Of a stretch of 64,000 bases of DNA, positions 1-64,000 are shown one piece after another (the first letter of the stretch is position 1; the number at the start of each line of letters is the position of its first letter). The notes beneath the pieces are model-generated. The model saw only the letters and a list, made by a program, of their open reading frames with translations. It had not been told where the DNA came from and ran no database searches. The stretch spans positions 1 through 64,000 of the forward strand of contig NZ_SOBN01000004.1 of assembly GCF_004365705.1 (NCBI RefSeq), written 5' to 3'. The position numbers were made by a program, and so were the translations under genes. The DNA comes from Streptomyces sp. 846.5. Lineage in GTDB: Bacteria > Actinomycetota > Actinomycetes > Streptomycetales > Streptomycetaceae.

Positions 1-256
1 GCTGGAGTCGCGTAGCTCGCCAGGCGACTGGCCCTCGACCTGGGAGCCGCCTCCGCGGGCGGCGCCTACGACATGCCGCCGGAGCCGCTGGCCGCGGCAA
101 TCCTTTTCCCGGTAGGCGACGCTTGGCGCGCCCGGGCAGCAGAGGGTGTGCGCTGCCAGTTGGGGCAGCGCCACGGGGAGGGGCGGGGGACTTTCACGGG
201 CCGCTCCTCCCGACATTCCAAGTGGAGCTCGTAGGGCAGGGCCAGGGCGCGCGGGG
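1..256. other. Left edge, no assignable gene
   Basis: No recognisable family. On the minus strand an open frame continues past the stop of the neighbouring sortase fragment, down to about position 66, in a different frame. Its translation contains a plausible-looking stretch (DPYWPLAPLFVQLTPRALAL), so it may be the decayed or frameshifted remainder of that gene or of another gene. I could not tie it to a known protein. Confidence 0.3.
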
Positions 257-589
257 TCAGCTGGACGAAGAGCGGGGCCAGCGGCCAGTACGGGTCCCTC
301 GGATCCTCGCAACGGGGGCTGACTGCTCGTGGAATGCGACCAGGCCCAGCCGTGCGATGGCGAGGCGCACGGGCGCGGACCGGGGCATCGGTGCGAAGGT
401 CCCGAGCGGGGGAGTTGGTGCCGGGTGGGCCGCGGTGCTCTGCGGAGCGGGAGTTGACGGCTTCGTGGGGGCGTACGGGCGGTCGGTGCCGCAGGCGCTC
501 ATGCCCAGGCTCAGCAAGGCGGCCGCGATCCAAGCTGCGGTGGTGGCCGCCGTGAGGTGGCCACCACCAAGGATGCACTTGTCAGACAC
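257..589 (-). pseudogene. Class F sortase N-terminal remnant
   Basis: The 110-residue frame begins with a signal-anchor-like segment (about residues 13-33, ending in SACG), followed by a Pro/Ala/Thr-rich linker and then MPRSAPVRLAIARLGL at about residues 67-82. That stretch is how actinobacterial class F sortases enter their catalytic beta-barrel. After it the sequence turns into unrelated residues and stops, so the catalytic Cys, His and Arg region is missing. It overlaps by 8 nt the gene for a small secreted protein on the same strand, a common arrangement for these sortases in Streptomyces. It is either a frameshifted pseudogene or a coincidental remnant; family assignment rests only on the N-terminal pattern. 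Confidence 0.5.
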
Positions 590-881
590 CGATGTGCCGG
601 GTGAGGTCGGCTACCGCGGCAGCCATGCCGCCACCGCCCGCATCCACGCCGTGGCTATGACACCACCGGTGGTCCCGATCCCGGTCACGGTCCCGATCCC
701 GGTCACGGTCCCGATCCCGGTCACGGTCGCGGTCGCACCAGCCGTGGTGGCGGTGACCGTCGTCCGTGCGGACCACGGCAATGGTGCCCGGGGCGGCCGC
801 CTGGGCGGTGGCCGGGGCGACGACGCCGGCCAGGGCCGTGGCGGCCAGAGCCGCAAGCAGAGCCTTGCGCATCAACTTCAT
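582..881 (-). CDS. Small secreted protein with (Arg-Asp)10 tract
   Basis: This is a 99-residue protein. The start is the ATG preceded by GGAGGAAAC, which begins a clear Sec signal peptide (MKLMRK followed by a hydrophobic run, cleavage near AQA-A at about residue 29). The mature part is about 70 residues: a His-rich segment, then Cys-Asp, ten consecutive Arg-Asp pairs, HRWC, and a Gly-rich tail. Two cysteines bracket the charged tract. Its stop overlaps the sortase remnant by 8 nt, suggesting co-transcription. Small secreted proteins next to class F sortases are common in streptomycetes, but I do not recognise a function. An alternating Arg/Asp tract would be very hydrophilic, perhaps wall- or polymer-associated (inference). 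Confidence 0.7.
   Translation of the reverse strand: MKLMRKALLAALAATALAGVVAPATAQAAAPGTIAVVRTDDGHRHHGWCDRDRDRDRDRDRDRDRDRDRDHRWCHSHGVDAGGGGMAAAVADLTRHIGV
677..728. repeat. 18-bp tandem repeat encoding the RD tract
   Basis: Three near-perfect copies of an 18-bp unit (GATCCCGGTCACGGTCCC) run head to tail, the last one partial. They sit inside the small secreted protein gene and encode the Arg-Asp run. Such a unit can change copy number by slippage in steps of six residues without shifting the frame. Confidence 0.85.
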
Positions 882-2028
882 GTTTCCTCCATCGTTTACG
901 GGGCGGCGGAAGCACGGACCCCGGTGAGCTTCCGTCAGTTGTTCCCGCCCCGATACCGAGACGACGCGTGCCGGTCCCGGTTCACACCATCGGACGACCG
1001 TGCTGTGGGCCAGCTGCTGTCGCCGCCACAGACTGCGGGGGACCGACCTGTGGGGAGGCTCTGCGAACCTCCCCAGGGACGCACTTCCCCTCGGGCACTT
1101 GACTGTTGAACGGTGCGGCGAATCTCGGGGATCGACGAGCGTGCTCGCTTTGATCGCAGTCCCCACAGGCCATAGGTAGCGCTGGCTGATGATCAATTCC
1201 GTTCCTGTTGGGACCTCGGGCAGCTTGCTGCGGTCGCCAACATCACCGAAGCCAGCGGCGATGTCGTGCACCACCGCTGGTTCAACCCAGTCGGCCCGAG
1301 GGAGCGCGCTCCGAGTACCACCTTGGACTCGGCGATGGCGCCCCGGCCAAAACCGTTCCGCAGCTGGTGGCCACCGCCCGGTGCCAGGTGTTGGGCTGGG
1401 ACATTAGTAAGCTCAAGGGCCCTCTACAGAAACCTCGATGGGGCTTCGTCAGTCCATGCTCTGACGAAGCCCCATCGACCGGTTGTCTCGCCGAACCGGC
1501 TGCGGTTGACTACCCCGACAGCCGGGACCCGGAGGTCAGCTAGGGCCGTGCTGCCCAGAGTCGGCGCTGCTGTGCAGCGCCGAGGCAGTCACACCCTCTC
1601 CGGGTCCAGATGACGGCGATCCCCGGACCACCAGCGTCCGCCCCTGTCCCCTTGGTGGACGTCACGGATCCGCGGTGGGGGGCATAGGGAAGGAGTGCGC
1701 GTGAGAGTGCCGATCTTGCCGAACGGAATCCGAAGGGGCCGGTCACTGCAGCCCGCGAGAAGTGTTCTCGTCTCCGGCCCTTGCCGCGGCCGGGAGTTGG
1801 CATGCATGCGTGGCGCTCGGATACTTGTCGGCTCAGGCAGCCTCCAGCACCTCACCCTGGTAGGTCTGACGCAGTACAGACGTGCGGCGATGCAGATGCA
1901 GAGGGTCTGCTGTGCCGTGCTCATCGCACGGGGGCCGCACTTCGCGTCGTTGGTGTAGAACCCCCGGAGTCGATCCGACCGACACGGCACCGGGGGTCCG
2001 AGAGAAACGAACTTGCCTCCCTGGAGGC
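882..2028. other. Long intergenic stretch without a supported gene
   Basis: About 1.1 kb lies between two leftward genes that read away from or toward it without a convincing coding frame inside. Several frames are open by virtue of GC content, but none shows a family motif, a good ribosome-binding site and sensible amino-acid composition together. The one clear structural element is the perfect inverted repeat at 1435-1478. Confidence 0.5.
1435..1478. terminator. Perfect 18-bp inverted repeat (hairpin)
   Basis: The arm TCGATGGGGCTTCGTCAG is followed by an 8-nt loop and its exact reverse complement. No T-run follows on either strand, so if it is a terminator it is of the stem-only type common in actinomycetes. 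It is not next to an obvious gene end, so it may instead be a remnant of a mobile element or a regulatory RNA structure. Confidence 0.5.
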
Positions 2029-2337
2029 CTAGTCGTCCTCCTCCTCGACGTGCAGCGTGGTGTTCTTCGCGAAGAACAGGACCTCGGACTGGTTGAAGTG
2101 GATGTTGAGCTCGTCCGGGAAGTGAACCTTCGCGCCGACGTGGGGGGTCACCATGTTCGCCTTGAGGGCCGTGGCCTTGGCGCCGACGGCCGGCGCCTTG
2201 GCGCTGATCGCCGTGTGGGGCGCGATCACAACACACGGCGCCGCCATGGCCTGCCCTCCCGCCACCACGATCATGCCCGACGCCAGAACCGACGTGCCCA
2301 CCGCGGTGAGCACACGACTACGCGCTGAACCAAGCAT
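2029..2337 (-). CDS. Small secreted protein, unknown function
   Basis: A 102-residue protein. The start was set at the ATG with AAGGAG seven bases upstream because it opens a typical signal peptide (MLGSARSRVL, hydrophobic core, cleavage near AMA-A at about residue 33); longer frames upstream lack such a site. The mature part of about 70 residues has an Ala/Lys-rich first half, one Cys, and a C-terminal segment VHFPDELNIHFNQSEVLFFA ending in an acidic VEEEDD tail. I recognise no family. It appears to be a single-gene unit. Confidence 0.65.
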   Translation of the reverse strand: MLGSARSRVLTAVGTSVLASGMIVVAGGQAMAAPCVVIAPHTAISAKAPAVGAKATALKANMVTPHVGAKVHFPDELNIHFNQSEVLFFAKNTTLHVEEEDD

Positions 2338-2560
2338 CAAACTGCTCCTTACGCTTTTGCCAGACAGGTGCGGTTTTCCGAACCAGCCACCAACATCTCT
2401 ACGGTGATATAAGCGAACTGACACGCTGGCCCCGGCAAATACCGCTGAACAGGGCATCAGGTTCCCCCGGGCGGCGGATCTCTCAGCTTGCTGGCTGAAC
2501 TTAGGGAGCTTGAATCCGTGCCCGCGCACCACACCGCTCCATCGCGAGGCAGCGGCGGAC

Positions 2561-2986
2561 CTAGGATCGACCCGACCCCGTGATCTCGGCGACGAGCTGC
2601 TCGCCGGTCAGGGCCCGGCCGCCGATGCCCCAGCCCCCGTCCGGGGCGTTGAGGATGTTGACCCAGGTGTTCTCGCGCAGATGGTCAGGGCCGGTCAGTT
2701 CGTCGACAACCTCCGTCGCAGCGTGCACGAAGGCAGCGCGGGCCTCGACGCTGGGCAGGCCGATGTTCGGCAGCTTCAGCTCCACCATGACGACCGGACG
2801 GTTCTCGCCGCCGGCGTAGACGTCCTCGGTGGGCAGTACGTGCACGGTGCCGCCGATGAAGGCCAGGAACGCCTTGCTGTCGGCAAGCCCGCTCGCCTCG
2901 GCGAGTGCGGTGGTCAGTCGGGGCAGGAGCTCGCGCTCGCCGGCCGGAGTGAGCACTCCGCGAGGGGCGGTGACGGTGATGGGCAT
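2561..2986 (-). CDS. 4-oxalocrotonate tautomerase-like protein
   Basis: A 141-residue protein beginning Met-Pro-Ile-Thr-Val. The Pro exposed after Met removal is the catalytic base of the tautomerase superfamily, which interconverts keto and enol forms of small acids. A run such as PAGERELLPRLTTALAEASG fits the first helix of the fold, and the length suggests two fused beta-alpha-beta units. AAGGGAG precedes the ATG. It is divergent from the TetR gene with two matching operator-like palindromes in between, so the regulator probably controls it. The substrate cannot be read from the sequence. Confidence 0.75.
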   Translation of the reverse strand: MPITVTAPRGVLTPAGERELLPRLTTALAEASGLADSKAFLAFIGGTVHVLPTEDVYAGGENRPVVMVELKLPNIGLPSVEARAAFVHAATEVVDELTGPDHLRENTWVNILNAPDGGWGIGGRALTGEQLVAEITGSGRS

Positions 2987-3008
2987 GGAACTCCCTTTCC
3001 TGAAACCT

Positions 3009-3061
3009 AGCTAGTACGTACGTCCTAGCTCCGTCAGCATGGGCTAGGATGCTCGTACTAG
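3009..3061. promoter_or_regulatory. Two matched TetR operators in a divergent promoter
   Basis: CTAGTACGTACGTCCTAG (3011-3028) is an imperfect palindrome, extendable to 22 bp as AGCT...AGCT (3009-3030). A second copy, CTAGGATGCTCGTACTAG, lies at 3044-3061. Both share CTAG ends and a TAC/GTA core and are centred 33 bp apart, about three helical turns, on the same face of DNA. They sit between the tautomerase and TetR starts, so autoregulation plus control of the tautomerase is likely. Confidence 0.7.
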
Positions 3062-3084
3062 TCAAGGCTCTGCTTGGAGGATCC

Positions 3085-3690
3085 ATGGCCGGAGACACCC
3101 GGGACCGGATGATCGAAGCCACCGTCGACGCCCTCCAACGGCACGGCGTCTCCGGCATGTCCTTCACCGAGGTCCTGCGCGGCAGCGGCGCCGCCCGAGG
3201 CGCGATCTACCACCACTTCCCGGGCGGCAAAGGTCAGTTGGCCGCCGAGGCGGCCGCCAGGAACGGCCGCGACGTCCACGCCCTCCTGGCCGCGCTGCCT
3301 GCGGACGCCCCGATGACCGTCGTCGAGTCCTTCCTCGCCCTGACCCGCCCGGTCGTCGCCGCCTCCGCCGAAGGCGGCGGCTGCGCGGTCGCGGCGGTCA
3401 CCGTTGCCCCCGGCGCGTCCACGGAGAACGCGCCCCTGCGCGCGGTCGCGGCCACGGCCTTCGCCTCCTGGACCGACGCCCTCGCCGGCCGGCTCACCGC
3501 CTCCGGCCTGACGGCGGACGCCGCCGACGACCTGGCCACCACGCTGATCGCCCTCCTGGAGGGCGCCCACGTCCTGTGCCGCGCGGCGGCCTCCATCGCC
3601 CCGTTCGACCAAGCCGCCCGCACAGCCACGGAACTGACCCGGAGCCGGTTCGGCAACGGGGCCGCGGCAACCGCAGCGGCTACGCCGTAG
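3085..3690 (+). CDS. TetR/AcrR family transcriptional regulator
   Basis: A 201-residue regulator. Residues 1-50 form the TetR helix-turn-helix (TRDRMIEATVDALQRHGVSG, then VLRGSGAARGAIYHHFPGGK). The remainder is an Ala-rich helical ligand domain with one Gly-Gly-Cys stretch near residue 108. The ATG at 3085 was chosen because GGAGG sits just upstream and it gives the normal N-terminal length; a longer frame from 3049 overlaps the operator. It is divergently transcribed from the tautomerase gene. By analogy with similar pairs it may respond to a reactive or electrophilic small molecule, but the ligand is unknown. Confidence 0.9.
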   Translation: MAGDTRDRMIEATVDALQRHGVSGMSFTEVLRGSGAARGAIYHHFPGGKGQLAAEAAARNGRDVHALLAALPADAPMTVVESFLALTRPVVAASAEGGGCAVAAVTVAPGASTENAPLRAVAATAFASWTDALAGRLTASGLTADAADDLATTLIALLEGAHVLCRAAASIAPFDQAARTATELTRSRFGNGAAATAAATP

Positions 3691-3734
3691 CCCGTGCGGA
3701 CCAGCCGTTGCACGGACCAGGCTCAATGCGCGCT

Positions 3735-5630
3735 CTAGTGGCGACGGCGGGTGCGGTGCTGGTGGCCGACCAGGGCGAGCAGGCCGAGGACGGTCAAGCC
3801 CAGCGATGCTGGGAGCAGCGTGGTGATGGGAGTGCCGCTCTTGGCCAGGGCTGATGCCGGGAGGTGGGAGGTGGGAGGCTGGTGCGCATCGTCCCCGTCC
3901 CCGTCTCCTTGCTCGGTTGAGGTGCTGGGCGGCGGGGTTGAGGGGCTGGGGGTGACGGCGGGGTAGTGGAGGCAGAGGGTTTGGTGGTCCACGGTGGCGC
4001 AGATGCTCTGGGGGCGGGGCTGGCCGGCGGGCCACAGAGTGTGGGCGTGCAGGAGCGCGTCGGTGGTGGCCTGATGGGGCGTCACCGTGCCGGGGTCGGC
4101 GGTGAAGGTGGTGAGGACCGGGTGGAAGAACGGACCGGTGGGTGTCCCGCCGTTGGAGTCGCCCTGCAGGTCGGCCGTGATCCGGGCGCCGGCGCCGGCG
4201 GGGATGTCTGCGGGTGCGGAGTGCAGGGACAGGATCAGCCAGGGGTGGAAGGACAGGAAGCCGGTGGCGGCGCGTAGCTGTCCGGTGGGGGCCTCGATGG
4301 GGTGGTCGCAGCCGGTACCGCTGGGCAGGCTGTTGCAGCCCCACCAGTTCCAGCGGGCGTCGATGTCTGCGTCGGCTGCGTGGTTGACCAGGCCGTGGTC
4401 GGCACCGCTGTCGACGATGCGGTTGAATCGCACGGTCATCGGCCCGGTGTAGGTGTCGGCGGCGACGGTGATGGCTGAGCCGCCGGATTCGCGGATGGTG
4501 TTCTCGGTGAGGCTGGCGTCGGTGCTGGCCACGTTCTGGTTGCGGGCGGTGAAGCCGATGGCGTCGTGTCCCGAGTGGAGGATGAGGTTGTCGCGGATGG
4601 TGACGCTGCTGCTGCGGGAGACCTCCACGGCGTAGCGTCCGGGGATCGTGCCGGTGCGCTCGATGGTGTTGTGGTCGATCGTGATGGCGGTGTTGGTTAC
4701 GGCGGCGAAGCCGGTGAAGAGCAGGATGCCGCCGCGAGTCTTGTCCTTGATGGTGTTGTCGGTGATGTGGACGTCGTGGCAGGCGCCGGAGACCTGGACG
4801 CCGCTCCAGCCGCCGATCATGCTGTTCCGGGAGACGACGATGCGGGAGACGGCAACGAGAGTGACGGGGAACTCGCCGTCCATGTCGTTGCCGGCGATGG
4901 TGAGGTCGTGCGAGCCGCCGAACACCTCGCCGCCCGCGATATTGACGGACGCGTTGTGGTTGCCCAGGAACTTGTTGTCCGCGAACCGTGCGTTGGCCAG
5001 CGGCCGGTAGGTGAAGACCCCGTTGCCCTGATGGCCCGGGGACAGGGCGACGTTGTTGTTGTCGACGAAGAGGTTGCGTGTGAAGACCGACGGGCTTGCG
5101 CCGTTCGAAGAGGGGGCGAATCCCTTCAGGTTGTTGCTGAAGATGGTGTTCTCGACCCGGTAGCCGCTGAACTGTTCGCTGGTGGACACACCTGCACCGG
5201 CGGCGTTGCCCTCGAAGGTGAAGCCGTCGATGGTCACCCCGTTGGCCTGCGCCACCCACAGATCGCGGGCAGTGGGACCGTTGACGGTAGTGGTGACCAC
5301 CGTCTCGCCGGATCCGCCCGGAGTGCGCCCGCGGGCGTCCACGCCCGTCTTTGCCCCGACGAAGTGCAGGTTGGGCTTGGCGATGACCAGCGGAGTGTTC
5401 GCGTCGTAGGTCCCGGCGGCGATCCGGATGGTGTCGCCCGCAGCGGCGCGGGCATAGCCGGCGGTCACGGTCTTGCAGGGTGTCGCGGCGCTGCCGCATC
5501 CTGCGGTGTCCGACCCGCTGGGTGCGACATTGATGACGCTCGCGGCCGCAGCCGGGGTCACCGCCCCGAAGACGGGGGTCATCGCGGCAAGGGCTCCTGT
5601 GAGGAGGCAGGCCAACCATCTCGGGTTCAT
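3735..5630 (-). CDS. Secreted parallel beta-helix protein with LAKSG sorting tail
   Basis: A 631-residue protein. A signal peptide (residues 1-30) precedes a domain resembling right-handed parallel beta-helix (pectate-lyase-like) folds. This shows as repeated short turns with Asn ladders such as ITDNTIKD, IDHNTIE, IRDNLILHS and FNRIVDSG between about residues 130 and 430. A Pro/Ser/Thr-rich linker (about 560-600) follows, then LAKSG, a hydrophobic segment and a basic tail TRRRH. That order resembles a sortase signal, although the pentapeptide is LAKSG rather than the LAxTG favoured by class E sortases. It is likely a wall-attached polysaccharide-binding or -cleaving protein; no catalytic residues could be assigned. 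It converges with the TetR gene. Confidence 0.8.
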   Translation of the reverse strand: MNPRWLACLLTGALAAMTPVFGAVTPAAAASVINVAPSGSDTAGCGSAATPCKTVTAGYARAAAGDTIRIAAGTYDANTPLVIAKPNLHFVGAKTGVDARGRTPGGSGETVVTTTVNGPTARDLWVAQANGVTIDGFTFEGNAAGAGVSTSEQFSGYRVENTIFSNNLKGFAPSSNGASPSVFTRNLFVDNNNVALSPGHQGNGVFTYRPLANARFADNKFLGNHNASVNIAGGEVFGGSHDLTIAGNDMDGEFPVTLVAVSRIVVSRNSMIGGWSGVQVSGACHDVHITDNTIKDKTRGGILLFTGFAAVTNTAITIDHNTIERTGTIPGRYAVEVSRSSSVTIRDNLILHSGHDAIGFTARNQNVASTDASLTENTIRESGGSAITVAADTYTGPMTVRFNRIVDSGADHGLVNHAADADIDARWNWWGCNSLPSGTGCDHPIEAPTGQLRAATGFLSFHPWLILSLHSAPADIPAGAGARITADLQGDSNGGTPTGPFFHPVLTTFTADPGTVTPHQATTDALLHAHTLWPAGQPRPQSICATVDHQTLCLHYPAVTPSPSTPPPSTSTEQGDGDGDDAHQPPTSHLPASALAKSGTPITTLLPASLGLTVLGLLALVGHQHRTRRRH

Positions 5631-5856
5631 TCCGACTCCGCACTAAAAGCGTCAATATGATGACATGCAGTGATGAATCGGAGGCTAGCTTCACCCCGGG
5701 AAGGTTGACGATTGACGACACGCCACGTCCTACGCCTGGCGGGAATGTCATCCAAGCGGGTCAATCCGTGTCACTGCTGCTCGCCACTCCTCGCAGCAGC
5801 AGCGCGCGTTCACCCCGCTGTTCAGCCGGCGGACAGCCGGGGTCTCAAGGCTGAGC

Positions 5857-6162
5857 TCACTCCGAGCAGGCCGCTTCCGGCTGAGAGGGCACCACTGCTT
5901 CGCCGCGTGGTCCTGGCAGCGCTACTGGAGGGGCGCAACCCTCCGCCGGGGCCGGGGTCACCCGACGACGTCGCCCCGTGGTCTGAGGCCAGGGCGAGGT
6001 TCCTGCCAAAGCATCCCACTCCTGGTCGTCCTGGCCCGGCACGGTCCGTCCTGCGTCGGACCACCGCCGAACGAGCTCATTGAAGATCGGCTCCTCGGGC
6101 AGCAGCAGAATCGTTTCGCTGCTTGCGGCCTTGGGACGCCACAACACTGTCATCGCCGTCAC
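5857..6162 (-). CDS. Small conserved protein, GRTVPG/EW motif
   Basis: About 101 residues from a GTG start (98 from the ATG at 6153, with AAGGAC upstream). Residues 20-55 contain LLLPEEPIFNELVRRWSDAG, RTVPG and D-QEWDALA. A second gene in this window (48061-48324) carries the same pattern, PLFDALAAQWHKSG then RTVPG and DPEWLWLA. Matching positions in two otherwise different genes argue that both are real. The function is unknown. The C-terminal half is low-complexity and poorly constrained. Confidence 0.55.
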   Translation of the reverse strand: MTAMTVLWRPKAASSETILLLPEEPIFNELVRRWSDAGRTVPGQDDQEWDALAGTSPWPQTTGRRRRVTPAPAEGCAPPVALPGPRGEAVVPSQPEAACSE

Positions 6163-6264
6163 GGTCCTTCAACGCCCACCACGGCCGCCAGGTCACCGAG
6201 TGCCGGCGGCGGTCGCCCGAACGAGGACCTTGGTCTGGTCCCGATGTGCCAGTCGTCGGTCCTG

Positions 6265-7433
6265 CTCAGATTGAACCCGCAGCGTCGCCTTGGGTGGTGA
6301 CGGTTCATGATCCTCGCGCTATGGCTGGATCATGAGGTATGCGGCAGCGGGCGGGTACACGCCCGAGGAGCAGGCCCGTCGGGAACGGTTGCGGCTGGAG
6401 GTCGCCGAGCGGTTCGTGGTGGGCGAGTCGAGTGCGCAGATCGCGCGGGATCTGCGGGTCACGCGGCGCTCGGTGGAGCGTTGGCGGGCGGCGTGGAAGC
6501 AGGGCGGGGCGCAGGCGCTGTGCTCGGCGGGGCCCGTGGCGCGGGAGCGGCTGAGCGGGCGGCAGTGGGAGAAGGTGGCTGCGCTGCTGGACGCCGGGCC
6601 CGGGGTGTGCGGTTTCGAGGACGATCAGCGCTGGACGCTGGCGCGGGTCGCTGACCTGATCGGCCGGACCTGCCATGTCAGCTACACCCTGACCGGGGTG
6701 GGCAAGCTGCTTGACCGGCACGGTTACTCCTGGCAGGTCCCGGTGCGCCGCTCGGCGGCACGAGACGAGGAGGAGATCGCACGCTGGCGGGAGGAGACCT
6801 GGCCGGCCGTGGAAAGTCTGCCGGCGAGCTCGGCGCCTACATCTGCTTCGCCGACGAGTCGGGGCAGGGGCTGAGCCCGCCGCGAGGCCGGACCTGGGCA
6901 CGGCGCGGGGCCCGCCCGCAGGTCAGAGTGCATGTACGCAAGCGTGGGCGGGTCAACGCGCTCGGTGCGGCCTGCTATCGGCCCGGTGACAACCGGCCGC
7001 GCTTCGCCTACCGGCTGCACACCTGGCACGGCCGCAGGAAGGAGACCAAGAGCTTCACGCTGGATGAGTACCGTGCCTTCCTGACCGCGCTGCATCATCA
7101 GCTGCGCGCTCCGGTCGTGCTGGTGTGGGACAACGTCTCCACCCACAAGACGCCGGAGTTCACCGCCTGGGCCGCGCGGCGGAAGTGGCTGAAGGTGTTC
7201 TACCTGCCCAGGTATGCACCCGAGTTGAATGCCGTCGAGTGGGTCTGGTCCTGGCTCAAGCGGAGCATCGTCAACTTTCTGCTCGCCGGCATCGACGACC
7301 TCGAAGCGCTCGTCCGCTCCCGACTCAAGCGGATCCAGTACCGGCCTGACGCGATCACTGGTTGCCTTGCCGACACCGGCCTGATCCTGCACCTGCCATG
7401 ATCCTCGATCACGACGCTACGGATTCAACCTGA
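6265..7433 (+). mobile_element. IS630-type insertion sequence
   Basis: The element is bounded by 24-bp inverted repeats matching at 20 positions. The left end (6265-6288) contains TTGAACCCGCAGCGTCG, and the right end (7410-7433) reads, on the opposite strand, TTGAATCCGTAGCGTCG. Between them lies a DDE transposase in two frames. I see no clean TA duplication at the flanks, so the exact ends may be off by a few bases. Confidence 0.8.
6332..7401 (+). CDS. IS630 family transposase, needs -1 frameshift
   Basis: The first frame (6332-6874) encodes the helix-turn-helix part (EQARRERLRLEVAERFVVGE, SSAQIARDLRVTRRSVERW) and the linker. The DDE catalytic part continues in the -1 frame to 7401: CFADESGQG (first Asp), VWDNVSTHK (second Asp), and LNAVEWVWSWLK (Glu). 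Slipping back one base at the GGAAAG near 6811 joins the two into EKSAGELGAYICFADESG, giving about 356 residues, the normal length. The catalytic triad is intact. Paired frames are usual for this family in Streptomyces, so the shift is probably programmed rather than a mutation. Confidence 0.85.
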
Positions 7434-7721
7434 GTCATTCAGCGGCCCTTCGGGCCTCGCGGTGGGACGGGAAAATCGGGGGCGTCGTCGGCGTTTGTGC
7501 CCCTGCCACGCACGGGGAACGGCAGCATGGTTGTCGTCCGTTCCGGATGACTCCGGATCTACTCTGGTGCCTGTGAGCCCGCACCTGAGTCTGGTGGCGG
7601 AGGGCGGCCACGGGAACCGTGGATTGTTGCCACGAGCACGAGCGTCAGATTGCATGCTGACCCCAGCCCTCCCCGGAGCGGTGTCCGACCGACTGCCGAG
7701 GCAACCCCGGAGGGGTGGGAG

Positions 7722-8969
7722 ATGGACGTCGTCCACGAGCGCGTCGCCGCGCTGGACGTCAGCAAGAAGGACGCCAAGGTGTGCGTCCGGGTCCCCGGCG
7801 CGCGCAAGGGGACCTTCGCCAGGGAGGTGACCACCTGGGGGTCGATGACCGGCCAGGTCCTCGAACTGCGTGAGTTCCTCCTGGACAAGAACGTGACGCT
7901 GGTCGTCATGGAGGCGACCGGCGACTACTGGAAGCAGTTCTACTACCTTCTGGAGGACGCACTGCCAGTGCAGTTGGTCAACGCGGCCCACGCGAAGAAC
8001 CTGCCCGGCCGCAAGAGCGACGTGAACGACGCCCAGTGGCTGGCTCAACTCGCAGCCCACGGGCTGCTGCGCGGCTCACTGGTGCCGCCGCCACCCGTGC
8101 GTGAACTGCGCGACCTGACCCGCCTGCGCTCCAAGCTGACCAACGACCGCTCCAAGGAGCACCAGCGGCTGGAGAAGCTCCTGGAGGACGCGGGCGTCAA
8201 ACTGTCCGTGGTGGCCACCGACATCCTCGGCGTCTCCGGTCGGCTCATGCTCGGGGCCCTGTGTGCGGGCACGGCCGGCCCCGAGGCGATGGCCGAGCTG
8301 GCCAAGGGCCGCATGCGCTCGAAGATCCCCGAGCTGCGCGAGGCCCTGACCGGCCGCTTCACCAGCCACCACGCCTTCCTGACCCGCCTGCACCTGCAAG
8401 TAATCGACGGCTTCGATGCGGCCATCGCCGAACTGGAGGCACGGATCGAGGTGGTGATGGAGCCCTTTCGCCCCCTGATCGACCTCCTGCTGACCATGCC
8501 CGGTATCGGCGAGAAGACCGCGCAGGTGATGGTCGCCGAGGCCGGTGCGGTCATCGACTGCTTCCCCAGCGCCGCATGCTTCGCGTCCTGGGCCGGACTC
8601 GCCCCCGGCTCCAACCAGTCAGGGCCGAAGACCAAACCCGCCAGGACCAGACATGGCAACACCTACCTCAAGGGCGCCCTCGGCATCGCAGCGCTGTCCG
8701 TCTCCCGCTCCCGCGGCACGTTCCTCAGCGCCCGCTATCACCGCATAGCCACCCGCCGAGGCCCGATGAGAGCCCTGGTCGCCACCGAGCACTCCATGGC
8801 CACGGCGATGTGGCACATGCTCACCCAGGGCGTGCCCTACCTCGAACTCGGCGGCGACTACTACACCCGCCGCGACCCCGAACGCGCCAAGGCCCGCATC
8901 ACCGCCCAGGCAGAGGCCCTCGGGCTCGCCGTCACCTTCAGCCCCATCGAGCCCGACACCGCCGCCTGA
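7722..8969 (+). CDS. IS110 family transposase
   Basis: A 415-residue protein with the two-part IS110 layout. The N-terminal RuvC-like DEDD domain (residues 1-160) shows AALDVSKKDAKVCVRV, VVMEATGDYWKQFYYLLED and KSDVNDAQWLAQL. The C-terminal Transposase_20 domain (about 270-370) shows LLTMPGIGEKTAQVMVAEAG and the serine-containing FASWAGLAPGSNQSG. Start at the ATG after GGTGGGAG. IS110 elements generally lack terminal inverted repeats, so the element's ends were not assigned; flanking non-coding DNA back to the IS630 right end at 7433 probably belongs to it. It looks full length and potentially active. Confidence 0.92.
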   Translation: MDVVHERVAALDVSKKDAKVCVRVPGARKGTFAREVTTWGSMTGQVLELREFLLDKNVTLVVMEATGDYWKQFYYLLEDALPVQLVNAAHAKNLPGRKSDVNDAQWLAQLAAHGLLRGSLVPPPPVRELRDLTRLRSKLTNDRSKEHQRLEKLLEDAGVKLSVVATDILGVSGRLMLGALCAGTAGPEAMAELAKGRMRSKIPELREALTGRFTSHHAFLTRLHLQVIDGFDAAIAELEARIEVVMEPFRPLIDLLLTMPGIGEKTAQVMVAEAGAVIDCFPSAACFASWAGLAPGSNQSGPKTKPARTRHGNTYLKGALGIAALSVSRSRGTFLSARYHRIATRRGPMRALVATEHSMATAMWHMLTQGVPYLELGGDYYTRRDPERAKARITAQAEALGLAVTFSPIEPDTAA

Positions 8970-9454
8970 CAACGCCCACAGTGCACCATTTGCGCAGGCC
9001 GGCCGCCACCGGTTCCCGAAGCATGTCAACAAGGCACCGCCGCACCTTCCGTCTGCCGGGCTGACCGTGATTTTCGCGTCAGTGGGACCGTGGGGCTGGG
9101 GCGAGTTGAGCCGATCTCCACCTGAATTGAAGTCAGCGATGTTTGTACGTCTTTCCGATGGAGATTCGCGCGAGCGTCGCGGGATGGAGGGCTCCGTGGT
9201 CGTGACCCCCGCCACAGGTGGGGAATTTCGTGAGCGCCGACAGACGGGTGAATCCATTGCGCGCGTCGCCTGACGAGGTGTGAGCGTGGCCTGTTATCTT
9301 CGTGGCGGAAACCGCGTGACACCAGAATAGAATCAAGAATGGCCACTCGGGTAGCCGCCAAGAAGCGGTTAGAAGTCGCCTTTCTTGTATGGCTCAATAG
9401 TCAATAGATCCTTGTGTCACTTGACTGAATACGAATGAGGAGCGTGGTGGGGGC
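8970..9454. other. Intergenic region upstream of parA, with repeat copy
   Basis: No gene is supported here. Positions 9215-9240 carry a copy of the dispersed element that begins CAGGTGGGGAATTTC, almost identical (24 of 26 bases) to one at 63139-63164 on the other strand. The last 100 bases before parA are relatively AT-rich and probably hold its promoter. The left part probably includes the right end of the IS110 element. Confidence 0.5.
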
Positions 9455-10336
9455 ATGAAGGTAATCGCCGTGGCGAACCAGAAGGGAGGTGTCGGTAAGA
9501 CCACGACGACCGTGAACCTGGCGGCTTCGCTGGCTCTGATGGGTGCCCGGGTACTGGTGGTCGATCTGGAGCCGCAGGCGCAGGCAGGGACTGCGATGGG
9601 CATCAACATTCCGCGCGGGGAGAACTCACGTTCCCTGGGGTGGGCGTTGCAGGCGTACGTGCAGGGGATCGAGACGGATCTGTCGGGCATCATCTACGAC
9701 CGGTCCCCGCTGTTGGAGGGTTGGGAGGATCCGGGCGTCCTGCATTTGTTGGCCTCGGAGGAGTCGACGATGAGCCGGGCGCAGGACCTGTTGGTGGGTG
9801 CGGGGTTCGCGGCGACGCCCATGCTGAGGCGGATGCTGCTCAGCCTGGAGGACTGCTACGACTACGTGGTGATCGACACTCCTCCGGCGATCTCGTCGCT
9901 GGCCGCGGTGGGCTGGGCTGCGGGGGACTGGGTCCTGACGGTGTGCTATCCGGAGTACGCCACCGTGCGCGGCGCGGTCACCTTGGCCGGCTCCGTCAAC
10001 TACGTCGCGAAGAACACCGACAACGAGTGCAATCCGCAGTACCTGGGGGCGGTGCTGAACAAGTCGAACCCGCCCTCGGGCTGGAAGCAGCAGGAGGTCG
10101 ACGTCCGTGCGGGCATGGTCACCTCGGGGCTGCTGCCGTTCGTGCGCGATATCCGCCAGGACAACCGCATCTCACGGTCATTCGGCGGTGGTGTGCCGGC
10201 GGTGCTGGCGTTTGCGAACATGCCTCCGGGCAAGCACTATGCGGCGTTGATGCACGAGGTGCTCAGTCGGATGAGTCTGCCGCGTGAGGGGTGGGAGATC
10301 GCTCCTCCTCTGATCGAGGAGGAGATCGTTGTCTGA
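9455..10336 (+). CDS. ParA family partition ATPase
   Basis: A 293-residue deviant-Walker ATPase. Walker A' is at residues 10-17 (KGGVGKTT), VVDLEPQAQAG (residues 35-45) is the switch I region, and DYVVIDTPPA (about 140) is Walker B. Such enzymes move or segregate DNA or protein cargo. The length fits the plasmid/chromosome Soj group rather than MinD. The gene overlaps the next by 8 nt, implying a two-gene operon. A GAGGAGCG ribosome-binding site lies before ATG. In this setting, after two IS elements, it may be a remnant of an integrated plasmid or an orphan partition cassette. Confidence 0.92.
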   Translation: MKVIAVANQKGGVGKTTTTVNLAASLALMGARVLVVDLEPQAQAGTAMGINIPRGENSRSLGWALQAYVQGIETDLSGIIYDRSPLLEGWEDPGVLHLLASEESTMSRAQDLLVGAGFAATPMLRRMLLSLEDCYDYVVIDTPPAISSLAAVGWAAGDWVLTVCYPEYATVRGAVTLAGSVNYVAKNTDNECNPQYLGAVLNKSNPPSGWKQQEVDVRAGMVTSGLLPFVRDIRQDNRISRSFGGGVPAVLAFANMPPGKHYAALMHEVLSRMSLPREGWEIAPPLIEEEIVV

Positions 10337-11219
10337 CGCCGCGGGCTCGGGGAACCGGACACCCAAGAAGAGGAGCGCGAGCGCTCTGAGGCGACCTGCC
10401 TCCGGCGTCTTCAACGCCGTCATCGCCGGCGCAGACGAGGTGGTAGCCAACTCGTTCATCGCCCAAGGCGTTTTCAATTCCTCAGCGCCCGGGCCGGAGC
10501 CCGGCACACCGCCCCCCGCTACTCCCCCCCATCTGATCGCACTGGGCCCACAGCGGGTCCCCAATTCTGGTTTCTCATCGCCCGCCGCTATGAGTGCCGT
10601 GCTCGATCCTCGACGATCACCGGTGGACACCCAGGTGTTGAGTGGTTCGTTCCCGGTGCCGACGGTGGCTGTGACGGACAATGCGGGCGAGCCTCCCGCA
10701 CCGACGTGCGACGACGGCGCGAAACGGCGAGCAGCCGGCCGACGTTCCGGGACACCGTGGGCCCGGCAGGCTGTGACCGTGAGCTTCGTGGACGCTGTGG
10801 TCTCCTCCAACACCTGGACCACCCACGGTTTTCGGATCGTGCCCGACGTACTGACCGCACTCAAAGTCCGCCTCGCCATGGACCGTAGAACCTGCGCCAA
10901 CCCCAAACTCGCCGTCGGCCACTACCTCGACGCAGCTCTGCGCCACGCTCCCACTGACGTCGCTGAACAAGTCGCCTCTGCCCAAGCCTTCCTGTCCCGA
11001 CGCATGGGTATCGTCGACTCCGGCCGGCAATCCACCTACCGCGTCGGCCCCCAAGCACGAGCCCTGGCCACCAGTCTCAATGCGGCACTCCAAGAAGCCG
11101 ACCACGGCCGAAAAGGCATCTTCGTCGTCTCCGCCTCTCTCCAAACCCTCCTCCAGGCCCTGGACGCCGAGGGCCCACTCCAACGTCCCCCGAATCGCGA
11201 TCACACCCACCTGATGTGA
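10329..11219 (+). CDS. Putative ParA partner protein
   Basis: About 296 residues from a TTG start that overlaps the parA stop by 8 nt, with GAGGAGGAGATCG as ribosome-binding site. Residues 1-150 are low-complexity and Pro/Ala-rich. Residues 165-275 look folded: FRIVPDVLTALKVRLAMDRR followed by a helix-rich segment. I do not see the ParB/Spo0J core (no GERR-type motif), so if it is the centromere-binding partner it is an unusual one. The assignment rests on position and translational coupling. The C-terminal part could form a ribbon-helix-helix or winged-helix DNA-binding unit (inference). Confidence 0.6.
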   Translation: MSDAAGSGNRTPKKRSASALRRPASGVFNAVIAGADEVVANSFIAQGVFNSSAPGPEPGTPPPATPPHLIALGPQRVPNSGFSSPAAMSAVLDPRRSPVDTQVLSGSFPVPTVAVTDNAGEPPAPTCDDGAKRRAAGRRSGTPWARQAVTVSFVDAVVSSNTWTTHGFRIVPDVLTALKVRLAMDRRTCANPKLAVGHYLDAALRHAPTDVAEQVASAQAFLSRRMGIVDSGRQSTYRVGPQARALATSLNAALQEADHGRKGIFVVSASLQTLLQALDAEGPLQRPPNRDHTHLM

Positions 11220-12006
11220 CGTCCACTCCCCGATGACACGCCACCAATACGCCCATAACGGACAAATTAGGACGTGATTGGTAGCCTCGCCGAATGCGCT
11301 TCAAGCAAGGCCCTCAGTGGCCAAAGGGTGCGATGCCCGCTCATCCAGGCGGCATCGATTGGTGCGGCGGTGGGATCCGATCGTGGCCCCGACTGTTGAG
11401 GGCCATCGTCGGGCTGCCGGTCCTGCAGACGCGGACAGTACCCGGTCGGCCACGCCCGGCGCGCTCGAGGCAGATGTCAGCCGCACGGGCTCGGCCCAGG
11501 ATGAATGCCGAACAGATGATGCAGCGTCACGCCATTCCGACGCCGCGGAAAGCCGCCTCGATCCAAGCCTTGGAGCGTGGCCCGGGCTGGAGGGCCGGAC
11601 GGATGGGCGTGCCGCAACAGGCAACCCGAAAGCGTCTACGTAGTGTGTTGGTAGGTTCCCTGAGAGAAGTCCCCAGCGGACGGCAGCCGACCCCAGTACC
11701 TACATGCGGTCACTGCTTCACGCGGGGCACATCGATCACCGCGCGCTGGCTCTACTTCCTCTTCACATGGTCGATGAGATACCACGGTGATCCGGGCCGG
11801 CGCCCTGAACCGCGGCGGATGGAAAAACACGAGAATTCGCGGAGCAGCCGCCCGAGAACGTTCTCCGCTGTCCGGTGAATCCGTCGTCCTCTGCGATCGG
11901 GATACTGCCGCAGCCTCTACCCATGCCGTCTCCCCAGGGGGAGTAGAGCCACAGATATCCGGCTCCTTCGCCACAACAAATATGCGATGACGCAATAGGA
12001 GCTTCT
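11220..12006. other. Intergenic region without a supported gene
   Basis: About 790 bp. Frames are open in several phases but their translations are Arg/Ala/Pro-rich without motifs, as expected of non-coding GC-rich DNA. Some of it may be decayed sequence from whatever brought in the parA pair. Confidence 0.5.
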
Positions 12007-13098
12007 ATGTCGGCATCCAGGCGAGTGATTGCGACAATTCTCGCTGCATTGTTCATCCTGGCCTCCTCTGAACAAGCCTTCGGCGCCGTGACCCTGAAAC
12101 AGGACTTGCTGGGGCCGGTCACGTCAACGCCGGATTCCCCGTTCGCGGCCACCATGAGGGTGCATTCATCGGCGTGTACTCATGTGCAGGCGCTCGGCGT
12201 GGCCGTGCGTGATGCCCAGGGGAACAATCTCGACTTTCCGGGATCAACAGGTCCCGTCGTGATCTGCCCAGCCGGGTTCAAGCTCACCACGGCGGCGCGC
12301 TCCTTCCACGCCGGCACCTACACCATGTTCGGCTTCTACCGCGACGCCGCCGGCTACCACAACTTCCCCTCGAAGAAGCTGACCGTGGGCCAGGCACCCG
12401 GAACCACCCCGGGAACAGGGAAAACCCCCTACTGGAGCGAAGAGTTCAACCACCCCCTCGCCTGGGGCTGCCGCTGGACGGCAAGCACCACAAGCGCATA
12501 CCAGTACGGCAACCACAACCCAGCGGACGACAAACTCGACTGGCTGAACCCCTCCAGCGTGAAGGTGGCCAACGGCGTTGCCACCTTCACCGCACGGCCG
12601 AGCTCGCACATCCTGGAGAACGGGCGTCAGGCGTGGGACACCGGTCTGCTGACCACCGAAGGATCTGCCGAGGGCTTCCAGATCAGGACGGGCGACTACG
12701 TCGAGACCCGAGTCCAGCTCCCCACCAGTATCGGAGCCTGGCCTGCGCTGTGGACATGGAAAGACGGCAACAACGAGATCGACACCTTCGAGTACCACGT
12801 CGACAACCCGAACCTGCTCGAACTGACTGATCACATCAACAACAACCAGCTGTACTGGACCAACACGCATGCGGTCCAGCCCGGAAAATGGATCACCGTC
12901 GGTGTCTACTACGGAGCCAGCAGCCACGACTGGTACGTGAACGGCACCAAGATCTTCGAAGACAGGAAGCCGGCCCCTCCGGGCTTCTCGGCCTATCTCA
13001 TCCTGAACCTGTCCATCGTGGCCGGCACCTACCACCCCGCACCGACGAGTACCGACCCCATCACCTTCGCTGCCGACTACATCCGGGTCTACCGGTGA
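12007..13098 (+). CDS. Secreted GH16-like glycoside hydrolase
   Basis: A 363-residue protein with a signal peptide (residues 1-26). Residues 30-130 form a beta-rich accessory domain containing two Cys. From about residue 145 (YWSEEFNHPLAWGCRW) a family 16 beta-jelly-roll domain follows. The catalytic signature is E257-I-D259-T-F-E262, matching the ExDxxE of GH16, where the first Glu is the nucleophile and the last the acid/base. Downstream ALWTWKDGNNE, WYVNGTKIFED and ILNLSIVAGTYHP are also family-like. It is expected to cut a beta-glucan or related polymer outside the cell. It is followed after 42 bp by another secreted protein in the same direction. Confidence 0.85.
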   Translation: MSASRRVIATILAALFILASSEQAFGAVTLKQDLLGPVTSTPDSPFAATMRVHSSACTHVQALGVAVRDAQGNNLDFPGSTGPVVICPAGFKLTTAARSFHAGTYTMFGFYRDAAGYHNFPSKKLTVGQAPGTTPGTGKTPYWSEEFNHPLAWGCRWTASTTSAYQYGNHNPADDKLDWLNPSSVKVANGVATFTARPSSHILENGRQAWDTGLLTTEGSAEGFQIRTGDYVETRVQLPTSIGAWPALWTWKDGNNEIDTFEYHVDNPNLLELTDHINNNQLYWTNTHAVQPGKWITVGVYYGASSHDWYVNGTKIFEDRKPAPPGFSAYLILNLSIVAGTYHPAPTSTDPITFAADYIRVYR

Positions 13099-13140
13099 CG
13101 GCAGGACCTACCCACGAAAACGGAAGAGGAGCCACAGAGC

Positions 13141-13677
13141 ATGCCTGACCGCAGCCATCTGATTCGCCTGAGCCTGTGCACCGGGCTCGCCCTGTGCGCA
13201 ACCCTCGCCACGCCCGCGATTGCCGTGCCCGCACTGTCGACTTCCAGCGCGCATCCCCAACACGCCGCGCGCCACGCTGACATGGCGGTCGAGCATGTGG
13301 AAGCCCTGCCCGCCAGCGCCGGTGGGAAGACCATGGTCAGGGCGCTGGTGTCCAACCGCGGAACCGTGCGTGCACCCGCCTTCACCCTGACGGTTACGCT
13401 CCCGAAGGGAGCAACCGTGGACGGTGCAACCTTCCCTGCGCGGTGCGCGGTCGACCCCACCCGGCGCAGAGTCGTCTGCCCCTTTCCCGCGGGACTGGGC
13501 GGAGGCGGGCGCACCGCTGTGGCGCTGGTGCCGGTCCGCATCGCCGCAGACATCCCGCGCACCACTCGCCTGAACGGTGGATTCGCAACTGTCAGCAGCA
13601 ACCTCGGTGACGTCAGCAGGACAGACCACAGGATGGCCTTCACCCTCCTGATTTCCCCAGCCGGGGCGTCGCTCTAG
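13141..13677 (+). CDS. Secreted DUF11-like single-domain protein
   Basis: A 178-residue protein with a signal peptide (cleavage near residue 28) and one beta-sandwich domain. It includes KTMVRALVSNRGTVRAPAFT and LTVTLPKGATVDGATFPARC, typical of DUF11/CARDB-type extracellular domains. Two Cys (in ARCAV and VVCPF) could form a disulfide. GAAGAGGAG precedes the ATG. It probably shares a transcript with the upstream GH16 gene. It has no cell-wall anchor. Role unknown, perhaps adhesion or polymer contact. Confidence 0.7.
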   Translation: MPDRSHLIRLSLCTGLALCATLATPAIAVPALSTSSAHPQHAARHADMAVEHVEALPASAGGKTMVRALVSNRGTVRAPAFTLTVTLPKGATVDGATFPARCAVDPTRRRVVCPFPAGLGGGGRTAVALVPVRIAADIPRTTRLNGGFATVSSNLGDVSRTDHRMAFTLLISPAGASL

Positions 13678-14174
13678 TCCGCAAAAATATGGGATGACCT
13701 GCGGATATGTGCAATAGAACGCCGGACTGGCATGGGTGTCCAGGCGAGGGGTTCGCGCTGGCCAGACGGTTGTGCCGGGATCCCGCGGAGGACCGCGGCC
13801 GCCAGCAGTCATGCGTTGACCTGCATGATTCGCGAGGGTCTCTACGCCCGAATGACAGTCAGTCACCACGTCTCAGGCCGCTGTGGGACACCCAGACTTG
13901 ACCTGCTGGCAGCACCTACCGCCCGACGACTGTCCTCGAAGCCCGCAGGACAGCCAGTCCGTCACAAGCCACTGTGCCCTGCCCGAATCCGAAGGCGGAT
14001 AGGGGCGGTGGCTCGCCCACGTTGAAGGTGTGGAGCGCGTGCGCTTCGCCGAGCGGGGTGAGACTGACGGCCACTCCGTGATCCGTTAACAGGCCGTGCG
14101 GTCAGGGCAGTTGGGGACATTTTCCGGTTCGGTTCCTCCCCCGATCAGCCGCATCAGTCAGGCCGAGGAGGATG
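13678..14174. other. Intergenic region without a supported gene
   Basis: About 500 bp between a rightward gene end and the leftward end of the dehydrogenase gene. No convincing gene or perfect terminator stem was found. Confidence 0.5.
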
Positions 14175-15494
14175 TCAGGAATGGCCGAGAGACCGGTAGG
14201 TCCAGCCCGCCTCTCGCCAGTGGACGGGGTCAAGGGTTCCGCGCCCGTCGATGACCTGGGGGGAGGCGACATGATCGCTCAGCTGGTGAGGATCAAGTTG
14301 CGAGAATTCCGGCCACTCGGTGAGGTGCAGTAGGAGCGCGGCCCCATCCACAGCAGCGGTGGCATCGTTGGCGTAGTCGAGCTGGGGGTACAGCTTGCGA
14401 GCGTTGTCCAGGGCCATGGGGTCGTAGACGGTGACGTTGGCGCCCATCTGATGGAGCGTCTGGGCTACGGCCAAGGCGGGGGAGTCGCGGACGTCGTCGG
14501 TGTTCGGCTTGAAGGCAGCGCCCCACACGGCGATGCGCTTGCCCTTGAGACTTCCACCGCACTGCTCGCGGGCCAGGTCGACCATGCGGGACCGCCTGCG
14601 GGTATTGATCGCGTCGACCTCGCGCAGGAAGGCCAGTGCCTGGCCGGCTCCGAGTTCGCCGGCGCGCACCATGAACCCGCGGAGGTCTTTGGGCAGGCAG
14701 CCGCCGCCGAACCCGAGGCCGGGCTGCATGCCTGCCGGCCCGATCCGCACGTCGTGGGAGAGCGCGAAAGCGAGTTGATGGACATTGGCCCCGGCGGCTT
14801 CGCAGACCTCGGCCATGGCGTTGATGAACGAGATCTTCGTGGCGAGGAAGGCGTTCGCTGCGGTCTTCACCAGCTCCGAGGTGACCAGGTCAGTGACGAT
14901 GAAGGGAGTCCCACGCTCGAGGAGCGCTGCGTAGATGGTGCGCAGCAGTGTCTCGTCGGCGCCGCCGTTCGGGTGGAGGCCCACAACGATGCGGTCAGGG
15001 GTCAGCGTGTCCCTGATGGCGAAGGACTCGCGCAGGAACTCGGGATTCCAGGCGACACGGACCGCCTGGCCTGCGGGGGCGGTCGTATGGAGGAGATCGG
15101 TGATGCGGGCGGCGGTCCCGACCGGAACGGTGGACTTTCCGACGATCAGGGCGGGCCGGTTCAAGAAGGGCGCCAACTGGTTGACGGCGTTGAACAGGTG
15201 TGAGAGGTCGTAGGCCTGCTCGCCGTGCAGCTGGGGTGTTCCCACAGCGAGAAAGTGGGTGTCGCCGAAGTCCGCCGCTTCGGCGTAGGAGGCCGTGAAG
15301 CGGAGTCGGCCGGTTGCGGTGTGCTTGGCCAGCAGGTCGTCCAGACCCTGTTCGAAGAACGGGGCCCTCGCGGAGTTCAGGGCATGGACCTTGTCGACGT
15401 CGCTGTCCATGCCCAGCACTTGGTGGCCGAGTTCGGCCATGCTCGCAGCGTGGGTTGCACCGAGGTACCCGCAACCAATGACGGTGAGTTTCAC
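14175..15494 (-). CDS. ugd: UDP-glucose/GDP-mannose 6-dehydrogenase family
   Basis: A 439-residue NAD-dependent dehydrogenase that oxidises the sugar C6 alcohol of a nucleotide sugar to a carboxylate in two steps. Seen: the N-terminal Rossmann motif GCGYLGATHAASMAELG (residues 7-23), NPEFLRE (about 153), and the catalytic-Cys motif GFGGGCLPKD with C266. The C-terminal domain contains WGAAFKPNTDDVRDSPAL. The GTG start follows GGAAGGAC; a longer upstream frame lacks a signal. It is the third gene of a leftward set after the Wzz-kinase and GDP-fucose synthase. A UDP-xylose-synthase-like gene at 42446 would use its product if the substrate is UDP-glucose. Confidence 0.9.
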   Translation of the reverse strand: MKLTVIGCGYLGATHAASMAELGHQVLGMDSDVDKVHALNSARAPFFEQGLDDLLAKHTATGRLRFTASYAEAADFGDTHFLAVGTPQLHGEQAYDLSHLFNAVNQLAPFLNRPALIVGKSTVPVGTAARITDLLHTTAPAGQAVRVAWNPEFLRESFAIRDTLTPDRIVVGLHPNGGADETLLRTIYAALLERGTPFIVTDLVTSELVKTAANAFLATKISFINAMAEVCEAAGANVHQLAFALSHDVRIGPAGMQPGLGFGGGCLPKDLRGFMVRAGELGAGQALAFLREVDAINTRRRSRMVDLAREQCGGSLKGKRIAVWGAAFKPNTDDVRDSPALAVAQTLHQMGANVTVYDPMALDNARKLYPQLDYANDATAAVDGAALLLHLTEWPEFSQLDPHQLSDHVASPQVIDGRGTLDPVHWREAGWTYRSLGHS

Positions 15495-15609
15495 TAGCTT
15501 TGTCCTTCCGCAGGGCAGTGGAGCCGGTTCCCGTGGGTGGGTCGGGCCGGAGGAGCCGGGAGAGTCGGAGTCGGCTGCGCGCGATCGGTGACCGGGGGAG
15601 CGCTGGCGC

Positions 15610-16599
15610 TCAGATCCGCACGGTGCCGGCTGCGAGGTGCTCCAGGTACCAGGCGTAGGTCTGGGAGATTCCCTCCTTGAGCTTGATCTGTGGGGCCCAA
15701 CCCAGAGCCTGGATCCGTGAGGTGTCCAGGAGCTTGCGCGGGGTGCCGTCGAGCTCGTTCGCATCCCATGTCACGGCCCCCGCGTAGTCGACGACCTCGG
15801 CGACCAGGGCGGCGGTCTCCTGGATGGTCAGGTCGGTTCCGGTGCCCACGTTGACGGGTACGTCGCCGTCGTGGCGTTCGAGCAGGAGCAGGCATGCTCG
15901 CGCCAGGTCGTCGACGTGGAGGAACTCGCGTCGCGGTGTCCCGGTGCCCCAGTTGCGCACGAGTGTCGCGCCTGCCTCTCTGGCCTGGTGGAAGCGCCGG
16001 ATCAGGGAGGGCAGGACGTGGGAGTTCTCGGGGTGAAAGTTGTCACCGGGCCCGTAGAGGTTGGTCGGCATGGCGCTGATCCAGGGCAGGGCGTCCTGTC
16101 GGCGGACCGCCTGCACCTGCAGGATTCCGGCGATTTTGGCGATGGCGTAGGCATCGTTGGTCGGTTCCAGCGGGCCGGTCAGCAAGGCGTCCTCGCGGAT
16201 GGGCTGGGTCGCGTGCTTGGGGTAGATGCAGCTGGAGCCCAGGAAGAGCAGTCGGGTGATCCCCTGCTGGCGGGCCGCGTCAAGCACGTTGACCTGGATA
16301 CGCAGGTTGTCGGACAGGAACTCGGCAGGACGGGAGGCGTTCGCCTTGATGCCGCCCACGCGTGCCGCACTCAGGATCACCACCTGAGGTCTTGTCGCCT
16401 CGAACCAGTCGAACACGGCGCCCCGATCGCGCAGATCGAGTGCCGCGGAGCTGGGACCGATGAGGTCGGTGAAGCCCTCCTGCACCAGATGACGCCAGAT
16501 TGCAGAACCGACCATGCCGTGTGCCCCGGCCACGTACACGCGTGCTGAGCGGTCCAAGGGGCGGTGATCAGTCTGCGGTTCGCCTGCGGTGGTACTCAA
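15610..16599 (-). CDS. fcl: GDP-L-fucose synthase
   Basis: A 329-residue short-chain dehydrogenase/reductase. It performs the epimerisation and NADPH reduction of GDP-4-keto-6-deoxymannose to GDP-L-fucose, completing the pathway begun by Gmd (18335). Seen: YVAGAHGMVGSAIWRHL (GxxGxxG, residues 22-38), LFLGSSCIYPK with the catalytic Ser, and DAYAIAKIAG with the Tyr-xxx-Lys pair. MPTNLYGPGDNFHPENSHVL is a strong GDP-fucose synthase signature. The start is a TTG that overlaps the kinase stop as TTGA, so translation is coupled to it. Confidence 0.93.
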   Translation of the reverse strand: MSTTAGEPQTDHRPLDRSARVYVAGAHGMVGSAIWRHLVQEGFTDLIGPSSAALDLRDRGAVFDWFEATRPQVVILSAARVGGIKANASRPAEFLSDNLRIQVNVLDAARQQGITRLLFLGSSCIYPKHATQPIREDALLTGPLEPTNDAYAIAKIAGILQVQAVRRQDALPWISAMPTNLYGPGDNFHPENSHVLPSLIRRFHQAREAGATLVRNWGTGTPRREFLHVDDLARACLLLLERHDGDVPVNVGTGTDLTIQETAALVAEVVDYAGAVTWDANELDGTPRKLLDTSRIQALGWAPQIKLKEGISQTYAWYLEHLAAGTVRI

Positions 16600-18149
16600 C
16601 GGGTCGAACTCCGTTCGGCCGCGGCCGGATGCGGCTGCCTGTCGAGGGAGGGGGCGATGATGGTCGCCTCGTCGGCGGCCGCGTGGCGTGGAGGGGGGCC
16701 GGTGGGGGCCGTCGCGAGGGGCCCGTTGGGCCGGACGCGGCTGCCGCGTCCTCGGCCCAACAGCCTGGAGATGGGTGTCGCCGCGGTGTACTCGGGCTGG
16801 TATTCGTACGCGTAGCCGTAGGTGCCCCCTTCCCCCTTGAGCGGCGCCCTGTTGAGAACGACGCCCAGGAGGGGCGTGCCGACGCGCTCGAGGGAGCGAA
16901 TCGCGTCGGTGACCTGGCCGCGGGTGGTCCGCTGAGCGCGCACCACCAGCAGGTATCCGTCGACCGCGGGAGCGATGACCGAAGCGTCCGCGACCGGGAG
17001 CACGGGGCCCGTGTCGACGACGACGTGGTCGAATTCCTCGGCCAGGGCTCGCAGGGTGGCGCGCAGTTGTTCTGTGCTGAGCAGCTCGGTGGGATTCGGC
17101 GGTACCGCGCCGCTGGTCAGTACCGCGAAGGACGGGGTGCCTTGCAGGACTTCGTGGATCTTGGCGATGCCGATCAGGACGGTGGTCAAGCCCGCGTCGC
17201 GGACCAGGCCCAGGGTGCGGGCGATGGAAGGGCGCCGCAGGTCTGCGTCGACCAGGCACACCGAGGCGCCGGATTCCGCCAGCGCGGCGGCGAGGTTGAC
17301 GGCGACGCTCGTCTTCCCCTCGTCGGGCAGCGCGCTGGTCACTGCGATGACCTTCGTCTGCCGGTCGACATTGGCGAAGTGCAGGTTGGTGCGCAGTCGG
17401 CGGAAGCCTTCGGCCCGGCGACCGTGCAAGTCCTCGCGTGTCGCCAGAGGATTGCGCGGGGCCTGCGGGTCGTAGGCGATGCTGCAGAGCACCGCTGGTC
17501 CAGCGATCCCGGCCAGGAACTCGGACAGGGCCTGAGAGTTGCGCACCGAGGTGTCGAGCGATTCCAGGAGTACGGAGAGGCCGATGCCCAGGGTCAATCC
17601 GGCCAGGAGCCCGAGCGCCAGGTTGAGGGTGGTGTGGGGTGAGAAGGGGGCATCCGGGGGAGTGGCCGGCGCGGTGAGGCTCAACCGCACGGGGGACTGG
17701 CGGGCCGTGGAGGGGCGCTCCAGATCGGAGATCACCTCGGCGAAGCGGGCCGCCACGGCGTTGGCGATCCGAGCGGCTCGCCTTGGCTGGGTGTCAGTGA
17801 CGGTGACGTGCAGGAGCACTGTGTCGAGGGGCACGTCGGCGGTGATCCTGCCGCTCAGCTGCGCCGGTGTCATGTCGAGCCCGAGGGACTTCACGACTGG
17901 GCCGGTGACCTGGGGGCTTGCCGCAACCGCCGCGTAGGAGCGCACCCGTGCCTGAGCGAAGCTGTTTCCCTGGTTCATCGCCACGGTGTCGGCCCCGGCC
18001 TGCAGGGACACGAAGAGTGTGGCAGTGGCCTGGTACTCCGCGGTGGCGGTGTAGGTGGCGCAGGTGCCGAGGAGGGTCCCCAGCAGGGCCAGCGCGGTGA
18101 TGGCACGCCAGCGGCGAGCAAGGACCCGTAGGTAGTCGCGCAGATCCAA
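16596..18149 (-). CDS. Wzz-type chain-length regulator with tyrosine kinase domain
   Basis: A 517-residue membrane protein. It starts with a Wzz segment: DLRDYLRVLARRWRAI, a first transmembrane helix, and an extracytoplasmic part. A second helix (about 190-215, NLALGLLAGLTLGIGLSVLL) leads into a BY-kinase ATPase with Walker A (SALPDEGKTSVAVN) and Walker A'-like VDADLRRP. A tyrosine cluster YGYAYEYQPEY (about 442-452) is the likely autophosphorylation site. The TTG start after AAGGGACGG gives a normal N terminus. It controls polysaccharide length or export in partnership with a phosphatase, for which the 38315 gene is the candidate. It is divergent from gmd. Confidence 0.9.
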   Translation of the reverse strand: MDLRDYLRVLARRWRAITALALLGTLLGTCATYTATAEYQATATLFVSLQAGADTVAMNQGNSFAQARVRSYAAVAASPQVTGPVVKSLGLDMTPAQLSGRITADVPLDTVLLHVTVTDTQPRRAARIANAVAARFAEVISDLERPSTARQSPVRLSLTAPATPPDAPFSPHTTLNLALGLLAGLTLGIGLSVLLESLDTSVRNSQALSEFLAGIAGPAVLCSIAYDPQAPRNPLATREDLHGRRAEGFRRLRTNLHFANVDRQTKVIAVTSALPDEGKTSVAVNLAAALAESGASVCLVDADLRRPSIARTLGLVRDAGLTTVLIGIAKIHEVLQGTPSFAVLTSGAVPPNPTELLSTEQLRATLRALAEEFDHVVVDTGPVLPVADASVIAPAVDGYLLVVRAQRTTRGQVTDAIRSLERVGTPLLGVVLNRAPLKGEGGTYGYAYEYQPEYTAATPISRLLGRGRGSRVRPNGPLATAPTGPPPRHAAADEATIIAPSLDRQPHPAAAERSSTR

Positions 18150-18334
18150 GGTGTCCGTCCCTTTCCGACCACGAACGATGGAAGCCTCAACATATGCCCT
18201 AACGGGACAAAGACCTCGTGTCGCCACGAAATGCAACAACATCTCGCGAACGTTCCGTAGGCTGACGGTGTGGCGGGAGTCAGGCGCCTGCCTGTCCGCC
18301 GCTCCCGCCACCGAGTGCTCAGATACGAACAGGA

Positions 18335-19393
18335 ATGCGTGTGACGAACAGAACGGCGCTGATTACGGGCATCACCGGTCAGGACGGCTCCTATCTCGCG
18401 GAGTTGCTGCTGGAGAAGGGGTACCACGTACACGGAATCGTGCGTCGCGCCTCCACCTTCAACACGCACCGCATCGACCACCTCTACCAGGACCCGCACG
18501 ATCCGCAGGCGCGCCTCTTCCTGCACCACGGGGACCTGACGGACGGAACCCGGATGGCGAACCTGCTGGAGCAGGTGCGCCCGGACGAGGTGTACCACCT
18601 GGCCGCGCAGTCGCATGTGCGGGTGTCCTTCGACGAGCCCGAGTTCACCGGGAACACCACCGGACTCGGCACGACCCGGCTCCTGGAGGTGATCCGGGTC
18701 ATGGGCCTTCCCTGCCGTTTCTACCAGGCATCCAGTTCGGAGATGTTCGGCGCGACTCCACCGCCGCAGCATGAGGCCACGCCGTTCCACCCCCGCTCGC
18801 CCTACGGCGTGGCCAAGGTGTACGCCTACTGGGCGACGCGCAACTATCGGGAGGCGTACGGCCTGTACGCCGTCAACGGCATCCTGTTCAACCATGAGTC
18901 CCCGCGTCGCGGCCTCACCTTTGTCACCCGAAAGGCGGCCGTTGCCGCTGCCCGGATCAAGGCCGGTCTGCAGGACGTGGTGTACCTCGGCAACCTCGAG
19001 GCGCGCAGGGACTGGGGCTACGCGGCCGAGTACGTGGAAGCCATGTGGCGGATGCTGCAGCAGGATTCCCCGGACGACTACGTCGTGGCAACCGGCTCCA
19101 GCTACAGCGTCCAGGACTTCGTCGAACAGTGCTTCGCGCATGTCGGACTGGACTGGCGGGACCACGTACGGTTCGACGCGCGATACCTGCGGCCCTCCGA
19201 GGTCGACAACCTCGTCGGCGACGGGTCCAAGGCCGAGCGCCTTCTGGGATGGCGGCCCCGGGTACTGGCACCGCAGTTGGCACGTCTGATGGTCGATGCC
19301 GAGGTCGCCGCGCTCCTGCCGCATGCCGCCGCGGAGCCGGCGTCGGTCATGCGCCCGCTGCTGCCGGCATCAGGGCTGACCGTTGCCCGCTAG
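18335..19393 (+). CDS. gmd: GDP-mannose 4,6-dehydratase
   Basis: A 352-residue SDR that converts GDP-mannose to GDP-4-keto-6-deoxymannose. Seen: [20 protein letters not shown] (residues 7-26), the signature [31 protein letters not shown] (catalytic Ser/Glu region), [12 protein letters not shown] (Tyr-xxx-Lys), and [15 protein letters not shown]. The length is usual for the family. It is divergent from the kinase-fcl-ugd operon, with about 185 bp between them that should hold promoters for both. With fcl it gives GDP-L-fucose, or alternatively feeds GDP-rhamnose. Confidence 0.95.
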
Positions 19394-19490
19394 CCGGTCC
19401 ATCGGGCATCGGAGAACTCAACTCTGTTCCGAAGGTGGCGCGTTGGCGCGTCCGCCCGTGGTCCCCCCGGCAGGCGGCCGGTGGCGGCGG

Positions 19491-20309
19491 TCAGGTCTTG
19501 CGCGCCCGCACGTGCAGGCCGTGGGCGAGCAATTCGTGCGAGCCGGTGTCCGCCGCGGACAAGGCCCGAAGGCGGCGGAGCAGTGCCAGGGTCACCCAGT
19601 CGTCCAGCCGGCTGCTGGTGCGCCGCGGTGTGTAGCGCCGCGCGACCTCGTCGGCGCGGACGACCTCCTGAGCCACGAACTGGAAGTAGTCCCCGTTCGC
19701 GCTGATCTCGATGACCTCGAGACCCAGCGCGGGCAGGTGGGTTCGGTAGAAGTACCGGCTGTAGCCGTTGTAGAAGTAGTACGGCGCGAAATGCGTCAGC
19801 GAGGAGACCGGTGTGCTCACGATGAGCTCTCCGCCCGGCCGCAGGAGTCGTGCGAACTCCTGGAGCGCATCGATAGGCCTGGGCACGTGCTCCAGCACCT
19901 CGGCGCACAGCACCGCGTCGAAGGACGCGTCCGGCTCGGGGATGGCGGTGATGTCGCAGATGATGTCCAGCCGTGAGCTGTCCCATGTCTCGGTCTGGAG
20001 CCCCGTCGCGTCACCGCTTCCGTCGTACTGCGCGAAGTCCTGGCTGACGTAGTCCAGATGCCGGCACAGCGGCTCGTACTGCAGTTCGCCGGCGCCGGCG
20101 TCCAGGATGCGGCTGCCCGTGCGGACATCGGCAAGAGCCTTGGCCAGCCACTGGTCGCGGTTGTTCTTGTTGCGCGTACCCGTGCCGAGTTGAGCGACGG
20201 ACTGTTCGAAGAGACTGCGCCGCCGTGATTCCTGGGCGATGAAGACCGAACGCAGGGTATTGGGGCCGCCCTCGACGGCTCCGCGAAGCTTCGTCTTGAT
20301 CCCTTTCAT
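19491..20309 (-). CDS. Class I SAM-dependent methyltransferase
   Basis: A 272-residue methyltransferase. The SAM-binding Gly motif is SRILDAGAGELQYEP (about residues 68-82), with a following acidic strand DYVSQDFAQYD, then FDAVLCAEVLEHVPRP and LLRPGGELIVSTPV, all typical of UbiE/type 11 methyltransferases. The ATG was chosen for its position before KGIKTKLRG; the ribosome-binding site is weak. It sits between gmd and the divergent EPS export operon, so a sugar or carrier-linked glycan is a likely substrate (inference from context). Confidence 0.85.
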   Translation of the reverse strand: MKGIKTKLRGAVEGGPNTLRSVFIAQESRRRSLFEQSVAQLGTGTRNKNNRDQWLAKALADVRTGSRILDAGAGELQYEPLCRHLDYVSQDFAQYDGSGDATGLQTETWDSSRLDIICDITAIPEPDASFDAVLCAEVLEHVPRPIDALQEFARLLRPGGELIVSTPVSSLTHFAPYYFYNGYSRYFYRTHLPALGLEVIEISANGDYFQFVAQEVVRADEVARRYTPRRTSSRLDDWVTLALLRRLRALSAADTGSHELLAHGLHVRARKT

Positions 20310-20503
20310 GAGGCCACGGTAGGTGATCGCACGGTGGCTCTGCGGTGTGTCGGTGTGCCCGCGTGTCGTCACCGCGGATGGCCGATATGCACGGATTAGA
20401 CGGATACATGATGGATAGTCAGTTATGATCTGAAATCGCACATCCCGGGTGCAGCGACAGCGGTCCCTACCGCCTCCGCCGCCCGACGGAAGGAGCCATA
20501 CCG

Positions 20504-20563
20504 ATGTCGCCTTCGACTGCTCGAACCTGTGTCGGCAGTCCCGGCCTGCGGGTGCCGTCGTGA
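20504..20563 (+). CDS. Possible 19-residue leader peptide
   Basis: An ATG with a good ribosome-binding site (GGAAGGAG) opens a 19-codon frame. It ends in TGA overlapping the GTG of the ABC exporter as GTGA. The exporter's own GTG has no good site of its own, so translation of this short frame may deliver ribosomes to it. Amino-acid composition is unremarkable (MSPSTARTC and so on). It could equally mean that the true transporter start needs revision. Confidence 0.4.
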   Translation: MSPSTARTCVGSPGLRVPS

Positions 20564-22311
20564 CGGTGGCCGAACAGGCAGGCAGTACCGTTCTGGGCGC
20601 GCTCGGCAAGAGCGGCGGGCACCGCGCAGTCCAGACCTACCGTCAGGTCCTGGCGGGACACCGGGGCGCCGCATACACGGCGGTGTCCGTATCGGTCGCC
20701 GCCGGCGCCGCGGAAGCACTGGGCCTGGCCTCCCTGGTCCCCCTCCTGCAGCGCGGTGTGGCCCATGCCAGCTCCGGCGGCGCCGGCGGCGCTGTCTACG
20801 TCCCGCTGTTCTTCCTCTGCACCGTCTTCGCCGTGGTCCTGCGCGTCGGCGCCGAGATCCTCATCGCACGCCTCAGCGGCCGCCTGGAGCGGAAGCTGCG
20901 CATCGAGCTCCTGGACGGACTTCTCCGGATCGACTGGCGCCAGTTCGCGTCGCTGCGCTCCGGAGACCTCGTCTCCGCCCTGATGTCCGAGGCGACCCAG
21001 GTGGCCAATGGCGCCTCCGCCCTCCTCACCGGAGTATCAGCCCTCACCGTGGCACTGGTCTTCGCCGTCACGGCAGGCGTGCTCGGCGGCACCCTCACCG
21101 CCGGCGCGGTGATCGTGGTAGCCGCGTCGGTATGGATCTACCGCCGGGCCACCCGTATCGCCACCCGCTGCCAGAAGCGCTTCGGGCACGAGAACGCGGA
21201 CCTCAACGAGGAAGTGACCACACTCCTCCACGGGCTGAAGTACTTCCGCTCCAGCGGGACGACGCACCGCTGGCAGAAGCAGCTCTCCCAAGGGACCGAA
21301 CGAGTCCGCCGACTCCAACTGCGCAACATCTCGACCCCGCTCGTCACCCGGGGCGCCGTCGAGACCATCGGAGCCCTCTTCCTCGCAGGCGTGCTGCTCG
21401 CCGCGATCCTCCGCGGCCGCGACTTCGCGACCGCGCTGCTGTTCGTCGCGGTCTTCTACCGGACCATGCCCAAGATCCAGGCGGCCCAGGGCCAGCTCCT
21501 CACCGCCAGAGCCCAGACCATCTGGTGGGACAGATGGTCCAGCCGCCGCGACTGGATCGCCGAGACATCCGACCGGCGCAACGGGCGACGGGCAGTCCCC
21601 GAGGCGATCCGCTCCATCGAACTGCGGGACGTCACCGTCCAGGTCCCCGGCCGAGCCGAGAGTGCTCTGCACAACGCGTCGCTGCACTTGCGCTGCGGCC
21701 GGACCTACGCCGTCATCGGCGAGACCGGCAGCGGCAAGTCGACCCTCCTCGACGTGGTGACCGGCCTCATCCGCCCCGACCAGGGCACCGTCCTGGTCGA
21801 CGGTGTCCCCCTCGACGAGTACAGCGTCCATCAATGGCAGAACCGGATCGCCTTCGTCCCGCAGGAACCAGTGGTCTTCCACAACACCATCAGTCACAAC
21901 ATCGTGTGGCCGGAGACAGGCGGCGACCAGGAATCAGTACGCGCGGCACTGGACGCCGCGCAGCTCTCGGCCTTCGTCGCCACCCTCCGCCACGGCCTCG
22001 AAACCTCGGTGGGCCAGCACGGCGGAGCGCTCTCGGGCGGGCAGCGCCAACGGCTCGGCGTGGCGCGGGCCCTGTTCGCCAACCGTCCCGTACTCATCCT
22101 CGACGAAGCCACCGGCGCGCTCGACCCCGACACCGAAGCCCGCCTCCTCGACGAGGTGATCCTCGCATCGGCGGACCGCATCACGCTGTTCGTCACCCAC
22201 CGCCATGAAGCCGCGCGCCGCGCCGACGAGGTCATCGTGGTCCACGAGGGCCGGATCACGACGACCGGCAGTCCCGAAGAGATCCTGGGAGACACCCGTG
22301 CCACCGTATGA
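20560..22311 (+). CDS. ABC exporter, fused permease and ATPase
   Basis: About 583 residues. The first 320 residues hold about six transmembrane helices of an ABC_membrane (type IV exporter) fold. The last 240 form the nucleotide-binding domain with Walker A (GETGSGKST, about residue 387), signature LSGGQRQRLG, Walker B VLILDEATGALD and the H-loop THRHEA. Half-transporters of this form work as dimers, flipping lipid-linked glycans (PglK/MsbA-like) or exporting small molecules. It is the first gene of a run of six whose ends overlap or nearly touch, so the exported or flipped molecule is probably the glycan built by the following glycosyltransferases. Alternative in-frame starts exist upstream at 20449. 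Confidence 0.88.
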   Translation: MTVAEQAGSTVLGALGKSGGHRAVQTYRQVLAGHRGAAYTAVSVSVAAGAAEALGLASLVPLLQRGVAHASSGGAGGAVYVPLFFLCTVFAVVLRVGAEILIARLSGRLERKLRIELLDGLLRIDWRQFASLRSGDLVSALMSEATQVANGASALLTGVSALTVALVFAVTAGVLGGTLTAGAVIVVAASVWIYRRATRIATRCQKRFGHENADLNEEVTTLLHGLKYFRSSGTTHRWQKQLSQGTERVRRLQLRNISTPLVTRGAVETIGALFLAGVLLAAILRGRDFATALLFVAVFYRTMPKIQAAQGQLLTARAQTIWWDRWSSRRDWIAETSDRRNGRRAVPEAIRSIELRDVTVQVPGRAESALHNASLHLRCGRTYAVIGETGSGKSTLLDVVTGLIRPDQGTVLVDGVPLDEYSVHQWQNRIAFVPQEPVVFHNTISHNIVWPETGGDQESVRAALDAAQLSAFVATLRHGLETSVGQHGGALSGGQRQRLGVARALFANRPVLILDEATGALDPDTEARLLDEVILASADRITLFVTHRHEAARRADEVIVVHEGRITTTGSPEEILGDTRATV

Positions 22312-23335
22312 CGCAAGCACAGACCGCGCCCCCCGACGCGAGTCGCGCCACGCGGTCCTGCTGGCCCTCGCCGACGACTACGGGGACGCCACCGCCGGAC
22401 CGAGCTTCGAGTACGAGACATTCCTGCCGGTGCTCCGCCGATTCTTCGACAGGGTCACCCTCTGGCCGATCGACCGGCTGCTGCGCGCCAACGGCTACTT
22501 CCAGATGAACTCGGACCTCGTGTCCTGGGTGCGCAGCGAAGAACCCGAATTCCTCTTCTGCGTACCCTTCGAGAACCAGATCGACTGGCGCCTGCTGGGA
22601 GAACTGCGTGGCTCCAGCACCACCACCGTGGCGTGGATGTGCGACGACCACTGGCGGTTCGAGCCCTTCTCGCGTCACATCGCCCCGCACTTCGACTTCG
22701 TCGCCACCACCGACCGCACCGCCTACGTCCGCTACCTCGGGCTCCCCGGCGTACGTCCGATCCTCACCCAGTGGGGCTACGACCCGGACAGATTCCGACC
22801 CACCGACGAGGCACGCATCCACGCCGTGAGCTTCGTGGGCGCTCGCCGCCCGCACCGCGAGCGCCACATCGCCGCGCTGCGTCAGGCCGGAGTCAGCGTG
22901 CACGTGCGCGGGCGCGGCTGGCCCGAAGGCCGCGCCAGCACCCGCGAACTGAGCACCGTGCCCGCACGGTCGCTGATCAGCTTGAACTTCGCCGACTCAA
23001 CCGTGCGGCACCGCGCAGGCCGCACCCAGCTGAAGGCCCGCCCCTTCGAACTGGCCGGGACCGGCACCTGCGTGGTCACCGAGTTCGACCCGCAGCTGCC
23101 CTCCTACTTCGACGTGGGCGAGCAGATGGCCGTCTTCCAGACGCCCGCCGAGTGCGTCCGCGTCGTGAGAGCACTCCTGGACGACCCCGAGCAAGCCCGC
23201 CGGATCGGCCGGTCCGGGCGACAGCGGGCCGAACAGGAACACACCTATGAGAGCCGGATGAGCCGCCTGCTCGCAGCCGCCAACATCCGTGGAATGCAAA
23301 GGAGTTCGGATGGTGCGGCATGCGTCATGAACTAG
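22298..23335 (+). CDS. CgeB-like glycosyltransferase
   Basis: A 345-residue protein starting at a GTG (GGGAGACACCC upstream) 14 nt inside the exporter gene. Features resemble the CgeB/DUF3880 plus glycosyl transferase 1-like group: an N-terminal half with EPEFLFCVPFENQIDWRLL and WMCDDHWRFEPF, then ILTQWGYDPDRFRP and SFVGARRPHRERHIAAL. A C-terminal half with LKARPFELAGTGTCVVTEFD and a glutamate-rich tail is the usual nucleotide-sugar binding end of GT-B enzymes. It probably adds a sugar to the EPS repeat unit in the cytoplasm. The donor cannot be read from sequence. Confidence 0.8.
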   Translation: MPPYDASTDRAPRRESRHAVLLALADDYGDATAGPSFEYETFLPVLRRFFDRVTLWPIDRLLRANGYFQMNSDLVSWVRSEEPEFLFCVPFENQIDWRLLGELRGSSTTTVAWMCDDHWRFEPFSRHIAPHFDFVATTDRTAYVRYLGLPGVRPILTQWGYDPDRFRPTDEARIHAVSFVGARRPHRERHIAALRQAGVSVHVRGRGWPEGRASTRELSTVPARSLISLNFADSTVRHRAGRTQLKARPFELAGTGTCVVTEFDPQLPSYFDVGEQMAVFQTPAECVRVVRALLDDPEQARRIGRSGRQRAEQEHTYESRMSRLLAAANIRGMQRSSDGAACVMN

Positions 23336-24216
23336 TCGTCTGCACCAGGAACAGGCCCGACGACACCCTCCGCTGCCTGGAATCCGTCGCCGCCCAGACC
23401 CGCGGCCCCGATCGCGTCATCGTCGTGGACAGCAGCGACACCGACGCCACCAAGCACGTCACCGAAACCTTCGCTCGCACCAGCGGCCTGGCCGTCGACT
23501 TCTTCCACTCCGCCCCAGGGCTGACCCTCCAGCGCAACACAGCCCTCGACCACCTCGACGAGTCGACCGACGTCGTCCACTTCGTCGACGACGACGCCAT
23601 CCTCGATCCGGCCTACCTGCACTGGATCCTCGCCGCCTTCGAGGACCACCCGCGAGCCGGCGGCGCGGGCGGGCGCATCTGCAACCTCCCCGAGCACCTG
23701 CCGAACCGGCTTCGCCGCATCTTCCTGCTCAACAGCCGCAACCAGGGCGTCCTCCTGCGCTCCGGCGTCAACGTACTGAGCTTCACCGGAGACCGGCCGC
23801 GGCGGGTGGGCTGGCTCTCCGGGTGCTCCATGTCGTACCGCTGCCGCTCGATCACCGGCCTGCGCTTCGACGAGAGCCGCTCCGGCAACGGCGTAGGAGA
23901 AGACGTGGACTTCTCCGCCCGAGTGGCCGCACGGGCCGAGCTCGTATGGACACCCCTTGCCGTCCTGGAACACCGACAGTCACCGATCAACCGCGAGGAT
24001 CAGGCGACGGTCATGCGCCGCGTCATCCGCAGCCGCTGGCGGCTCGCCGCCGACCGCGTCGGCCAGGTCTCGCGCACCGCCGTGCTCTACGCGATCGCAG
24101 GCGAGGTACTCATCTCGCTCACCAAAGCCGGGCGCCACCGCTCCCGCGGACTCGCCCGCCACGCCTTCGCCCACCTCGCCGCAGTGGGCGACATCATCAA
24201 GGGGACGCCCGTATGA
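23320..24216 (+). CDS. Family 2 glycosyltransferase
   Basis: A 298-residue GT-A enzyme. Seen: LVVCTRNRPDDTLRCLESVA (residues 5-24), VIVVDSSDTD, QRNTALDH, and the metal-binding FVDDDAILDP near residue 90. GWLSGCSMSYR and GEDVDFSAR (the catalytic-base region) follow. It overlaps the gene before it by 16 nt and the next by 4 nt (ATGA). It is one of three consecutive, mutually similar GT2 genes, probably derived from duplications, each adding a different residue of the repeat unit. Confidence 0.9.
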   Translation: MRHELVVCTRNRPDDTLRCLESVAAQTRGPDRVIVVDSSDTDATKHVTETFARTSGLAVDFFHSAPGLTLQRNTALDHLDESTDVVHFVDDDAILDPAYLHWILAAFEDHPRAGGAGGRICNLPEHLPNRLRRIFLLNSRNQGVLLRSGVNVLSFTGDRPRRVGWLSGCSMSYRCRSITGLRFDESRSGNGVGEDVDFSARVAARAELVWTPLAVLEHRQSPINREDQATVMRRVIRSRWRLAADRVGQVSRTAVLYAIAGEVLISLTKAGRHRSRGLARHAFAHLAAVGDIIKGTPV

Positions 24217-25139
24217 GTGGTTCCGTCGCCGTCGTGGTGCCCACCCGCAACCGCGCCTCCTACCTGCCCGGCCTCTTCGCATCACTGGAGAAGCAGTACT
24301 TCCGGCCCGCCCGGATCACCGTGGTCGACTCAAGCGACGACCAGACCGCCTCCGCGACACGGGAGGCCATCGCGCAGACAACCATCCCAACGGAGTACGT
24401 CCATACCCGGATCGCCTCCGCCCCCGCGCAGCGCAATCTCGGTGTGGACGCCGTCCGGCGCGTCGCCGATCCGCCGTACGTCCTGTTCCTCGACGACGAC
24501 GTGCGCCCGGCCCCCGACTACCTGCGACGCCTGGTCGCGCTCCTGGAAGGGGACACCGTGGGAGCCATCGCGGGCGCATCCGGAGTGTCGGGCTGGCTGC
24601 ACCCGCAACTGAGCACCCGACGACGCATGTTCCTGCGCCTGTTCGCCCTCGACGGCGACACAGCCGGGCGACTGCTGCGCTCGGGGGTGAACCTGCCCGT
24701 ACCCAGCGACGCACAGGACCCCGTACTCGTCGACTGGCTGTTCGGATGCTCACTGTGGCGCACCTCCGTCTTCGACCGCCACCGCTTCCGGGACGACATG
24801 CCAGGCGGAGCCCTCTACGACGACGTCGAATTCTCCGCCAGGATCGGGCGCTCCCACGCCCTGGTCGTCGATCCGCAGGCCCGTCTCGAACACCTCCTCG
24901 CCCAGGAGGGCCGCGCCGACATGCGCCTGCACTACCACCGGTGGATGCGCAACCGGCACGCCGTCGTGAAGGCCGTGTTCGGGACCCGCAGCGCCACCGC
25001 GGCCTACTGGTGGAGCTCCATGGGCACTGCCCTGTCCGTGGGCCGACACGCCCTCACCGACTCCGGCGACTACCGCGAGCGCCTCACCGGCCTGACCACC
25101 GGAGCCATCGCCGTGCTGCGGCAGGAGCCATTGCGATGA
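24213..25139 (+). CDS. Family 2 glycosyltransferase
   Basis: A 308-residue GT-A enzyme similar to its upstream neighbour. Seen: VAVVVPTRNRASYLPGLFAS, VVDSSDDQ, QRNLGVDAV, the metal site FLDDDVRPAP, and WLFGCSLWR followed by YDDVEFSARIG. It starts within the previous stop (ATGA) and ends by sharing ATGA with the next gene. The C-terminal part (about 250-308) is helical and may rest on the membrane. Confidence 0.9.
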   Translation: MSGSVAVVVPTRNRASYLPGLFASLEKQYFRPARITVVDSSDDQTASATREAIAQTTIPTEYVHTRIASAPAQRNLGVDAVRRVADPPYVLFLDDDVRPAPDYLRRLVALLEGDTVGAIAGASGVSGWLHPQLSTRRRMFLRLFALDGDTAGRLLRSGVNLPVPSDAQDPVLVDWLFGCSLWRTSVFDRHRFRDDMPGGALYDDVEFSARIGRSHALVVDPQARLEHLLAQEGRADMRLHYHRWMRNRHAVVKAVFGTRSATAAYWWSSMGTALSVGRHALTDSGDYRERLTGLTTGAIAVLRQEPLR

Positions 25140-26050
25140 CCATCACCGTCCTCGTCCCCAGCCACCAGCGGCCCCAGGACCTCCGCCGCTGCCTGGCCGC
25201 CGTCGGACCGCAGCTCGCCGACGGGGACGAACTCCTGGTCGTCTACCGCCTCGGCGACTACGAAACCCAGGTGGCGGCTCAGAAGGCCTGGCACGACACA
25301 CACCTGGTGCCCGTCGCCGACCCGGGGGTATGGCCGGCCTACGCCTCCGGGATCGCGGCCGCACGGAGCGAGGCGGTCGCATTCCTCGACGACGACGCGA
25401 TTCCGATGGACGGCTGGCTCGACGCCCTGCGCCGGCGACTGACGCAGGACCCGTCGATCGGGGCGATCGGCGGCCCGATCCTCAACTTCCGGGACACCCG
25501 GACCAGCAACGGATTCTTCGAGGGGAGCTCCATCACACAGGTCACCGGCCGCACCAAGCTGCAGACCCGACTGCATGAGATCCCTGCGCGACGCCGGGTC
25601 GAGGACGTCGACTTCCTGCCCGGCAGCAACATGGCGGTGCGCCGCGCGCTCATCGACCTCGACCGCTATCCCATGATCGGGATGGCGCCGGCCATCGAAT
25701 GGCGGATGGCACTGGCAGTACGACGCCAGGGCCACCGCGTCGTCTACGACTCCGACATCAGGGTGGAACACCACCCCGCACCTCGCGAACTGACTCGCTC
25801 CGACCGCGAGCGGGTCGCACGCGACCTGGGCTACTCCATGACCGCGATCGTCGCAGCGGAGTACCCCGCAGGCCGACGGTTGCGTCCGCTCACCTGGTGG
25901 GTGCTCGCAGGCAGCCGGCAATCACCCGGACTGCTGCTCGGAGCCGCCGCCGCCCTGCGAGGCCGCGGTTCCTTCAGGAAGTGGCGCGCCGCGATGCACG
26001 GCCGGATCCTCGGAGCCGCCTGCGCCCGCCGCGCCAGGGCCGGGGCATAG
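25136..26050 (+). CDS. Family 2 glycosyltransferase
   Basis: A 304-residue GT-A enzyme, more diverged than the two before it. Seen: VLVPSHQRPQDLRRCLAAV, VAFLDDDAIPMDGWLD (metal-binding DDD) and FLPGSNMAVRR, followed by an acceptor-site EWRMALAVRRQG where related enzymes carry an E/D-D base. Coupled by ATGA to the upstream gene and five bases from the Wzy-like gene. Role as for its neighbours: one transfer in EPS repeat assembly. Confidence 0.88.
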   Translation: MTITVLVPSHQRPQDLRRCLAAVGPQLADGDELLVVYRLGDYETQVAAQKAWHDTHLVPVADPGVWPAYASGIAAARSEAVAFLDDDAIPMDGWLDALRRRLTQDPSIGAIGGPILNFRDTRTSNGFFEGSSITQVTGRTKLQTRLHEIPARRRVEDVDFLPGSNMAVRRALIDLDRYPMIGMAPAIEWRMALAVRRQGHRVVYDSDIRVEHHPAPRELTRSDRERVARDLGYSMTAIVAAEYPAGRRLRPLTWWVLAGSRQSPGLLLGAAAALRGRGSFRKWRAAMHGRILGAACARRARAGA

Positions 26051-26055
26051 CGGCC

Positions 26056-27579
26056 ATGCCCACGAGTCTTCCCGCCGCCGTTCAACTGGCCTGGGGCTGG
26101 TTTCCAGCGCTGGCCTTCCTCACCGGCACCGCAGCCGTCGTCGCGGTCGCACTCTCACGTCGCCGGTCGTTCACCAGGGGTGCGCGACCGTTGTCGTCGT
26201 GGTTCGGAGGTGTCCTGCTCACGTCCGCCGCTCTCGCGGCCGTGATCACTGAGACCCAGAGCGCACGAAACGGTGTCCCCGGGCCGTTGAGCAGCCTCCC
26301 CCACGCCCATCTCCTGGTCCAGGCGTCGCGGGTCCTGGTCATGGGCATCCCGCTGGTCGCAGTGGCCTGCGGTATCGCGTGTGCGGGCGAGCGACTCGCA
26401 CAGGGCGGTATCCGCATCACGCGATCGGCCGCGGCGACGGCGCTTCCCTTCGCCTGCGCCTGGGCCGTGTCGGCCGGCTTCGGCGCGTGGAGCGGCGCCA
26501 ACGCACAAGCGTGGGCCGCATGGGCTACGTTCACTGCGCTGGCGTGCCTGCCCGTCGCCGGAACAGGTCCAGCGCAGCAGGCGCGCGTCCTGCTGCGCGT
26601 ACTGATCTGGGGTTCCCTCATCCTCGCTGTACTGAGCCCGTCGTGGGCCTTCGCTCCCTACCAGCTCTGGCCCGGCGGCTGGCGGGTCGGGGCTCCACGG
26701 CTCCAGGGCCTGATGCCGCAGCCGAACCCGCTCGGATGGCTGGCCGCCTTCGCCGTTCTCCTCGAGTGGAGCCACGTCCGTAGGCTGAGCCTCCGGCTGG
26801 CGTGGACTGCTCCCGCGCTGGCCTGTCTGCTTCTCAGCGCATCGCGGACGGCGTTGTTCGCACTCGTGGTCGGCGCCCTGTTCTACGAGTCGGCGCCGGG
26901 CATGGGCGCTGAACAGCAGAGAGCGAACGGCCGATGGACGCGACGGGCGGCCTTTGCGGTAGCCGCCGTCGGACTGGCGATGCTCTTCCTCGGAAGCGGC
27001 GCGCCCGCAGAAGGAACCTTGAACGGGCGCACCGGGTACTGGCTCCGGGCGGTCGCGCTGTGGCGCAGGTACCCTCTCCTCGGCACCGGGCCCGGTGCCT
27101 TCTACGAGTCCCATGACCCCGCCCAGGCGGTCGGCTACGCGCACAACCAGCTCCTGCACACCGCCGCCGAACTCGGCACACTCGGGCTGCTGGCGCTTGT
27201 GTGGTTCACGACGCGGGCGCTGTCGAACACCCGCCGTTCGGTCGCCGGCAGGCGAGTGGCCCTGCCCGTGCTGGTCACTCTGACCGCGCTCTATGTCACG
27301 GAGAACCCGCTGCGCTTCACGAACCTCACGTTCGTTCTGCCGATTCTTCCACCGCTCCTGATGCTCCTGGCGGCACAGGGTGCCGAACCCGCAGTCGTAC
27401 GTGCGGACGACAGCGGCCCGCGTCAGCCGGTCTCGGATCGGAGCGGCACATGCGGAGAGGAGACAGGAAGCCTGACCAGCTTGTCCTCGTTGAACAACGG
27501 ATCGGCTTCGCCTCCCTGCAGGCAGATGGGCCCGAACTCCGTATCGAGAGTGATCCACACCCCCGGCCACACAGGATGA
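26056..27579 (+). CDS. O-antigen ligase/Wzy-type polymerase
   Basis: A 507-residue polytopic membrane protein with about ten to twelve hydrophobic segments. The Wzy_C/O-antigen ligase signature is present: GRTGYWLRAVALWRRYPLLG, then TGPGAFYES and YAHNQLLHTAAELGTLGLL, containing the HN pair of the periplasmic loop. It should polymerise or ligate lipid-linked glycan outside the membrane. It ends the exporter-glycosyltransferase run. The last 60 residues are Ser/Gly-rich and overlap, in antisense, the coding end of the convergent gene by 157 bp, so the true tail may be shorter or simply unconstrained. Confidence 0.85.
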   Translation: MPTSLPAAVQLAWGWFPALAFLTGTAAVVAVALSRRRSFTRGARPLSSWFGGVLLTSAALAAVITETQSARNGVPGPLSSLPHAHLLVQASRVLVMGIPLVAVACGIACAGERLAQGGIRITRSAAATALPFACAWAVSAGFGAWSGANAQAWAAWATFTALACLPVAGTGPAQQARVLLRVLIWGSLILAVLSPSWAFAPYQLWPGGWRVGAPRLQGLMPQPNPLGWLAAFAVLLEWSHVRRLSLRLAWTAPALACLLLSASRTALFALVVGALFYESAPGMGAEQQRANGRWTRRAAFAVAAVGLAMLFLGSGAPAEGTLNGRTGYWLRAVALWRRYPLLGTGPGAFYESHDPAQAVGYAHNQLLHTAAELGTLGLLALVWFTTRALSNTRRSVAGRRVALPVLVTLTALYVTENPLRFTNLTFVLPILPPLLMLLAAQGAEPAVVRADDSGPRQPVSDRSGTCGEETGSLTSLSSLNNGSASPPCRQMGPNSVSRVIHTPGHTG

Positions 27580-28253
27580 CGATTCGTCAGGTAGATCCCG
27601 CACAACTGGCATCGAACAACAGCGAACCCGCTCGCTCGAAACAGCTCGTCAGCCTCGGTGCCGGCAAATGAAGACCCCTCGATCGCTTCGAGCAAGGGCC
27701 CGGAGAGGTCTTCCAGTCGTTCCCTCAAGTCACCCCATTCCTCCAGGCCTGCGGCGGGAACGGTGATCCGGTACCCGAACCGCGGCAGTGTGCCCTTCGA
27801 CGGCTCCTGGATCGCCTCGATGTGCTCACCTCTCGCCGCCACGGGCAGGAGTTCCCACAGCAGATCTCGTAGTACATCGGCCATCCCCGGCGCCTCGGGG
27901 TTGTTCAGCAGCACGGTCACCAAGAGTTGTTGCACATGGAGCGGGACGTAGTAAGTGTCCTGGACGAAGGATCCCGTGGCGTCGACGCGCACTGCTCGAT
28001 GATGGGCGTGACTGCCGTTGTCGCTCTGGACCTCGACCTGACGCCCGGCCGTCGCGGCCTCCACCGCCGCCGCCGGAGTGGGGTACACGCGGAGGAATTC
28101 GTCCCAGACGTCGTCCTCCTGGTGTTCGCCACCGAACTCATCAAGACCCAGGGCTGCTGGTATCGCGACGGCCCGCACACGGCCGTTCTGTGCGTTCCTC
28201 TGGTGGACCACACTTTTGACGTTCCGGCTCGAACTCTTCTTCCGCTTCCTCAC
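27423..28253 (-). CDS. Hypothetical protein with Cys pair near C terminus
   Basis: A 276-residue soluble protein. The N terminus is very basic (MRKRKKSSSRNVKS). The middle is acidic and helical (LEEWGDLRERLEDLSGPLLE). The C-terminal region, VRCQLCGIYLTNRHPVWPGV followed by ITLDTEFGPICLQGG, has a CxxC and a later Cys that could bind zinc. No family recognised. It converges with, and overlaps by 157 bp, the polymerase gene on the other strand. The composition of the overlapping part is more protein-like on this strand. Confidence 0.6.
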   Translation of the reverse strand: MRKRKKSSSRNVKSVVHQRNAQNGRVRAVAIPAALGLDEFGGEHQEDDVWDEFLRVYPTPAAAVEAATAGRQVEVQSDNGSHAHHRAVRVDATGSFVQDTYYVPLHVQQLLVTVLLNNPEAPGMADVLRDLLWELLPVAARGEHIEAIQEPSKGTLPRFGYRITVPAAGLEEWGDLRERLEDLSGPLLEAIEGSSFAGTEADELFRASGFAVVRCQLCGIYLTNRHPVWPGVWITLDTEFGPICLQGGEADPLFNEDKLVRLPVSSPHVPLRSETG

Positions 28254-28484
28254 GGGTTCGCCTTCCTGTCATATGCCTTGACGCTTCATCAGGCCCTCGA
28301 ACGTATCCATCCAACCCGACGCTGCGCGCCAGCGACAAAGAGAGGCCCCTCTATCGGGAACCGCGCCCAGCGGACCAAACAAAGAGTGTAGTATGCAATA
28401 CTCCGTGTCCGATCAGCCCCTGTGTGGGCCCACGACTGCCTGCCTCGGGATGCCGATCTGCCCCGTGGCCGGGACGCTGAAGCC

Positions 28485-28733
28485 ATGAGCGAGACCACCG
28501 ATCAGCACAGCCACCACCATCACGCGCACGTCGTGGTGCACCCCGTCGAGGACGCCGCCCCGCCGTACCGCCGCGTCCACGTCCTGGGCACCCAGGTCGG
28601 CCAGGCGTACTCACTGAGGGATGTCGTCGAGTTCTGCCGCCGTGTCGGCCTGGAGGACCTCGACCCCGAGGCACCCGGCAGCGTGCAGTGGATCGGAGGC
28701 GGCGCCCGCACCTGGGACGTGCGGCCGGACTGA
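28485..28733 (+). CDS. Small conserved hypothetical protein
   Basis: An 82-residue protein with a His-rich start (DQHSHHHHAHVVVHPVED). It also has a compact core YRRVHVLGTQVGQAYSLRDV, with VVEFCRRVGLEDLDPEAPG and VQWIGGGARTWDV after it. A stretch of three or four histidines could bind metal. I recognise it as the kind of small protein often seen in streptomycetes but have no function for it. It converges with the methyltransferase-fusion gene across a short terminator-like stem. Confidence 0.65.
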   Translation: MSETTDQHSHHHHAHVVVHPVEDAAPPYRRVHVLGTQVGQAYSLRDVVEFCRRVGLEDLDPEAPGSVQWIGGGARTWDVRPD

Positions 28734-28745
28734 GGACCACAGGGC

Positions 28746-28764
28746 CGCTGCCGTGACGGCAGCG
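28746..28764. terminator. Bidirectional terminator stem
   Basis: CGCTGCC and GGCAGCG form a 7-bp GC stem around a GTGAC loop in the 47-bp gap between two convergent genes. No T-run follows. Confidence 0.55.
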
Positions 28765-28780
28765 TGCCCAGCACCCGCTG

Positions 28781-30853
28781 TCAGGAGTTCCGGACCGCCT
28801 CCAGAAGCACGATGCCGGTATCACCGTAGTCGGGCAGGGTCGGGTCGGAATCGAGGCGGCTGACGTCGAGGTAGGCGCTGTACGGCTGGAACACGCTGCG
28901 GACCGCGTCTCCGTCGACGGGGCAGCCAGGCCAAAACGGTCCGTCGCCCAGTTGGTAGCGCGGCATGTTTTCCATGAACGCTGCGACGAGCAGTCCACCG
29001 GGCCGTACGGAGTGGATGAAGGTGCGGCAGATCGACGCGAACTCCTCGAAATCCTCGGTGATGCTTTCGGCCACGAAATGCATCGATGCGAGGTCGTACG
29101 TCCCTTCGGGCAGGTCCCGTACGTCCGCGTGCTCGATCCGGACCCGGGACAGTGCCTCGGTCAGGGTCGGCGGCAGTGCTGGGTCCAGGTCACGGCACAG
29201 GGTGTAGAACGCCTGCCAGCTCTCGTCGGGGCCGTCGGTCAGCTGGCCTGTCAGGTAGGCGATGTTGGCGGCACTCGACTCGACGGCGTGGACGCTGCGA
29301 CTGGCAGCGGCAGGGAGCATGAGGGGGTAGAGATTCGGGCCGGCTCCGAATTCCAGCGACCGGTTGATACTCCCGGGAGTCAACCTCCGGTAGAACGCCG
29401 AATGGTGCCGAATGACGTCGGCATCGCAGGGGTGGAGCTCGCGGTAGTTCTCGGCGAGGTAGTCCTGCACCGGCCAGCGGTCCCAGTCCGCGTCGTCATT
29501 GCGCCTCGGGACGGCTGGATCTTTCGGGGAACGGGTCATGCGGTGCCTCCTTGCCTCGGGTTCGGCCGGGCAGTCGACGGTGTCGTCCGTACGACGGGGA
29601 CTGTGGTCGCGCTCCACTGCGCGCATGCCCGGCAGGAAGAGAAAGGGCAGGGTGGCCAGGGCTCCGAGAACGCCGGCACCGATGAGCGTCCGGCGGGCGC
29701 CGACGGCCTGGGCGACCGGCGCGGTGAGGGCGTAGGACAGGGGTACGAGCGAGATCGAGACGAACCAGTCGACGCTGGAGACGCGGCCGAGCACCTGGTT
29801 CGGCACCAGCCGCTGCTTGGCACTGGCCCAGGCGATGATACCGGCGGTCTCGAAGCCGTTGACGACCGAACAGGCGAGGGCCAACTGCCAGGCACGGGTG
29901 GCGAGGCCATAGCCGGCGACGGCGAGGGTGGCGAGCGTCCACGTGCCGTACATGAACGTGATGAAGCGGCGCGGCAGACCGGTCTGCCCGACGACCAGGG
30001 CGGCCACGACGGCGCTCGCACCTCCGCTGGCCAGCACGAGGCCGAGCTCCGTCGCCGAGCCGTGCAAGAGGTTCTTGACCACATAGGGGAGGAGGACCTC
30101 GGTCGGGCCCAGGAAGAGCAGATAGGCGAAGGTGGCCGACACGAAGGTGCCCCAGAGCCAGGTGTTGGCGCGCACGAATCCGACTCCCGCGCGCAGGTCC
30201 GCCCACAGCGATGGTCTGTGGTCGGCCGAAGGGGGCGGCATCGGCCGGATGCACAGCACGCAGCTGACGGACACCACGAAGGTCAGCGCGTCGAAGGCGA
30301 ACGCCCACCCCGGACCGGCCACCGCGACGAGCAGCCCGCCGAGGGCGGTTCCGCCGATCTGCAGGGCAGCGGGGCGGACGAATTGATCGAGGGCGTTGGC
30401 CGCGACAAGCTGGTCCGCGGGAACCAGGCCCGGCACGATCGCGTCGAAAGCTGGGGGGAAGAATCCGGACGCGGCCCCGTACAACGCGGCCACCGCGACC
30501 AGGTGCCACAGCCGTACGGTGCCGCTGAGAGCGAGCACCGCCAGGGCGGCCAGGCACGACCCGCGCACCAGGTCGCTGCCGACCATGACCCGCCGCCGGT
30601 CGAACCGGTCACTGGCGACACCGCCCAGCAGCACCAGCGCAAGCTGCGGGGCCGCCAGGGCCACGCCGACCACGGACATCCCGCTCGGCGAGCCGGTCAG
30701 CGTGTACACCTGCCAGGCCAGCGCGACGAGAAGCACACCGTCACCGAGCAGCGATGTACTCATGCCCAGCCACAGGATCCTGAAGTCGCGAAGCGCGAGG
30801 GGCGCGAGGAGGTGAACCCGCCGGCCGCGGCCCGAAGCGTCGATGACGGACAT
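28781..30853 (-). CDS. MFS transporter fused to SAM methyltransferase
   Basis: A single 690-residue frame. Residues 1-415 are a 12-helix major facilitator of the enterobactin-exporter/MFS_3 type (RDFRILWLGMSTSLLGDGVL, GGVASDRFDRRRVMVGSDLV). Residues 440-690 are a methyltransferase of the NNMT/SCO2525-like type: WDRWPVQDYLAENYRELHPC, FYRRLTPGSINRSLEFGAGP, HAVESSAANIAYL. No stop separates them, but an internal ATG at 29539 has a strong AAGGAGG site (29546-29552), so a free 252-residue methyltransferase is probably also made. The ATG at 30853 directly follows the stop of the PLP enzyme. It may methylate and export the product of that enzyme (inference). Confidence 0.82.
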   Translation of the reverse strand: MSVIDASGRGRRVHLLAPLALRDFRILWLGMSTSLLGDGVLLVALAWQVYTLTGSPSGMSVVGVALAAPQLALVLLGGVASDRFDRRRVMVGSDLVRGSCLAALAVLALSGTVRLWHLVAVAALYGAASGFFPPAFDAIVPGLVPADQLVAANALDQFVRPAALQIGGTALGGLLVAVAGPGWAFAFDALTFVVSVSCVLCIRPMPPPSADHRPSLWADLRAGVGFVRANTWLWGTFVSATFAYLLFLGPTEVLLPYVVKNLLHGSATELGLVLASGGASAVVAALVVGQTGLPRRFITFMYGTWTLATLAVAGYGLATRAWQLALACSVVNGFETAGIIAWASAKQRLVPNQVLGRVSSVDWFVSISLVPLSYALTAPVAQAVGARRTLIGAGVLGALATLPFLFLPGMRAVERDHSPRRTDDTVDCPAEPEARRHRMTRSPKDPAVPRRNDDADWDRWPVQDYLAENYRELHPCDADVIRHHSAFYRRLTPGSINRSLEFGAGPNLYPLMLPAAASRSVHAVESSAANIAYLTGQLTDGPDESWQAFYTLCRDLDPALPPTLTEALSRVRIEHADVRDLPEGTYDLASMHFVAESITEDFEEFASICRTFIHSVRPGGLLVAAFMENMPRYQLGDGPFWPGCPVDGDAVRSVFQPYSAYLDVSRLDSDPTLPDYGDTGIVLLEAVRNS
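29546..29552 (-). promoter_or_regulatory. Internal ribosome-binding site for free methyltransferase
   Basis: AAGGAGG, six bases before an in-frame ATG (29539) that begins MTRSPKDPAV. This is the best Shine-Dalgarno match in the operon and lies exactly at the domain boundary, which suggests the methyltransferase was, or still is, a separately initiated gene. Confidence 0.65.
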
Positions 30854-32104
30854 TCAGACCTGCGGCTGGAGGTCGAACCGCTCGGCCAGTGCCGAGAGCG
30901 TCTCGTTGAGCCGGTCGATCTCCTCGTCGGTGTTGGCGGCCGTGACCTGGATCCGGAACCCGACCCGGCTACGTGGAACCAGAGGATAGGCCGCCAGGGT
31001 GACGTAGACGCCGTGGTCCCACAGGAACGAGCCCACCGATTCGAGGTCGGAGCTCGAAGCCAGGGGAATCTCGATGATGGGCAGCCCGCTGGTGTTCGGG
31101 GTGTGGATGCCGAGCGCCGCCAGATGCCCCAGGACGCGCGCCGACCTGCGCCAGAGGTCGGCCCTGATCGCGTCACCGCGACTGGCGTTCACGTCGAAGC
31201 CGGCGAGTGCCGTGGCGAGCGACGCCGTCGGCGACGGCCCGGAGTACAGATAGGGGGCCGCGGCGACTTTGAGATGCTCCTTCAACCAGGTGGGGAGAGC
31301 GATGAAGGCCAGGAGCGAGGAGTAGGCCTTGGAGAACCCGCCTACCAGGACGATGCCGTCGTACGTCTCGCTGAAGTGCCGGACGATGCTGTTGCCCCGG
31401 GATCCGTACGGGCAGAGCTCGGCCGGGCTCCGTTCGCCGACGATCCCGAAGCCGTGCGCGTCGTCGATGTAGAGCAGGGCGTCGTGACTGCGGCACAGAC
31501 GCGCCAGCGCCGGCAGATCGGCGAGGTTCCCGGACATGCTGTTGACCCCGTCCACGCACACCAGGCGGGACGCGTCGGCCGGTGCGGCCCGCAGCAGCTG
31601 CTCGAGTTCGGCCAGGTCGCCGACGTGGCACCGCTTCACCGTCGCGCCCAGTCCACGGGCCATCAAGCACCCGTCGTAGACCGTCCGATGAGCCTCCGCA
31701 TCGACGAAGACGGTGCCTGTGCCGACGATCACCGGGATCACCGAGGAATGGATCAGGGTGATGGTCGGGAGTACCAGCGTGTCCGGCGCGCCGAGCAGTT
31801 CGGTCAGCCGTTCCTCGATCTGTGGGTAGAGCCGGGGGCTGCCCAGCAGCCGGGACCAGCTCGGATGAGTACCCCAGCGGCGGACCTGCGGAGCGATCGC
31901 GTCCATGATCTCCGGGTCCAGGTCGAAGCCGAGGTAGTTGCACGAGGCGAAGTCGGTGAGCCAGTGGTCGCCGCAGCGGATCTGACGGCCGCGCACATCA
32001 TCGATCACCGCGTCGCACATGGGACTGGACCGCCGAAGCCGTTCCAGGTCGCCCCAGCGCGAATCGCGACGCGTGCCGTCCGCCGCTTTGGAGGTGTCGG
32101 TCAT
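30854..32104 (-). CDS. Alpha-oxoamine synthase-like PLP enzyme
   Basis: A 416-residue fold-type I aminotransferase relative of the 8-amino-7-oxononanoate synthase/KBL/CqsA group, which condenses an amino acid with an acyl thioester. Seen: LTDFASCNYLGFDLDPEIMD, the ring motif WGTHPSWSRLLGSPRLYPQI, DDAHGFGIVGE (PLP-binding Asp and His) and VGGFSKAYS with the Schiff-base Lys. No biotin genes lie nearby, so a role in biotin synthesis is unlikely. Signal or metabolite synthesis of the CqsA/LqsA kind is possible. It lies 13 bp after the GGDEF-EAL gene and abuts the MFS-methyltransferase gene, forming a three-gene operon. Confidence 0.85.
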   Translation of the reverse strand: MTDTSKAADGTRRDSRWGDLERLRRSSPMCDAVIDDVRGRQIRCGDHWLTDFASCNYLGFDLDPEIMDAIAPQVRRWGTHPSWSRLLGSPRLYPQIEERLTELLGAPDTLVLPTITLIHSSVIPVIVGTGTVFVDAEAHRTVYDGCLMARGLGATVKRCHVGDLAELEQLLRAAPADASRLVCVDGVNSMSGNLADLPALARLCRSHDALLYIDDAHGFGIVGERSPAELCPYGSRGNSIVRHFSETYDGIVLVGGFSKAYSSLLAFIALPTWLKEHLKVAAAPYLYSGPSPTASLATALAGFDVNASRGDAIRADLWRRSARVLGHLAALGIHTPNTSGLPIIEIPLASSSDLESVGSFLWDHGVYVTLAAYPLVPRSRVGFRIQVTAANTDEEIDRLNETLSALAERFDLQPQV

Positions 32105-32117
32105 GGGGTCCTCGTTC

Positions 32118-35100
32118 CTATCGTCCTCCTCTGGCCGCCCGTCGGAGGCTGGTGGCCAGGGGCTGAGGGCGGGGACTGCCCTGCTCGCGCAGGAGGTGCT
32201 CGCTCGCTTCCGCCGTCACGGGGGGTGAGAACAGGAATCCCTGCCCGAATTCGCAGCCCATGGCCGCGAGTAGAGCCTGCTGCTGGGCGTCCTCGATGCC
32301 TTCGGCGATCACCTTCATGCCGAGCGTGCCTGCGATGCGGACGATGCCCTCGACCAGCGCGACCTGCTGTCCGTCGATCAGGATTCCGTCGACGAAGGAC
32401 TTGTCGATTTTCAGGAGGTCGATCGGGAAGTCCCGGAGGTAGCCGAGCGAGGAGAAGCCAGTACCGAAATCGTCGATGGCGATCCTCACCCCCAGGTCCT
32501 TCAGCGTCCTCATGTCTGCGCGGACCTGGTCGTTCTGACGCATGAGGACGGTCTCCGTGAGCTCCAGCACGAGCGACCCCGGTGCCAGACCGGACTCCTG
32601 GAGTACCCGGCTCACCTCGCCCACGAAGCCGGAGTCCCGGAACTGGCGGGCGGAGACGTTCACGTTGATGTCCAGCGGGTTCGGCTGCGGAACCGCCTGC
32701 TGCAAGGCAGCGGTGCAGGCGGCGGCGCGCTCCAGGATCCATGCGCCGAGCGGCATGATGTGACCGGTCTCCTCGGCGAGGCTGATGAAGTGTTCCGGCA
32801 GTACCAGGCCCAGGCGTGCGTGCGGCCACCTGGCCAGCGCCTCGAAGCCCACGATTGTCCCGCCCGACAGATCGACGATGGGCTGGTAGAGCAGCGTGAA
32901 CTCCTCCTCCGCGATGGCGTTCTCGAGACTGGTCCGCAGCTCTTGGCGCTCCATCATGCCTTTGTGCAGGACCGGCTGGAAACGTCGCCACTGGCGCTTG
33001 CCGGCTGCCTTGGCCGCGTACAGGGCCAGGTCGGCGTGGCTCAGGAGCTCCTCACCGTCCGAGCTGTCCAGTGCGGTGGCGATCCCCACGCTGGCCGACA
33101 CGCTGATGGATTCGCCGTTGAGGTAGAAGGGCCGGGCGAGGGCATCCACGACATGGCCGGCGATGGCCTCCGCCTCCGACGGTTCATGGATTCCCTTGAT
33201 GAGTACCGCGAACTCGTCGCCACCCAGCCGGGCCGCTGTGTCGCCGGCCCGCAGCGTCGCCGCGAGTCGCTGCGCCGCAGCGACGAGGAGCTCGTCCCCG
33301 ACGGTGTGCCCCCGCGTGTCGTTGACGACCTTGAAGTCGTCCAGGTCCACGAACAGGAGGCTGACCAGCGTGGAGTCGCGCCGCTCGGAAACGAGTGCGT
33401 GCTCGACCCGGTTCATCAGCAGGACCCGGTTCGGCAGGCTGGTCAGTGCGTCGTGGAGGGCCCGGTGCGTGAGCTCGCGCTCCAGTTTGCGCTGCTCGGT
33501 CACGTCACGCAGGGTGATCACGAGCCCGTGCACGCTCTGATCCTGTCGTAGATTGCTGCACCTGACCTCGACCTCGATGGGCCTGCCGTCCTGGCGAATC
33601 ACCCGCCAGTCGTCGCACAGGTCCTGTTCGCGGTCGCCGTTGCGCATCTCGCCCAGGGCGAGGACGGCACGACGCATGTCGTCGGGGTGGATGAGCTCGG
33701 TGAATCTCTTGGCCCCCGCCCCGACCTCGGGGCCGAACATGGAGTCGGCCGAGGGGCTTGCGTACCTGGCGGTGTCGTCGTCGTCGAGGATGAGGATCAC
33801 GTCGGACGCGTTGTGAATGAGCGTCCGGAAATACGCCTCACTGTTTCGGCGGGTGATCTCCTTGACGAGCCTGACCCGTTCCAGCGCCAGCGCGACCTGG
33901 GACGCCAGTGTTTCGAGCACGCTGCGCAGCTCATTGAGGTCGGCCTCGGGGCCCGCGACGGCCAGGGCACCGAAGAGTGACTCACCGGCCGGCCGGTCCT
34001 TGAGGATCAGCGGGAACAGCAGAGCCTTCGGCGGGTCGTTGCGATCTCCAGGAGGCATATCCCCGAGCCTGTCGACGCTGATGACCTGAGATTTCCCGGA
34101 CTGCAGCGCGCCCAACCACGTGCCGCCCAATTCGTCCATCCGGGTCAACCGCCACTCCGGCGGCAGGGGTTGGGCGGAGCGCACGGTGTACAGGGTCTCG
34201 GCATCACCCAGCGCAAGCACGGCCTCGTGTCTCACCTCCGGTCCGAACAGCGTTGCCGCAGCGGTGCGCACCAGGCTCGCGATCTCCTCCACGCTCACTG
34301 CCGACACCAGTGAGGCGGCTGAGGCGCCCAGGGTGCGCTCGCGGATCATGGCCCGCTGGTGGGAGGACACCAGGCCCGAAAGGCGGGAGAGCACGAGCAG
34401 GAACATGACGCCGGAGAACACTGCGATAACGCCCGCGTCGCGGACCCGTCCCTGTACGGCCTCGTAGAGCAGCATGCCAGGAGCGATGAGCGAGGCCAGG
34501 GCGAGCGCGCCGAGCCGTCGGCTCGGAAGCCCGGCCGGCCGGCGTGGCACCGGCTGTGTCAGCCCCACCATGGACGGATGAAGCGCGGAGAGTCCCCACG
34601 CGGTGTAGAACACCACCCAGCCCAGATCCATCGGTGTGCCGACCTGCCAGGTGCCGTTGACCTGGTAGAGCCCGTACAGGACGTCGGAGACGAGGATCCC
34701 GAGTGTGCCGACGGTGAGCAGTTGGATCGAACGGGTTCGTACGCTGCCGCCGGTGAGCAGTCGGGCGAGCATCGCCAGCATCAGCACGTCACCGAGCGGA
34801 TAGGCGATCGAGATCGCCTTCTCCAGCCATGTCGTGCCGACGGTGCGGGTGTTCGGTTCGATCAGGTAGATCCACGACAGCAGTGCCAGACCCGAGGTCA
34901 GGGTGAGAGCGTCCAGCAGACTTCCCCAGTCGCGCTCGACCGAGCGGCAGCGGATGAAGATGAACAGCCCTGCTGCGAAGAGCGGATAGGTGGCCAGGTA
35001 GAACGCATCTGCGACCGAGGGGAATGGGTTCGTTTCGCCGACCACATTCTGAAGGACGTTGTAGCTCGTGTCGCCCGCGGCGAAAGCGAAGTTCGCGGCA

Positions 35101-35288
35101 GCAAGCAGTAGCCACGGCAGTCGGCGGGACGGCCGGTGAATGCGAATTCCCGCGATGATGGCGCCCACGCTGCCGAACCCGATTCCGGCCCAGGTCGCGA
35201 TGTGCCAGCCGGATCGCAGCAGGTAGCAGACCGTCAACACGGCGACGCAGCACAGATAGCCGCCCGCCAGGAGTCGCAATCGTGTCAA
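32118..35288 (-). CDS. Membrane GGDEF-EAL cyclic di-GMP enzyme
   Basis: A 1056-residue protein. The N terminus (1-310) has about nine transmembrane helices. It is followed by a GAF-like domain (about 320-480), a PAS domain (about 495-615, SEAYFRTLIHNASDVILILD), a GGDEF domain with the intact motif LGGDEFAVL (about 710), and an EAL domain with FEALARWPH, ELTETVLM, DDFGTGFSSLGYL and KIDKSFVD intact. Both diguanylate cyclase and phosphodiesterase activities look possible. The architecture resembles RmdA/RmdB of Streptomyces, which tune cyclic di-GMP during development. It is the first gene of an operon with a PLP enzyme and an exporter-methyltransferase. Confidence 0.93.
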   Translation of the reverse strand: MTRLRLLAGGYLCCVAVLTVCYLLRSGWHIATWAGIGFGSVGAIIAGIRIHRPSRRLPWLLLAAANFAFAAGDTSYNVLQNVVGETNPFPSVADAFYLATYPLFAAGLFIFIRCRSVERDWGSLLDALTLTSGLALLSWIYLIEPNTRTVGTTWLEKAISIAYPLGDVLMLAMLARLLTGGSVRTRSIQLLTVGTLGILVSDVLYGLYQVNGTWQVGTPMDLGWVVFYTAWGLSALHPSMVGLTQPVPRRPAGLPSRRLGALALASLIAPGMLLYEAVQGRVRDAGVIAVFSGVMFLLVLSRLSGLVSSHQRAMIRERTLGASAASLVSAVSVEEIASLVRTAAATLFGPEVRHEAVLALGDAETLYTVRSAQPLPPEWRLTRMDELGGTWLGALQSGKSQVISVDRLGDMPPGDRNDPPKALLFPLILKDRPAGESLFGALAVAGPEADLNELRSVLETLASQVALALERVRLVKEITRRNSEAYFRTLIHNASDVILILDDDDTARYASPSADSMFGPEVGAGAKRFTELIHPDDMRRAVLALGEMRNGDREQDLCDDWRVIRQDGRPIEVEVRCSNLRQDQSVHGLVITLRDVTEQRKLERELTHRALHDALTSLPNRVLLMNRVEHALVSERRDSTLVSLLFVDLDDFKVVNDTRGHTVGDELLVAAAQRLAATLRAGDTAARLGGDEFAVLIKGIHEPSEAEAIAGHVVDALARPFYLNGESISVSASVGIATALDSSDGEELLSHADLALYAAKAAGKRQWRRFQPVLHKGMMERQELRTSLENAIAEEEFTLLYQPIVDLSGGTIVGFEALARWPHARLGLVLPEHFISLAEETGHIMPLGAWILERAAACTAALQQAVPQPNPLDINVNVSARQFRDSGFVGEVSRVLQESGLAPGSLVLELTETVLMRQNDQVRADMRTLKDLGVRIAIDDFGTGFSSLGYLRDFPIDLLKIDKSFVDGILIDGQQVALVEGIVRIAGTLGMKVIAEGIEDAQQQALLAAMGCEFGQGFLFSPPVTAEASEHLLREQGSPRPQPLATSLRRAARGGR

Positions 35289-35667
35289 GGGGACCGTCCT
35301 TCATGGCGCCGCGCCGGGGCGCCCTGCGGCCTCTTCAGGAATGAGGCGCCCCCGATCCAGTAAAGAGCACTCGTGCCGTCCTGGCACGTCAGGCTCGCGT
35401 GGCGTGACCCGGCATAGGCCGCTGCCCGAGCGGACCTGCCGTCCTCATGTATTCAGGGCAGGAAATCCGGACGAATGGTGGGGAAATTCAGGGATCACGA
35501 CCAGGGCCGTTTTGCCGCCGCGCAGGTGGGCGGCGAGAGGGGGATTCGCCAGTCGCGCCACCCCTTCCTGCCGATCGCGGAATCTCTAGCATTGACCACG
35601 CTTTGGGGGCATGGCCAGGGTCCACCAACGAACAGCATTATCCGCGCTTGGCGTCTGGAGGAGTCTC
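35289..35667. other. Divergent promoter region
   Basis: About 380 bp between the GGDEF-EAL gene and a rightward gene. No gene is supported. Positions 35477-35490 (GGTGGGGAAATTCA) weakly resemble the GGTGGGGAATTTC element seen at 9215 and 63139. Confidence 0.45.
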
Positions 35668-36369
35668 GTGAATCAGTGTTGCCGGAGAACTGCGAATTGG
35701 CTGTCGGCGGCAGCCTCCGATTCAACCGTGCTCGCGTGGCGCTGGAATCAGCACGAACTGGGGACCGAACTGCTGCCTGCCGGACGCCAGTGGGACGTGC
35801 TCATTCTCCCGCTCCAGCAGGGCTTGCTGGTGTTCGGCGCCCTGCTGCGCAACCCCGGCATCCCTGGGCCGGTGCTTGCCGATTTTGACCGCGGGCAGGT
35901 GGGGTTCTTCGTTCCCCCGGATGCGGTGGAGGCCTGCGTGAGTACCGACAGTCGGCTCGCCGGCCGGGATACATGGATAGTCGTCCCGCGGCCCGGGCAC
36001 GCGTGTTCGCGAGTCCAGTGGCTGTTCCCTCCCGACGGCGAGGGAACCCTCAACGAACCTGGAGCGCTGGAGGCAGCCCTCCAGATCACGGCAGGGCTCA
36101 CGGACCACACCGTGGCCAAGGACCACCGAGCAAAGGAGTCTCTGATGAATTACGACGGTACGGCCATGAGCACGGACCGCTCGGCAACCGGGCCGACCTC
36201 GACGGACCAGTCATGTCCCCCGCTTCCGAACGAGTCGATTCGCGAGCACCTGCTGGCGTTGAACCGCATGTTCTGTGACCGGCGACTCACTCTCCAGCAG
36301 TTCGCCGAGGCCGGGGGGCGTGTCCTCGACGGTCAGCCCGTACAGGTCGGCGCGTTCGCGGACAGTTGA
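35668..36369 (+). CDS. Hypothetical protein, possible two-part gene
   Basis: A 233-residue protein from a GTG with GGAGGAG upstream. Residues 20-140 form a folded domain (GRQWDVLILPLQQGLLVFGA, GIPGPVLADFDRGQVGFFVP, ACSRVQWLFPPDGEG). This resembles small streptomycete proteins distantly related to bifunctional primase/polymerase N-terminal regions, a guess from pattern only. At 36145 an in-frame ATG has its own AAAGGAG site and begins a 74-residue tail (MNYDGTAMSTDRSATG, later IREHLLALNRMFCDRRLTLQ), which may be translated separately. The gene ends at a strong hairpin. Confidence 0.6.
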   Translation: MNQCCRRTANWLSAAASDSTVLAWRWNQHELGTELLPAGRQWDVLILPLQQGLLVFGALLRNPGIPGPVLADFDRGQVGFFVPPDAVEACVSTDSRLAGRDTWIVVPRPGHACSRVQWLFPPDGEGTLNEPGALEAALQITAGLTDHTVAKDHRAKESLMNYDGTAMSTDRSATGPTSTDQSCPPLPNESIREHLLALNRMFCDRRLTLQQFAEAGGRVLDGQPVQVGAFADS

Positions 36370-36382
36370 GTCGATCGGATCT

Positions 36383-36421
36383 CCCGGTTGGTGCGCGCAA
36401 CGTCGTCGCGCACCAACCGGG
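36383..36421. terminator. Bidirectional terminator, perfect 15-bp stem
   Basis: CCCGGTTGGTGCGCG and its exact complement flank a 9-nt loop, exactly between the ends of two convergent genes. Confidence 0.85.
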
Positions 36422-36433
36422 CGTCGACGGGCT

Positions 36434-38071
36434 TCACCGGACTCCGGCTGTGATGAAGTGGGTCGCGTCGTACGATCCCCAGCCGGTGACGAAGTCCCAC
36501 CCATGGGTGGCTGTATAGGCGCCGTTGCCACCGCGGGTGATGTCATGGAAGTCGGTTGTGTCACCGCTGGCCCGGCCCAGGCTGTAGATCAGCGGATTGG
36601 CGAAGCCCAGGAGTGCCTTGCCTCGCGCTCGTGCTCTCTGGTTGTAGAGGGCTGCGAGGGCAGCCCAATCGGGGGTGGCAGCGCTGGTGCCGCCGATCGA
36701 TGTCCAGGCTCCCGCCGTATAGACAGAGACACCGGGGTTGGGGTCAGCCTCCGCGGCCACGTCGGGTACCTGCCGTCGTCCTCCTCCGGCGGCTTTGCGT
36801 ACCGGGACCTGCCAGGTGGGGATGGCGAAGACCGATGAGGCTCCACCGCCGCCCAGCGGCCAGGCGACTTCGTTGCTCCACGCGTTGTTCACTGTGAGGC
36901 CGAGCCGAGTGCCGCCCACACCGGTGACGTAGGGATCGCTGGCGGGGTAGTCAACGGATCGGCCACCGTCGCCGGCGTCATCGGAACCACCGTCGCCTGC
37001 TGCGGCGAAGAAGCTGAGGCCCTCGGCAGCGCCTTGCTTGAAGACCAGGTCGAGGGCGGACATGTTCCCGGCCGTGCGTTGTGTCTCGGCAGCGCCCCAG
37101 CAACTCGAAGTGATACGAGTGCCGCTGTCCACGATCGCTTGGTAGACGTCGACCTCACCGGCATCCGTGTTGGGTGTCTCGAAGACAGCGACGTGTGCCT
37201 TTGGCGCGATCGCCTGCAACGCTTCGATGTCGAGTTCGACTTCGACCTGGCCACTGCCAAGAGCGCCGGAGCCGCCATCCACCTCGTACACGGTCGGCGC
37301 GGGTGGGCGAAGGCCGTAGTGGTTGTCGTACGTGGTGATGTTGGACTGCTCGAAGGCGTCGAACTCCACCACGGCGACCGTCTGGCCGCTTCCGTTCAAG
37401 CCGGTGGACGCCAGCGGAGCCACACCGTAACCCCCTTTGAGCTGGGCCGGGGTGAGCCCGCCTTTCGGCCCCAGGCGTGGGGAGACCCCTCGCACCAGGC
37501 GGTCGTTCAGACCGGAGACATCGAGAACCAGGGCGCCCAGGCTCGCGGGGAGGCTCGGAGCCGTCTCGTTGGCATAGAAGGCCCGGCCCGTTCGGGAGTC
37601 CCGCCACGTGTTCAGGTGAGTACCGAATGCCATCTCCATGTCGGCGGCAGTCCCGGAGGCGTCGATGAGCAGGTTGCCGTCGTGCACCTTGTCCACCTTC
37701 AGGCCCTGGGCGTCCAGGTAGTGCGTTATCCGCCCGACCTCCAGGGCGGTCCGGCCGAACCGCGCAGCGAATTGGTCCTTGGTGAGGTACTGGCCGTGCA
37801 GTCTCGAATGGGGGTCGCTGACCTGGGCAATGAACGCGTTCAGGCCTGCGTCGTCGCGGGGTCTGAGGGTGATGGCGACCCTCAGGCGAGTGGCGGAGGC
37901 CAGGCGGCCGGTGACCCGCGTGGTCTCGCGGAGACCTGGCACGGCGTCACCGGCCAGCCCGAAACGGGCTTCGGGCGGCGGCCGTGTTGCGGTGTGTGCG
38001 ATTGGCATGCCGGCGATGAGCAACGGCAACGGAGCCACGAACAGGCTGAACACTCTGCGATGGTCCTTCAA
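36434..38071 (-). CDS. Secreted sedolisin (S53) serine-carboxyl protease
   Basis: A 545-residue protein. The TTG at 38071 with GGAGGAACC upstream opens a signal peptide (MKDHRRVFSLFVAPLPLLIA), so it was preferred to ATGs further upstream. A pro-kumamolisin prodomain follows (HSRLHGQYLTKDQFAARFG). The catalytic domain has the Glu/Asp pair in EVELDIEALQAI and the Ser in GGTSAATPDW. The C-terminal calcium site is FHDITRGGNG with HGWDFVTGWGS. These acid-active peptidases degrade proteins outside the cell. No partner gene is evident; it stands alone between a terminator and the divergent phosphatase gene. Confidence 0.92.
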   Translation of the reverse strand: MKDHRRVFSLFVAPLPLLIAGMPIAHTATRPPPEARFGLAGDAVPGLRETTRVTGRLASATRLRVAITLRPRDDAGLNAFIAQVSDPHSRLHGQYLTKDQFAARFGRTALEVGRITHYLDAQGLKVDKVHDGNLLIDASGTAADMEMAFGTHLNTWRDSRTGRAFYANETAPSLPASLGALVLDVSGLNDRLVRGVSPRLGPKGGLTPAQLKGGYGVAPLASTGLNGSGQTVAVVEFDAFEQSNITTYDNHYGLRPPAPTVYEVDGGSGALGSGQVEVELDIEALQAIAPKAHVAVFETPNTDAGEVDVYQAIVDSGTRITSSCWGAAETQRTAGNMSALDLVFKQGAAEGLSFFAAAGDGGSDDAGDGGRSVDYPASDPYVTGVGGTRLGLTVNNAWSNEVAWPLGGGGASSVFAIPTWQVPVRKAAGGGRRQVPDVAAEADPNPGVSVYTAGAWTSIGGTSAATPDWAALAALYNQRARARGKALLGFANPLIYSLGRASGDTTDFHDITRGGNGAYTATHGWDFVTGWGSYDATHFITAGVR

Positions 38072-38314
38072 GGTTCCTCCTCCGGTGGCCGGGTGAACGG
38101 CCATCCTGCGCTTGGTCTGGCCCGCGGTGCGATTCATCTCGCAGTGTTCATTAATGTCTCGGAGGTCAACTCGTCGCTATTCGAGGTGCTGCCACTCGGC
38201 TTAGCCAGGGTGATGAAGATCGGCGATTCTCCTCACATGGAACGTCAACTGGTGAAAGCAGCAGGAGAACTGTGTATCCTCTGAGTTCGAGTACGGATGG
38301 GAGCCGGCGGACCG

Positions 38315-38908
38315 ATGACCTACGGTGAACCGGCAGGGCTGCCGAACGTGAGAGCTCTCTACCGCGTACTCGTGGTGTGCACAGGCAATGTGCACCGTTC
38401 TCCGCTGGCGGAGCGTCTGCTCACCCAGCGGCTCGGCTCAGCCGGCCAGTTGATCCAGGTCAGCAGCGCCGGTACCGCTGCCCGGCAGGGGACTCCCATG
38501 GCCCCGCAGTCGGCCGCCCTGCTTGCAGAAATGGGCGGCGATCCAACCGGCGCGGTCGCGCATCGACTGACCGCCGACCTCGTTCGGGGCTCCGACCTCG
38601 TACTTGGCGCCGCTGCTGAGCACCGTGAGGCCGCTGTGCGCCTGTCCCCGCAGTGGGCGCTGCGCCGGGCCTTCACCCTGCGGGAACTGGCGCGCTTGCT
38701 GCGACTCGAGGACACCACGGGCGTGTTCGGCCCGCCTGCTCGTGCCGCTGCCCTGGTAGAGGGCGCCGCACGCAGGCGCGGTTCGGGCGGCGGAACAGCC
38801 GACGACGACGTGGCAGACCCGCAGGGCGCGCCGCTGGAGGTGGCGCGCGCGTGCGGGTTGCGCGTCGAGGAGGCTGTGGAACGTATCGTCAGGGCCATCC
38901 TGGGTTGA
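38315..38908 (+). CDS. Low-molecular-weight protein-tyrosine phosphatase
   Basis: About 197 residues from the ATG at 38315 (another in-frame ATG is at 38297). The P-loop is VCTGNVHRSPLAE with C22, R28 and S29 (CX5RS), and the general-acid Asp-Pro is in ADDDVADPQG near residue 168. Between them is an unusually long Ala/Arg-rich stretch. This family removes phosphate from Wzc-type tyrosine kinases, so it probably pairs with the kinase at 16596 to cycle EPS chain-length control. Its 3' end overlaps the convergent DUF4012 gene by 20 bp. Confidence 0.9.
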   Translation: MTYGEPAGLPNVRALYRVLVVCTGNVHRSPLAERLLTQRLGSAGQLIQVSSAGTAARQGTPMAPQSAALLAEMGGDPTGAVAHRLTADLVRGSDLVLGAAAEHREAAVRLSPQWALRRAFTLRELARLLRLEDTTGVFGPPARAAALVEGAARRRGSGGGTADDDVADPQGAPLEVARACGLRVEEAVERIVRAILG

Positions 38909-40781
38909 CGCCCTGCGGCCCCGCTGCCCTGCCGCTGACGGTCTCCGCCCGGGCGAGGGTCCTGACAGTGGCCCGCAGAGGTCCTGCGAGGGGCTGGCGA
39001 AGCAGCGTGGGGGACTGGTCGGCAGGCGGCTCAAGGAGGCGCAGCACCAGCGTGCGTGTGGCCCGGGCCGGGAGTTCCAGGTCGAGCGTGTACGTCGGGT
39101 GGCCACGCTCGAGGCCGGGCTGCAACAGGACGGCGCGGCCGTCCAGGGTGGCGCCGAGGAGGCTCGCCCCGGAGGTCGCGAAGTACGACACCAGCAGGCG
39201 GTTGTCGCCCGGGCGGGTCGGGTAGCCCGGGGCGTCCACCCGCTGGGTGACATAGGTCGGCAGCGCCGCCGTGGGAGCTCGGTTGGTGAGGGCCGCCGTC
39301 ACGGTGACTTCACGTCCTGCCGGCGTGGACGGTGCCGCCGTCCAGTCCAGGTCGCGCTCGAGATAGTAGTCGAGCTTGGTGCCGGCCGCGTTGTTGACCA
39401 CCAGGCCGGCGAAGGGGGCCGCGCCCTCGGGGACTACGCCGCTGACGGCGCGCGATTCAAGTTCTCGTTGCTCGGAGGGGTGCGCGCTCCAAACCAGTAC
39501 ATGACCGCCGGACATGGCTGTGTGCAGTGCGGGCAGGAGCGCGGACAGTTGTGGGGAACCGTGCCCTGCGCCGAGAACCTGCGCGGCGGCCGCGCGGGCA
39601 ACCGTGAGAAAGAACGCCTTGCGCTGGGACGTGTCCTGGTAGGTCGCGTAGCTGGTTCTTTCGGTGAGGTCCACAACATTGGCGCCGGTGAGCACTGTGC
39701 CGTCCGGGAGACGGGTGGGTCCGGTGGCCGTGAGGAGGGGTGCCAGTGCGCTGGGGTCGATCGCAATCACGCCGTCGACGTTCTGGCCGCTGTGCTGATG
39801 CCATGCGGCGGCCCAGATGCGGGCTGCGTTGGGGAAGTGGGGGCTGAGGTTGGAGTTGACCCAGGTGCGCGTCGGCCCGTTGTGGCCGTACATGGCGGCG
39901 TAGTCGGCTCCGAGGTCCACAGCCGCTTGGGTGTGGGCCATTGCGGTGTCGTTGCCGAAATCCTCGAACCCGACTTGCCCGTGGTTGGCGGTGAGTACCG
40001 CGAAGGCTCCGGGGAGCCCTCCGGTACCGCGTGATTCCGCGGTGTTCTGGAAGACCATGAAGTAGCGCCGCTGGCCGTCGGCCCCCAGCGCGGGCGGCAG
40101 CAGGCGGGCGGCCGTCGCCGCTTCGGCCGTTGCCGAGGCGATCTGGTCGAGGCGGTCGGCCAGTTGGGCCCTGGCGCGGTCGGCTGCTGGTAGCCAGGTG
40201 CTTCGGGGGAGTGCGTCGGTCTCGGCGCGTACGTGGGCAGCGGTGCGCGCCGCCCGGTCCAGAGCAGGGGCGCTGTCACGCAGGGCGGTGAGGTTGAGGT
40301 GCCCGTTGCCCTGGTGTGATCCTGCGGTGAGTTGGGTCGCCGCGTGCAGGAGCGGGGGGAGCACGTCGTGCGCCAGCCGGTTGGCGGTATCCGCGGTGCC
40401 CCGCACGGTGCGCAGGGGGGCGCCCACGATCGGGAGACGCGAAGCGGCGTACCACAGCGGGCCGGTGGTGAGCCGGTGGGCTCGATCCGTGCGCATGGCA
40501 GCGGTTCTCAGTTCCACCGCCGGGTCCGGGCGAGGAGGAGCGCCGCCCCGGGATGCGTGCTCGGGGGAAGCCAGGTCGGAGGACGCGCGCAACCGCTCCA
40601 GGTCGTGCTGGGCGCCGAGCAGCTCCGAGCGGGCCAGCAGGCCGGTTGTGAAGAGCCAGGCGGCGGCTGCCAGGAGCAGGCCCGTGCCGGCCAGCAGCAC
40701 CTGGAAGGCGCGGCGCATGCGCCGCTGCCCAGCCCTGCGCGTGCCGGCCGGCTCGGTGTCGTGCTGGAGGGACGCATCCAT
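38889..40781 (-). CDS. DUF4012 membrane-anchored protein
   Basis: A 630-residue protein with one transmembrane helix (about residues 25-47, after a basic N terminus) and a large extracytoplasmic part. DUF4012 spans about 230-480: YFMVFQNTAESRGTGGLPGA, FAVLTANHGQVGFEDFGND, VNSNLSPHFPNAARIWA, VDGVIAIDPSALAPLLTATG. DUF4012 proteins occur in EPS clusters and have LytR-CpsA-Psr-like positions, but their activity is not established. It is third in a leftward set: sugar transferase, LATSG surface protein, DUF4012. Confidence 0.85.
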   Translation of the reverse strand: MDASLQHDTEPAGTRRAGQRRMRRAFQVLLAGTGLLLAAAAWLFTTGLLARSELLGAQHDLERLRASSDLASPEHASRGGAPPRPDPAVELRTAAMRTDRAHRLTTGPLWYAASRLPIVGAPLRTVRGTADTANRLAHDVLPPLLHAATQLTAGSHQGNGHLNLTALRDSAPALDRAARTAAHVRAETDALPRSTWLPAADRARAQLADRLDQIASATAEAATAARLLPPALGADGQRRYFMVFQNTAESRGTGGLPGAFAVLTANHGQVGFEDFGNDTAMAHTQAAVDLGADYAAMYGHNGPTRTWVNSNLSPHFPNAARIWAAAWHQHSGQNVDGVIAIDPSALAPLLTATGPTRLPDGTVLTGANVVDLTERTSYATYQDTSQRKAFFLTVARAAAAQVLGAGHGSPQLSALLPALHTAMSGGHVLVWSAHPSEQRELESRAVSGVVPEGAAPFAGLVVNNAAGTKLDYYLERDLDWTAAPSTPAGREVTVTAALTNRAPTAALPTYVTQRVDAPGYPTRPGDNRLLVSYFATSGASLLGATLDGRAVLLQPGLERGHPTYTLDLELPARATRTLVLRLLEPPADQSPTLLRQPLAGPLRATVRTLARAETVSGRAAGPQGVNPGWP

Positions 40782-40796
40782 GTGCTGCGGCCGGGG

Positions 40797-41414
40797 TCAG
40801 TCCTGGTCGCTGCGGGAGCGGCGTCGGCGTACCGCCACAACCGCTGCGCCGGCGCCGACAGCCAGCCCGGCGGCAGCGGCGACCTGCCGGGAGGGGGCAC
40901 CTGCCCCAGAGGTGGCGAGCGGCTTCTTGTACGCGCTGTTGAGGGCGTTGAGCTGCACGTTCGCGGATGCGTCGCTTTGCGGCAGGCTTACCCGGATCGG
41001 CGTCGACAGCACGTGCTTGGAGCCCGGCGCGGTGACGGTGAGCTGATAGTCGCCGGGTGCGGTGTCGGCGGGGATGGTGACCTGACCGGAGACGTGGCCC
41101 TGGGGATCGGCGGTGAAGGTGGCCAGCCGCTGGGTCAGCGGGGCCCGCCGGGCCACCCCGCGGCTCGCCGCACCGGGCAGCACGGTCGGCAGCGAGGGAA
41201 GGGTGACCTGCACCAGGATCGGCGGTCCCGAGGGAAGCGTCGCGGTGAAGGTGAGGTGGCCGCCGACGATGACGAGACTGGTGCTGACGCTGATGTCACC
41301 GAGCCCGGGCGGGTAGTCCGCGGCATGGGCTGCCTGGGCGCAGGCCACGGGGGCTGCGGCGATGAGGCCGGTGGCCGCGACCGCGAGGGCGGCGCGCTTG
41401 GAAGGTGTGGGCAT
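40797..41414 (-). CDS. Secreted surface protein with LATSG sorting tail
   Basis: A 205-residue protein with a signal peptide (MPTPSKRAALAVAATGLIAA, cleavage near AHA-A at 34). One beta-sandwich domain follows (QVTIPADTAPGDYQLTVTAP). The tail has PLATSGAGAP, a hydrophobic stretch and RRRRSRSDQD. This is sortase-signal geometry with LATSG in place of LAxTG, like the LAKSG of the protein at 3735. It lies 15 bp upstream of the DUF4012 gene. It is probably held at the wall or membrane and could contact the polysaccharide made by this locus. Confidence 0.75.
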   Translation of the reverse strand: MPTPSKRAALAVAATGLIAAAPVACAQAAHAADYPPGLGDISVSTSLVIVGGHLTFTATLPSGPPILVQVTLPSLPTVLPGAASRGVARRAPLTQRLATFTADPQGHVSGQVTIPADTAPGDYQLTVTAPGSKHVLSTPIRVSLPQSDASANVQLNALNSAYKKPLATSGAGAPSRQVAAAAGLAVGAGAAVVAVRRRRSRSDQD

Positions 41415-41605
41415 CTCTCGGGGACTCCTTGCATCGACCCGGGGGCTGGCCCCGGGAGGTTTCAGTGGAACTCGAAATAGCAGGGTGCGACATCTGAGAT
41501 GAATACGGACAAGCGGCCGTGCTGTAACACGGTGGGCGGATAAATCCGTCGGATGGCGCAGCACGGACTCTGACCGGGCCTCGCCGGCCGGGAGATGGTC
41601 CGGGA

Positions 41606-42259
41606 TCAGTAAGCACCCTCTCCGCGAAGGACCGCGGGGAGGGTGCGGACGATGATCGCGAAATCCAGGCGGAGCGACCAGGCGTCGACGTAGTGCAGAT
41701 CGAGACGAAGGGCTTCCTCCCAGGGAAGCTCTGACCGACCGCTGATCTGCCACAGACCGGTGATCCCGGGACGGACCAGGAGCCGGCGCCGGGCGTCCCC
41801 GGTGAAAGCGGAGTCGGCGACCGGAAGAGGCCGTGGCCCGACCAGCGACATATGGCCGGCCATGACGTTCAGCAACTGCGGCAGCTCGTCCAGGGAGTAG
41901 CGGCGCAGCCAGCGTCCGACCGGGGTGACGCGGGGGTCGTCCCGGATCTTGAACAGGTGGCCGTCGGCTTCGTTCCGGGCTGCGAGATCGCCCCTTCGGC
42001 CCTCCGAACCGACGTGCATGGTGCGCAGCTTGAGTACGTGGAAGTCCTGGCCGTACCAGCCGGAACGGAGTTGCCGGAAGAGGACGGGACCGGCGCTGTC
42101 CGCCTTCACCGCGAGGGCCGCCGCGAGCAGGAGCGGTGCCAGCAGCAGTAGCAGAAGGCCCGCTCCCACCAGGTCGACGGCCCGTTTGACCGCTCGGGGG
42201 CCGAGGCGCTGCGCCTGGGACGGACGACCGACGCGGCATCCTGCTGGAGATCCGGGCAC
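41606..42259 (-). CDS. Priming sugar-1-phosphate transferase
   Basis: A 217-residue bacterial sugar transferase of the short PglC/WcaJ-C type. It transfers a sugar-1-phosphate from a nucleotide sugar to undecaprenyl phosphate, the first step in repeat-unit assembly. Seen: KRAVDLVGAGLLLLLLAPLL (re-entrant membrane helix, residues 25-44), the basic patch VLKLRTM, the catalytic Asp-Glu in RRYSLDELPQLLNV, SLVGPRPLP, and RPGITGLWQISGR. GTG start with AAGGAAGCGGA. It lacks the N-terminal CoA-binding-like and multi-helix domains of full-length WbaP. Confidence 0.93.
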   Translation of the reverse strand: MPGSPAGCRVGRPSQAQRLGPRAVKRAVDLVGAGLLLLLLAPLLLAAALAVKADSAGPVLFRQLRSGWYGQDFHVLKLRTMHVGSEGRRGDLAARNEADGHLFKIRDDPRVTPVGRWLRRYSLDELPQLLNVMAGHMSLVGPRPLPVADSAFTGDARRRLLVRPGITGLWQISGRSELPWEEALRLDLHYVDAWSLRLDFAIIVRTLPAVLRGEGAY

Positions 42260-42445
42260 TCCGCTTCCTTTCTGCTACCGAACAGGCGATGTGACGCCCT
42301 GTTTGGAGCAATGTGCGCCTGCTTCGCGCTTCAATTCGGGCAATACGGAATAAATGGAGGTAAGCATGACATCGCCTAGGAATTCGCGACCGACACTTCC
42401 GGCGGTCTGGGCACGCCTCCGGATCGGCGGTCCGAGAGGATCTTT

Positions 42446-43495
42446 ATGCGCGCGGTAGTGACCGGCGGAGCCGGTTTCATCGGCTCCCACCTGTGTGAGC
42501 GCCTCCTCGCTGATGGATGCGATGTGGTGTGCGTGGACAACTTCCTCACATCCACTCCGCGCAACATCGAGCATCTCCTGAAGCATCCGGGCTTCCGCCT
42601 GCACCGACGGGATGTGACGCATGGTCTGCAGCTGCGCGGCTCGGTGGATGCCGTGTTCCACCTGGCGTCCCCAGCCTCACCGGCGGACTATCTCAGGATG
42701 CCGCTGGAGACCATGCGGGTGGGCTCCGCCGGCACCTGGCACGCACTGGACCTCGCGGCCGCCACGGGTGCCCGCTTCCTGCTCGCCTCCACCTCGGAGT
42801 CCTACGGCGACCCACAGGTCCACCCCCAGCCCGAGGACTATTGGGGTCACGTCAATCCCGTCGGACCACGCTCGGTGTACGACGAAGCGAAGCGCTTCGG
42901 GGAGGCACTGACCATGGCATATCGCCGAACCTGCGGTGTCGACGCCAAGATCGTGCGCATCTTCAACACCTTCGGCCCGCGGATGCGGCACGACGACGGT
43001 CGAGCCATCCCGACCTTCGTTCGCCAGGCAGTGCAGGGCGCTCCCATCACCGTGACCGGCTCAGGCACTCAGACCCGATCCCTGTGCTACGTCGCGGACG
43101 TGGTCGACGGCCTGATCCGCATGCTCAACAGCAGTCATGCCGGTCCGGTGAACTTGGGAAATCCCCACGAGCTGTCGATGCTTCAGCTCGCCCAGTGGAT
43201 TGCCGAACTCGCCGGTTCCACCTCCGGGATCACCCTGATCCCCCGCCCGGAGGACGACCCGGAGAAGCGGCGGCCCGAGATCACGGCCGCTCGTGAGCTC
43301 CTGAACTGGGCACCGAGCACACCGGTCGAACAAGGGATGCGCGAGACCATCTCCTGGTTCCGCCGCAGCCTCGGCAGTTCCGAGCTCGAACAGAACGCCG
43401 TTGCCTCGAGTGTCATCGGACCGCAGTCCCGACACGGCCTTCCGGAGCCGGAGGCGTCGCCGGCTGCCCCACAGCCAGGACCGCACGCCCACTGA
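42446..43495 (+). CDS. UDP-glucuronate decarboxylase-like SDR
   Basis: A 349-residue extended SDR close to UDP-xylose synthase. It would decarboxylate UDP-glucuronate to UDP-xylose using bound NAD. Seen: [93 protein letters not shown] (Tyr-xxx-Lys), FNTFGPRM and [13 protein letters not shown]. The [11 protein letters not shown] and [10 protein letters not shown] strings are strong markers for this group. The last 40 residues are a Pro/Ala-rich extension. Its substrate could come from the dehydrogenase at 14175. It is followed by the TagA-like gene after 58 bp. Confidence 0.88.
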
Positions 43496-43553
43496 CCCGG
43501 CACCCGATCGATCCGGAAAACATCCGCGTAGCCCGATATACAGAGGACCGACA

Positions 43554-44423
43554 GTGGACGCACCCAGCACACCCGGGCACGGCGGGTCGACAGGGTATCC
43601 GGTCTCCCAACACCTCCCGACGCCGGCCCTCGGCTCAGTGCCGCCCGCGCCTCGGCCAGGACCGCCACCGCGCGTCCTTCGCTGCGCGAACGTGCCCATC
43701 CTCACGTGCCCACCTGTCGAGGCGGCGCGCCAGGTCCTCTCGCTCGCCACCTCTCCCCTGAACCGCGGGGCGGACATTCATCTGTGCAACGCCTACACCG
43801 TCGCACTCGCCGATCGCGACCCCGGCCTTGCGACCCTGCTGAGGGAGGCGACAGCCAACTTCCCTGACGGCAAGTCAGTCGTCTGGGCCAACAGGTGGCT
43901 GCATCGCCGGCAGTCCCCACCCAAAACCGATCGCGTGTACGGGCCTGACCTCTTCCTCGACGTGTTCGCGCTTGGCGAGCCGATCGAGCTGCGGCACTAC
44001 CTCGTCGGCGGCGCCCCGCAGGTCCTGGTCGACCTTCAGGACCGACTGAGGGAACGCTTCCCAACCGCCTCGATCGTGGGCGCCGAGTCACCACCGTTTC
44101 GCGCGCCGACCGACAACGAGCGCCGCGCGCAGGTGGCACGGATCCGCAACGCAGACGCCCAGATCGTCTGGCTCGGCCTCGGGACTCCCAAACAGGACCG
44201 TGAAGCGGCCTGGCTCGCATCGCAGTTGCCGGTTGCCGTCGTCGCGGTCGGTGCCGCATTCGACTTCGTCTCCGGGCACAAGCCGCAGGCATCACCGTGG
44301 ATTCAGGACAGCGGCCTCGAATGGCTGTTCCGACTGTGCAGCGAACCCCGCCGACTGTGGCGGCGCTACCTGTTCGGGAACGCCAGATTCCTGCGATGCG
44401 TGGTCGCCCAGGCGGTCCGCTGA
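43554..44423 (+). CDS. WecG/TagA/CpsF family glycosyltransferase
   Basis: A 289-residue GT26 enzyme from a GTG with AGAGGA upstream; a longer frame from 43401 overlaps the preceding gene. Seen: HLCNAYTVALADRDPGLATL, FPDGKSVVWANRWLHRRQ, RVYGPDLFLDVF (donor/acceptor site), HYLVGGAPQVLVDLQDRL, IVWLGLGTPKQDREAAWLA and VVAVGAAFDFVSGHKPQASP. These enzymes add the second sugar (often N-acetylmannosamine-type) to a lipid-linked primer, which fits after the priming transferase at 41606. The final 132 bp are overlapped in antisense by the reading frame of the transposase-ANTAR gene. Confidence 0.9.
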   Translation: MDAPSTPGHGGSTGYPVSQHLPTPALGSVPPAPRPGPPPRVLRCANVPILTCPPVEAARQVLSLATSPLNRGADIHLCNAYTVALADRDPGLATLLREATANFPDGKSVVWANRWLHRRQSPPKTDRVYGPDLFLDVFALGEPIELRHYLVGGAPQVLVDLQDRLRERFPTASIVGAESPPFRAPTDNERRAQVARIRNADAQIVWLGLGTPKQDREAAWLASQLPVAVVAVGAAFDFVSGHKPQASPWIQDSGLEWLFRLCSEPRRLWRRYLFGNARFLRCVVAQAVR

Positions 44424-45989
44424 CCGTGAAACCGTGCCGAGTGGGCTGCGGGTCTCCGCTGCCGAACCCGTCCCCGGATGAACATGCACCCTCGCCGGCG
44501 CTGCCAGATCGGGCTGGGCCCCGGGGGGCGACGCGAAAGTACAACCGAGCAGGCTGACGTCGGTGCTGCCGTCGATGACATTGCGTGCCACGTCGGCGAG
44601 CGACTGCCGATGGGCTTGGGCGTGGTCGCGCAGCAACGCGAATGCCTCGTCGATCCCGATACTGCGGCCGGCTGCTACCACGCCCTTCGCTTCGGCGATG
44701 ACGATCCGGGACCGCACGCCCGGGCGAAACTGCCCCTGCGCCGACTCGCGCAGGGCATCGGCTTCGGCCTTGGCCGCAGCCCCGGGGGGATGGCTGACAC
44801 TGCCTGGGCAGAACGTCGATTTTGCGCGGACCGGGCGCGGAGAGCGATCCAGCACGACGGTGTGGCTGCGGCCGGTCACCGTCTCTCCGGCCCCTTGCGG
44901 GGCAACCTTGTGGCGGGCGATGACCGCTCCGCCGGCTGTGGCAATCGACAGGCACGGCTCGTCCAGGCTCCACCGCACTTCAACAACAGCGTCGGACAGA
45001 TCTGGCTGGACGGCGTAGAAGTTCCCCCGGAACGGCACCATGCCGTCGGAGGTAACCGTGCGCATGACACAGATCTGGGCCGGGAAGGGCGCGTCCGGCA
45101 ACTCCTGCAATCTCTGCGCACCGGCGTGCACACCGCCGGCCGCACGCGCGACGCGGGTGAACTGACGGCGCCGGTCCATCCATGCTGCGAGCTGGTCGAG
45201 ACTGTCCTGTGCGACCTGGATACGCGTGCTGTCGCCCACTGTGCTCCACCAGTTCTGGGAGACCGATCGCAGATCCTCCTCCGACAACACGTGCCGGCTG
45301 CCCTGCCAGGGCGGGAACCCGATTCCGACCCCGTAGAACTCAGCCACCTGGGCAAAGGCCCGCTTGACCTTGCCGGTCGACTGGGAGAACACGGCAAGTG
45401 GCTGATCGAACCGCCAGACTCGGGCTGTGCCTCCCAGGCGTCTCAGTACCTGGTCGATGGCTTCCACGAGCTGCGGGAAATCCTCGCTGTCGTCCGTGAG
45501 TACGGCGCGCCAGCGGCCCGTGCTGGCGAGCGCGCCCACCAGCAGGCGGGCGCAGCTCCCGTAGCCCCACCGCGCGGGCGGGTCGGGAAGCTTGAGCCAG
45601 GCGAACCGCACCTCCTCGCGTGCCGGGTGGGGTGCGGGCGCTCCGTCCTTGCTGAGGTTTCGGCAGCACAGTGCGCAGAGCGGCCGTACTTGGTGCTTGC
45701 GCAGCGCACGCGTGAACGTCGAGTAGCCTCCCAGATAGCCCAGGGCGACGACTTCGTCGAACAGCTCGGTAGCCTGCATGTGCGCGGCCTCAGCCAGGCG
45801 TTGGCGGCAGTACGGCAAGAACCTCTGAAACTCATCCGCCACGGGCCTTCGGACGCCGGCGACGCGTTCCCCTCCGAGGTAGTCCCTTACGGTCTTGCGA
45901 TCACGGGCCAGGTGCCGGGAGATCGCCGAGATAGACCATCCCTGGCCGCGCAGCGCACGCGCCTCCGCGTATTCCTCCTTTGTTAGCAT
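44292..45989 (-). CDS. IS21-like transposase relative fused to ANTAR domain
   Basis: About 565 residues from an ATG with AAGGAGG five bases upstream. Residues 1-45 are the IstA helix-turn-helix (EEYAEARALRGQGWSISAIS). Residues 60-400 match the actinobacterial IS21/Mu-like DDE core (LPDPPARWGYG, LGGTARVWRFDQP, NWWSTVGDS, PFRGNFYAVQPDL). The usual WDW before LPDPP reads FAW, so the first catalytic Asp is Ala at 130; D195 and E237 are kept. Residues 415-475 form an ANTAR RNA-binding domain (RIVIAEAKGVVAAG, IDEAFALLRDHAQAHRQSLA). The last 90 residues, antisense to the neighbouring gene, look like read-through after a lost stop. No istB follows. Possibly a domesticated regulator. Confidence 0.75.
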   Translation of the reverse strand: MLTKEEYAEARALRGQGWSISAISRHLARDRKTVRDYLGGERVAGVRRPVADEFQRFLPYCRQRLAEAAHMQATELFDEVVALGYLGGYSTFTRALRKHQVRPLCALCCRNLSKDGAPAPHPAREEVRFAWLKLPDPPARWGYGSCARLLVGALASTGRWRAVLTDDSEDFPQLVEAIDQVLRRLGGTARVWRFDQPLAVFSQSTGKVKRAFAQVAEFYGVGIGFPPWQGSRHVLSEEDLRSVSQNWWSTVGDSTRIQVAQDSLDQLAAWMDRRRQFTRVARAAGGVHAGAQRLQELPDAPFPAQICVMRTVTSDGMVPFRGNFYAVQPDLSDAVVEVRWSLDEPCLSIATAGGAVIARHKVAPQGAGETVTGRSHTVVLDRSPRPVRAKSTFCPGSVSHPPGAAAKAEADALRESAQGQFRPGVRSRIVIAEAKGVVAAGRSIGIDEAFALLRDHAQAHRQSLADVARNVIDGSTDVSLLGCTFASPPGAQPDLAAPARVHVHPGTGSAAETRSPLGTVSRSADRLGDHASQESGVPEQVAPPQSAGFAAQSEQPFEAAVLNPR

Positions 45990-46129
45990 CCAAACCTCCT
46001 TGCAAGGCTCTCCTGACGTCGCGCACTCCGAGTTCTTGAAGCCCGCTCTAATCCGGCCGGAAACATAACACAAAGGTTACCCAAGTCACACCGAAAAAAG
46101 GTTTCTCCTGTGCTCATGAAACCCTGGGC

Positions 46130-46667
46130 AATTTCACTGAGCGCCATCGGATGCATCGATGCCCCGTTTGCGCCACCCCCGATGTCGGTGCGTGATCAAT
46201 TCACGGGAAAGGGGGGTGGTGCATGCGCCACCCCCCTTCTTGGGAGGGGAGTTCCGCTGAGCGCCACTGTGGCCGAATGTGCCTCATGCGGACGAAAGGC
46301 GAGGTGGCGGGGGCGGCGTCGGTGAATTTCACCGAGCGCCACCGGAACGCCGGGGTGGCGCGCCGCGCCACCCCTGTGAGGCCCTCGGATGGTCAATCCA
46401 TGGCGAGGGCGCGCCAGTTTGCGCCACCCCCCTGGGCGGGGATTTTCACCGAGTATCAGCAGCTGTCACAGGAGTAGCATGGCGTTACTTTGTGCACTTG
46501 GGCATCTGCTGTCCCCATGGACAACCCCTGTGGATCCGCACGGTGCCTGGCTTGCCGTGCCCCCTCGACCAGCACTTCCGGGTCGGCGCTGCCGCTCGGA
46601 TCATCAATTCGAGGGAAGGTGAGCGTGGTGCGCGACGGCGGGCGGGTAATTTCACGGAGCGCTCCGG
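46130..46667. repeat. Cluster of AATTTCACYGAGCGC repeats
   Basis: The gap 45990-46733 has no gene but holds copies of a short element: 46130-46151 (AATTTCACTGAGCGCCATCG), 46325-46346 (AATTTCACCGAGCGCCACCG) and 46648-46667 (AATTTCACGGAGCGCTCCGG). Partial copies are at 46251-46272 and 46442-46453. Four GCGCCACCCC boxes (near 46166, 46226, 46370, 46420) alternate with them. The cluster lies directly upstream of the transposase-ANTAR gene. Multiple subterminal sites are typical of transposase-binding ends, and clustered sites also suit a regulator, but the binder is unknown. Confidence 0.6.
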
Positions 46668-46733
46668 GAACTGAATATAGAAAGACGCCCGTATGCCGTA
46701 CATCGCTACCGGTGGGGTCCTCGTTTATAGAGC

Positions 46734-46991
46734 ATGATTTCAATGCAACAGCCGAGGATTCTGCTGCCACAGGAGCAGGAGCCGATCTGCAGCCTCGGAA
46801 AGTGGCTCTTCGTCCCTGACCGAAGGAACCCCGCGGGCGACGTCCGGACCGGACATCTTTCCTGCAACGGCGAGCGAGTCACCTTGCAATACTGTTCCGG
46901 CGTCCTTGCCGACTTTGTGCGGACGATCCGCCAGATCGAGCATGCCTTCCTCGCACGATGCGGAACTGATCCGGCATCGGCCGGGGGGTGA
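46734..46991 (+). CDS. Small hypothetical protein
   Basis: An 85-residue frame with sensible composition (PRILLPQEQEPICSLGKWLF, then VTLQYCSGVLADFVRTIRQI) and three Cys. No clear ribosome-binding site precedes the ATG or the in-frame ATG at 46743. Upstream at 46648 is a repeat copy followed by TATAGAAAGACGCCCG, a block also found behind the copy at 63235, which may be its promoter region. Unknown function; reality uncertain. Confidence 0.4.
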   Translation: MISMQQPRILLPQEQEPICSLGKWLFVPDRRNPAGDVRTGHLSCNGERVTLQYCSGVLADFVRTIRQIEHAFLARCGTDPASAGG

Positions 46992-47060
46992 ATCCCGGCG
47001 CAAATCGAAGCAGGGACACCGCGGCCGGAGCCGCAAGCCGACGAGCGTACGGAGCGGTCC

Positions 47061-47795
47061 GTGTATGACCCTATGGGCGAGTTCTTCCCCCTCTACGGGG
47101 CCGGCGCCTATGCCCCCCCGCAGGATCGTGCGCGGGCTGCACCGTACGAGCCGAGCGGTCGGTGCGACGAGCGTGTCGTGGGTGCTGCTTCGCGGCTTGC
47201 GTACCCGACGGTCGAGGCGTGGGGCGCATTGGGCGGTTGGGGGACCGGGGGAGACTTCGTGCCGCGTCCCGGTGATCCTGTCAAGGATTCAGCGGCGCGC
47301 GCGGGTACCGCCGTTCCGGCGCCTCGCAGGAGTCGTCGTCGCGCGGGACCACCGGCGGCGTCCCCGGTACTCCGCTGCCTTTTCGAGGTGCTGACCGCCG
47401 CGACCGTCATCGTCGTGTGCCTGCTGGGATACATGCTCTCCTACGGCCCGCTGCAGCAGCTGGCGTCTCCGAGGGTTCCGACCGGACTCTCGCAGCCATG
47501 GCCGGTCATCGTCTACGGGCCATGGCTGGCCGGCGGGCTGTCGGTCCTGCGGGCTGCCCTGGAAGGGCGCCAGGCGATGCATTCCTGGGTCGTGGTCGTT
47601 CTGTTCTCCACTGTCGCGACCGGGTTGTGTGTCGCTGACGTGCCAAGGACCCTGCCTGACATGGTCGTTGCCGGCCTGCCTCCGATCACCGCGGTGGTCT
47701 CCTTGCATCAGCTCGTGCGCCAGATCAGCTGCAGTCGTCGGAGTACACGGCGCAGACATACGTCCCGACGCGCTTCGCACAGGGCGTCCCACTAG
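47061..47795 (+). CDS. Membrane protein, DUF2637/Spd-like
   Basis: A 244-residue protein with a polar, Arg/Ala-rich first 105 residues. About four hydrophobic segments follow between residues 110 and 225 (LTAATVIVVCLLGYMLSYGP, VYGPWLAGGLSVLRAALEG, VVVVLFSTVATGLCVADV, VVAGLPPITAVVSLHQLV), with a basic His/Arg tail. The four-helix layout resembles DUF2637 proteins, which are frequent on actinomycete integrative elements as spread (Spd) proteins. That fits the accessory character of this patch, but the match is from layout only. Confidence 0.55.
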   Translation: MYDPMGEFFPLYGAGAYAPPQDRARAAPYEPSGRCDERVVGAASRLAYPTVEAWGALGGWGTGGDFVPRPGDPVKDSAARAGTAVPAPRRSRRRAGPPAASPVLRCLFEVLTAATVIVVCLLGYMLSYGPLQQLASPRVPTGLSQPWPVIVYGPWLAGGLSVLRAALEGRQAMHSWVVVVLFSTVATGLCVADVPRTLPDMVVAGLPPITAVVSLHQLVRQISCSRRSTRRRHTSRRASHRASH

Positions 47796-48060
47796 ACCGC
47801 GTCCGCTCCGCCCGCGCCCCGTTGGAGGTTGGATTCAGTTGCGGCAGGGTGACCCAGGCATGCAGAGAACCTGCCCAGTCACGCACGACGGCCCGTGTGG
47901 CGATGACTGCGGGTCCGGCGCGGCGGCGCGAGCCGGCGGCGGAGCGCGGGTTCCCCGCGGGCCGGTTGCGGCTGGAGACGGGTTCGCAGTGCGGACGTGT
48001 ATGCAGGACGTCGGCCGGGTCCCGGAGCATCAGCACCATGACTTCGTGCCCGCCGAGCCG

Positions 48061-48324
48061 ATGGGATCTGCGGGAGGAGAGCACGGCTGGCCGGCGCCGG
48101 GGACGAACGCTCAAGGACGTCCTGGCGGCGAATCCGTCCAAGGGGCGCCCGCCACGCCCCTCTTTGACGCACTCGCCGCACAGTGGCACAAATCCGGTCG
48201 GACGGTTCCCGGGGTCCCCGATCCGGAATGGCTGTGGCTTGCGGACGTCGGGTCGGGCCGCCGGCGACGTGTACCCCCACCTCGTTGGGTGCCCCAACAG
48301 CAGAGCCGGTCGTTCGAGATGTGA
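48061..48324 (+). CDS. Small conserved protein, paralogue of 5857-6162
   Basis: An 87-residue frame. Residues 31-63 (ATPLFDALAAQWHKSGRTVP, then GVPDPEWLWLAD) repeat the pattern of the leftward gene at 5857: P-x-F-x-x-L, W, GRTVPG, D, EW, LA. The rest is low-complexity. The start is uncertain because longer frames are open upstream. It lies 275 bp before the cas operon but I see no reason to link it functionally. Confidence 0.5.
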   Translation: MGSAGGEHGWPAPGTNAQGRPGGESVQGAPATPLFDALAAQWHKSGRTVPGVPDPEWLWLADVGSGRRRRVPPPRWVPQQQSRSFEM

Positions 48325-48598
48325 GTGCAGGGCCGCCCCGCGTGTACTTCACGCCTTCCGGCACGGAAAGCGAAAATCAAGTACAGCCGACTTCTCTCAA
48401 TATTATAAAAATCGGATCAGGTAACTACATCGCATGCAGTGGACTGCCTCATCGGCCTCAGTGAAGATGCTTGCCCGGGACGCTTGAAGATTAGCCTCCC
48501 CGCTGTGTGCGGACATTCATTCGAGCGAGGGGATGTGAGATATCTGTCCCTTTTCGGCGAGCCAAGTCGTCCGGGGAGGTAATTCGTTCATCGGTGCA

Positions 48599-50104
48599 GT
48601 GGATGCGCTATTGTCGCGTGCCATGCAGTTGAATGCCGCGACCGATCCATGGATCATGGTCTCCGATGCGAGTGGCCAGACCAGCGAGGCCTCGATGGCC
48701 GCTGTGTTGGCCGACGCCGGTCAGTGGTCCGGCCTGGCGGGTGAACCACCAGTGGCCGCCGCGGTGTTGCGGCTCCTGGTCGCCGTCGTTCTGGATGCGA
48801 CGGGCGGCCCGCGGGATGACGCGGAATGGGAGCGCTGGTGGAACGAAGGCCTTCCCGTGCACAGGATCAGCGCCTACCTGGACCAGCACAGGGCGCGCAT
48901 GTACCTGCACTCGACGAGCGCGCCGTTCCTGCAGGACGCAGGAACGCCCGAGCGAGTCGGGGTGAAGTCCGTGGCCGAGCTCGCACCGCATCTGCCCACC
49001 GGGCAGAACCCGGTGATCTACAGCGACAGCACAGACCTGAACGGACCCAATCCTGCGCGGTTCACCCAGGCTGAGGCGCTGCGGTGGCTCGTGGCGTTCC
49101 ATCAGTTCACCCGGACGGGGATGTGGGCGAACGCAGCCGGGAGCGGCCCGGCGTCCGGCCGTGCCGGGATTCTCCTGGACCGTCTGCTGGCGATCCCCGC
49201 CGGCCCGACCCTGGCCCACACCCTCATCCTCAACCTCCCGACCGGAACGGCCGTCGGTCGCCCGCCGTGGCGAGCGGATGCACCTGTGCACGGACGTCCC
49301 CCCCGGGACGTCATCGAATTGCTGACCTGGCAGACCCGGCACGTGAAGCTACTGCCCGATGCCGACGGGACGGTGACCAGACTGCTCGTCGCCGTCGACC
49401 CCGGGATCGATCCGGCTGTGCCCAGGGACGTGATCGCCTCTCTCGACCTGCACATCACGGCAGTCGAAGCTCCGAAAGCCGCCGAGGGGTGGGCGTTGCT
49501 GGGCTACGAGCCGAACGTGGCAACCTGGCGCGCCGCCACGGCACTGGGAGCAGGAGCCAGCGGTGCACGGATGGTCCATGCCCTTGCCCAGCGCGCGGAG
49601 GTGATCGGCAAGACCCCGGTGTGCATCGAGACGGTGGGTCTGGCCGTGGAGGCGAAGTCGAAGTACGTGTCGTGGATGAGGGAGACCCTGCCGCTCGCCA
49701 TGCACACCACGACGCACATGCGCAGTGCCGTACTGATCGCGGAGACCGTCGCCGACGCTTGCGGGAGCGCGCTGCTGACCGCGCAACAGGACGCAGGCCT
49801 GGTGGCCGCCAACCCCCCTCGCGAGCAGCGCGCCCGGGTGACCCAGGCCGCGCAGCGGGCGTTCTGGCCCAAACTGGACCGGCACGGCGTCGACCTGTCC
49901 GAAGAGTTGGAACGCGCTGCCGATGAGGGTGCCCGCGCTCACCTCTTGGACGCATGGCTCCGCCAGGTCGCGTCCGCCGCACATGCCGCACTGGATTCCT
50001 GCACCACCTCGCTGCCCCCCGCTCCCCGGTACGCGGCGGCTCGCGCGCGGGGCCACCGCATCATCCGCGGCACCGTTCGTGATCTGGCCCAGGAGTGCGC
50101 ATGA
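48599..50104 (+). CDS. casA: Type I-E Cascade large subunit Cse1 (Cas8e)
   Basis: A 501-residue protein (or 493 from the ATG at 48623). The N-terminal DPWIMV corresponds to the family's DEPWIPV, and SMAAVLADAGQWSGLAGEPP and AVLRLLVAVVLDATGG follow as in Cse1. The middle LPTGTAVGRPPWRADAPVHG, then DVIELLTWQTRHVKL, is also characteristic. Cse1 recognises the PAM and recruits Cas3. Upstream 270 bp includes an AT-rich patch (TCAATATTATAAAAATCGGA near 48396) that may be the operon promoter. No cas3 lies on either side in the window. The next gene overlaps by ATGA. Confidence 0.9.
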   Translation: MDALLSRAMQLNAATDPWIMVSDASGQTSEASMAAVLADAGQWSGLAGEPPVAAAVLRLLVAVVLDATGGPRDDAEWERWWNEGLPVHRISAYLDQHRARMYLHSTSAPFLQDAGTPERVGVKSVAELAPHLPTGQNPVIYSDSTDLNGPNPARFTQAEALRWLVAFHQFTRTGMWANAAGSGPASGRAGILLDRLLAIPAGPTLAHTLILNLPTGTAVGRPPWRADAPVHGRPPRDVIELLTWQTRHVKLLPDADGTVTRLLVAVDPGIDPAVPRDVIASLDLHITAVEAPKAAEGWALLGYEPNVATWRAATALGAGASGARMVHALAQRAEVIGKTPVCIETVGLAVEAKSKYVSWMRETLPLAMHTTTHMRSAVLIAETVADACGSALLTAQQDAGLVAANPPREQRARVTQAAQRAFWPKLDRHGVDLSEELERAADEGARAHLLDAWLRQVASAAHAALDSCTTSLPPAPRYAAARARGHRIIRGTVRDLAQECA

Positions 50105-50619
50105 ACGCTCCGGCGCCCGACTGGGCGCGTCCCCTGCCCGACGCACTGGCCCGGATGAAGACCAGGGGGAACCCGGGCGTACTGGCCACACTGCGCCGCG
50201 CCCTGCGCTACCTCCCCGACCGTCCCGACCCATCCGCGCTGCCCTACGTCATCCCCCACGTCCGGCCCTGGCGCGCCGCGCAGGACGCCGGCCTGCTGAC
50301 CGCAGGCCTGTGGGCGCGCTGGCACACGGCCTATCACCAGCCCGTCAGCGGCACCCTGGACCTGGGCGCCGCCCTGGCGCGGATCCGGGACGAGAGTGTC
50401 CGGGAGCGCCACATCACTGCACTGGTCAACGCGGCCCCTGCCACTCTTCCGCGTCGCCTGTCCGCCGCAGTCGACGTCCTGGCCACGGAGCAGGTCGCGC
50501 TGGACTGGCCCACATTGCACGCAGACGTCTCCCGCCTGCTGGACAACCGTGGCGATCGGGTGCACCGCCGCTGGCTCACCAGCCTCTACCACCCCGTGAT
50601 CGCCACCGAACCGGAGTAG
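50101..50619 (+). CDS. casB: Cascade small subunit Cse2 (Cas11e)
   Basis: A 172-residue helical protein starting at an ATG overlapping the cse1 stop. ARMKTRGNPGVLATLRRALR, with RHITALVNAAPATLPRRLSA and LDWPTLHADVSRLLDNRGD, matches the Cse2 pattern, in which basic helices line the Cascade belly and bind target DNA. Length and position are standard. Four bases separate it from cas7. Confidence 0.88.
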   Translation: MNAPAPDWARPLPDALARMKTRGNPGVLATLRRALRYLPDRPDPSALPYVIPHVRPWRAAQDAGLLTAGLWARWHTAYHQPVSGTLDLGAALARIRDESVRERHITALVNAAPATLPRRLSAAVDVLATEQVALDWPTLHADVSRLLDNRGDRVHRRWLTSLYHPVIATEPE

Positions 50620-50623
50620 CGCC

Positions 50624-51850
50624 GTGCCCACCCTCGAGATCCACATGCTCCACCAGCTCCCCCCATCGCTGATCAACCGGGACGAGGACGGCCAGCCCAA
50701 GACGGCGCACTTCGGCGGAGCCAAACGGGTCCGCTGGTCGTCCCAGTCCGCCAAGCGAGCCATGCGCATCCACTTCGGCGACGCCGGACTGATCCCGGCG
50801 CAGAACCTCTCCTCGCGCACCCGGAAGATCCCCACCCTGCTGACCGCCGCCCTCGCTGATCTGGGCCACAGCGCAGCGGACGCGCACGCGTTGGCCGTCA
50901 ACACCGTCTGGGGCGCAGGGCTCCTGGACACCGACCCCGCCAAGGCGGCACTGAAGCAGTCGAACGTGCTGCTGCTGATCTCCGACCAGGAGATCCGGTC
51001 GATCGCCGAGCGCGTGCACGAGCGCGCCGACGAACTCCTCGCGGTCGCGGTGCCCGATCACACCATCTGGCCCTCAGGGGACGACGAGGAGTCCAAGGCG
51101 GCCGCGAGGAGGTCGAAGAAGGAACGCAAGGCGGACTGTCCTGCGGAGTTCCGCGAGTTGGGCAAGGACGCCCTACGCCGCCTGGACGCCACCAAGGCGG
51201 CCGACATCGCACTGTTCGGCCGCATGATGGCCCAGGCGCCGGAGGCAGGGGTGGACGGTGCACTCCACGTCGCCCATGCGATCGGCACCAACGCCATCAT
51301 CGACGACCTCGACTACTTCACCGCCGTCGACGACCACGCCGCCCCGGGCGAGGCCGCGACCGGGTTCCTGGACACCGCGAGCCTGACCTCAGCGGTGTTC
51401 TACCGCTACCACAGCCTGCAGCTCGGGCAGCTCGGCAGGAACCTCGCCCACGACGACAAGATCATCGAAGCGACCGTCAACGCGGCCCTGACCGCTTCGG
51501 TCAGCGCCATGCCAACCGCCAAGCAGACCTCCACCGCTCCCTGGACCCGCCCATCCCTGGTTCTGACCGTACTGCGCGAGGACCAGCCGTTGTCCCTGGC
51601 CAACGGCTTCTCCCGACCGGTACGCGCCGACTACGGCAGCGACCTCATCACCGCCTCCGCCCGTGCACTGGCCCGGCACTGGGACACCCTGGGGCGCAGC
51701 TGGGGGCATCAGGGCGTCATCGCCGCCTGGCACACCTGGAGCGGGGAGCCCGACACGATCACCGAACCAGGTCTGCCCGGCCAGGCCCTGCCCATCCGCG
51801 ACCACCTCACCACCGCCGCCGCCCGCGCCGTTCTGCACACGGGACCCTGA
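50624..51850 (+). CDS. casC: Cascade backbone Cas7e (Cse4)
   Basis: A 408-residue protein from a GTG start. The N-terminal LEIHMLHQLPPSLINRDEDG, AHFGGAKRVRWSSQSAKRAM (RNA-binding palm) and the C-terminal YGSDLITASARALARHWDTL are hallmark Cas7e segments. Six copies would coat the crRNA spacer. The length is slightly above the E. coli protein because of a charged insert around residues 145-170 (DDEESKAAARRSKKERKAD), close to the thumb region. Its stop overlaps the cas5 start by one base (TGATG). Confidence 0.93.
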   Translation: MPTLEIHMLHQLPPSLINRDEDGQPKTAHFGGAKRVRWSSQSAKRAMRIHFGDAGLIPAQNLSSRTRKIPTLLTAALADLGHSAADAHALAVNTVWGAGLLDTDPAKAALKQSNVLLLISDQEIRSIAERVHERADELLAVAVPDHTIWPSGDDEESKAAARRSKKERKADCPAEFRELGKDALRRLDATKAADIALFGRMMAQAPEAGVDGALHVAHAIGTNAIIDDLDYFTAVDDHAAPGEAATGFLDTASLTSAVFYRYHSLQLGQLGRNLAHDDKIIEATVNAALTASVSAMPTAKQTSTAPWTRPSLVLTVLREDQPLSLANGFSRPVRADYGSDLITASARALARHWDTLGRSWGHQGVIAAWHTWSGEPDTITEPGLPGQALPIRDHLTTAAARAVLHTGP

Positions 51851-52554
51851 TGCCAACCCTCCTCCTGCGCTTGGACGGACCCATGCAGGCGTGGGGCTCC
51901 TCCAGCATGTTCGAGCAGCGCGCCACAGACCTGCACCCCACCAAGTCCGGGATCATCGGCCTCCTGGCCGCCGCTCTCGGCCGTCCCCGCGAAGCGGACA
52001 TCCTCGACCTGGCCGCACTGCGCTGCGCCGTGCGCGTGGACCAACCCGGGGAGATCCTCCACGACTTCCAGATCGTCGGCATCGACGGCTGGTACTCCGC
52101 CTCGGGAAAAGTGACCGTCGGTCAGCCCAAGCTCTCCCGCCGCCAGTACCTGGCGGACGCGGTGTTCACCGTCGCGGTGGGAGGGGAGAACACCGCCCTG
52201 ATCGAGGACTGTGCCGCCGCGTTGACCCGCCCCGCCTACGGGCTGTTCCTCGGCCGGAAGTCCTGCCCACCCGCGGCACCGATCTACGTCACGACCACCG
52301 AACAGGATCCCGTCACGGCTCTGACGGGTTTCCCCTACCAGGGGCGCCTGCGCGCGCCCGCACGCTTGCGCATCATCGGCGAAGACCCGGCCGGCCCCTA
52401 CCTGACCGCTGATCAACCCGTCAGTTTCGCCCCGGGCCGGCGCACCTACACGGGCCGGCGTACCAGGACGACCTCGATCCCGACGCCCCTGCACTCCCCC
52501 CAACCCGGCGCCGCACCGTTCTCCGGCGGTGACCCCTACGAACTCGGAAGCTGA
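51850..52554 (+). CDS. casD: Cascade subunit Cas5e
   Basis: A 234-residue RAMP protein. LLLRLDGPMQAWGSSSMFEQ and ATDLHPTKSGIIGLLAAALG are the signature N-terminal segments; they bind the crRNA 5' handle. The middle LHDFQIVGIDGWYSASGKVT and QPKLSRRQYLADAVFTVAV follow the family closely. Four bases separate it from cas6e. Confidence 0.93.
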   Translation: MPTLLLRLDGPMQAWGSSSMFEQRATDLHPTKSGIIGLLAAALGRPREADILDLAALRCAVRVDQPGEILHDFQIVGIDGWYSASGKVTVGQPKLSRRQYLADAVFTVAVGGENTALIEDCAAALTRPAYGLFLGRKSCPPAAPIYVTTTEQDPVTALTGFPYQGRLRAPARLRIIGEDPAGPYLTADQPVSFAPGRRTYTGRRTRTTSIPTPLHSPQPGAAPFSGGDPYELGS

Positions 52555-52558
52555 AGCG

Positions 52559-53287
52559 ATGTCGCTGTACCTCTCCCGGATCGTCCTCGATCCGCGCCGC
52601 CGCTGGACCGCCACCATCCTGCGGAACTCCCAGGCCGCACACGCATTCGCGCTGACTCCCTTTGCCGGAACCCGCGTGGAGAACCAGGTACTCCACCACC
52701 TCAACGCCCCAGCACACCAGGAACCTGTCCTGCTCATCCAGTCCGCCAGTCCCCCCGACTGGGGGCGTGCCAACCCCAATCTGGGCATCCGTCCCACAGT
52801 CAAGGACATCACCGCCTTCCACGCCGGGCTCCGGGCCGGCCACCAGTTGCGGTTCCGCCTCATCGCCGCACCCACACGGACCTCCCCGGGCGGCTTCCCA
52901 GGACGCGAACGAGGGACCAGGCTCCCGCTGCTGGACCCCGACGCACAGGCGGCGTGGTTCACCCGTCGTACCGAAGGTGCCTGCGCCATCGACACGCTCG
53001 TCGTACTACCGCACGGCAAGCGGTCCGGGTGGCAGAGCACCTCGCGCGACGACGTCTACGAGCTCGAGAACAGGCACGGCCCGCGAACGATCACCCACAA
53101 CCAGGTCTGCTACAGCGGAGTCCTGACCATCCGTGACCCCGACGAACTCCGCACCCTGGCCGCCGTCGGGATCGGCCCGGGCAAGGCGTACGGCTGCGGA
53201 CTCCTGGCCCTCGCGCACCTCACCCAGGCCGGCCCCGCAGACGGCCGTGCCGACCGACCAGTCTCCGCCCTGTACGCACGGGGATGA
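52559..53287 (+). CDS. casE: crRNA endonuclease Cas6e, ends inside CRISPR repeat
   Basis: A 242-residue RAMP nuclease that cuts pre-crRNA at the base of the repeat stem. Start at the ATG of LYLSRIVLDPRRRW. The candidate catalytic His is in NSQAAHAFALTPF (position equivalent to His20-region of E. coli Cas6e). The Gly-rich loop is GIGPGKAYGCGLLALAHL. The last eight codons (SALYARG, stop) lie within CRISPR repeat 1. By analogy with the E. coli cut site, cleavage of that repeat would fall within the final GGA codon, removing the stop. The end residues are therefore constrained by RNA structure as well as protein. Confidence 0.92.
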   Translation: MSLYLSRIVLDPRRRWTATILRNSQAAHAFALTPFAGTRVENQVLHHLNAPAHQEPVLLIQSASPPDWGRANPNLGIRPTVKDITAFHAGLRAGHQLRFRLIAAPTRTSPGGFPGRERGTRLPLLDPDAQAAWFTRRTEGACAIDTLVVLPHGKRSGWQSTSRDDVYELENRHGPRTITHNQVCYSGVLTIRDPDELRTLAAVGIGPGKAYGCGLLALAHLTQAGPADGRADRPVSALYARG

Positions 53288-53595
53288 GTCCAGCAGCCAT
53301 GCCGGCCCGGCAACCTTGGCAACTCCACCCTGTACGCACAGGGATGAGTCCTCGAACCAGCAGGTTCCGACAGCAGAGACGCACTCCACCCCGCGTTCGC
53401 GGGGATGAGCCTCCGAACGCGTCGCCGCACCGTGTCGGTAGCGTCTCCACCCCGCACACGTGGGGATGAGTCCGTTCGCGAGATCTTGTTGGACATCGTG
53501 CCGACCTCCACCCCGCATCCGCGGGGATGAGTCCTGCTCCTTACGGTCCTGCCAGCCCGGTCCAGAGTCCGCCCCGCATGCGTGGGGATGAGCCG
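53263..53595 (+). CRISPR. Type I-E CRISPR array, 6 diverged repeats
   Basis: Six 29-nt repeats start at 53263, 53323, 53384, 53445, 53506 and 53567 (period 60, then 61), giving five spacers of 31-32 nt. Each repeat has the form CTCCR, a 6-bp stem, a 4-nt loop, the other stem arm, then ATGAGYCC. The stems vary with pairing kept: CCCTGT/ACGGGG, CCCTGT/ACAGGG, CCCCGC/GCGGGG (repeats 3 and 5) and CCCCGC/GTGGGG (repeats 4 and 6). Repeat 6 also begins GTCC. There is no separate leader: repeat 1 starts inside cas6e, so the array is presumably transcribed with the cas operon. It ends 16 bp before the convergent pqqB stop. Confidence 0.95.
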
Positions 53596-53611
53596 CCGTC
53601 CATACCGCCGA

Positions 53612-54511
53612 TCAACACGTCAAGATCATTCTTTCGGAGGCGACCGCCGCACCGGTGGCCTCGATCGCTGCGTGCTCCGGGGACGCGGCGCACACCAGGG
53701 GGTTGGTGTTGTTGAGGTGCGTGTACAGCACGCGCATCCCCCCGTGCTCACGTGCGTGTTCCAGGCTGCCGCCGGGTCCTGCGATGGGCATGTGTCCCAT
53801 GCTGATGGCGCTCGCGCCGCGACCGGTGGCCCGCGTCATCTCGTCGTCGTGGTAGAAGGTGCCGTCGACGATCAGGTAGTCGGCGCCGACGCAGGCGTCG
53901 TCCAGGGTGGGGGTCCAGGCCGCCAGGCACGGGGCGTAGACCAGGGCGCCTCCGGTGCGCTGGTCCTCCACGCGGTAGCCGACCACCCAAGGCGCATCGT
54001 CGGGTGGAGCTGCCGCATAGCGGGGGCGCTTGGTGCCCAGGGCGATTGTGGTCACGGACAGGTGGCTACCGAGGCGCAGCGGCGTGCCGGGCGCCGTCGC
54101 AGTCCAGGTCCAGGCACCCTCATAGGGCTGGAGCAGTCTGCGCAGCGGGAATCCGGTGTCCAGGGCATCGAGCACCGGAGCGGTGGCGTACACGTCCAGC
54201 GCCGTGGCTTCGCGCAGGGCAACCAGGCCCATGGTGTGGTCGAGTTCAGCGTCGGTGAGCAGCGCCCCGCGGATCGGTGTCTGCCGGGGCGCGGGGCCGG
54301 GGGCGAGTTCGTCCGTGCGGAGGATCTGCGTTCGCAGGTCGGGCGAGGCATTGATGAGGTACCAGCCGCTGTGTCCGTCGGTGACGGCGATGGAATCCTG
54401 GGTTCGCCAGGCCGACGAGCCAAGGCCCCGCAGGCGCGCGCACGGGTTGCACGCACAGTTCCACTGGGGGGCGCCGCCGCCGGCGGCCGTCCCCAAGATG
54501 CGTACGCGCAT
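53612..54511 (-). CDS. pqqB: PqqB, PQQ biosynthesis hydroxylase
   Basis: A 299-residue metallo-beta-lactamase-fold protein. Seen: VRILGTAAGGGAPQWNCAC with CNPCARLR (structural zinc site), SIAVTDGHSGWYLINASPDL, the metal motif LLTDAELDHTMGLVALRE, YLIVDGTFYHDDEM and SMGHMPIAGPGGSLE. PqqB oxidises the Glu-Tyr-derived intermediate. It is last in the leftward operon pqqA-C-D-E-B, 16 bp after pqqE. Its end faces the CRISPR array with almost no gap. Confidence 0.95.
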   Translation of the reverse strand: MRVRILGTAAGGGAPQWNCACNPCARLRGLGSSAWRTQDSIAVTDGHSGWYLINASPDLRTQILRTDELAPGPAPRQTPIRGALLTDAELDHTMGLVALREATALDVYATAPVLDALDTGFPLRRLLQPYEGAWTWTATAPGTPLRLGSHLSVTTIALGTKRPRYAAAPPDDAPWVVGYRVEDQRTGGALVYAPCLAAWTPTLDDACVGADYLIVDGTFYHDDEMTRATGRGASAISMGHMPIAGPGGSLEHAREHGGMRVLYTHLNNTNPLVCAASPEHAAIEATGAAVASERMILTC

Positions 54512-54527
54512 GTCGGTCACCTGGTCT

Positions 54528-55631
54528 CTAGCGGGAGGGGCGGGCGATTCGGGGTCGTAGCGTCTGATCGCCCACCTGCGCGGCATCGGGGACCAGCAGG
54601 GCGGTGAGGGCGTCATGGTGCGGGGAGAGCCGGCACACCGGGTCGGTGGCTGCCGCGTCCCCGGTGAGCTGGAACGCCTGGCAGCGGCAGCCGCCGAAGT
54701 CGGTGTCCTTGCGCGGGCAGGCGGCGCAGGGCTGAGGCATCCAGTGCGTTCCGCGGAACCGGTTGAACGCCCCGGAGGAATACCAGATCGCCGCCAGTGA
54801 ACGCTCGCGGACGTTCTCGATTCCCAGGCCCGGGATCTGCGCTGCCCCGGCGCACGGGAGGACGTCGCCGTTGGGTGCGACCGTGAGCTGTTGGCTGCCC
54901 CATCCCTGCATGCAGGGCTTGGGCGTCTCCTCGAAGTAGTCGGGAAGGACGTAGAGGATCTCAAGGCGTGGATGACGTCGCCGGGCCGCAGCCACCACGG
55001 GCTCGAGCCCGACGATCTGCTCGCGACTGGGAAGCAGCGCGGCCCGGTTGCGCAGCGCCCAGCCGTAGTACTGCGCGTTCGCCAGTTCCAGCCGGTCCGC
55101 TCCGAGCCGGACCGCCAGTTCCACGATCTCTGCGGCGTGTTCGATATTCGCCCGGTGCAGGACGACGTTGACCGTCAACGGCAGTCCCAGACGCCGCACC
55201 GCCTGGGCGGCGGCACGTTTGCGGTGGAACGACGTGGTCCCTGCGATGGCATCGGACCGTGCCGCGTCAGCGTCCTGGATACTGAGTTGGACGTGCTCCA
55301 GGCCGGCGGCGGCGAGGGCATCCATCGCGCCTGCCCCGTGCGGGACCCCGCTCGTGACGAGATTGGTGTACATGCCCAGTGCCGCGGCATGCCGTACCAG
55401 ATCGGCCAGTCCGGGCCGGACCAGCGGTTCCCCTCCGGAGAAGTGCACCTGCAGCACGCCCAGTTCATGTGCCTGGTCCAGGACGCCTCGCCATTGGTCG
55501 TCGGTCAGCTCCGGTCGGTAGGCTGCGAATTCGACGGGATTCGAACAGTAGGGACAGCGCAGAGGGCACCTGTAGGTCAGTTCTGCGACCAGCCCCAGTG
55601 GCGGGCCGACCTCCTGCGCCGTGTCACTCAC
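54528..55631 (-). CDS. pqqE: PqqE, radical SAM enzyme
   Basis: A 367-residue radical SAM/SPASM protein. The SAM cluster motif is CPLRCPYC (CX3CX2C, about residues 22-29), with the glycine motif FSGGEPL. The SPASM region has CMQGWGSQQLTVAPNGDVLP followed by C, and later CAACPRKDTDFGGCRCQ, holding auxiliary clusters. It forms the Glu-Tyr carbon-carbon link in PqqA. GTG start, overlapping pqqD by 8 nt. Confidence 0.95.
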   Translation of the reverse strand: MSDTAQEVGPPLGLVAELTYRCPLRCPYCSNPVEFAAYRPELTDDQWRGVLDQAHELGVLQVHFSGGEPLVRPGLADLVRHAAALGMYTNLVTSGVPHGAGAMDALAAAGLEHVQLSIQDADAARSDAIAGTTSFHRKRAAAQAVRRLGLPLTVNVVLHRANIEHAAEIVELAVRLGADRLELANAQYYGWALRNRAALLPSREQIVGLEPVVAAARRRHPRLEILYVLPDYFEETPKPCMQGWGSQQLTVAPNGDVLPCAGAAQIPGLGIENVRERSLAAIWYSSGAFNRFRGTHWMPQPCAACPRKDTDFGGCRCQAFQLTGDAAATDPVCRLSPHHDALTALLVPDAAQVGDQTLRPRIARPSR

Positions 55632-55932
55632 CCGGTCGCCCCGGCACAGTGCCTTCGTCGATGAGGTACCGGTTGACCAGCGACGTGAGCATGTCGCTCA
55701 CCTCCTCGGCGCGGACCCCGCGGTATGCGGCGCCGAGATCGGCGACGATGGCCGCGACCGGAGTCGCGCCGTCGCAGCGAGCCACGATCGCTGCGGCAGT
55801 CTCGTTGAGTACCAACACGCTCTCCGGAGCCAACAGCACGTGTGCATCGCGAACCCCGTCGTAGGCGAGGCGGACCCCGCGGCACAATCGCGGTCCTACG
55901 ACATCGATGTTCGCGACGGCCAGGTCCCTCAT
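55624..55932 (-). CDS. pqqD: PqqD, peptide chaperone
   Basis: A 102-residue protein starting at the ATG shared with the pqqC stop (ATGA). PRLCRGVRLAYDGVRDAHVL and LLAPESVLVLNETAAAIVAR, with VAAIVADLGAAYRG, match the PqqD winged-helix fold, which presents PqqA to PqqE. Confidence 0.93.
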   Translation of the reverse strand: MRDLAVANIDVVGPRLCRGVRLAYDGVRDAHVLLAPESVLVLNETAAAIVARCDGATPVAAIVADLGAAYRGVRAEEVSDMLTSLVNRYLIDEGTVPGRPGE

Positions 55933-56666
55933 GCCATGCATCCCTCGGTGTACCGGGGCTCATGCGCCTGGCACGACGCCCCATGCTCGACTGAATCGAG
56001 GATGTGCCACAGGACATCGCATTTGAAGGCCAGGGCGGCCAGCGCAGCCTCCTGCCGTTCCCGTCCCACGCAGTGCGCGACCACCAGGTCCAGGGTGTAG
56101 GCGGAGTCGAGGGACACCTGCTCGATCCGGTTCTCGAAGTACGCGCTGCCCTCAGCGGCAATCCACGGGTAGTGCTCGCGGAAGACGGCCACCCGCTCGC
56201 GCATGAGGTCCGGAGAGAACAGCTCGGTCAGTGATGCCGCCACCGACTCGATCCACGGGCGCGTTCGCGCAAACGTCACGTAGGAGTCGACCGCGAACCG
56301 CACTCCGGGCAGAACGTGCCGCTCGTCGAGAACCTCCTCCCGGCTCAACCCGACCGCCTCTGCCAGGATCAGCCAGTCCGACAAGCCGCCCTCGGTTCCG
56401 GTGCCCCCGTCCTGGAAGGCGATGCGTGGCAGCCAGTGACGCCGTACTTCCGGGATCGGGCAATTCGAAACGATCGCAGCATTCTTGGCGGGGAGGCTCT
56501 TCTGGTAGTACCAGCGGTTTGCCACCCAAGCCTGCACCGCAGCCTTGTCCAGGGCTCCCTGATGCATCCGCACATGGAACGGGTGCGTGTCCCAATACCG
56601 CTGACGGCACGCCCGCAACCTGGCTGTGAACTCTACCGGATCCCACTCAGTGGCCGCAGTACGCAT
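55929..56666 (-). CDS. pqqC: PqqC, final PQQ-forming oxidase
   Basis: A 245-residue cofactor-less oxidase of the TENA/THI-4-like fold. The ATG at 56666 (AAGGGCG upstream) was chosen over an extended frame. Seen: YWDTHPFHVRMHQGALDKAA, VANRWYYQKSLPAKNAAIVS, RIAFQDGGTGTEGGLSDWLI, YFENRIEQVSLDSAYTLDLV. It closes the ring and performs the eight-electron oxidation that gives PQQ. In the operon after pqqA. Confidence 0.95.
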   Translation of the reverse strand: MRTAATEWDPVEFTARLRACRQRYWDTHPFHVRMHQGALDKAAVQAWVANRWYYQKSLPAKNAAIVSNCPIPEVRRHWLPRIAFQDGGTGTEGGLSDWLILAEAVGLSREEVLDERHVLPGVRFAVDSYVTFARTRPWIESVAASLTELFSPDLMRERVAVFREHYPWIAAEGSAYFENRIEQVSLDSAYTLDLVVAHCVGRERQEAALAALAFKCDVLWHILDSVEHGASCQAHEPRYTEGCMA

Positions 56667-56694
56667 CAATCGCCCTTCTTCCCGAGGAATGGAC

Positions 56695-56856
56695 CTATCG
56701 GCGAGCCGAATAGCTGGTGACCTCAGCAGCTGTGTGGAAGCCGTCGAGCGAGGGCGTGAACCACTCGCGCACGACCTGCGGATCGCGGTTGTCAGCGGGC
56801 GTTTCGTCGTCTTCAACGGGCGCGCCGACGGTCGTCACCATCAATGTTGATCCCAT
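56695..56856 (-). CDS. pqqA: PqqA, PQQ precursor peptide
   Basis: A 53-residue precursor with AAGGAAGAG before the ATG. The core is at the C terminus: TAAEVTSYSARR with E45 and Y49 spaced as required for cross-linking. The leader of about 40 residues is acidic and about twice the length of the classic 23-24-residue PqqA, a form seen in actinomycetes. No pqqF protease is nearby, so a peptidase elsewhere must release the product. Confidence 0.92.
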   Translation of the reverse strand: MGSTLMVTTVGAPVEDDETPADNRDPQVVREWFTPSLDGFHTAAEVTSYSARR

Positions 56857-56956
56857 GGGCTCTTCCTTTGTCGATGGATTTCCTTGAGCCACCGTAAACG
56901 CGGGGGAATGCGTTCGCACGTGGGGTCGGCCCACGCGCGACGCTGAGTTCCCGACG

Positions 56957-57613
56957 TCAGTGCTGGGGCCCGTGGTGGTGGACCCTATGGGCTCCCCTGT
57001 GCGTGCGAGGGTGATGGCCGTTGGCCTCGATGCGGTTCTTCACCGTGGCAACCACGCTGCCGCTCAAGGCATTGGTGTTGCGGGAGTCGACGTAGACATT
57101 GACGATGATCGGACCGCCGGGGCGGCTCGCGGAGCTGATGCGGGTGTTGTCGTACGCGGAGGCGTTCGGAGCGCCTCCTCCGCTGATGGTGGCCGTGTTC
57201 GTGACCTCGTCCGGAGCGCTCGGCGCCACATCGACCGTCAGCGTGATGGGTGCGTAGCTCTGCCCGGGGTTGAGCACGTCGGTGCGGGTGCAGGACAGGG
57301 TCCCCAGGGAGCAGGTCCAACTGGGTCCCCCGTCAAGACCTGTGGCGGTGAGACCGGTGGGCAGCGTATCAGCGACCGTGACCGGAGTGGCATCGGTCGG
57401 GCTGGCTCCTGCGGCATTGGACACGGTGATGGTGTAGATCCCGGTGCGTCCTCGGGTGAAGTCCCCGTCGTGGGTCTTCATGACGCTCAGGACGGGACCC
57501 GTGGGGGCCGCGAAGGCGGGTGTCGCGATGGCAACGAGAGGTGCAGCGGAGCCGATGACGATCGTCGCCAACGCGGCCAGAGTGCGTCGGGTGCGACAGG
57601 ATTCCTGCGTCAT
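56957..57613 (-). CDS. Secreted DUF11-domain protein
   Basis: A 218-residue protein. The ATG at 57613 opens a signal peptide (TRRTLAALATIVIGSAAPLV, cleavage near AFA-A at 36). A DUF11 repeat follows (GRTGIYTITVSNAAGASPTD, SYAPITLTVDVAPSAPDEVT, VTNTATISGGG), with two Cys about six residues apart. The C terminus is His/Arg-rich (HHPRTHRGAHRVHHHGPQH) and has no wall anchor. It may bind metal through its His tail. It lies 100 bp from pqqA and runs in the same direction, but shows no PQQ-related feature. Confidence 0.72.
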   Translation of the reverse strand: MTQESCRTRRTLAALATIVIGSAAPLVAIATPAFAAPTGPVLSVMKTHDGDFTRGRTGIYTITVSNAAGASPTDATPVTVADTLPTGLTATGLDGGPSWTCSLGTLSCTRTDVLNPGQSYAPITLTVDVAPSAPDEVTNTATISGGGAPNASAYDNTRISSASRPGGPIIVNVYVDSRNTNALSGSVVATVKNRIEANGHHPRTHRGAHRVHHHGPQH

Positions 57614-58074
57614 GAAGAGGTTGCTCCAATTCTCGGCATCGGGCGCGCAGCGCGTCCGATGTGTACAGGTGGCGGCACCGGGCTCCAAAGCCCTGACTCA
57701 GGTCATTCAGGTCGGCATGCAGAACCCGCCAGGAAATCGCCCCGTTGTGATGTCGGCAGGTTGGCGTCCGGCTTGCAGATGATTGTCTCAGGACTCTACG
57801 CCGGATAACCCCCCACTGGTGAGTCACACCCAAAATGGCTAAGCGTTTTCCATTCCTCCTCCATCATTTCTGGGCGACCGACTGGGGAAAATCTCTGATT
57901 TCGACCGGCCGCCACTCCGACAGTTGCGGTCCAATTGGGCGCAACTGTCCTCCTGGGCCATCCCTTTGGAGTGAGCGCCAGCGCGGTCGCACTCAATCGG
58001 CGTGTGTTTCCCGGCCCAGTTTGAACAATGGCGGTTCCAAGAGGAACTTCTGACCCTCACTCACCTGACTGGAT
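57614..58074. promoter_or_regulatory. Divergent promoter region with inverted repeat
   Basis: About 460 bp between two divergent secreted-protein genes, without a supported gene. Positions 57919-57928 and 57940-57949 form a perfect 10-bp inverted repeat (GACAGTTGCG ... CGCAACTGTC) with an 11-bp spacer. It is suited to binding by a dimeric regulator or to forming a hairpin, about 130 bp upstream of the beta-propeller gene. Confidence 0.5.
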
Positions 58075-60666
58075 GTGTGGATGCAGTCCTTTCGCATGCC
58101 TTCCTTCGAGGGTCGCCGCCGGCCGATCCCGCTGCGATTCCGCTCTACCGCCGCTCTGGCCGCGGCCTCGCTGGTGCTGGGAACCGCCGCTCTGGCCGCC
58201 CCCGTGCTCACCGCCGCACCAGCCCACGCCGACGAGTCGACGATCTCGGTCGATCCTCTGCGCACGGGTTGGGACCCCAATGAACCGGGGCTCACTCCGG
58301 CGCAGGTGTCCAGCGCGGACTTCCACCGACTGTTCTCGACGAAGGTCGACGGATCGGTGTACGCGCAACCGGTGATCGCAGGGTCGACGGTCGTCGTCGC
58401 CACCGAGAACAACAACGCACTAGGCATCAACGCCACCAGTGGAAAGGTCACCTGGTCCCGGTCGCTGGGCCGTCCCTGGCCCGCCTCCGTCAGCGGATGC
58501 GGCGACCTGGTACCCAACATCGGGGTGACCTCGACACCCGTCTACGATGCAGCCAGCGGCATCGTCTACCTCATCGCCAAGAAGAACGACGGCCCCAACG
58601 CGAACCACCCCCACTGGTACGTCCACGCGATCGACGCCGCCACCGGAGGTGAGCGCAGAGGCTGGCCGGTCCAGGTGCACGGAGCCCCCGTCAACGACCC
58701 CCAACACGCGTTCAATTCGCTCACTGCCATGCAGCGACCCGGACTGCTCCTGATGGGCGGCTCGATCTACGCCGGCTTCGCCTCCAACTGTGATCACGGT
58801 CCCTATGTGGGTTACGTGATGGGGATCAACACCTCGACCCGCGGGCTCACGCTGTGGTCCACGGAGAAGTCCTCCGGCAATGGCGAAGCCGGCGTCTGGA
58901 TGAGCGGCGGGGGCCTGCTGTCCGACGGGCCCGGCAGGATCTTCCTGTCCACAGGCAACGGTGCCTCACCCTCGCCGGGCCCGGGCTCGCGCCCGCCGGG
59001 CGAACTCGCAGAATCGGTGGTCCGGTTGGAGGTGACCCGCAACGGCACCCTCGCCGCGCGGGACTTCTTCAGCCCCTCCAACGCGGAAGCCCTCGACAAG
59101 CGCGACACCGACCTCGGCTCCGGAGGCCCGGTGGGCCTGCCTTCCGCCGCCTTCGGCAACGCCGCTCACCCGCATCTGATGGTCGAAGTCGGGAAGGACG
59201 GCAGAGTCTTCCTCCTGGATCGGGACGATCTCGGCGGCCGCGGTCAGGGGCCCCACGGCTCGGACAAGGTGCTCGGCACGTTCGGCCCCTTCAGCGGCGT
59301 GTGGGGACACCCCGGTGTCTGGGGCGGAGACGGCGGCTACGTCTACATGGTGGGCAGTCGCGGCCCCCTGCGAGCGTTCAAGTACGGCACCACCGGCGAC
59401 GGCCGGCCGACTCTCAGCAGTGCGGCGACCAGCAGGGAGTCGTTCGGCTACACCTCCGGTTCACCGGTGGTCACCTCAACGGGAACCACCTCGGGATCCG
59501 CCCTGGTGTGGTCGGAGTACGCCAGCGGGTCCAACGGAAGCGGGGCGCAACTGCGCGCCTACGACGCGGTGCCCGTCAACGGCACCATGCGGCTGCGCTT
59601 CTCGGCCCCGATCGGTACGGCCTCCAAGTTCGCGGTACCGGCCACCGACGGCGGCCGGGTCTACGTCGGAACCCGCGACGGCCACCTGCTCGCCTTCGGC
59701 CGACCTTCTCAACCCGCCTTGCTGAGCAACCCGGTCGGGTTCGGCGACGTGTCAGTCGGTGCCGTGAAGAACGCCACCGTGACCGTGACCGCGACCCGGC
59801 CGGTCACAATCACCTCGGCCGGCGTGCCGCAAGGCGCGCCGTTCGCTGCCACCCTGCCCGCCGGCAGCCTGCCCAGGACGCTGAGCACCGGTCAGAGGCT
59901 GTCGGTGCCGTTGTCATTCGCTCCGACGGCGCCGGGCAGGACCGCGGGGGCGGTGACCTTCCACACCAACCTCGGCCCCGTCGGCGTGGATCTCTCCGGC
60001 AACGGCACACGGCCAGGATTCTCCGCATCACCGCCGTCGCTCGCCTTCGGCACCCTGACGACGGGCGGCTCCCAGACCCTGGGAACCACCATCACCAACA
60101 CCGGCACGACCCCTGAGACGGTCTCGGGAACAACTCTCCCGTGCCCGCCGTTCAGCGTGGCCGGCCTACCGGCCGTCGGCACCACCCTGGCTCCGGGCCA
60201 CTCGTTCACCGTCCAGGTGACGTACGCGCCCACAAGCGCTGGGAACAACAGCTCCTCGCTGACCATCTCCGGAGCCGACGGCTCCGCGACGGTACCGCTG
60301 ACCGGCAACGCTGTCTCCGGTCAAGGACGGTTGACGATCACTCCCACCCATACCGACTTCGGAAAGGTCCCGGTCGGAAAGTCCCTCACCAAGACCTTCG
60401 ACATCGCCAACCAGGGCAACGTCCCGCTGACGATCAGCAAGGCCGCCCCGCCCGCCGGACCCTTCATCACCAGCAACCCCATCAGTGAAGGCCAGGTCCT
60501 GGCCCCCGGCGACGTCGTCCACCAGTCCGTCACCTTCCGGCCCGAGCGCGCCGGCACAGCCACCGGCACCTACCAGATCTCCTCGGACGACGGCCGAGGA
60601 CCCCAGAACGAACTCCTCACCGGTACCGGGGTGCGGCCGCCGGCGTCCGCGCACGCCAAGCGATAG
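58075..60666 (+). CDS. Secreted PQQ-like beta-propeller with Hydin-type repeats
   Basis: About 863 residues from GTG (861 from the ATG at 58081). After a basic start and signal peptide (cleavage near AHA-D at about 60), residues 80-550 form a PQQ-like beta-propeller (VDGSVYAQPVIAGSTVVVAT, NNALGINATSGKVTWSRSLG, GVTSTPVYDAASGIVYLIA, GTRDGHLLAFG). Residues 555-850 hold three choice-of-anchor D (ASH/Hydin-like) domains, each with an FG-V-G start and F-P-G-x-x-G-ending strand. The motifs of a true quinoprotein dehydrogenase active site (vicinal Cys disulfide, Trp-docking repeats) were not identified. It lies next to the pqq operon, but use of PQQ is unproven. Confidence 0.8.
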   Translation: MWMQSFRMPSFEGRRRPIPLRFRSTAALAAASLVLGTAALAAPVLTAAPAHADESTISVDPLRTGWDPNEPGLTPAQVSSADFHRLFSTKVDGSVYAQPVIAGSTVVVATENNNALGINATSGKVTWSRSLGRPWPASVSGCGDLVPNIGVTSTPVYDAASGIVYLIAKKNDGPNANHPHWYVHAIDAATGGERRGWPVQVHGAPVNDPQHAFNSLTAMQRPGLLLMGGSIYAGFASNCDHGPYVGYVMGINTSTRGLTLWSTEKSSGNGEAGVWMSGGGLLSDGPGRIFLSTGNGASPSPGPGSRPPGELAESVVRLEVTRNGTLAARDFFSPSNAEALDKRDTDLGSGGPVGLPSAAFGNAAHPHLMVEVGKDGRVFLLDRDDLGGRGQGPHGSDKVLGTFGPFSGVWGHPGVWGGDGGYVYMVGSRGPLRAFKYGTTGDGRPTLSSAATSRESFGYTSGSPVVTSTGTTSGSALVWSEYASGSNGSGAQLRAYDAVPVNGTMRLRFSAPIGTASKFAVPATDGGRVYVGTRDGHLLAFGRPSQPALLSNPVGFGDVSVGAVKNATVTVTATRPVTITSAGVPQGAPFAATLPAGSLPRTLSTGQRLSVPLSFAPTAPGRTAGAVTFHTNLGPVGVDLSGNGTRPGFSASPPSLAFGTLTTGGSQTLGTTITNTGTTPETVSGTTLPCPPFSVAGLPAVGTTLAPGHSFTVQVTYAPTSAGNNSSSLTISGADGSATVPLTGNAVSGQGRLTITPTHTDFGKVPVGKSLTKTFDIANQGNVPLTISKAAPPAGPFITSNPISEGQVLAPGDVVHQSVTFRPERAGTATGTYQISSDDGRGPQNELLTGTGVRPPASAHAKR

Positions 60667-60686
60667 CGGACACCCGGCACGCACTC

Positions 60687-60738
60687 GACACCACCCGACC
60701 GGCTCCGCCGTCCCAGGCCGAGCCGGTCGGGTGGTGTC
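60687..60738. terminator. Bidirectional terminator, perfect 19-bp stem
   Basis: GACACCACCCGACCGGCTC and its exact complement flank a 14-nt loop between the ends of the beta-propeller gene and the convergent glycosyltransferase gene. Confidence 0.88.
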
Positions 60739-60758
60739 CCCGATCCCGGTGAGGGGCA

Positions 60759-61892
60759 TCACGCACAGATCCGCAGGATCCCTTCAGCGAATTGGCCGCT
60801 CATGTGCTGAATCGTGTAGCGACCCGCGTCAGCCGCACAGCCCTGGCGCAGCCGCTCCAGCAGGTCCGGACTGGAGAGCGCAGCCACGACTCCTTCCGCG
60901 TACCTCTTCGCCCCGCCGTCGATGATCAGGGAGTTGTGCCCGTGCCGCAGGTACTCGAACTCGGGGCTGTGGAGGGGCCAGCGGGTGGTCACCAGCGGTG
61001 TGCGCAGCGCGAAGGAGTCGACAGCGCACAGACCGACAAGTCCGGGCATCAGCATCAGGCGCGACACGGAGCCCAGCAGCGCTCGCTGCTCTCCGAAGAC
61101 CGGTCCGAGATAGACGATGTTCTTGTATCGCGCGGCCGCTGACTCGACCATGGGCCGGTGCGGACCGTCTCCTGCGACCAGCAGGGTGAAACCGGGAAGC
61201 AGCCGGGCCGCGTGCTGCACCGCCTGCATCAGGAAGGGGATCCTCTTCGGGGCGTCGAGCCTGCCCAGGTACAGCACGGTCCGCTCGGGGACCAGGCCGT
61301 GGTCTGCGGCGAACCTCTCCCTCTGTTCGGAGGTGACCCTTTCCCGGGCCGCCTGGAGAGAGCCGGTATCGGTGGCGTTGTTCACGACGGTGATACGGCT
61401 GGTTGGGAACCCATCGGCCGCCAGGTGGTCGGCACCGCCCTGGGTGTAGGCGAAGAACCAGTCGGCCCGGCGAGTCAGGCCGCGTTTGACTGCACGCGTC
61501 AGTGCCCCCGTGGTTCTGTCAAAGGTTCGGCCGTGTCCCCACAGCGCGACGGCGGGTGTGGACCGGGAGCTGAGGAGCAGCGGATAGGAGTCGAGGTTGT
61601 GCAGAGCCTGCTCCAGCACCACGACGTCGGCGCGGGACGCGAGCGCCCCCAGGTCACGCCAGACGACCGTACGGGAACCAAGACGGAACAGGCGCTGCCG
61701 TAGCTGTACAGCCCCGTCGAGTGCCGCGGCGTCGCCTCGTGGGGCCCATTCGCCGGTGGGGCCACCGTGCACCACAGTGGGCTCGACGTTGTGATCGGCC
61801 AAGGCGGCAGCAAGGCTCTGGAAGAAGGGCACCCGGTACTGCGGGACATACGGCTGGACGATGAGCACGCGGCGCAGTCGGGTCGAGCTCAT
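60759..61892 (-). CDS. Family 4 glycosyltransferase
   Basis: A 377-residue GT-B enzyme. Seen: RRVLIVQPYVPQYRVPFFQS, TVVNNATDTGSLQAARERV, VLYLGRLDAPKRIPFLMQAV (donor-binding start), LLVAGDGPHRPMVE, YLGPVFGEQRALLGSVSRLM and a glutamate-containing HSPEFEYLRHGHN loop. The usual catalytic EGFG-type segment is replaced by LVGLCAVDSFALRTPLVT. It overlaps the upstream glycosyltransferase stop as ATGA, so the two are coupled. Confidence 0.88.
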   Translation of the reverse strand: MSSTRLRRVLIVQPYVPQYRVPFFQSLAAALADHNVEPTVVHGGPTGEWAPRGDAAALDGAVQLRQRLFRLGSRTVVWRDLGALASRADVVVLEQALHNLDSYPLLLSSRSTPAVALWGHGRTFDRTTGALTRAVKRGLTRRADWFFAYTQGGADHLAADGFPTSRITVVNNATDTGSLQAARERVTSEQRERFAADHGLVPERTVLYLGRLDAPKRIPFLMQAVQHAARLLPGFTLLVAGDGPHRPMVESAAARYKNIVYLGPVFGEQRALLGSVSRLMLMPGLVGLCAVDSFALRTPLVTTRWPLHSPEFEYLRHGHNSLIIDGGAKRYAEGVVAALSSPDLLERLRQGCAADAGRYTIQHMSGQFAEGILRICA

Positions 61893-63085
61893 GCGCCGGT
61901 CCCCGTGTGCCTCCGCCTGGCCCAGTGCTCGGCCGCGTCCTGATAGAGACGCAGCATGCGGTGAAGCCATCGCGGCTCGCTGTACTCGGCTTCATACACC
62001 TCACGGCAGCGCTGACGCAGCGTGGCCACGGCGAGTCGTGCCTCGGCGAGAGCGGACGCGAGCTGCGCGTCCGGCCGCATCACCAGGCCGGTTCCGTGCT
62101 CCCGGACGGCCTGGCTGACCGAGGAGCCGGGCCACGCGAGGACCGGAAGGCCGGCGGCGAGCGCCTCCGGGTAGACCAGCGGGGCTCCTTCGAAACAACG
62201 ACTCGGAAAGACCAGGCCCGCCCAGGAGGGCAGTCTCCGGCGTACCTCGTGTCGTTCGAGTGCGCCCAGGAAGCGCACCGAGGACGGAGCGGCTTGCCGG
62301 CACGCCTGCAGGAGGTCGCCTTCGCCGACCACATCGAGCGGTTCGCTCCGTGGCCAGTTGCTCAGGAGTTCCAGGATGCCCTTCTCCGGACTGAGCCGCC
62401 CTACGTAGACCCATCTGGTGCGATCCTCCGCGGTGTGATCGCACGCGCCGGGGGAGGAGACGAAGTTGGGCACCAGTGCCAGCCGGTCAGCAGGCAGTCC
62501 CGCGCGGGCGTACAGCTCTCTGCTCTGGTGGGAGAGTACGACCACCCGGTCGGCGCGCCGCAGCAGCGGGTCCGCGGCCGCTCCTTGCCGGCCGGCCAGG
62601 GCGAGCGGCAGCGTGGCGAGACTCGAGCCCCGGTAGCAGCTGTGCCGCACTCCGGCCCAGCGATCGCCGTCCGGGCAACGGGTGCACACCGCGCCCTCGC
62701 GGTAGAGCGTGGCGGCGGCACACAGGGGTCGGTAGTTGTGCACTGTGGCCACGAGCGGGCCGTCCCACGAACTCGCCCAGGAACGGCCGAAGTTGGGGAA
62801 GAGGTTGTGGACATGGACGACGTCCGGACGAAGACGCCGCAGCACCGCGGCAGGGGAGCGCCCCCGGCCGGTGGCCACGCTGAGGCCGGTGCGCGCGGTA
62901 TACAGGAGCCGGTCCTGCTGGCCGTCCGTGTGCGCCTCCACCATGGACACGATGTGTCCTGCCCGTCGCAGGGCACGCACACTGTCGAGGACTGCCTGGT
63001 TCTCCCCGCTGGGGCTGGCAGAGCCGTAGAAGCTGTGCACGAGTGCTACGCGCAGACGGCGGGATGGAGTCACAGCAAGGGCCAT
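61889..63085 (-). CDS. Family 4 glycosyltransferase
   Basis: A 398-residue GT-B enzyme. The N-terminal domain has RVALVHSFYGSASPSGENQA, PDVVHVHNLFPNFG and TVHNYRPLCAAATLYREGAV followed by CTRCP (a Cys-containing loop seen in a subset of GT4 enzymes). The C-terminal domain has WVYVGRLSPEKGILELLSNW, DVVGEGDLLQACR and FPSRCFEGAPLVYPEALAAG (the EX7E region). The ATG at 63085 was preferred to an upstream frame because GGAG precedes it. First of a two-gene EPS-type unit; upstream DNA carries two copies of the dispersed repeat. Confidence 0.88.
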   Translation of the reverse strand: MALAVTPSRRLRVALVHSFYGSASPSGENQAVLDSVRALRRAGHIVSMVEAHTDGQQDRLLYTARTGLSVATGRGRSPAAVLRRLRPDVVHVHNLFPNFGRSWASSWDGPLVATVHNYRPLCAAATLYREGAVCTRCPDGDRWAGVRHSCYRGSSLATLPLALAGRQGAAADPLLRRADRVVVLSHQSRELYARAGLPADRLALVPNFVSSPGACDHTAEDRTRWVYVGRLSPEKGILELLSNWPRSEPLDVVGEGDLLQACRQAAPSSVRFLGALERHEVRRRLPSWAGLVFPSRCFEGAPLVYPEALAAGLPVLAWPGSSVSQAVREHGTGLVMRPDAQLASALAEARLAVATLRQRCREVYEAEYSEPRWLHRMLRLYQDAAEHWARRRHTGTGA

Positions 63086-63661
63086 GTCTCCAGTGTGATG
63101 ATTTTTCGGACATCCCGATGTCGCCCCGCCCGCGCGCATCGGCGATCGCGAAATTCCCCACCTGCGATTGGGCCCGCCATTGTTCCGCCCTCTCGGAATA
63201 TGTGACAGGCGGGTGTCATTCTGTATTTCGACGTCCGGAGCGCTCGGTGAAATTCATCACCGCAGAGCACCGGAGAGTGGTTTTTGAGGAGCACAATCAG
63301 TGCCGGAGAGCATGCTAAGCTTCCGGTCGAATTGTGGCGCTCGGCCAAAATCCGGAGTCCAATGCAGAGAGAAAGCCCTAGCTGAAATGGCCGCTATTAT
63401 GATTTTTCGACTACTGGGTCCAGGGATGGCATGTGGCGTCGGAGCACGGCCATGACGGTCTCCGACCTGCTGGCCGGGAGGACTTCACCGTACGGCACCT
63501 TGCTCGTCGCCGTTGGTGTGTCGGCCGCGATTGCAAGGCTGGCAAACCCGTGTATGCGGCCGCCCCGTAATCCAGCTGCCGGCAGGCCTGCATTGTCGCT
63601 GCGCGTCGCCCTGCAGAAGCTCCGCGTCTTGGGTCGTAGAAATTCGGGAAATTGAACTGAC
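63086..63661. other. Intergenic region with two dispersed repeat copies
   Basis: No gene is firmly supported. On the minus strand, upstream of the glycosyltransferase pair, lie AATTTCACCGAGCGCTCCGG (63235-63254), a downstream TACAGAATGACACCCG block, and a second element beginning CAGGTGGGGAATTTC (63139-63164). The 63235 element and block match those at 46648; the 63139 element matches the one at 9215. This arrangement suggests a shared promoter-type element. An alternative is a decayed small gene, since the minus-strand frame is open through both. Confidence 0.5.
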
Positions 63662-64000
63662 ATGGAAACCTGTATCTCAGTCCACGAAGCGACGCGTCGC
63701 AAGGCGGTTGGAATGACGCGGGAGCAAGTTGCCAGGGCCGTCGAAGTGGCCCGGATTCACGAGCGCCTACGCTCCTGGTCCAGCGGCACCCCGCAGGATC
63801 AGGCCGTCATTCGCGGTCTCGAACAGGCCCACGAGGAATGGCTGCGCATCGCCTACGTGATGTGCGTGGAAAAGATGACCACCTATCAACTCGACCAGGA
63901 CCCCGCCGTTCATTTCTGGTTCCGCGATGACGGCCCGGAAGGTTGTGGACCAGGCCTCAGTCCGGGATCGGGCAGCGGCCAAGAGTGCCTCTGCCTCGAC
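63662..64000 (+). CDS. Partial hypothetical protein, runs off the window
   Basis: At least 113 codons without a stop to the window end, from an ATG at 63662 (an alternative ATG is at 63712). The part visible is helical and polar (MTREQVARAVEVARIHERLR, RGLEQAHEEWLRIAYVMCVE), then HFWFRDDGPEGCGPG. No family recognised. Composition is credible for a real protein, but the start is weakly supported. Confidence 0.45.
   Translation, partial: METCISVHEATRRKAVGMTREQVARAVEVARIHERLRSWSSGTPQDQAVIRGLEQAHEEWLRIAYVMCVEKMTTYQLDQDPAVHFWFRDDGPEGCGPGLSPGSGSGQECLCLD

Follow-up and report, generated by a model that had tools for sequence, protein, structure and literature searches.

Transposases that have been domesticated to serve as regulators are known mainly from eukaryotes. 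Among bacterial enzymes, the transposase IstA of the IS21-family element IS5376 has been solved (8b4h, 8q4d) and consists of two helix-turn-helix domains, an RNase H-like domain and a beta-barrel, in that order. The accessible text of its description gives D124, D187 and E233 as the catalytic residues, mutation of which nearly abolishes integration, several direct repeats as the binding sites, and two direct repeats at the ends of IS21 elements (PMC10122671). ANTAR antiterminators such as EutV and NasR act on RNA: Arg142, Lys149, Tyr164 and Arg168 of EutV, among others, contact the hexaloop, EutV dimerises through a coiled coil together with its ANTAR domains (both from the accessible part of PMC8934654), and alanine at R340, W362, R366 or N373 of NasR abolishes RNA binding (likewise PMC7496416). 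Here we describe a protein in which an IS21 transposase core and an ANTAR domain are joined, encoded in a stretch of 64,000 nucleotides from Streptomyces sp. 846.5 (the window).

The gene is a single open frame of 565 amino acids on the reverse strand (44292-45989), running from an ATG at 45989 to a stop at 44292. A preliminary description, made from the letters of the window, had proposed that an IS21 helix-turn-helix and core share one frame with an ANTAR domain, and both halves are recovered: Pfam places ANTAR (PF03861) at residues 425-472 (44574-44717, reverse strand; 45.8 bits, gathering score 27.3, E 5.4e-12), and when a profile is built from three such fusion proteins, its positions 1-338 align with the solved IstA of IS5376 (E 3e-19). 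The two helix-turn-helix domains occupy residues 1-104 (45678-45989, reverse strand; limits after the accessible text of PMC10122671) and are followed by a degenerate RNase H-like domain and a Mu-transpos_C_2 beta-barrel at residues 297-365 (44895-45101, reverse strand; Pfam E 1.1e-8), the same order as in IS5376 IstA; the NCBIfam model transpos_IS21 (NF033546) aligns to residues 11-223 and scores 75 bits, short of the 160 that it requires. The ANTAR domain sits where IstA has a flexible C-terminal tail. In having a C-terminal ANTAR above the Pfam cut-off the protein is like EutV, NasR and the GAF-ANTAR-like antiterminators of the genus, but at its N-terminus a DNA-binding transposase core takes the place of the sensor domain, and the Pfam scan finds no N-terminal signal-receiving domain (REC, GAF or NIT). 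Residues 484-565 (44295-44540, reverse strand) form an unconserved tail that has no counterpart in the two ANTAR-bearing relatives introduced below, is predicted to be disordered and is partly antisense to a WecG/TagA-family gene (43401-44423), so that the conserved protein is best taken as approximately residues 1-480. A structure predicted from four sequences has a mean pLDDT of 61 and therefore serves as a guide only; the model shows the helix-turn-helix pair, the RNase H-like domain, the barrel and then, at 404-473, a helix plus the three ANTAR helices (block means 69-86), and among solved structures IstA chains match it best (E 6e-12), the TM-scores over the whole multi-domain model being low (0.18-0.31).

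Unlike IS5376 IstA, the window protein has Ala in place of the first catalytic Asp, is unaccompanied by istB and has five repeats upstream of its gene. In the alignment the triad positions are A130 (codon 45600-45602, reverse strand, corresponding to D124), D195 and E237, so the first Asp is replaced, the second Asp and the Glu are kept, and the complete DDE triad of an IS21 IstA is absent; an IstB profile gives zero matches across the 20 kb surrounding the gene. The preliminary description had read both the substitution and the missing neighbour correctly. Three related loci, the two ANTAR-bearing relatives (L064 and L066) and a second relative in the same genome (L003), also lack the first Asp, with Thr in the former two and Ala in L003, and the Glu matching E237 is kept in L064 and L066 in an alignment of the three fusion proteins.

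These losses reach wider than the ANTAR fusion. Sixty loci were taken from a search of the Streptomycetaceae and 62 were examined, of which 61 became rows of a tree, L101, a truncated DDE-type copy, being omitted; matches that were weak or fragmentary were set aside, as were five strong ones (two on G077:C43, two on G204:C13 and one on G053:C3). Twelve of the 61 rows keep the full DDE triad, in a VEK/MEK context, and form one clade with 100/100 support, while the alignment shows no complete triad in the other 49, two of which (L058 and L097) carry a Glu one residue off the aligned place, so that their missing triad depends on the alignment. IstB-like sequence, sought with a profile expanded from a signature of 49 residues over flanks of about 7 kb (shorter at contig ends), accompanies 11 of the 12 intact-triad loci (ten within 2.2 kb, L086 at 6.2 kb, none at L081) and none of the 50 others, L101 included. 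The ANTAR profile matches 3 of the 62 loci, exactly the three fusions; both losses, that of the triad and that of istB, extend beyond these. Ratios of non-synonymous to synonymous change (dN/dS) are 0.15-0.65 in ten of ten pairs of rows from the catalytically dead family and 0.08-0.22 in three active pairs, meaning that selection on most dead-family pairs is weaker than on the active enzymes, the fusion pair discussed below being the exception; several genomes supply more than one row, so the rows are not independent.

Upstream of the dead genes lies a repeat, GCTCNNYGAAATTCCCC, that is found at 46 of the 49 loci in one to five copies each. The repeat cluster that had been noticed at 46130-46667 is real and corresponds to five copies in the window, all on the reverse strand, at 46126-46142, 46246-46262, 46321-46337, 46438-46454 and 46644-46660 (13, 12, 13, 12 and 13 of 14 fixed bases, respectively), the last adjoining a divergent small gene. 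Counting sites with at least 11 of the 14 fixed bases, the 49 dead loci hold 109 matches, compared with about 2.4 in shuffled sequence; at least two are present in 37 loci, one in nine and none in three (L058, L063 and L117), and 105 of 110 matches (the 109 plus L101) point in the direction of the gene. The proximal repeat (at least 10 of 14 bases) lies at -205 to -110 in 46 of the 49 loci, usually near -150, and the spacings, most of them 46-64 or 96-125 bp, show no clear helical period. At a tolerance of one mismatch in 12 picked genomes, ten of which have dead-family genes, 19 of 32 matches fall in the 500 bp that precede a dead-family gene, and a backward control pattern in the same 12 gives one match. 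In the window's own genome three of eight near-exact repeats lie in the array and two more on the same contig, with zero for the control. The arrays of the two ANTAR relatives are weak (one match at L064, two in the gene's direction plus one reversed at L066, the gene-direction copies scoring 12/14); none of the five near-exact repeats in their two genomes is upstream of the fusion gene, and one in S. pinicola (L066) sits at the small gene.

The 12 active loci hold ten repeat matches against 0.9 expected, and at five of them the repeat copy starts with TGATGG, followed in four by a second repeat 49 bp on, an arrangement that an IS21 left end would be expected to show. The repeat thus appears to resemble the left end of active IS21 elements; no right ends with the repeat motif were seen, nor were any in the active elements that share it. 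Between the proximal repeat and the gene the dead family conserves AGAAACGTTTCT-like and GTGCTATGTTTCC blocks, which are probably promoter elements, and in the window the corresponding promoter-like stretch, a GAGAAACCTTT block followed by GTGTTATGTTTCC, spans 46059-46108 on the reverse strand. The palindrome-like AGAAACGTTTCT block between repeat and promoter is itself conserved, with an imperfect window copy at 46094-46108, and is possibly the site of a second regulator.

On the far side of the array, two divergent genes on the forward strand encode a small protein of 85 amino acids without a Pfam match (46734-46991; homologues upstream of 30 of the 49 dead-family genes) and a DUF2637 protein (PF10935, 47061-47795; homologues upstream of 31 of the 49). 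One or both are present at 32 of the 49 dead-family genes as against none of the 12 intact ones, and 17 of the 49 have neither. Some further arrangements can be recorded here. In five genomes (G142:C3, G098:C3, G095:C92, G077:C43 and G204:C13) two opposed dead-family genes lie about 15-18 kb apart, facing outward in four and inward on G077 (parts are in L108, L109 and L112-L115); the partners of the three pairs represented in the tree fall in two separate clades, and between those of L112/L113 genes for IPT/TIG-like surface proteins were recognised by eye. Stand-alone IS21 N-terminal helix-turn-helix proteins of about 105-125 amino acids (L008, L009 and L016) are encoded close to a small gene, the product of which has a start similar to FSTEELxxQKAGLLPGREALG. 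Also, 0.8 kb beyond the DUF2637 gene of the window a CRISPR_Cse1 gene (Pfam E 2e-59) opens a forward-strand run of five genes (48599-53287). The run resembles a type I-E cas operon, the identities of the other four genes being putative.

As for the ANTAR fusion itself, full-length examples among 14 genomes of the genus (the window's own included) are the window protein and those of G007 and G009, which recur, in a collection with species names, as proteins of Streptacidiphilus melanogenes and S. pinicola (L064 and L066, respectively). The window protein is 49-50% identical to these two, with ANTAR in the same place, and the pairwise identities of all three are 49-50% or 83%, their genes lying in a related genomic region. 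No further match covering ANTAR was found in 394 genomes of the family (E <= 1e-25) or 391 of the order (E <= 1e-30), both sets being samples and the order search drawing largely on the same family; one match, in G148:C529, extended beyond a stop as far as residue 453, with no hit by the ANTAR profile at that place. The second relative in the window's own genome, L003 (C1, 5044-6378), is 62% identical to the S. pinicola protein and has no ANTAR domain; no near-identical copies of the fusion gene exist in that genome. L003 shows no ANTAR after a conserved DxQA stretch, has neither divergent neighbour and one repeat, and is perhaps a decaying copy. In the 61-row tree the window protein, the S. 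melanogenes and S. pinicola proteins and L003 form one branch (bootstrap 99, SH-aLRT 92). On this tree the fusion arose once; a double gain of ANTAR is disfavoured by this grouping of the four members. The domain itself says little about its origin, since identity of the window ANTAR is 41-43% to the domains of the two relatives (residues 425-475) and 32-40% to 15 other ANTAR stretches of the genus, over slightly different ranges and with one further locus unmatched. At E 0.001 a single further ANTAR is present in the window's own genome; it belongs to a protein that begins like a response regulator, presumably with a receiver part.

Purifying selection acts between two of the three fusion proteins: for S. 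melanogenes against S. pinicola, the Nei-Gojobori method gives a dN/dS of 0.155 over the core (340 codons), 0.181 over ANTAR (55 codons), 0.11 for residues 1-60, 0.41 for the linker and 0.79 for the last 15 codons, and none of the three frames has an internal stop. The ANTAR branch is a real, selected architecture. The preliminary description had named confinement to one genome, with frameshifts or relaxed selection, as what would expose a chance join of insertion-sequence debris to an ANTAR fragment that is drifting to loss, and the outcome is the opposite. Such a join would be in keeping with the missing first Asp and istB, with the loss of ANTAR by L003 and with the run-on appearance of the C-terminal 80 residues of the window protein, but it is rejected, and we regard it as highly improbable, in view of a fusion common to three species at 49-50% identity, its single origin on one branch (99/92), dN/dS of 0.155 and 0.181 between two of them and three stop-free frames. 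The idea that the element still moves, with help in trans to complete its transposition, has even less to commend it, the left-end-like repeats being retained but all four branch members having lost the first catalytic Asp, istB being absent, and the fusion genes differing (49-50% or 83% identity, in a related region) while the window's own genome holds no near-identical copy. It is also very unlikely that the dead IstA blocks transposition in trans by sitting on IS21 ends and poisoning active elements; the repeat does resemble the end of active relatives, but the sole other match in the own genome at E 0.001 is L003, itself without the first Asp, the four IstB-family matches there are partial or weak, near-exact repeats concentrate at dead genes, and the conserved divergent genes would be left unexplained.

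The reading that we favour, at a probability of about 0.72, is that of a domesticated, catalytically dead IS21 transposase that would regulate its own and a divergent promoter, and to which ANTAR was added once in Streptacidiphilus. The regulator part is well supported by comparison, and the earlier suggestion that the protein works at the upstream repeats gains weight from their presence across the dead family; binding to the repeats, the direction of regulation and RNA contact are what we infer. The two helix-turn-helix domains would bind a direct-repeat array inherited from the IS21 left end, which lies between the fusion gene and the divergent pair of small gene and DUF2637 gene, and subunits held together through old transposase contacts could control both promoters. 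Joined at the C-terminus, where IstA has its flexible tail, ANTAR most likely contributes a dimeric, RNA-contacting module, by which a DNA-bound regulator could also act on the nascent transcript.

It is this RNA side of the proposal that fared less well. With contact positions matched to EutV and NasR by their spacing from the AK motif, the window ANTAR has R428, K435, F450 and R454 at four contact or required positions and Ala where EutV has Asn173, while the S. melanogenes and S. pinicola domains have W, K, F and S, that is, W and S at two Arg positions. The case for RNA binding is a plausible one for the window protein and a weaker one for its two relatives. The ANTAR-type double hairpins that had been suggested as targets were looked for, and no conserved one was found: Rfam returned no such RNA in four sources, and a double-hexaloop scan of 800 bp upstream at eight loci gave one match each in L064, L003 and L067 (0.00-0.01 in shuffles) and none in L066 or in the intergenic stretch of the window, the S. 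melanogenes match not being shared with the other fusion loci; any targets may be located elsewhere. On the 169-kb contig there are 13 hexaloop pairs with stems of at least four, a modest excess over 6.2 +/- 2.5 in 20 shuffles that moved blocks of two bases, none of them within 2 kb of the fusion gene, and with stems of at least five there are 0 against 0.8. It may well be, then, at somewhat short of an even chance, that the regulator reading is right and ANTAR is a helix bundle for dimerisation or protein contact that has lost RNA binding; the W and S of the relatives in a domain that is nevertheless under purifying selection, the part played by ANTAR in EutV dimerisation (accessible part of PMC8934654) and the want of a conserved hairpin in the loci scanned point that way, but the window protein retains R428, K435, F450 and R454. 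The most far-reaching version, an IS21-derived regulator that sits on old transposon ends and captures the adjacent emerging transcript through ANTAR so that promoter choice and termination are coupled, is a tentative and rather doubtful one.

Possible targets beyond the array can also be considered. Seven single repeat sites (at least 12 of 14 bases) occur outside it on the 169-kb contig, where permuted motifs give 1.13 +/- 1.45 and reach seven in 4 of 300 cases; this is suggestive, and no regulon is established. One of the extra repeats (63242-63258, forward strand, 12/14) lies 420 bp before a conserved forward-strand gene at 63662-64000, of about 120 amino acids and without a Pfam match, which is about 17 kb from the fusion gene in the window and has a homologue about 200 bp downstream of it in S. 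melanogenes and S. pinicola, and the repeat may be linked to the regulation of this gene. In the same two species the small gene, at a distance of 5.3 and 7.7 kb from the fusion gene, is flanked by a repeat on either side, and this ties the repeat to the small gene. The genes common to the contig and the fusion regions of these species include sugar-nucleotide and glycosyltransferase genes.

Like the domesticated transposases that serve as regulators, the fusion branch has lost catalysis, kept its DNA-binding domains and is under purifying selection; unlike those mainly eukaryotic cases it is bacterial and IS21-derived, with a repeat array of its own and an RNA-type domain that was added. The preliminary description knew of no protein of this kind, and a literature search, which left subscription journals largely uncovered, agrees, no description of an IS21-ANTAR protein or of a dead IS21 family being among the matches listed; the word transposase is absent from the accessible main text of PMC8164766, a survey of ANTAR RNAs in actinobacteria, and in that of PMC9208149 the single 'antar' belongs to Antarctic and not to the domain. 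As far as this search went, the ANTAR branch is a new domain combination, and one that would tether an RNA-binding module to DNA. It stands within a sizeable family of bacterial DDE transposases that have lost both catalysis and the partner ATPase and kept their DNA repeats; with the active sisters of this dead family for comparison, domestication can be followed step by step in the sequences.
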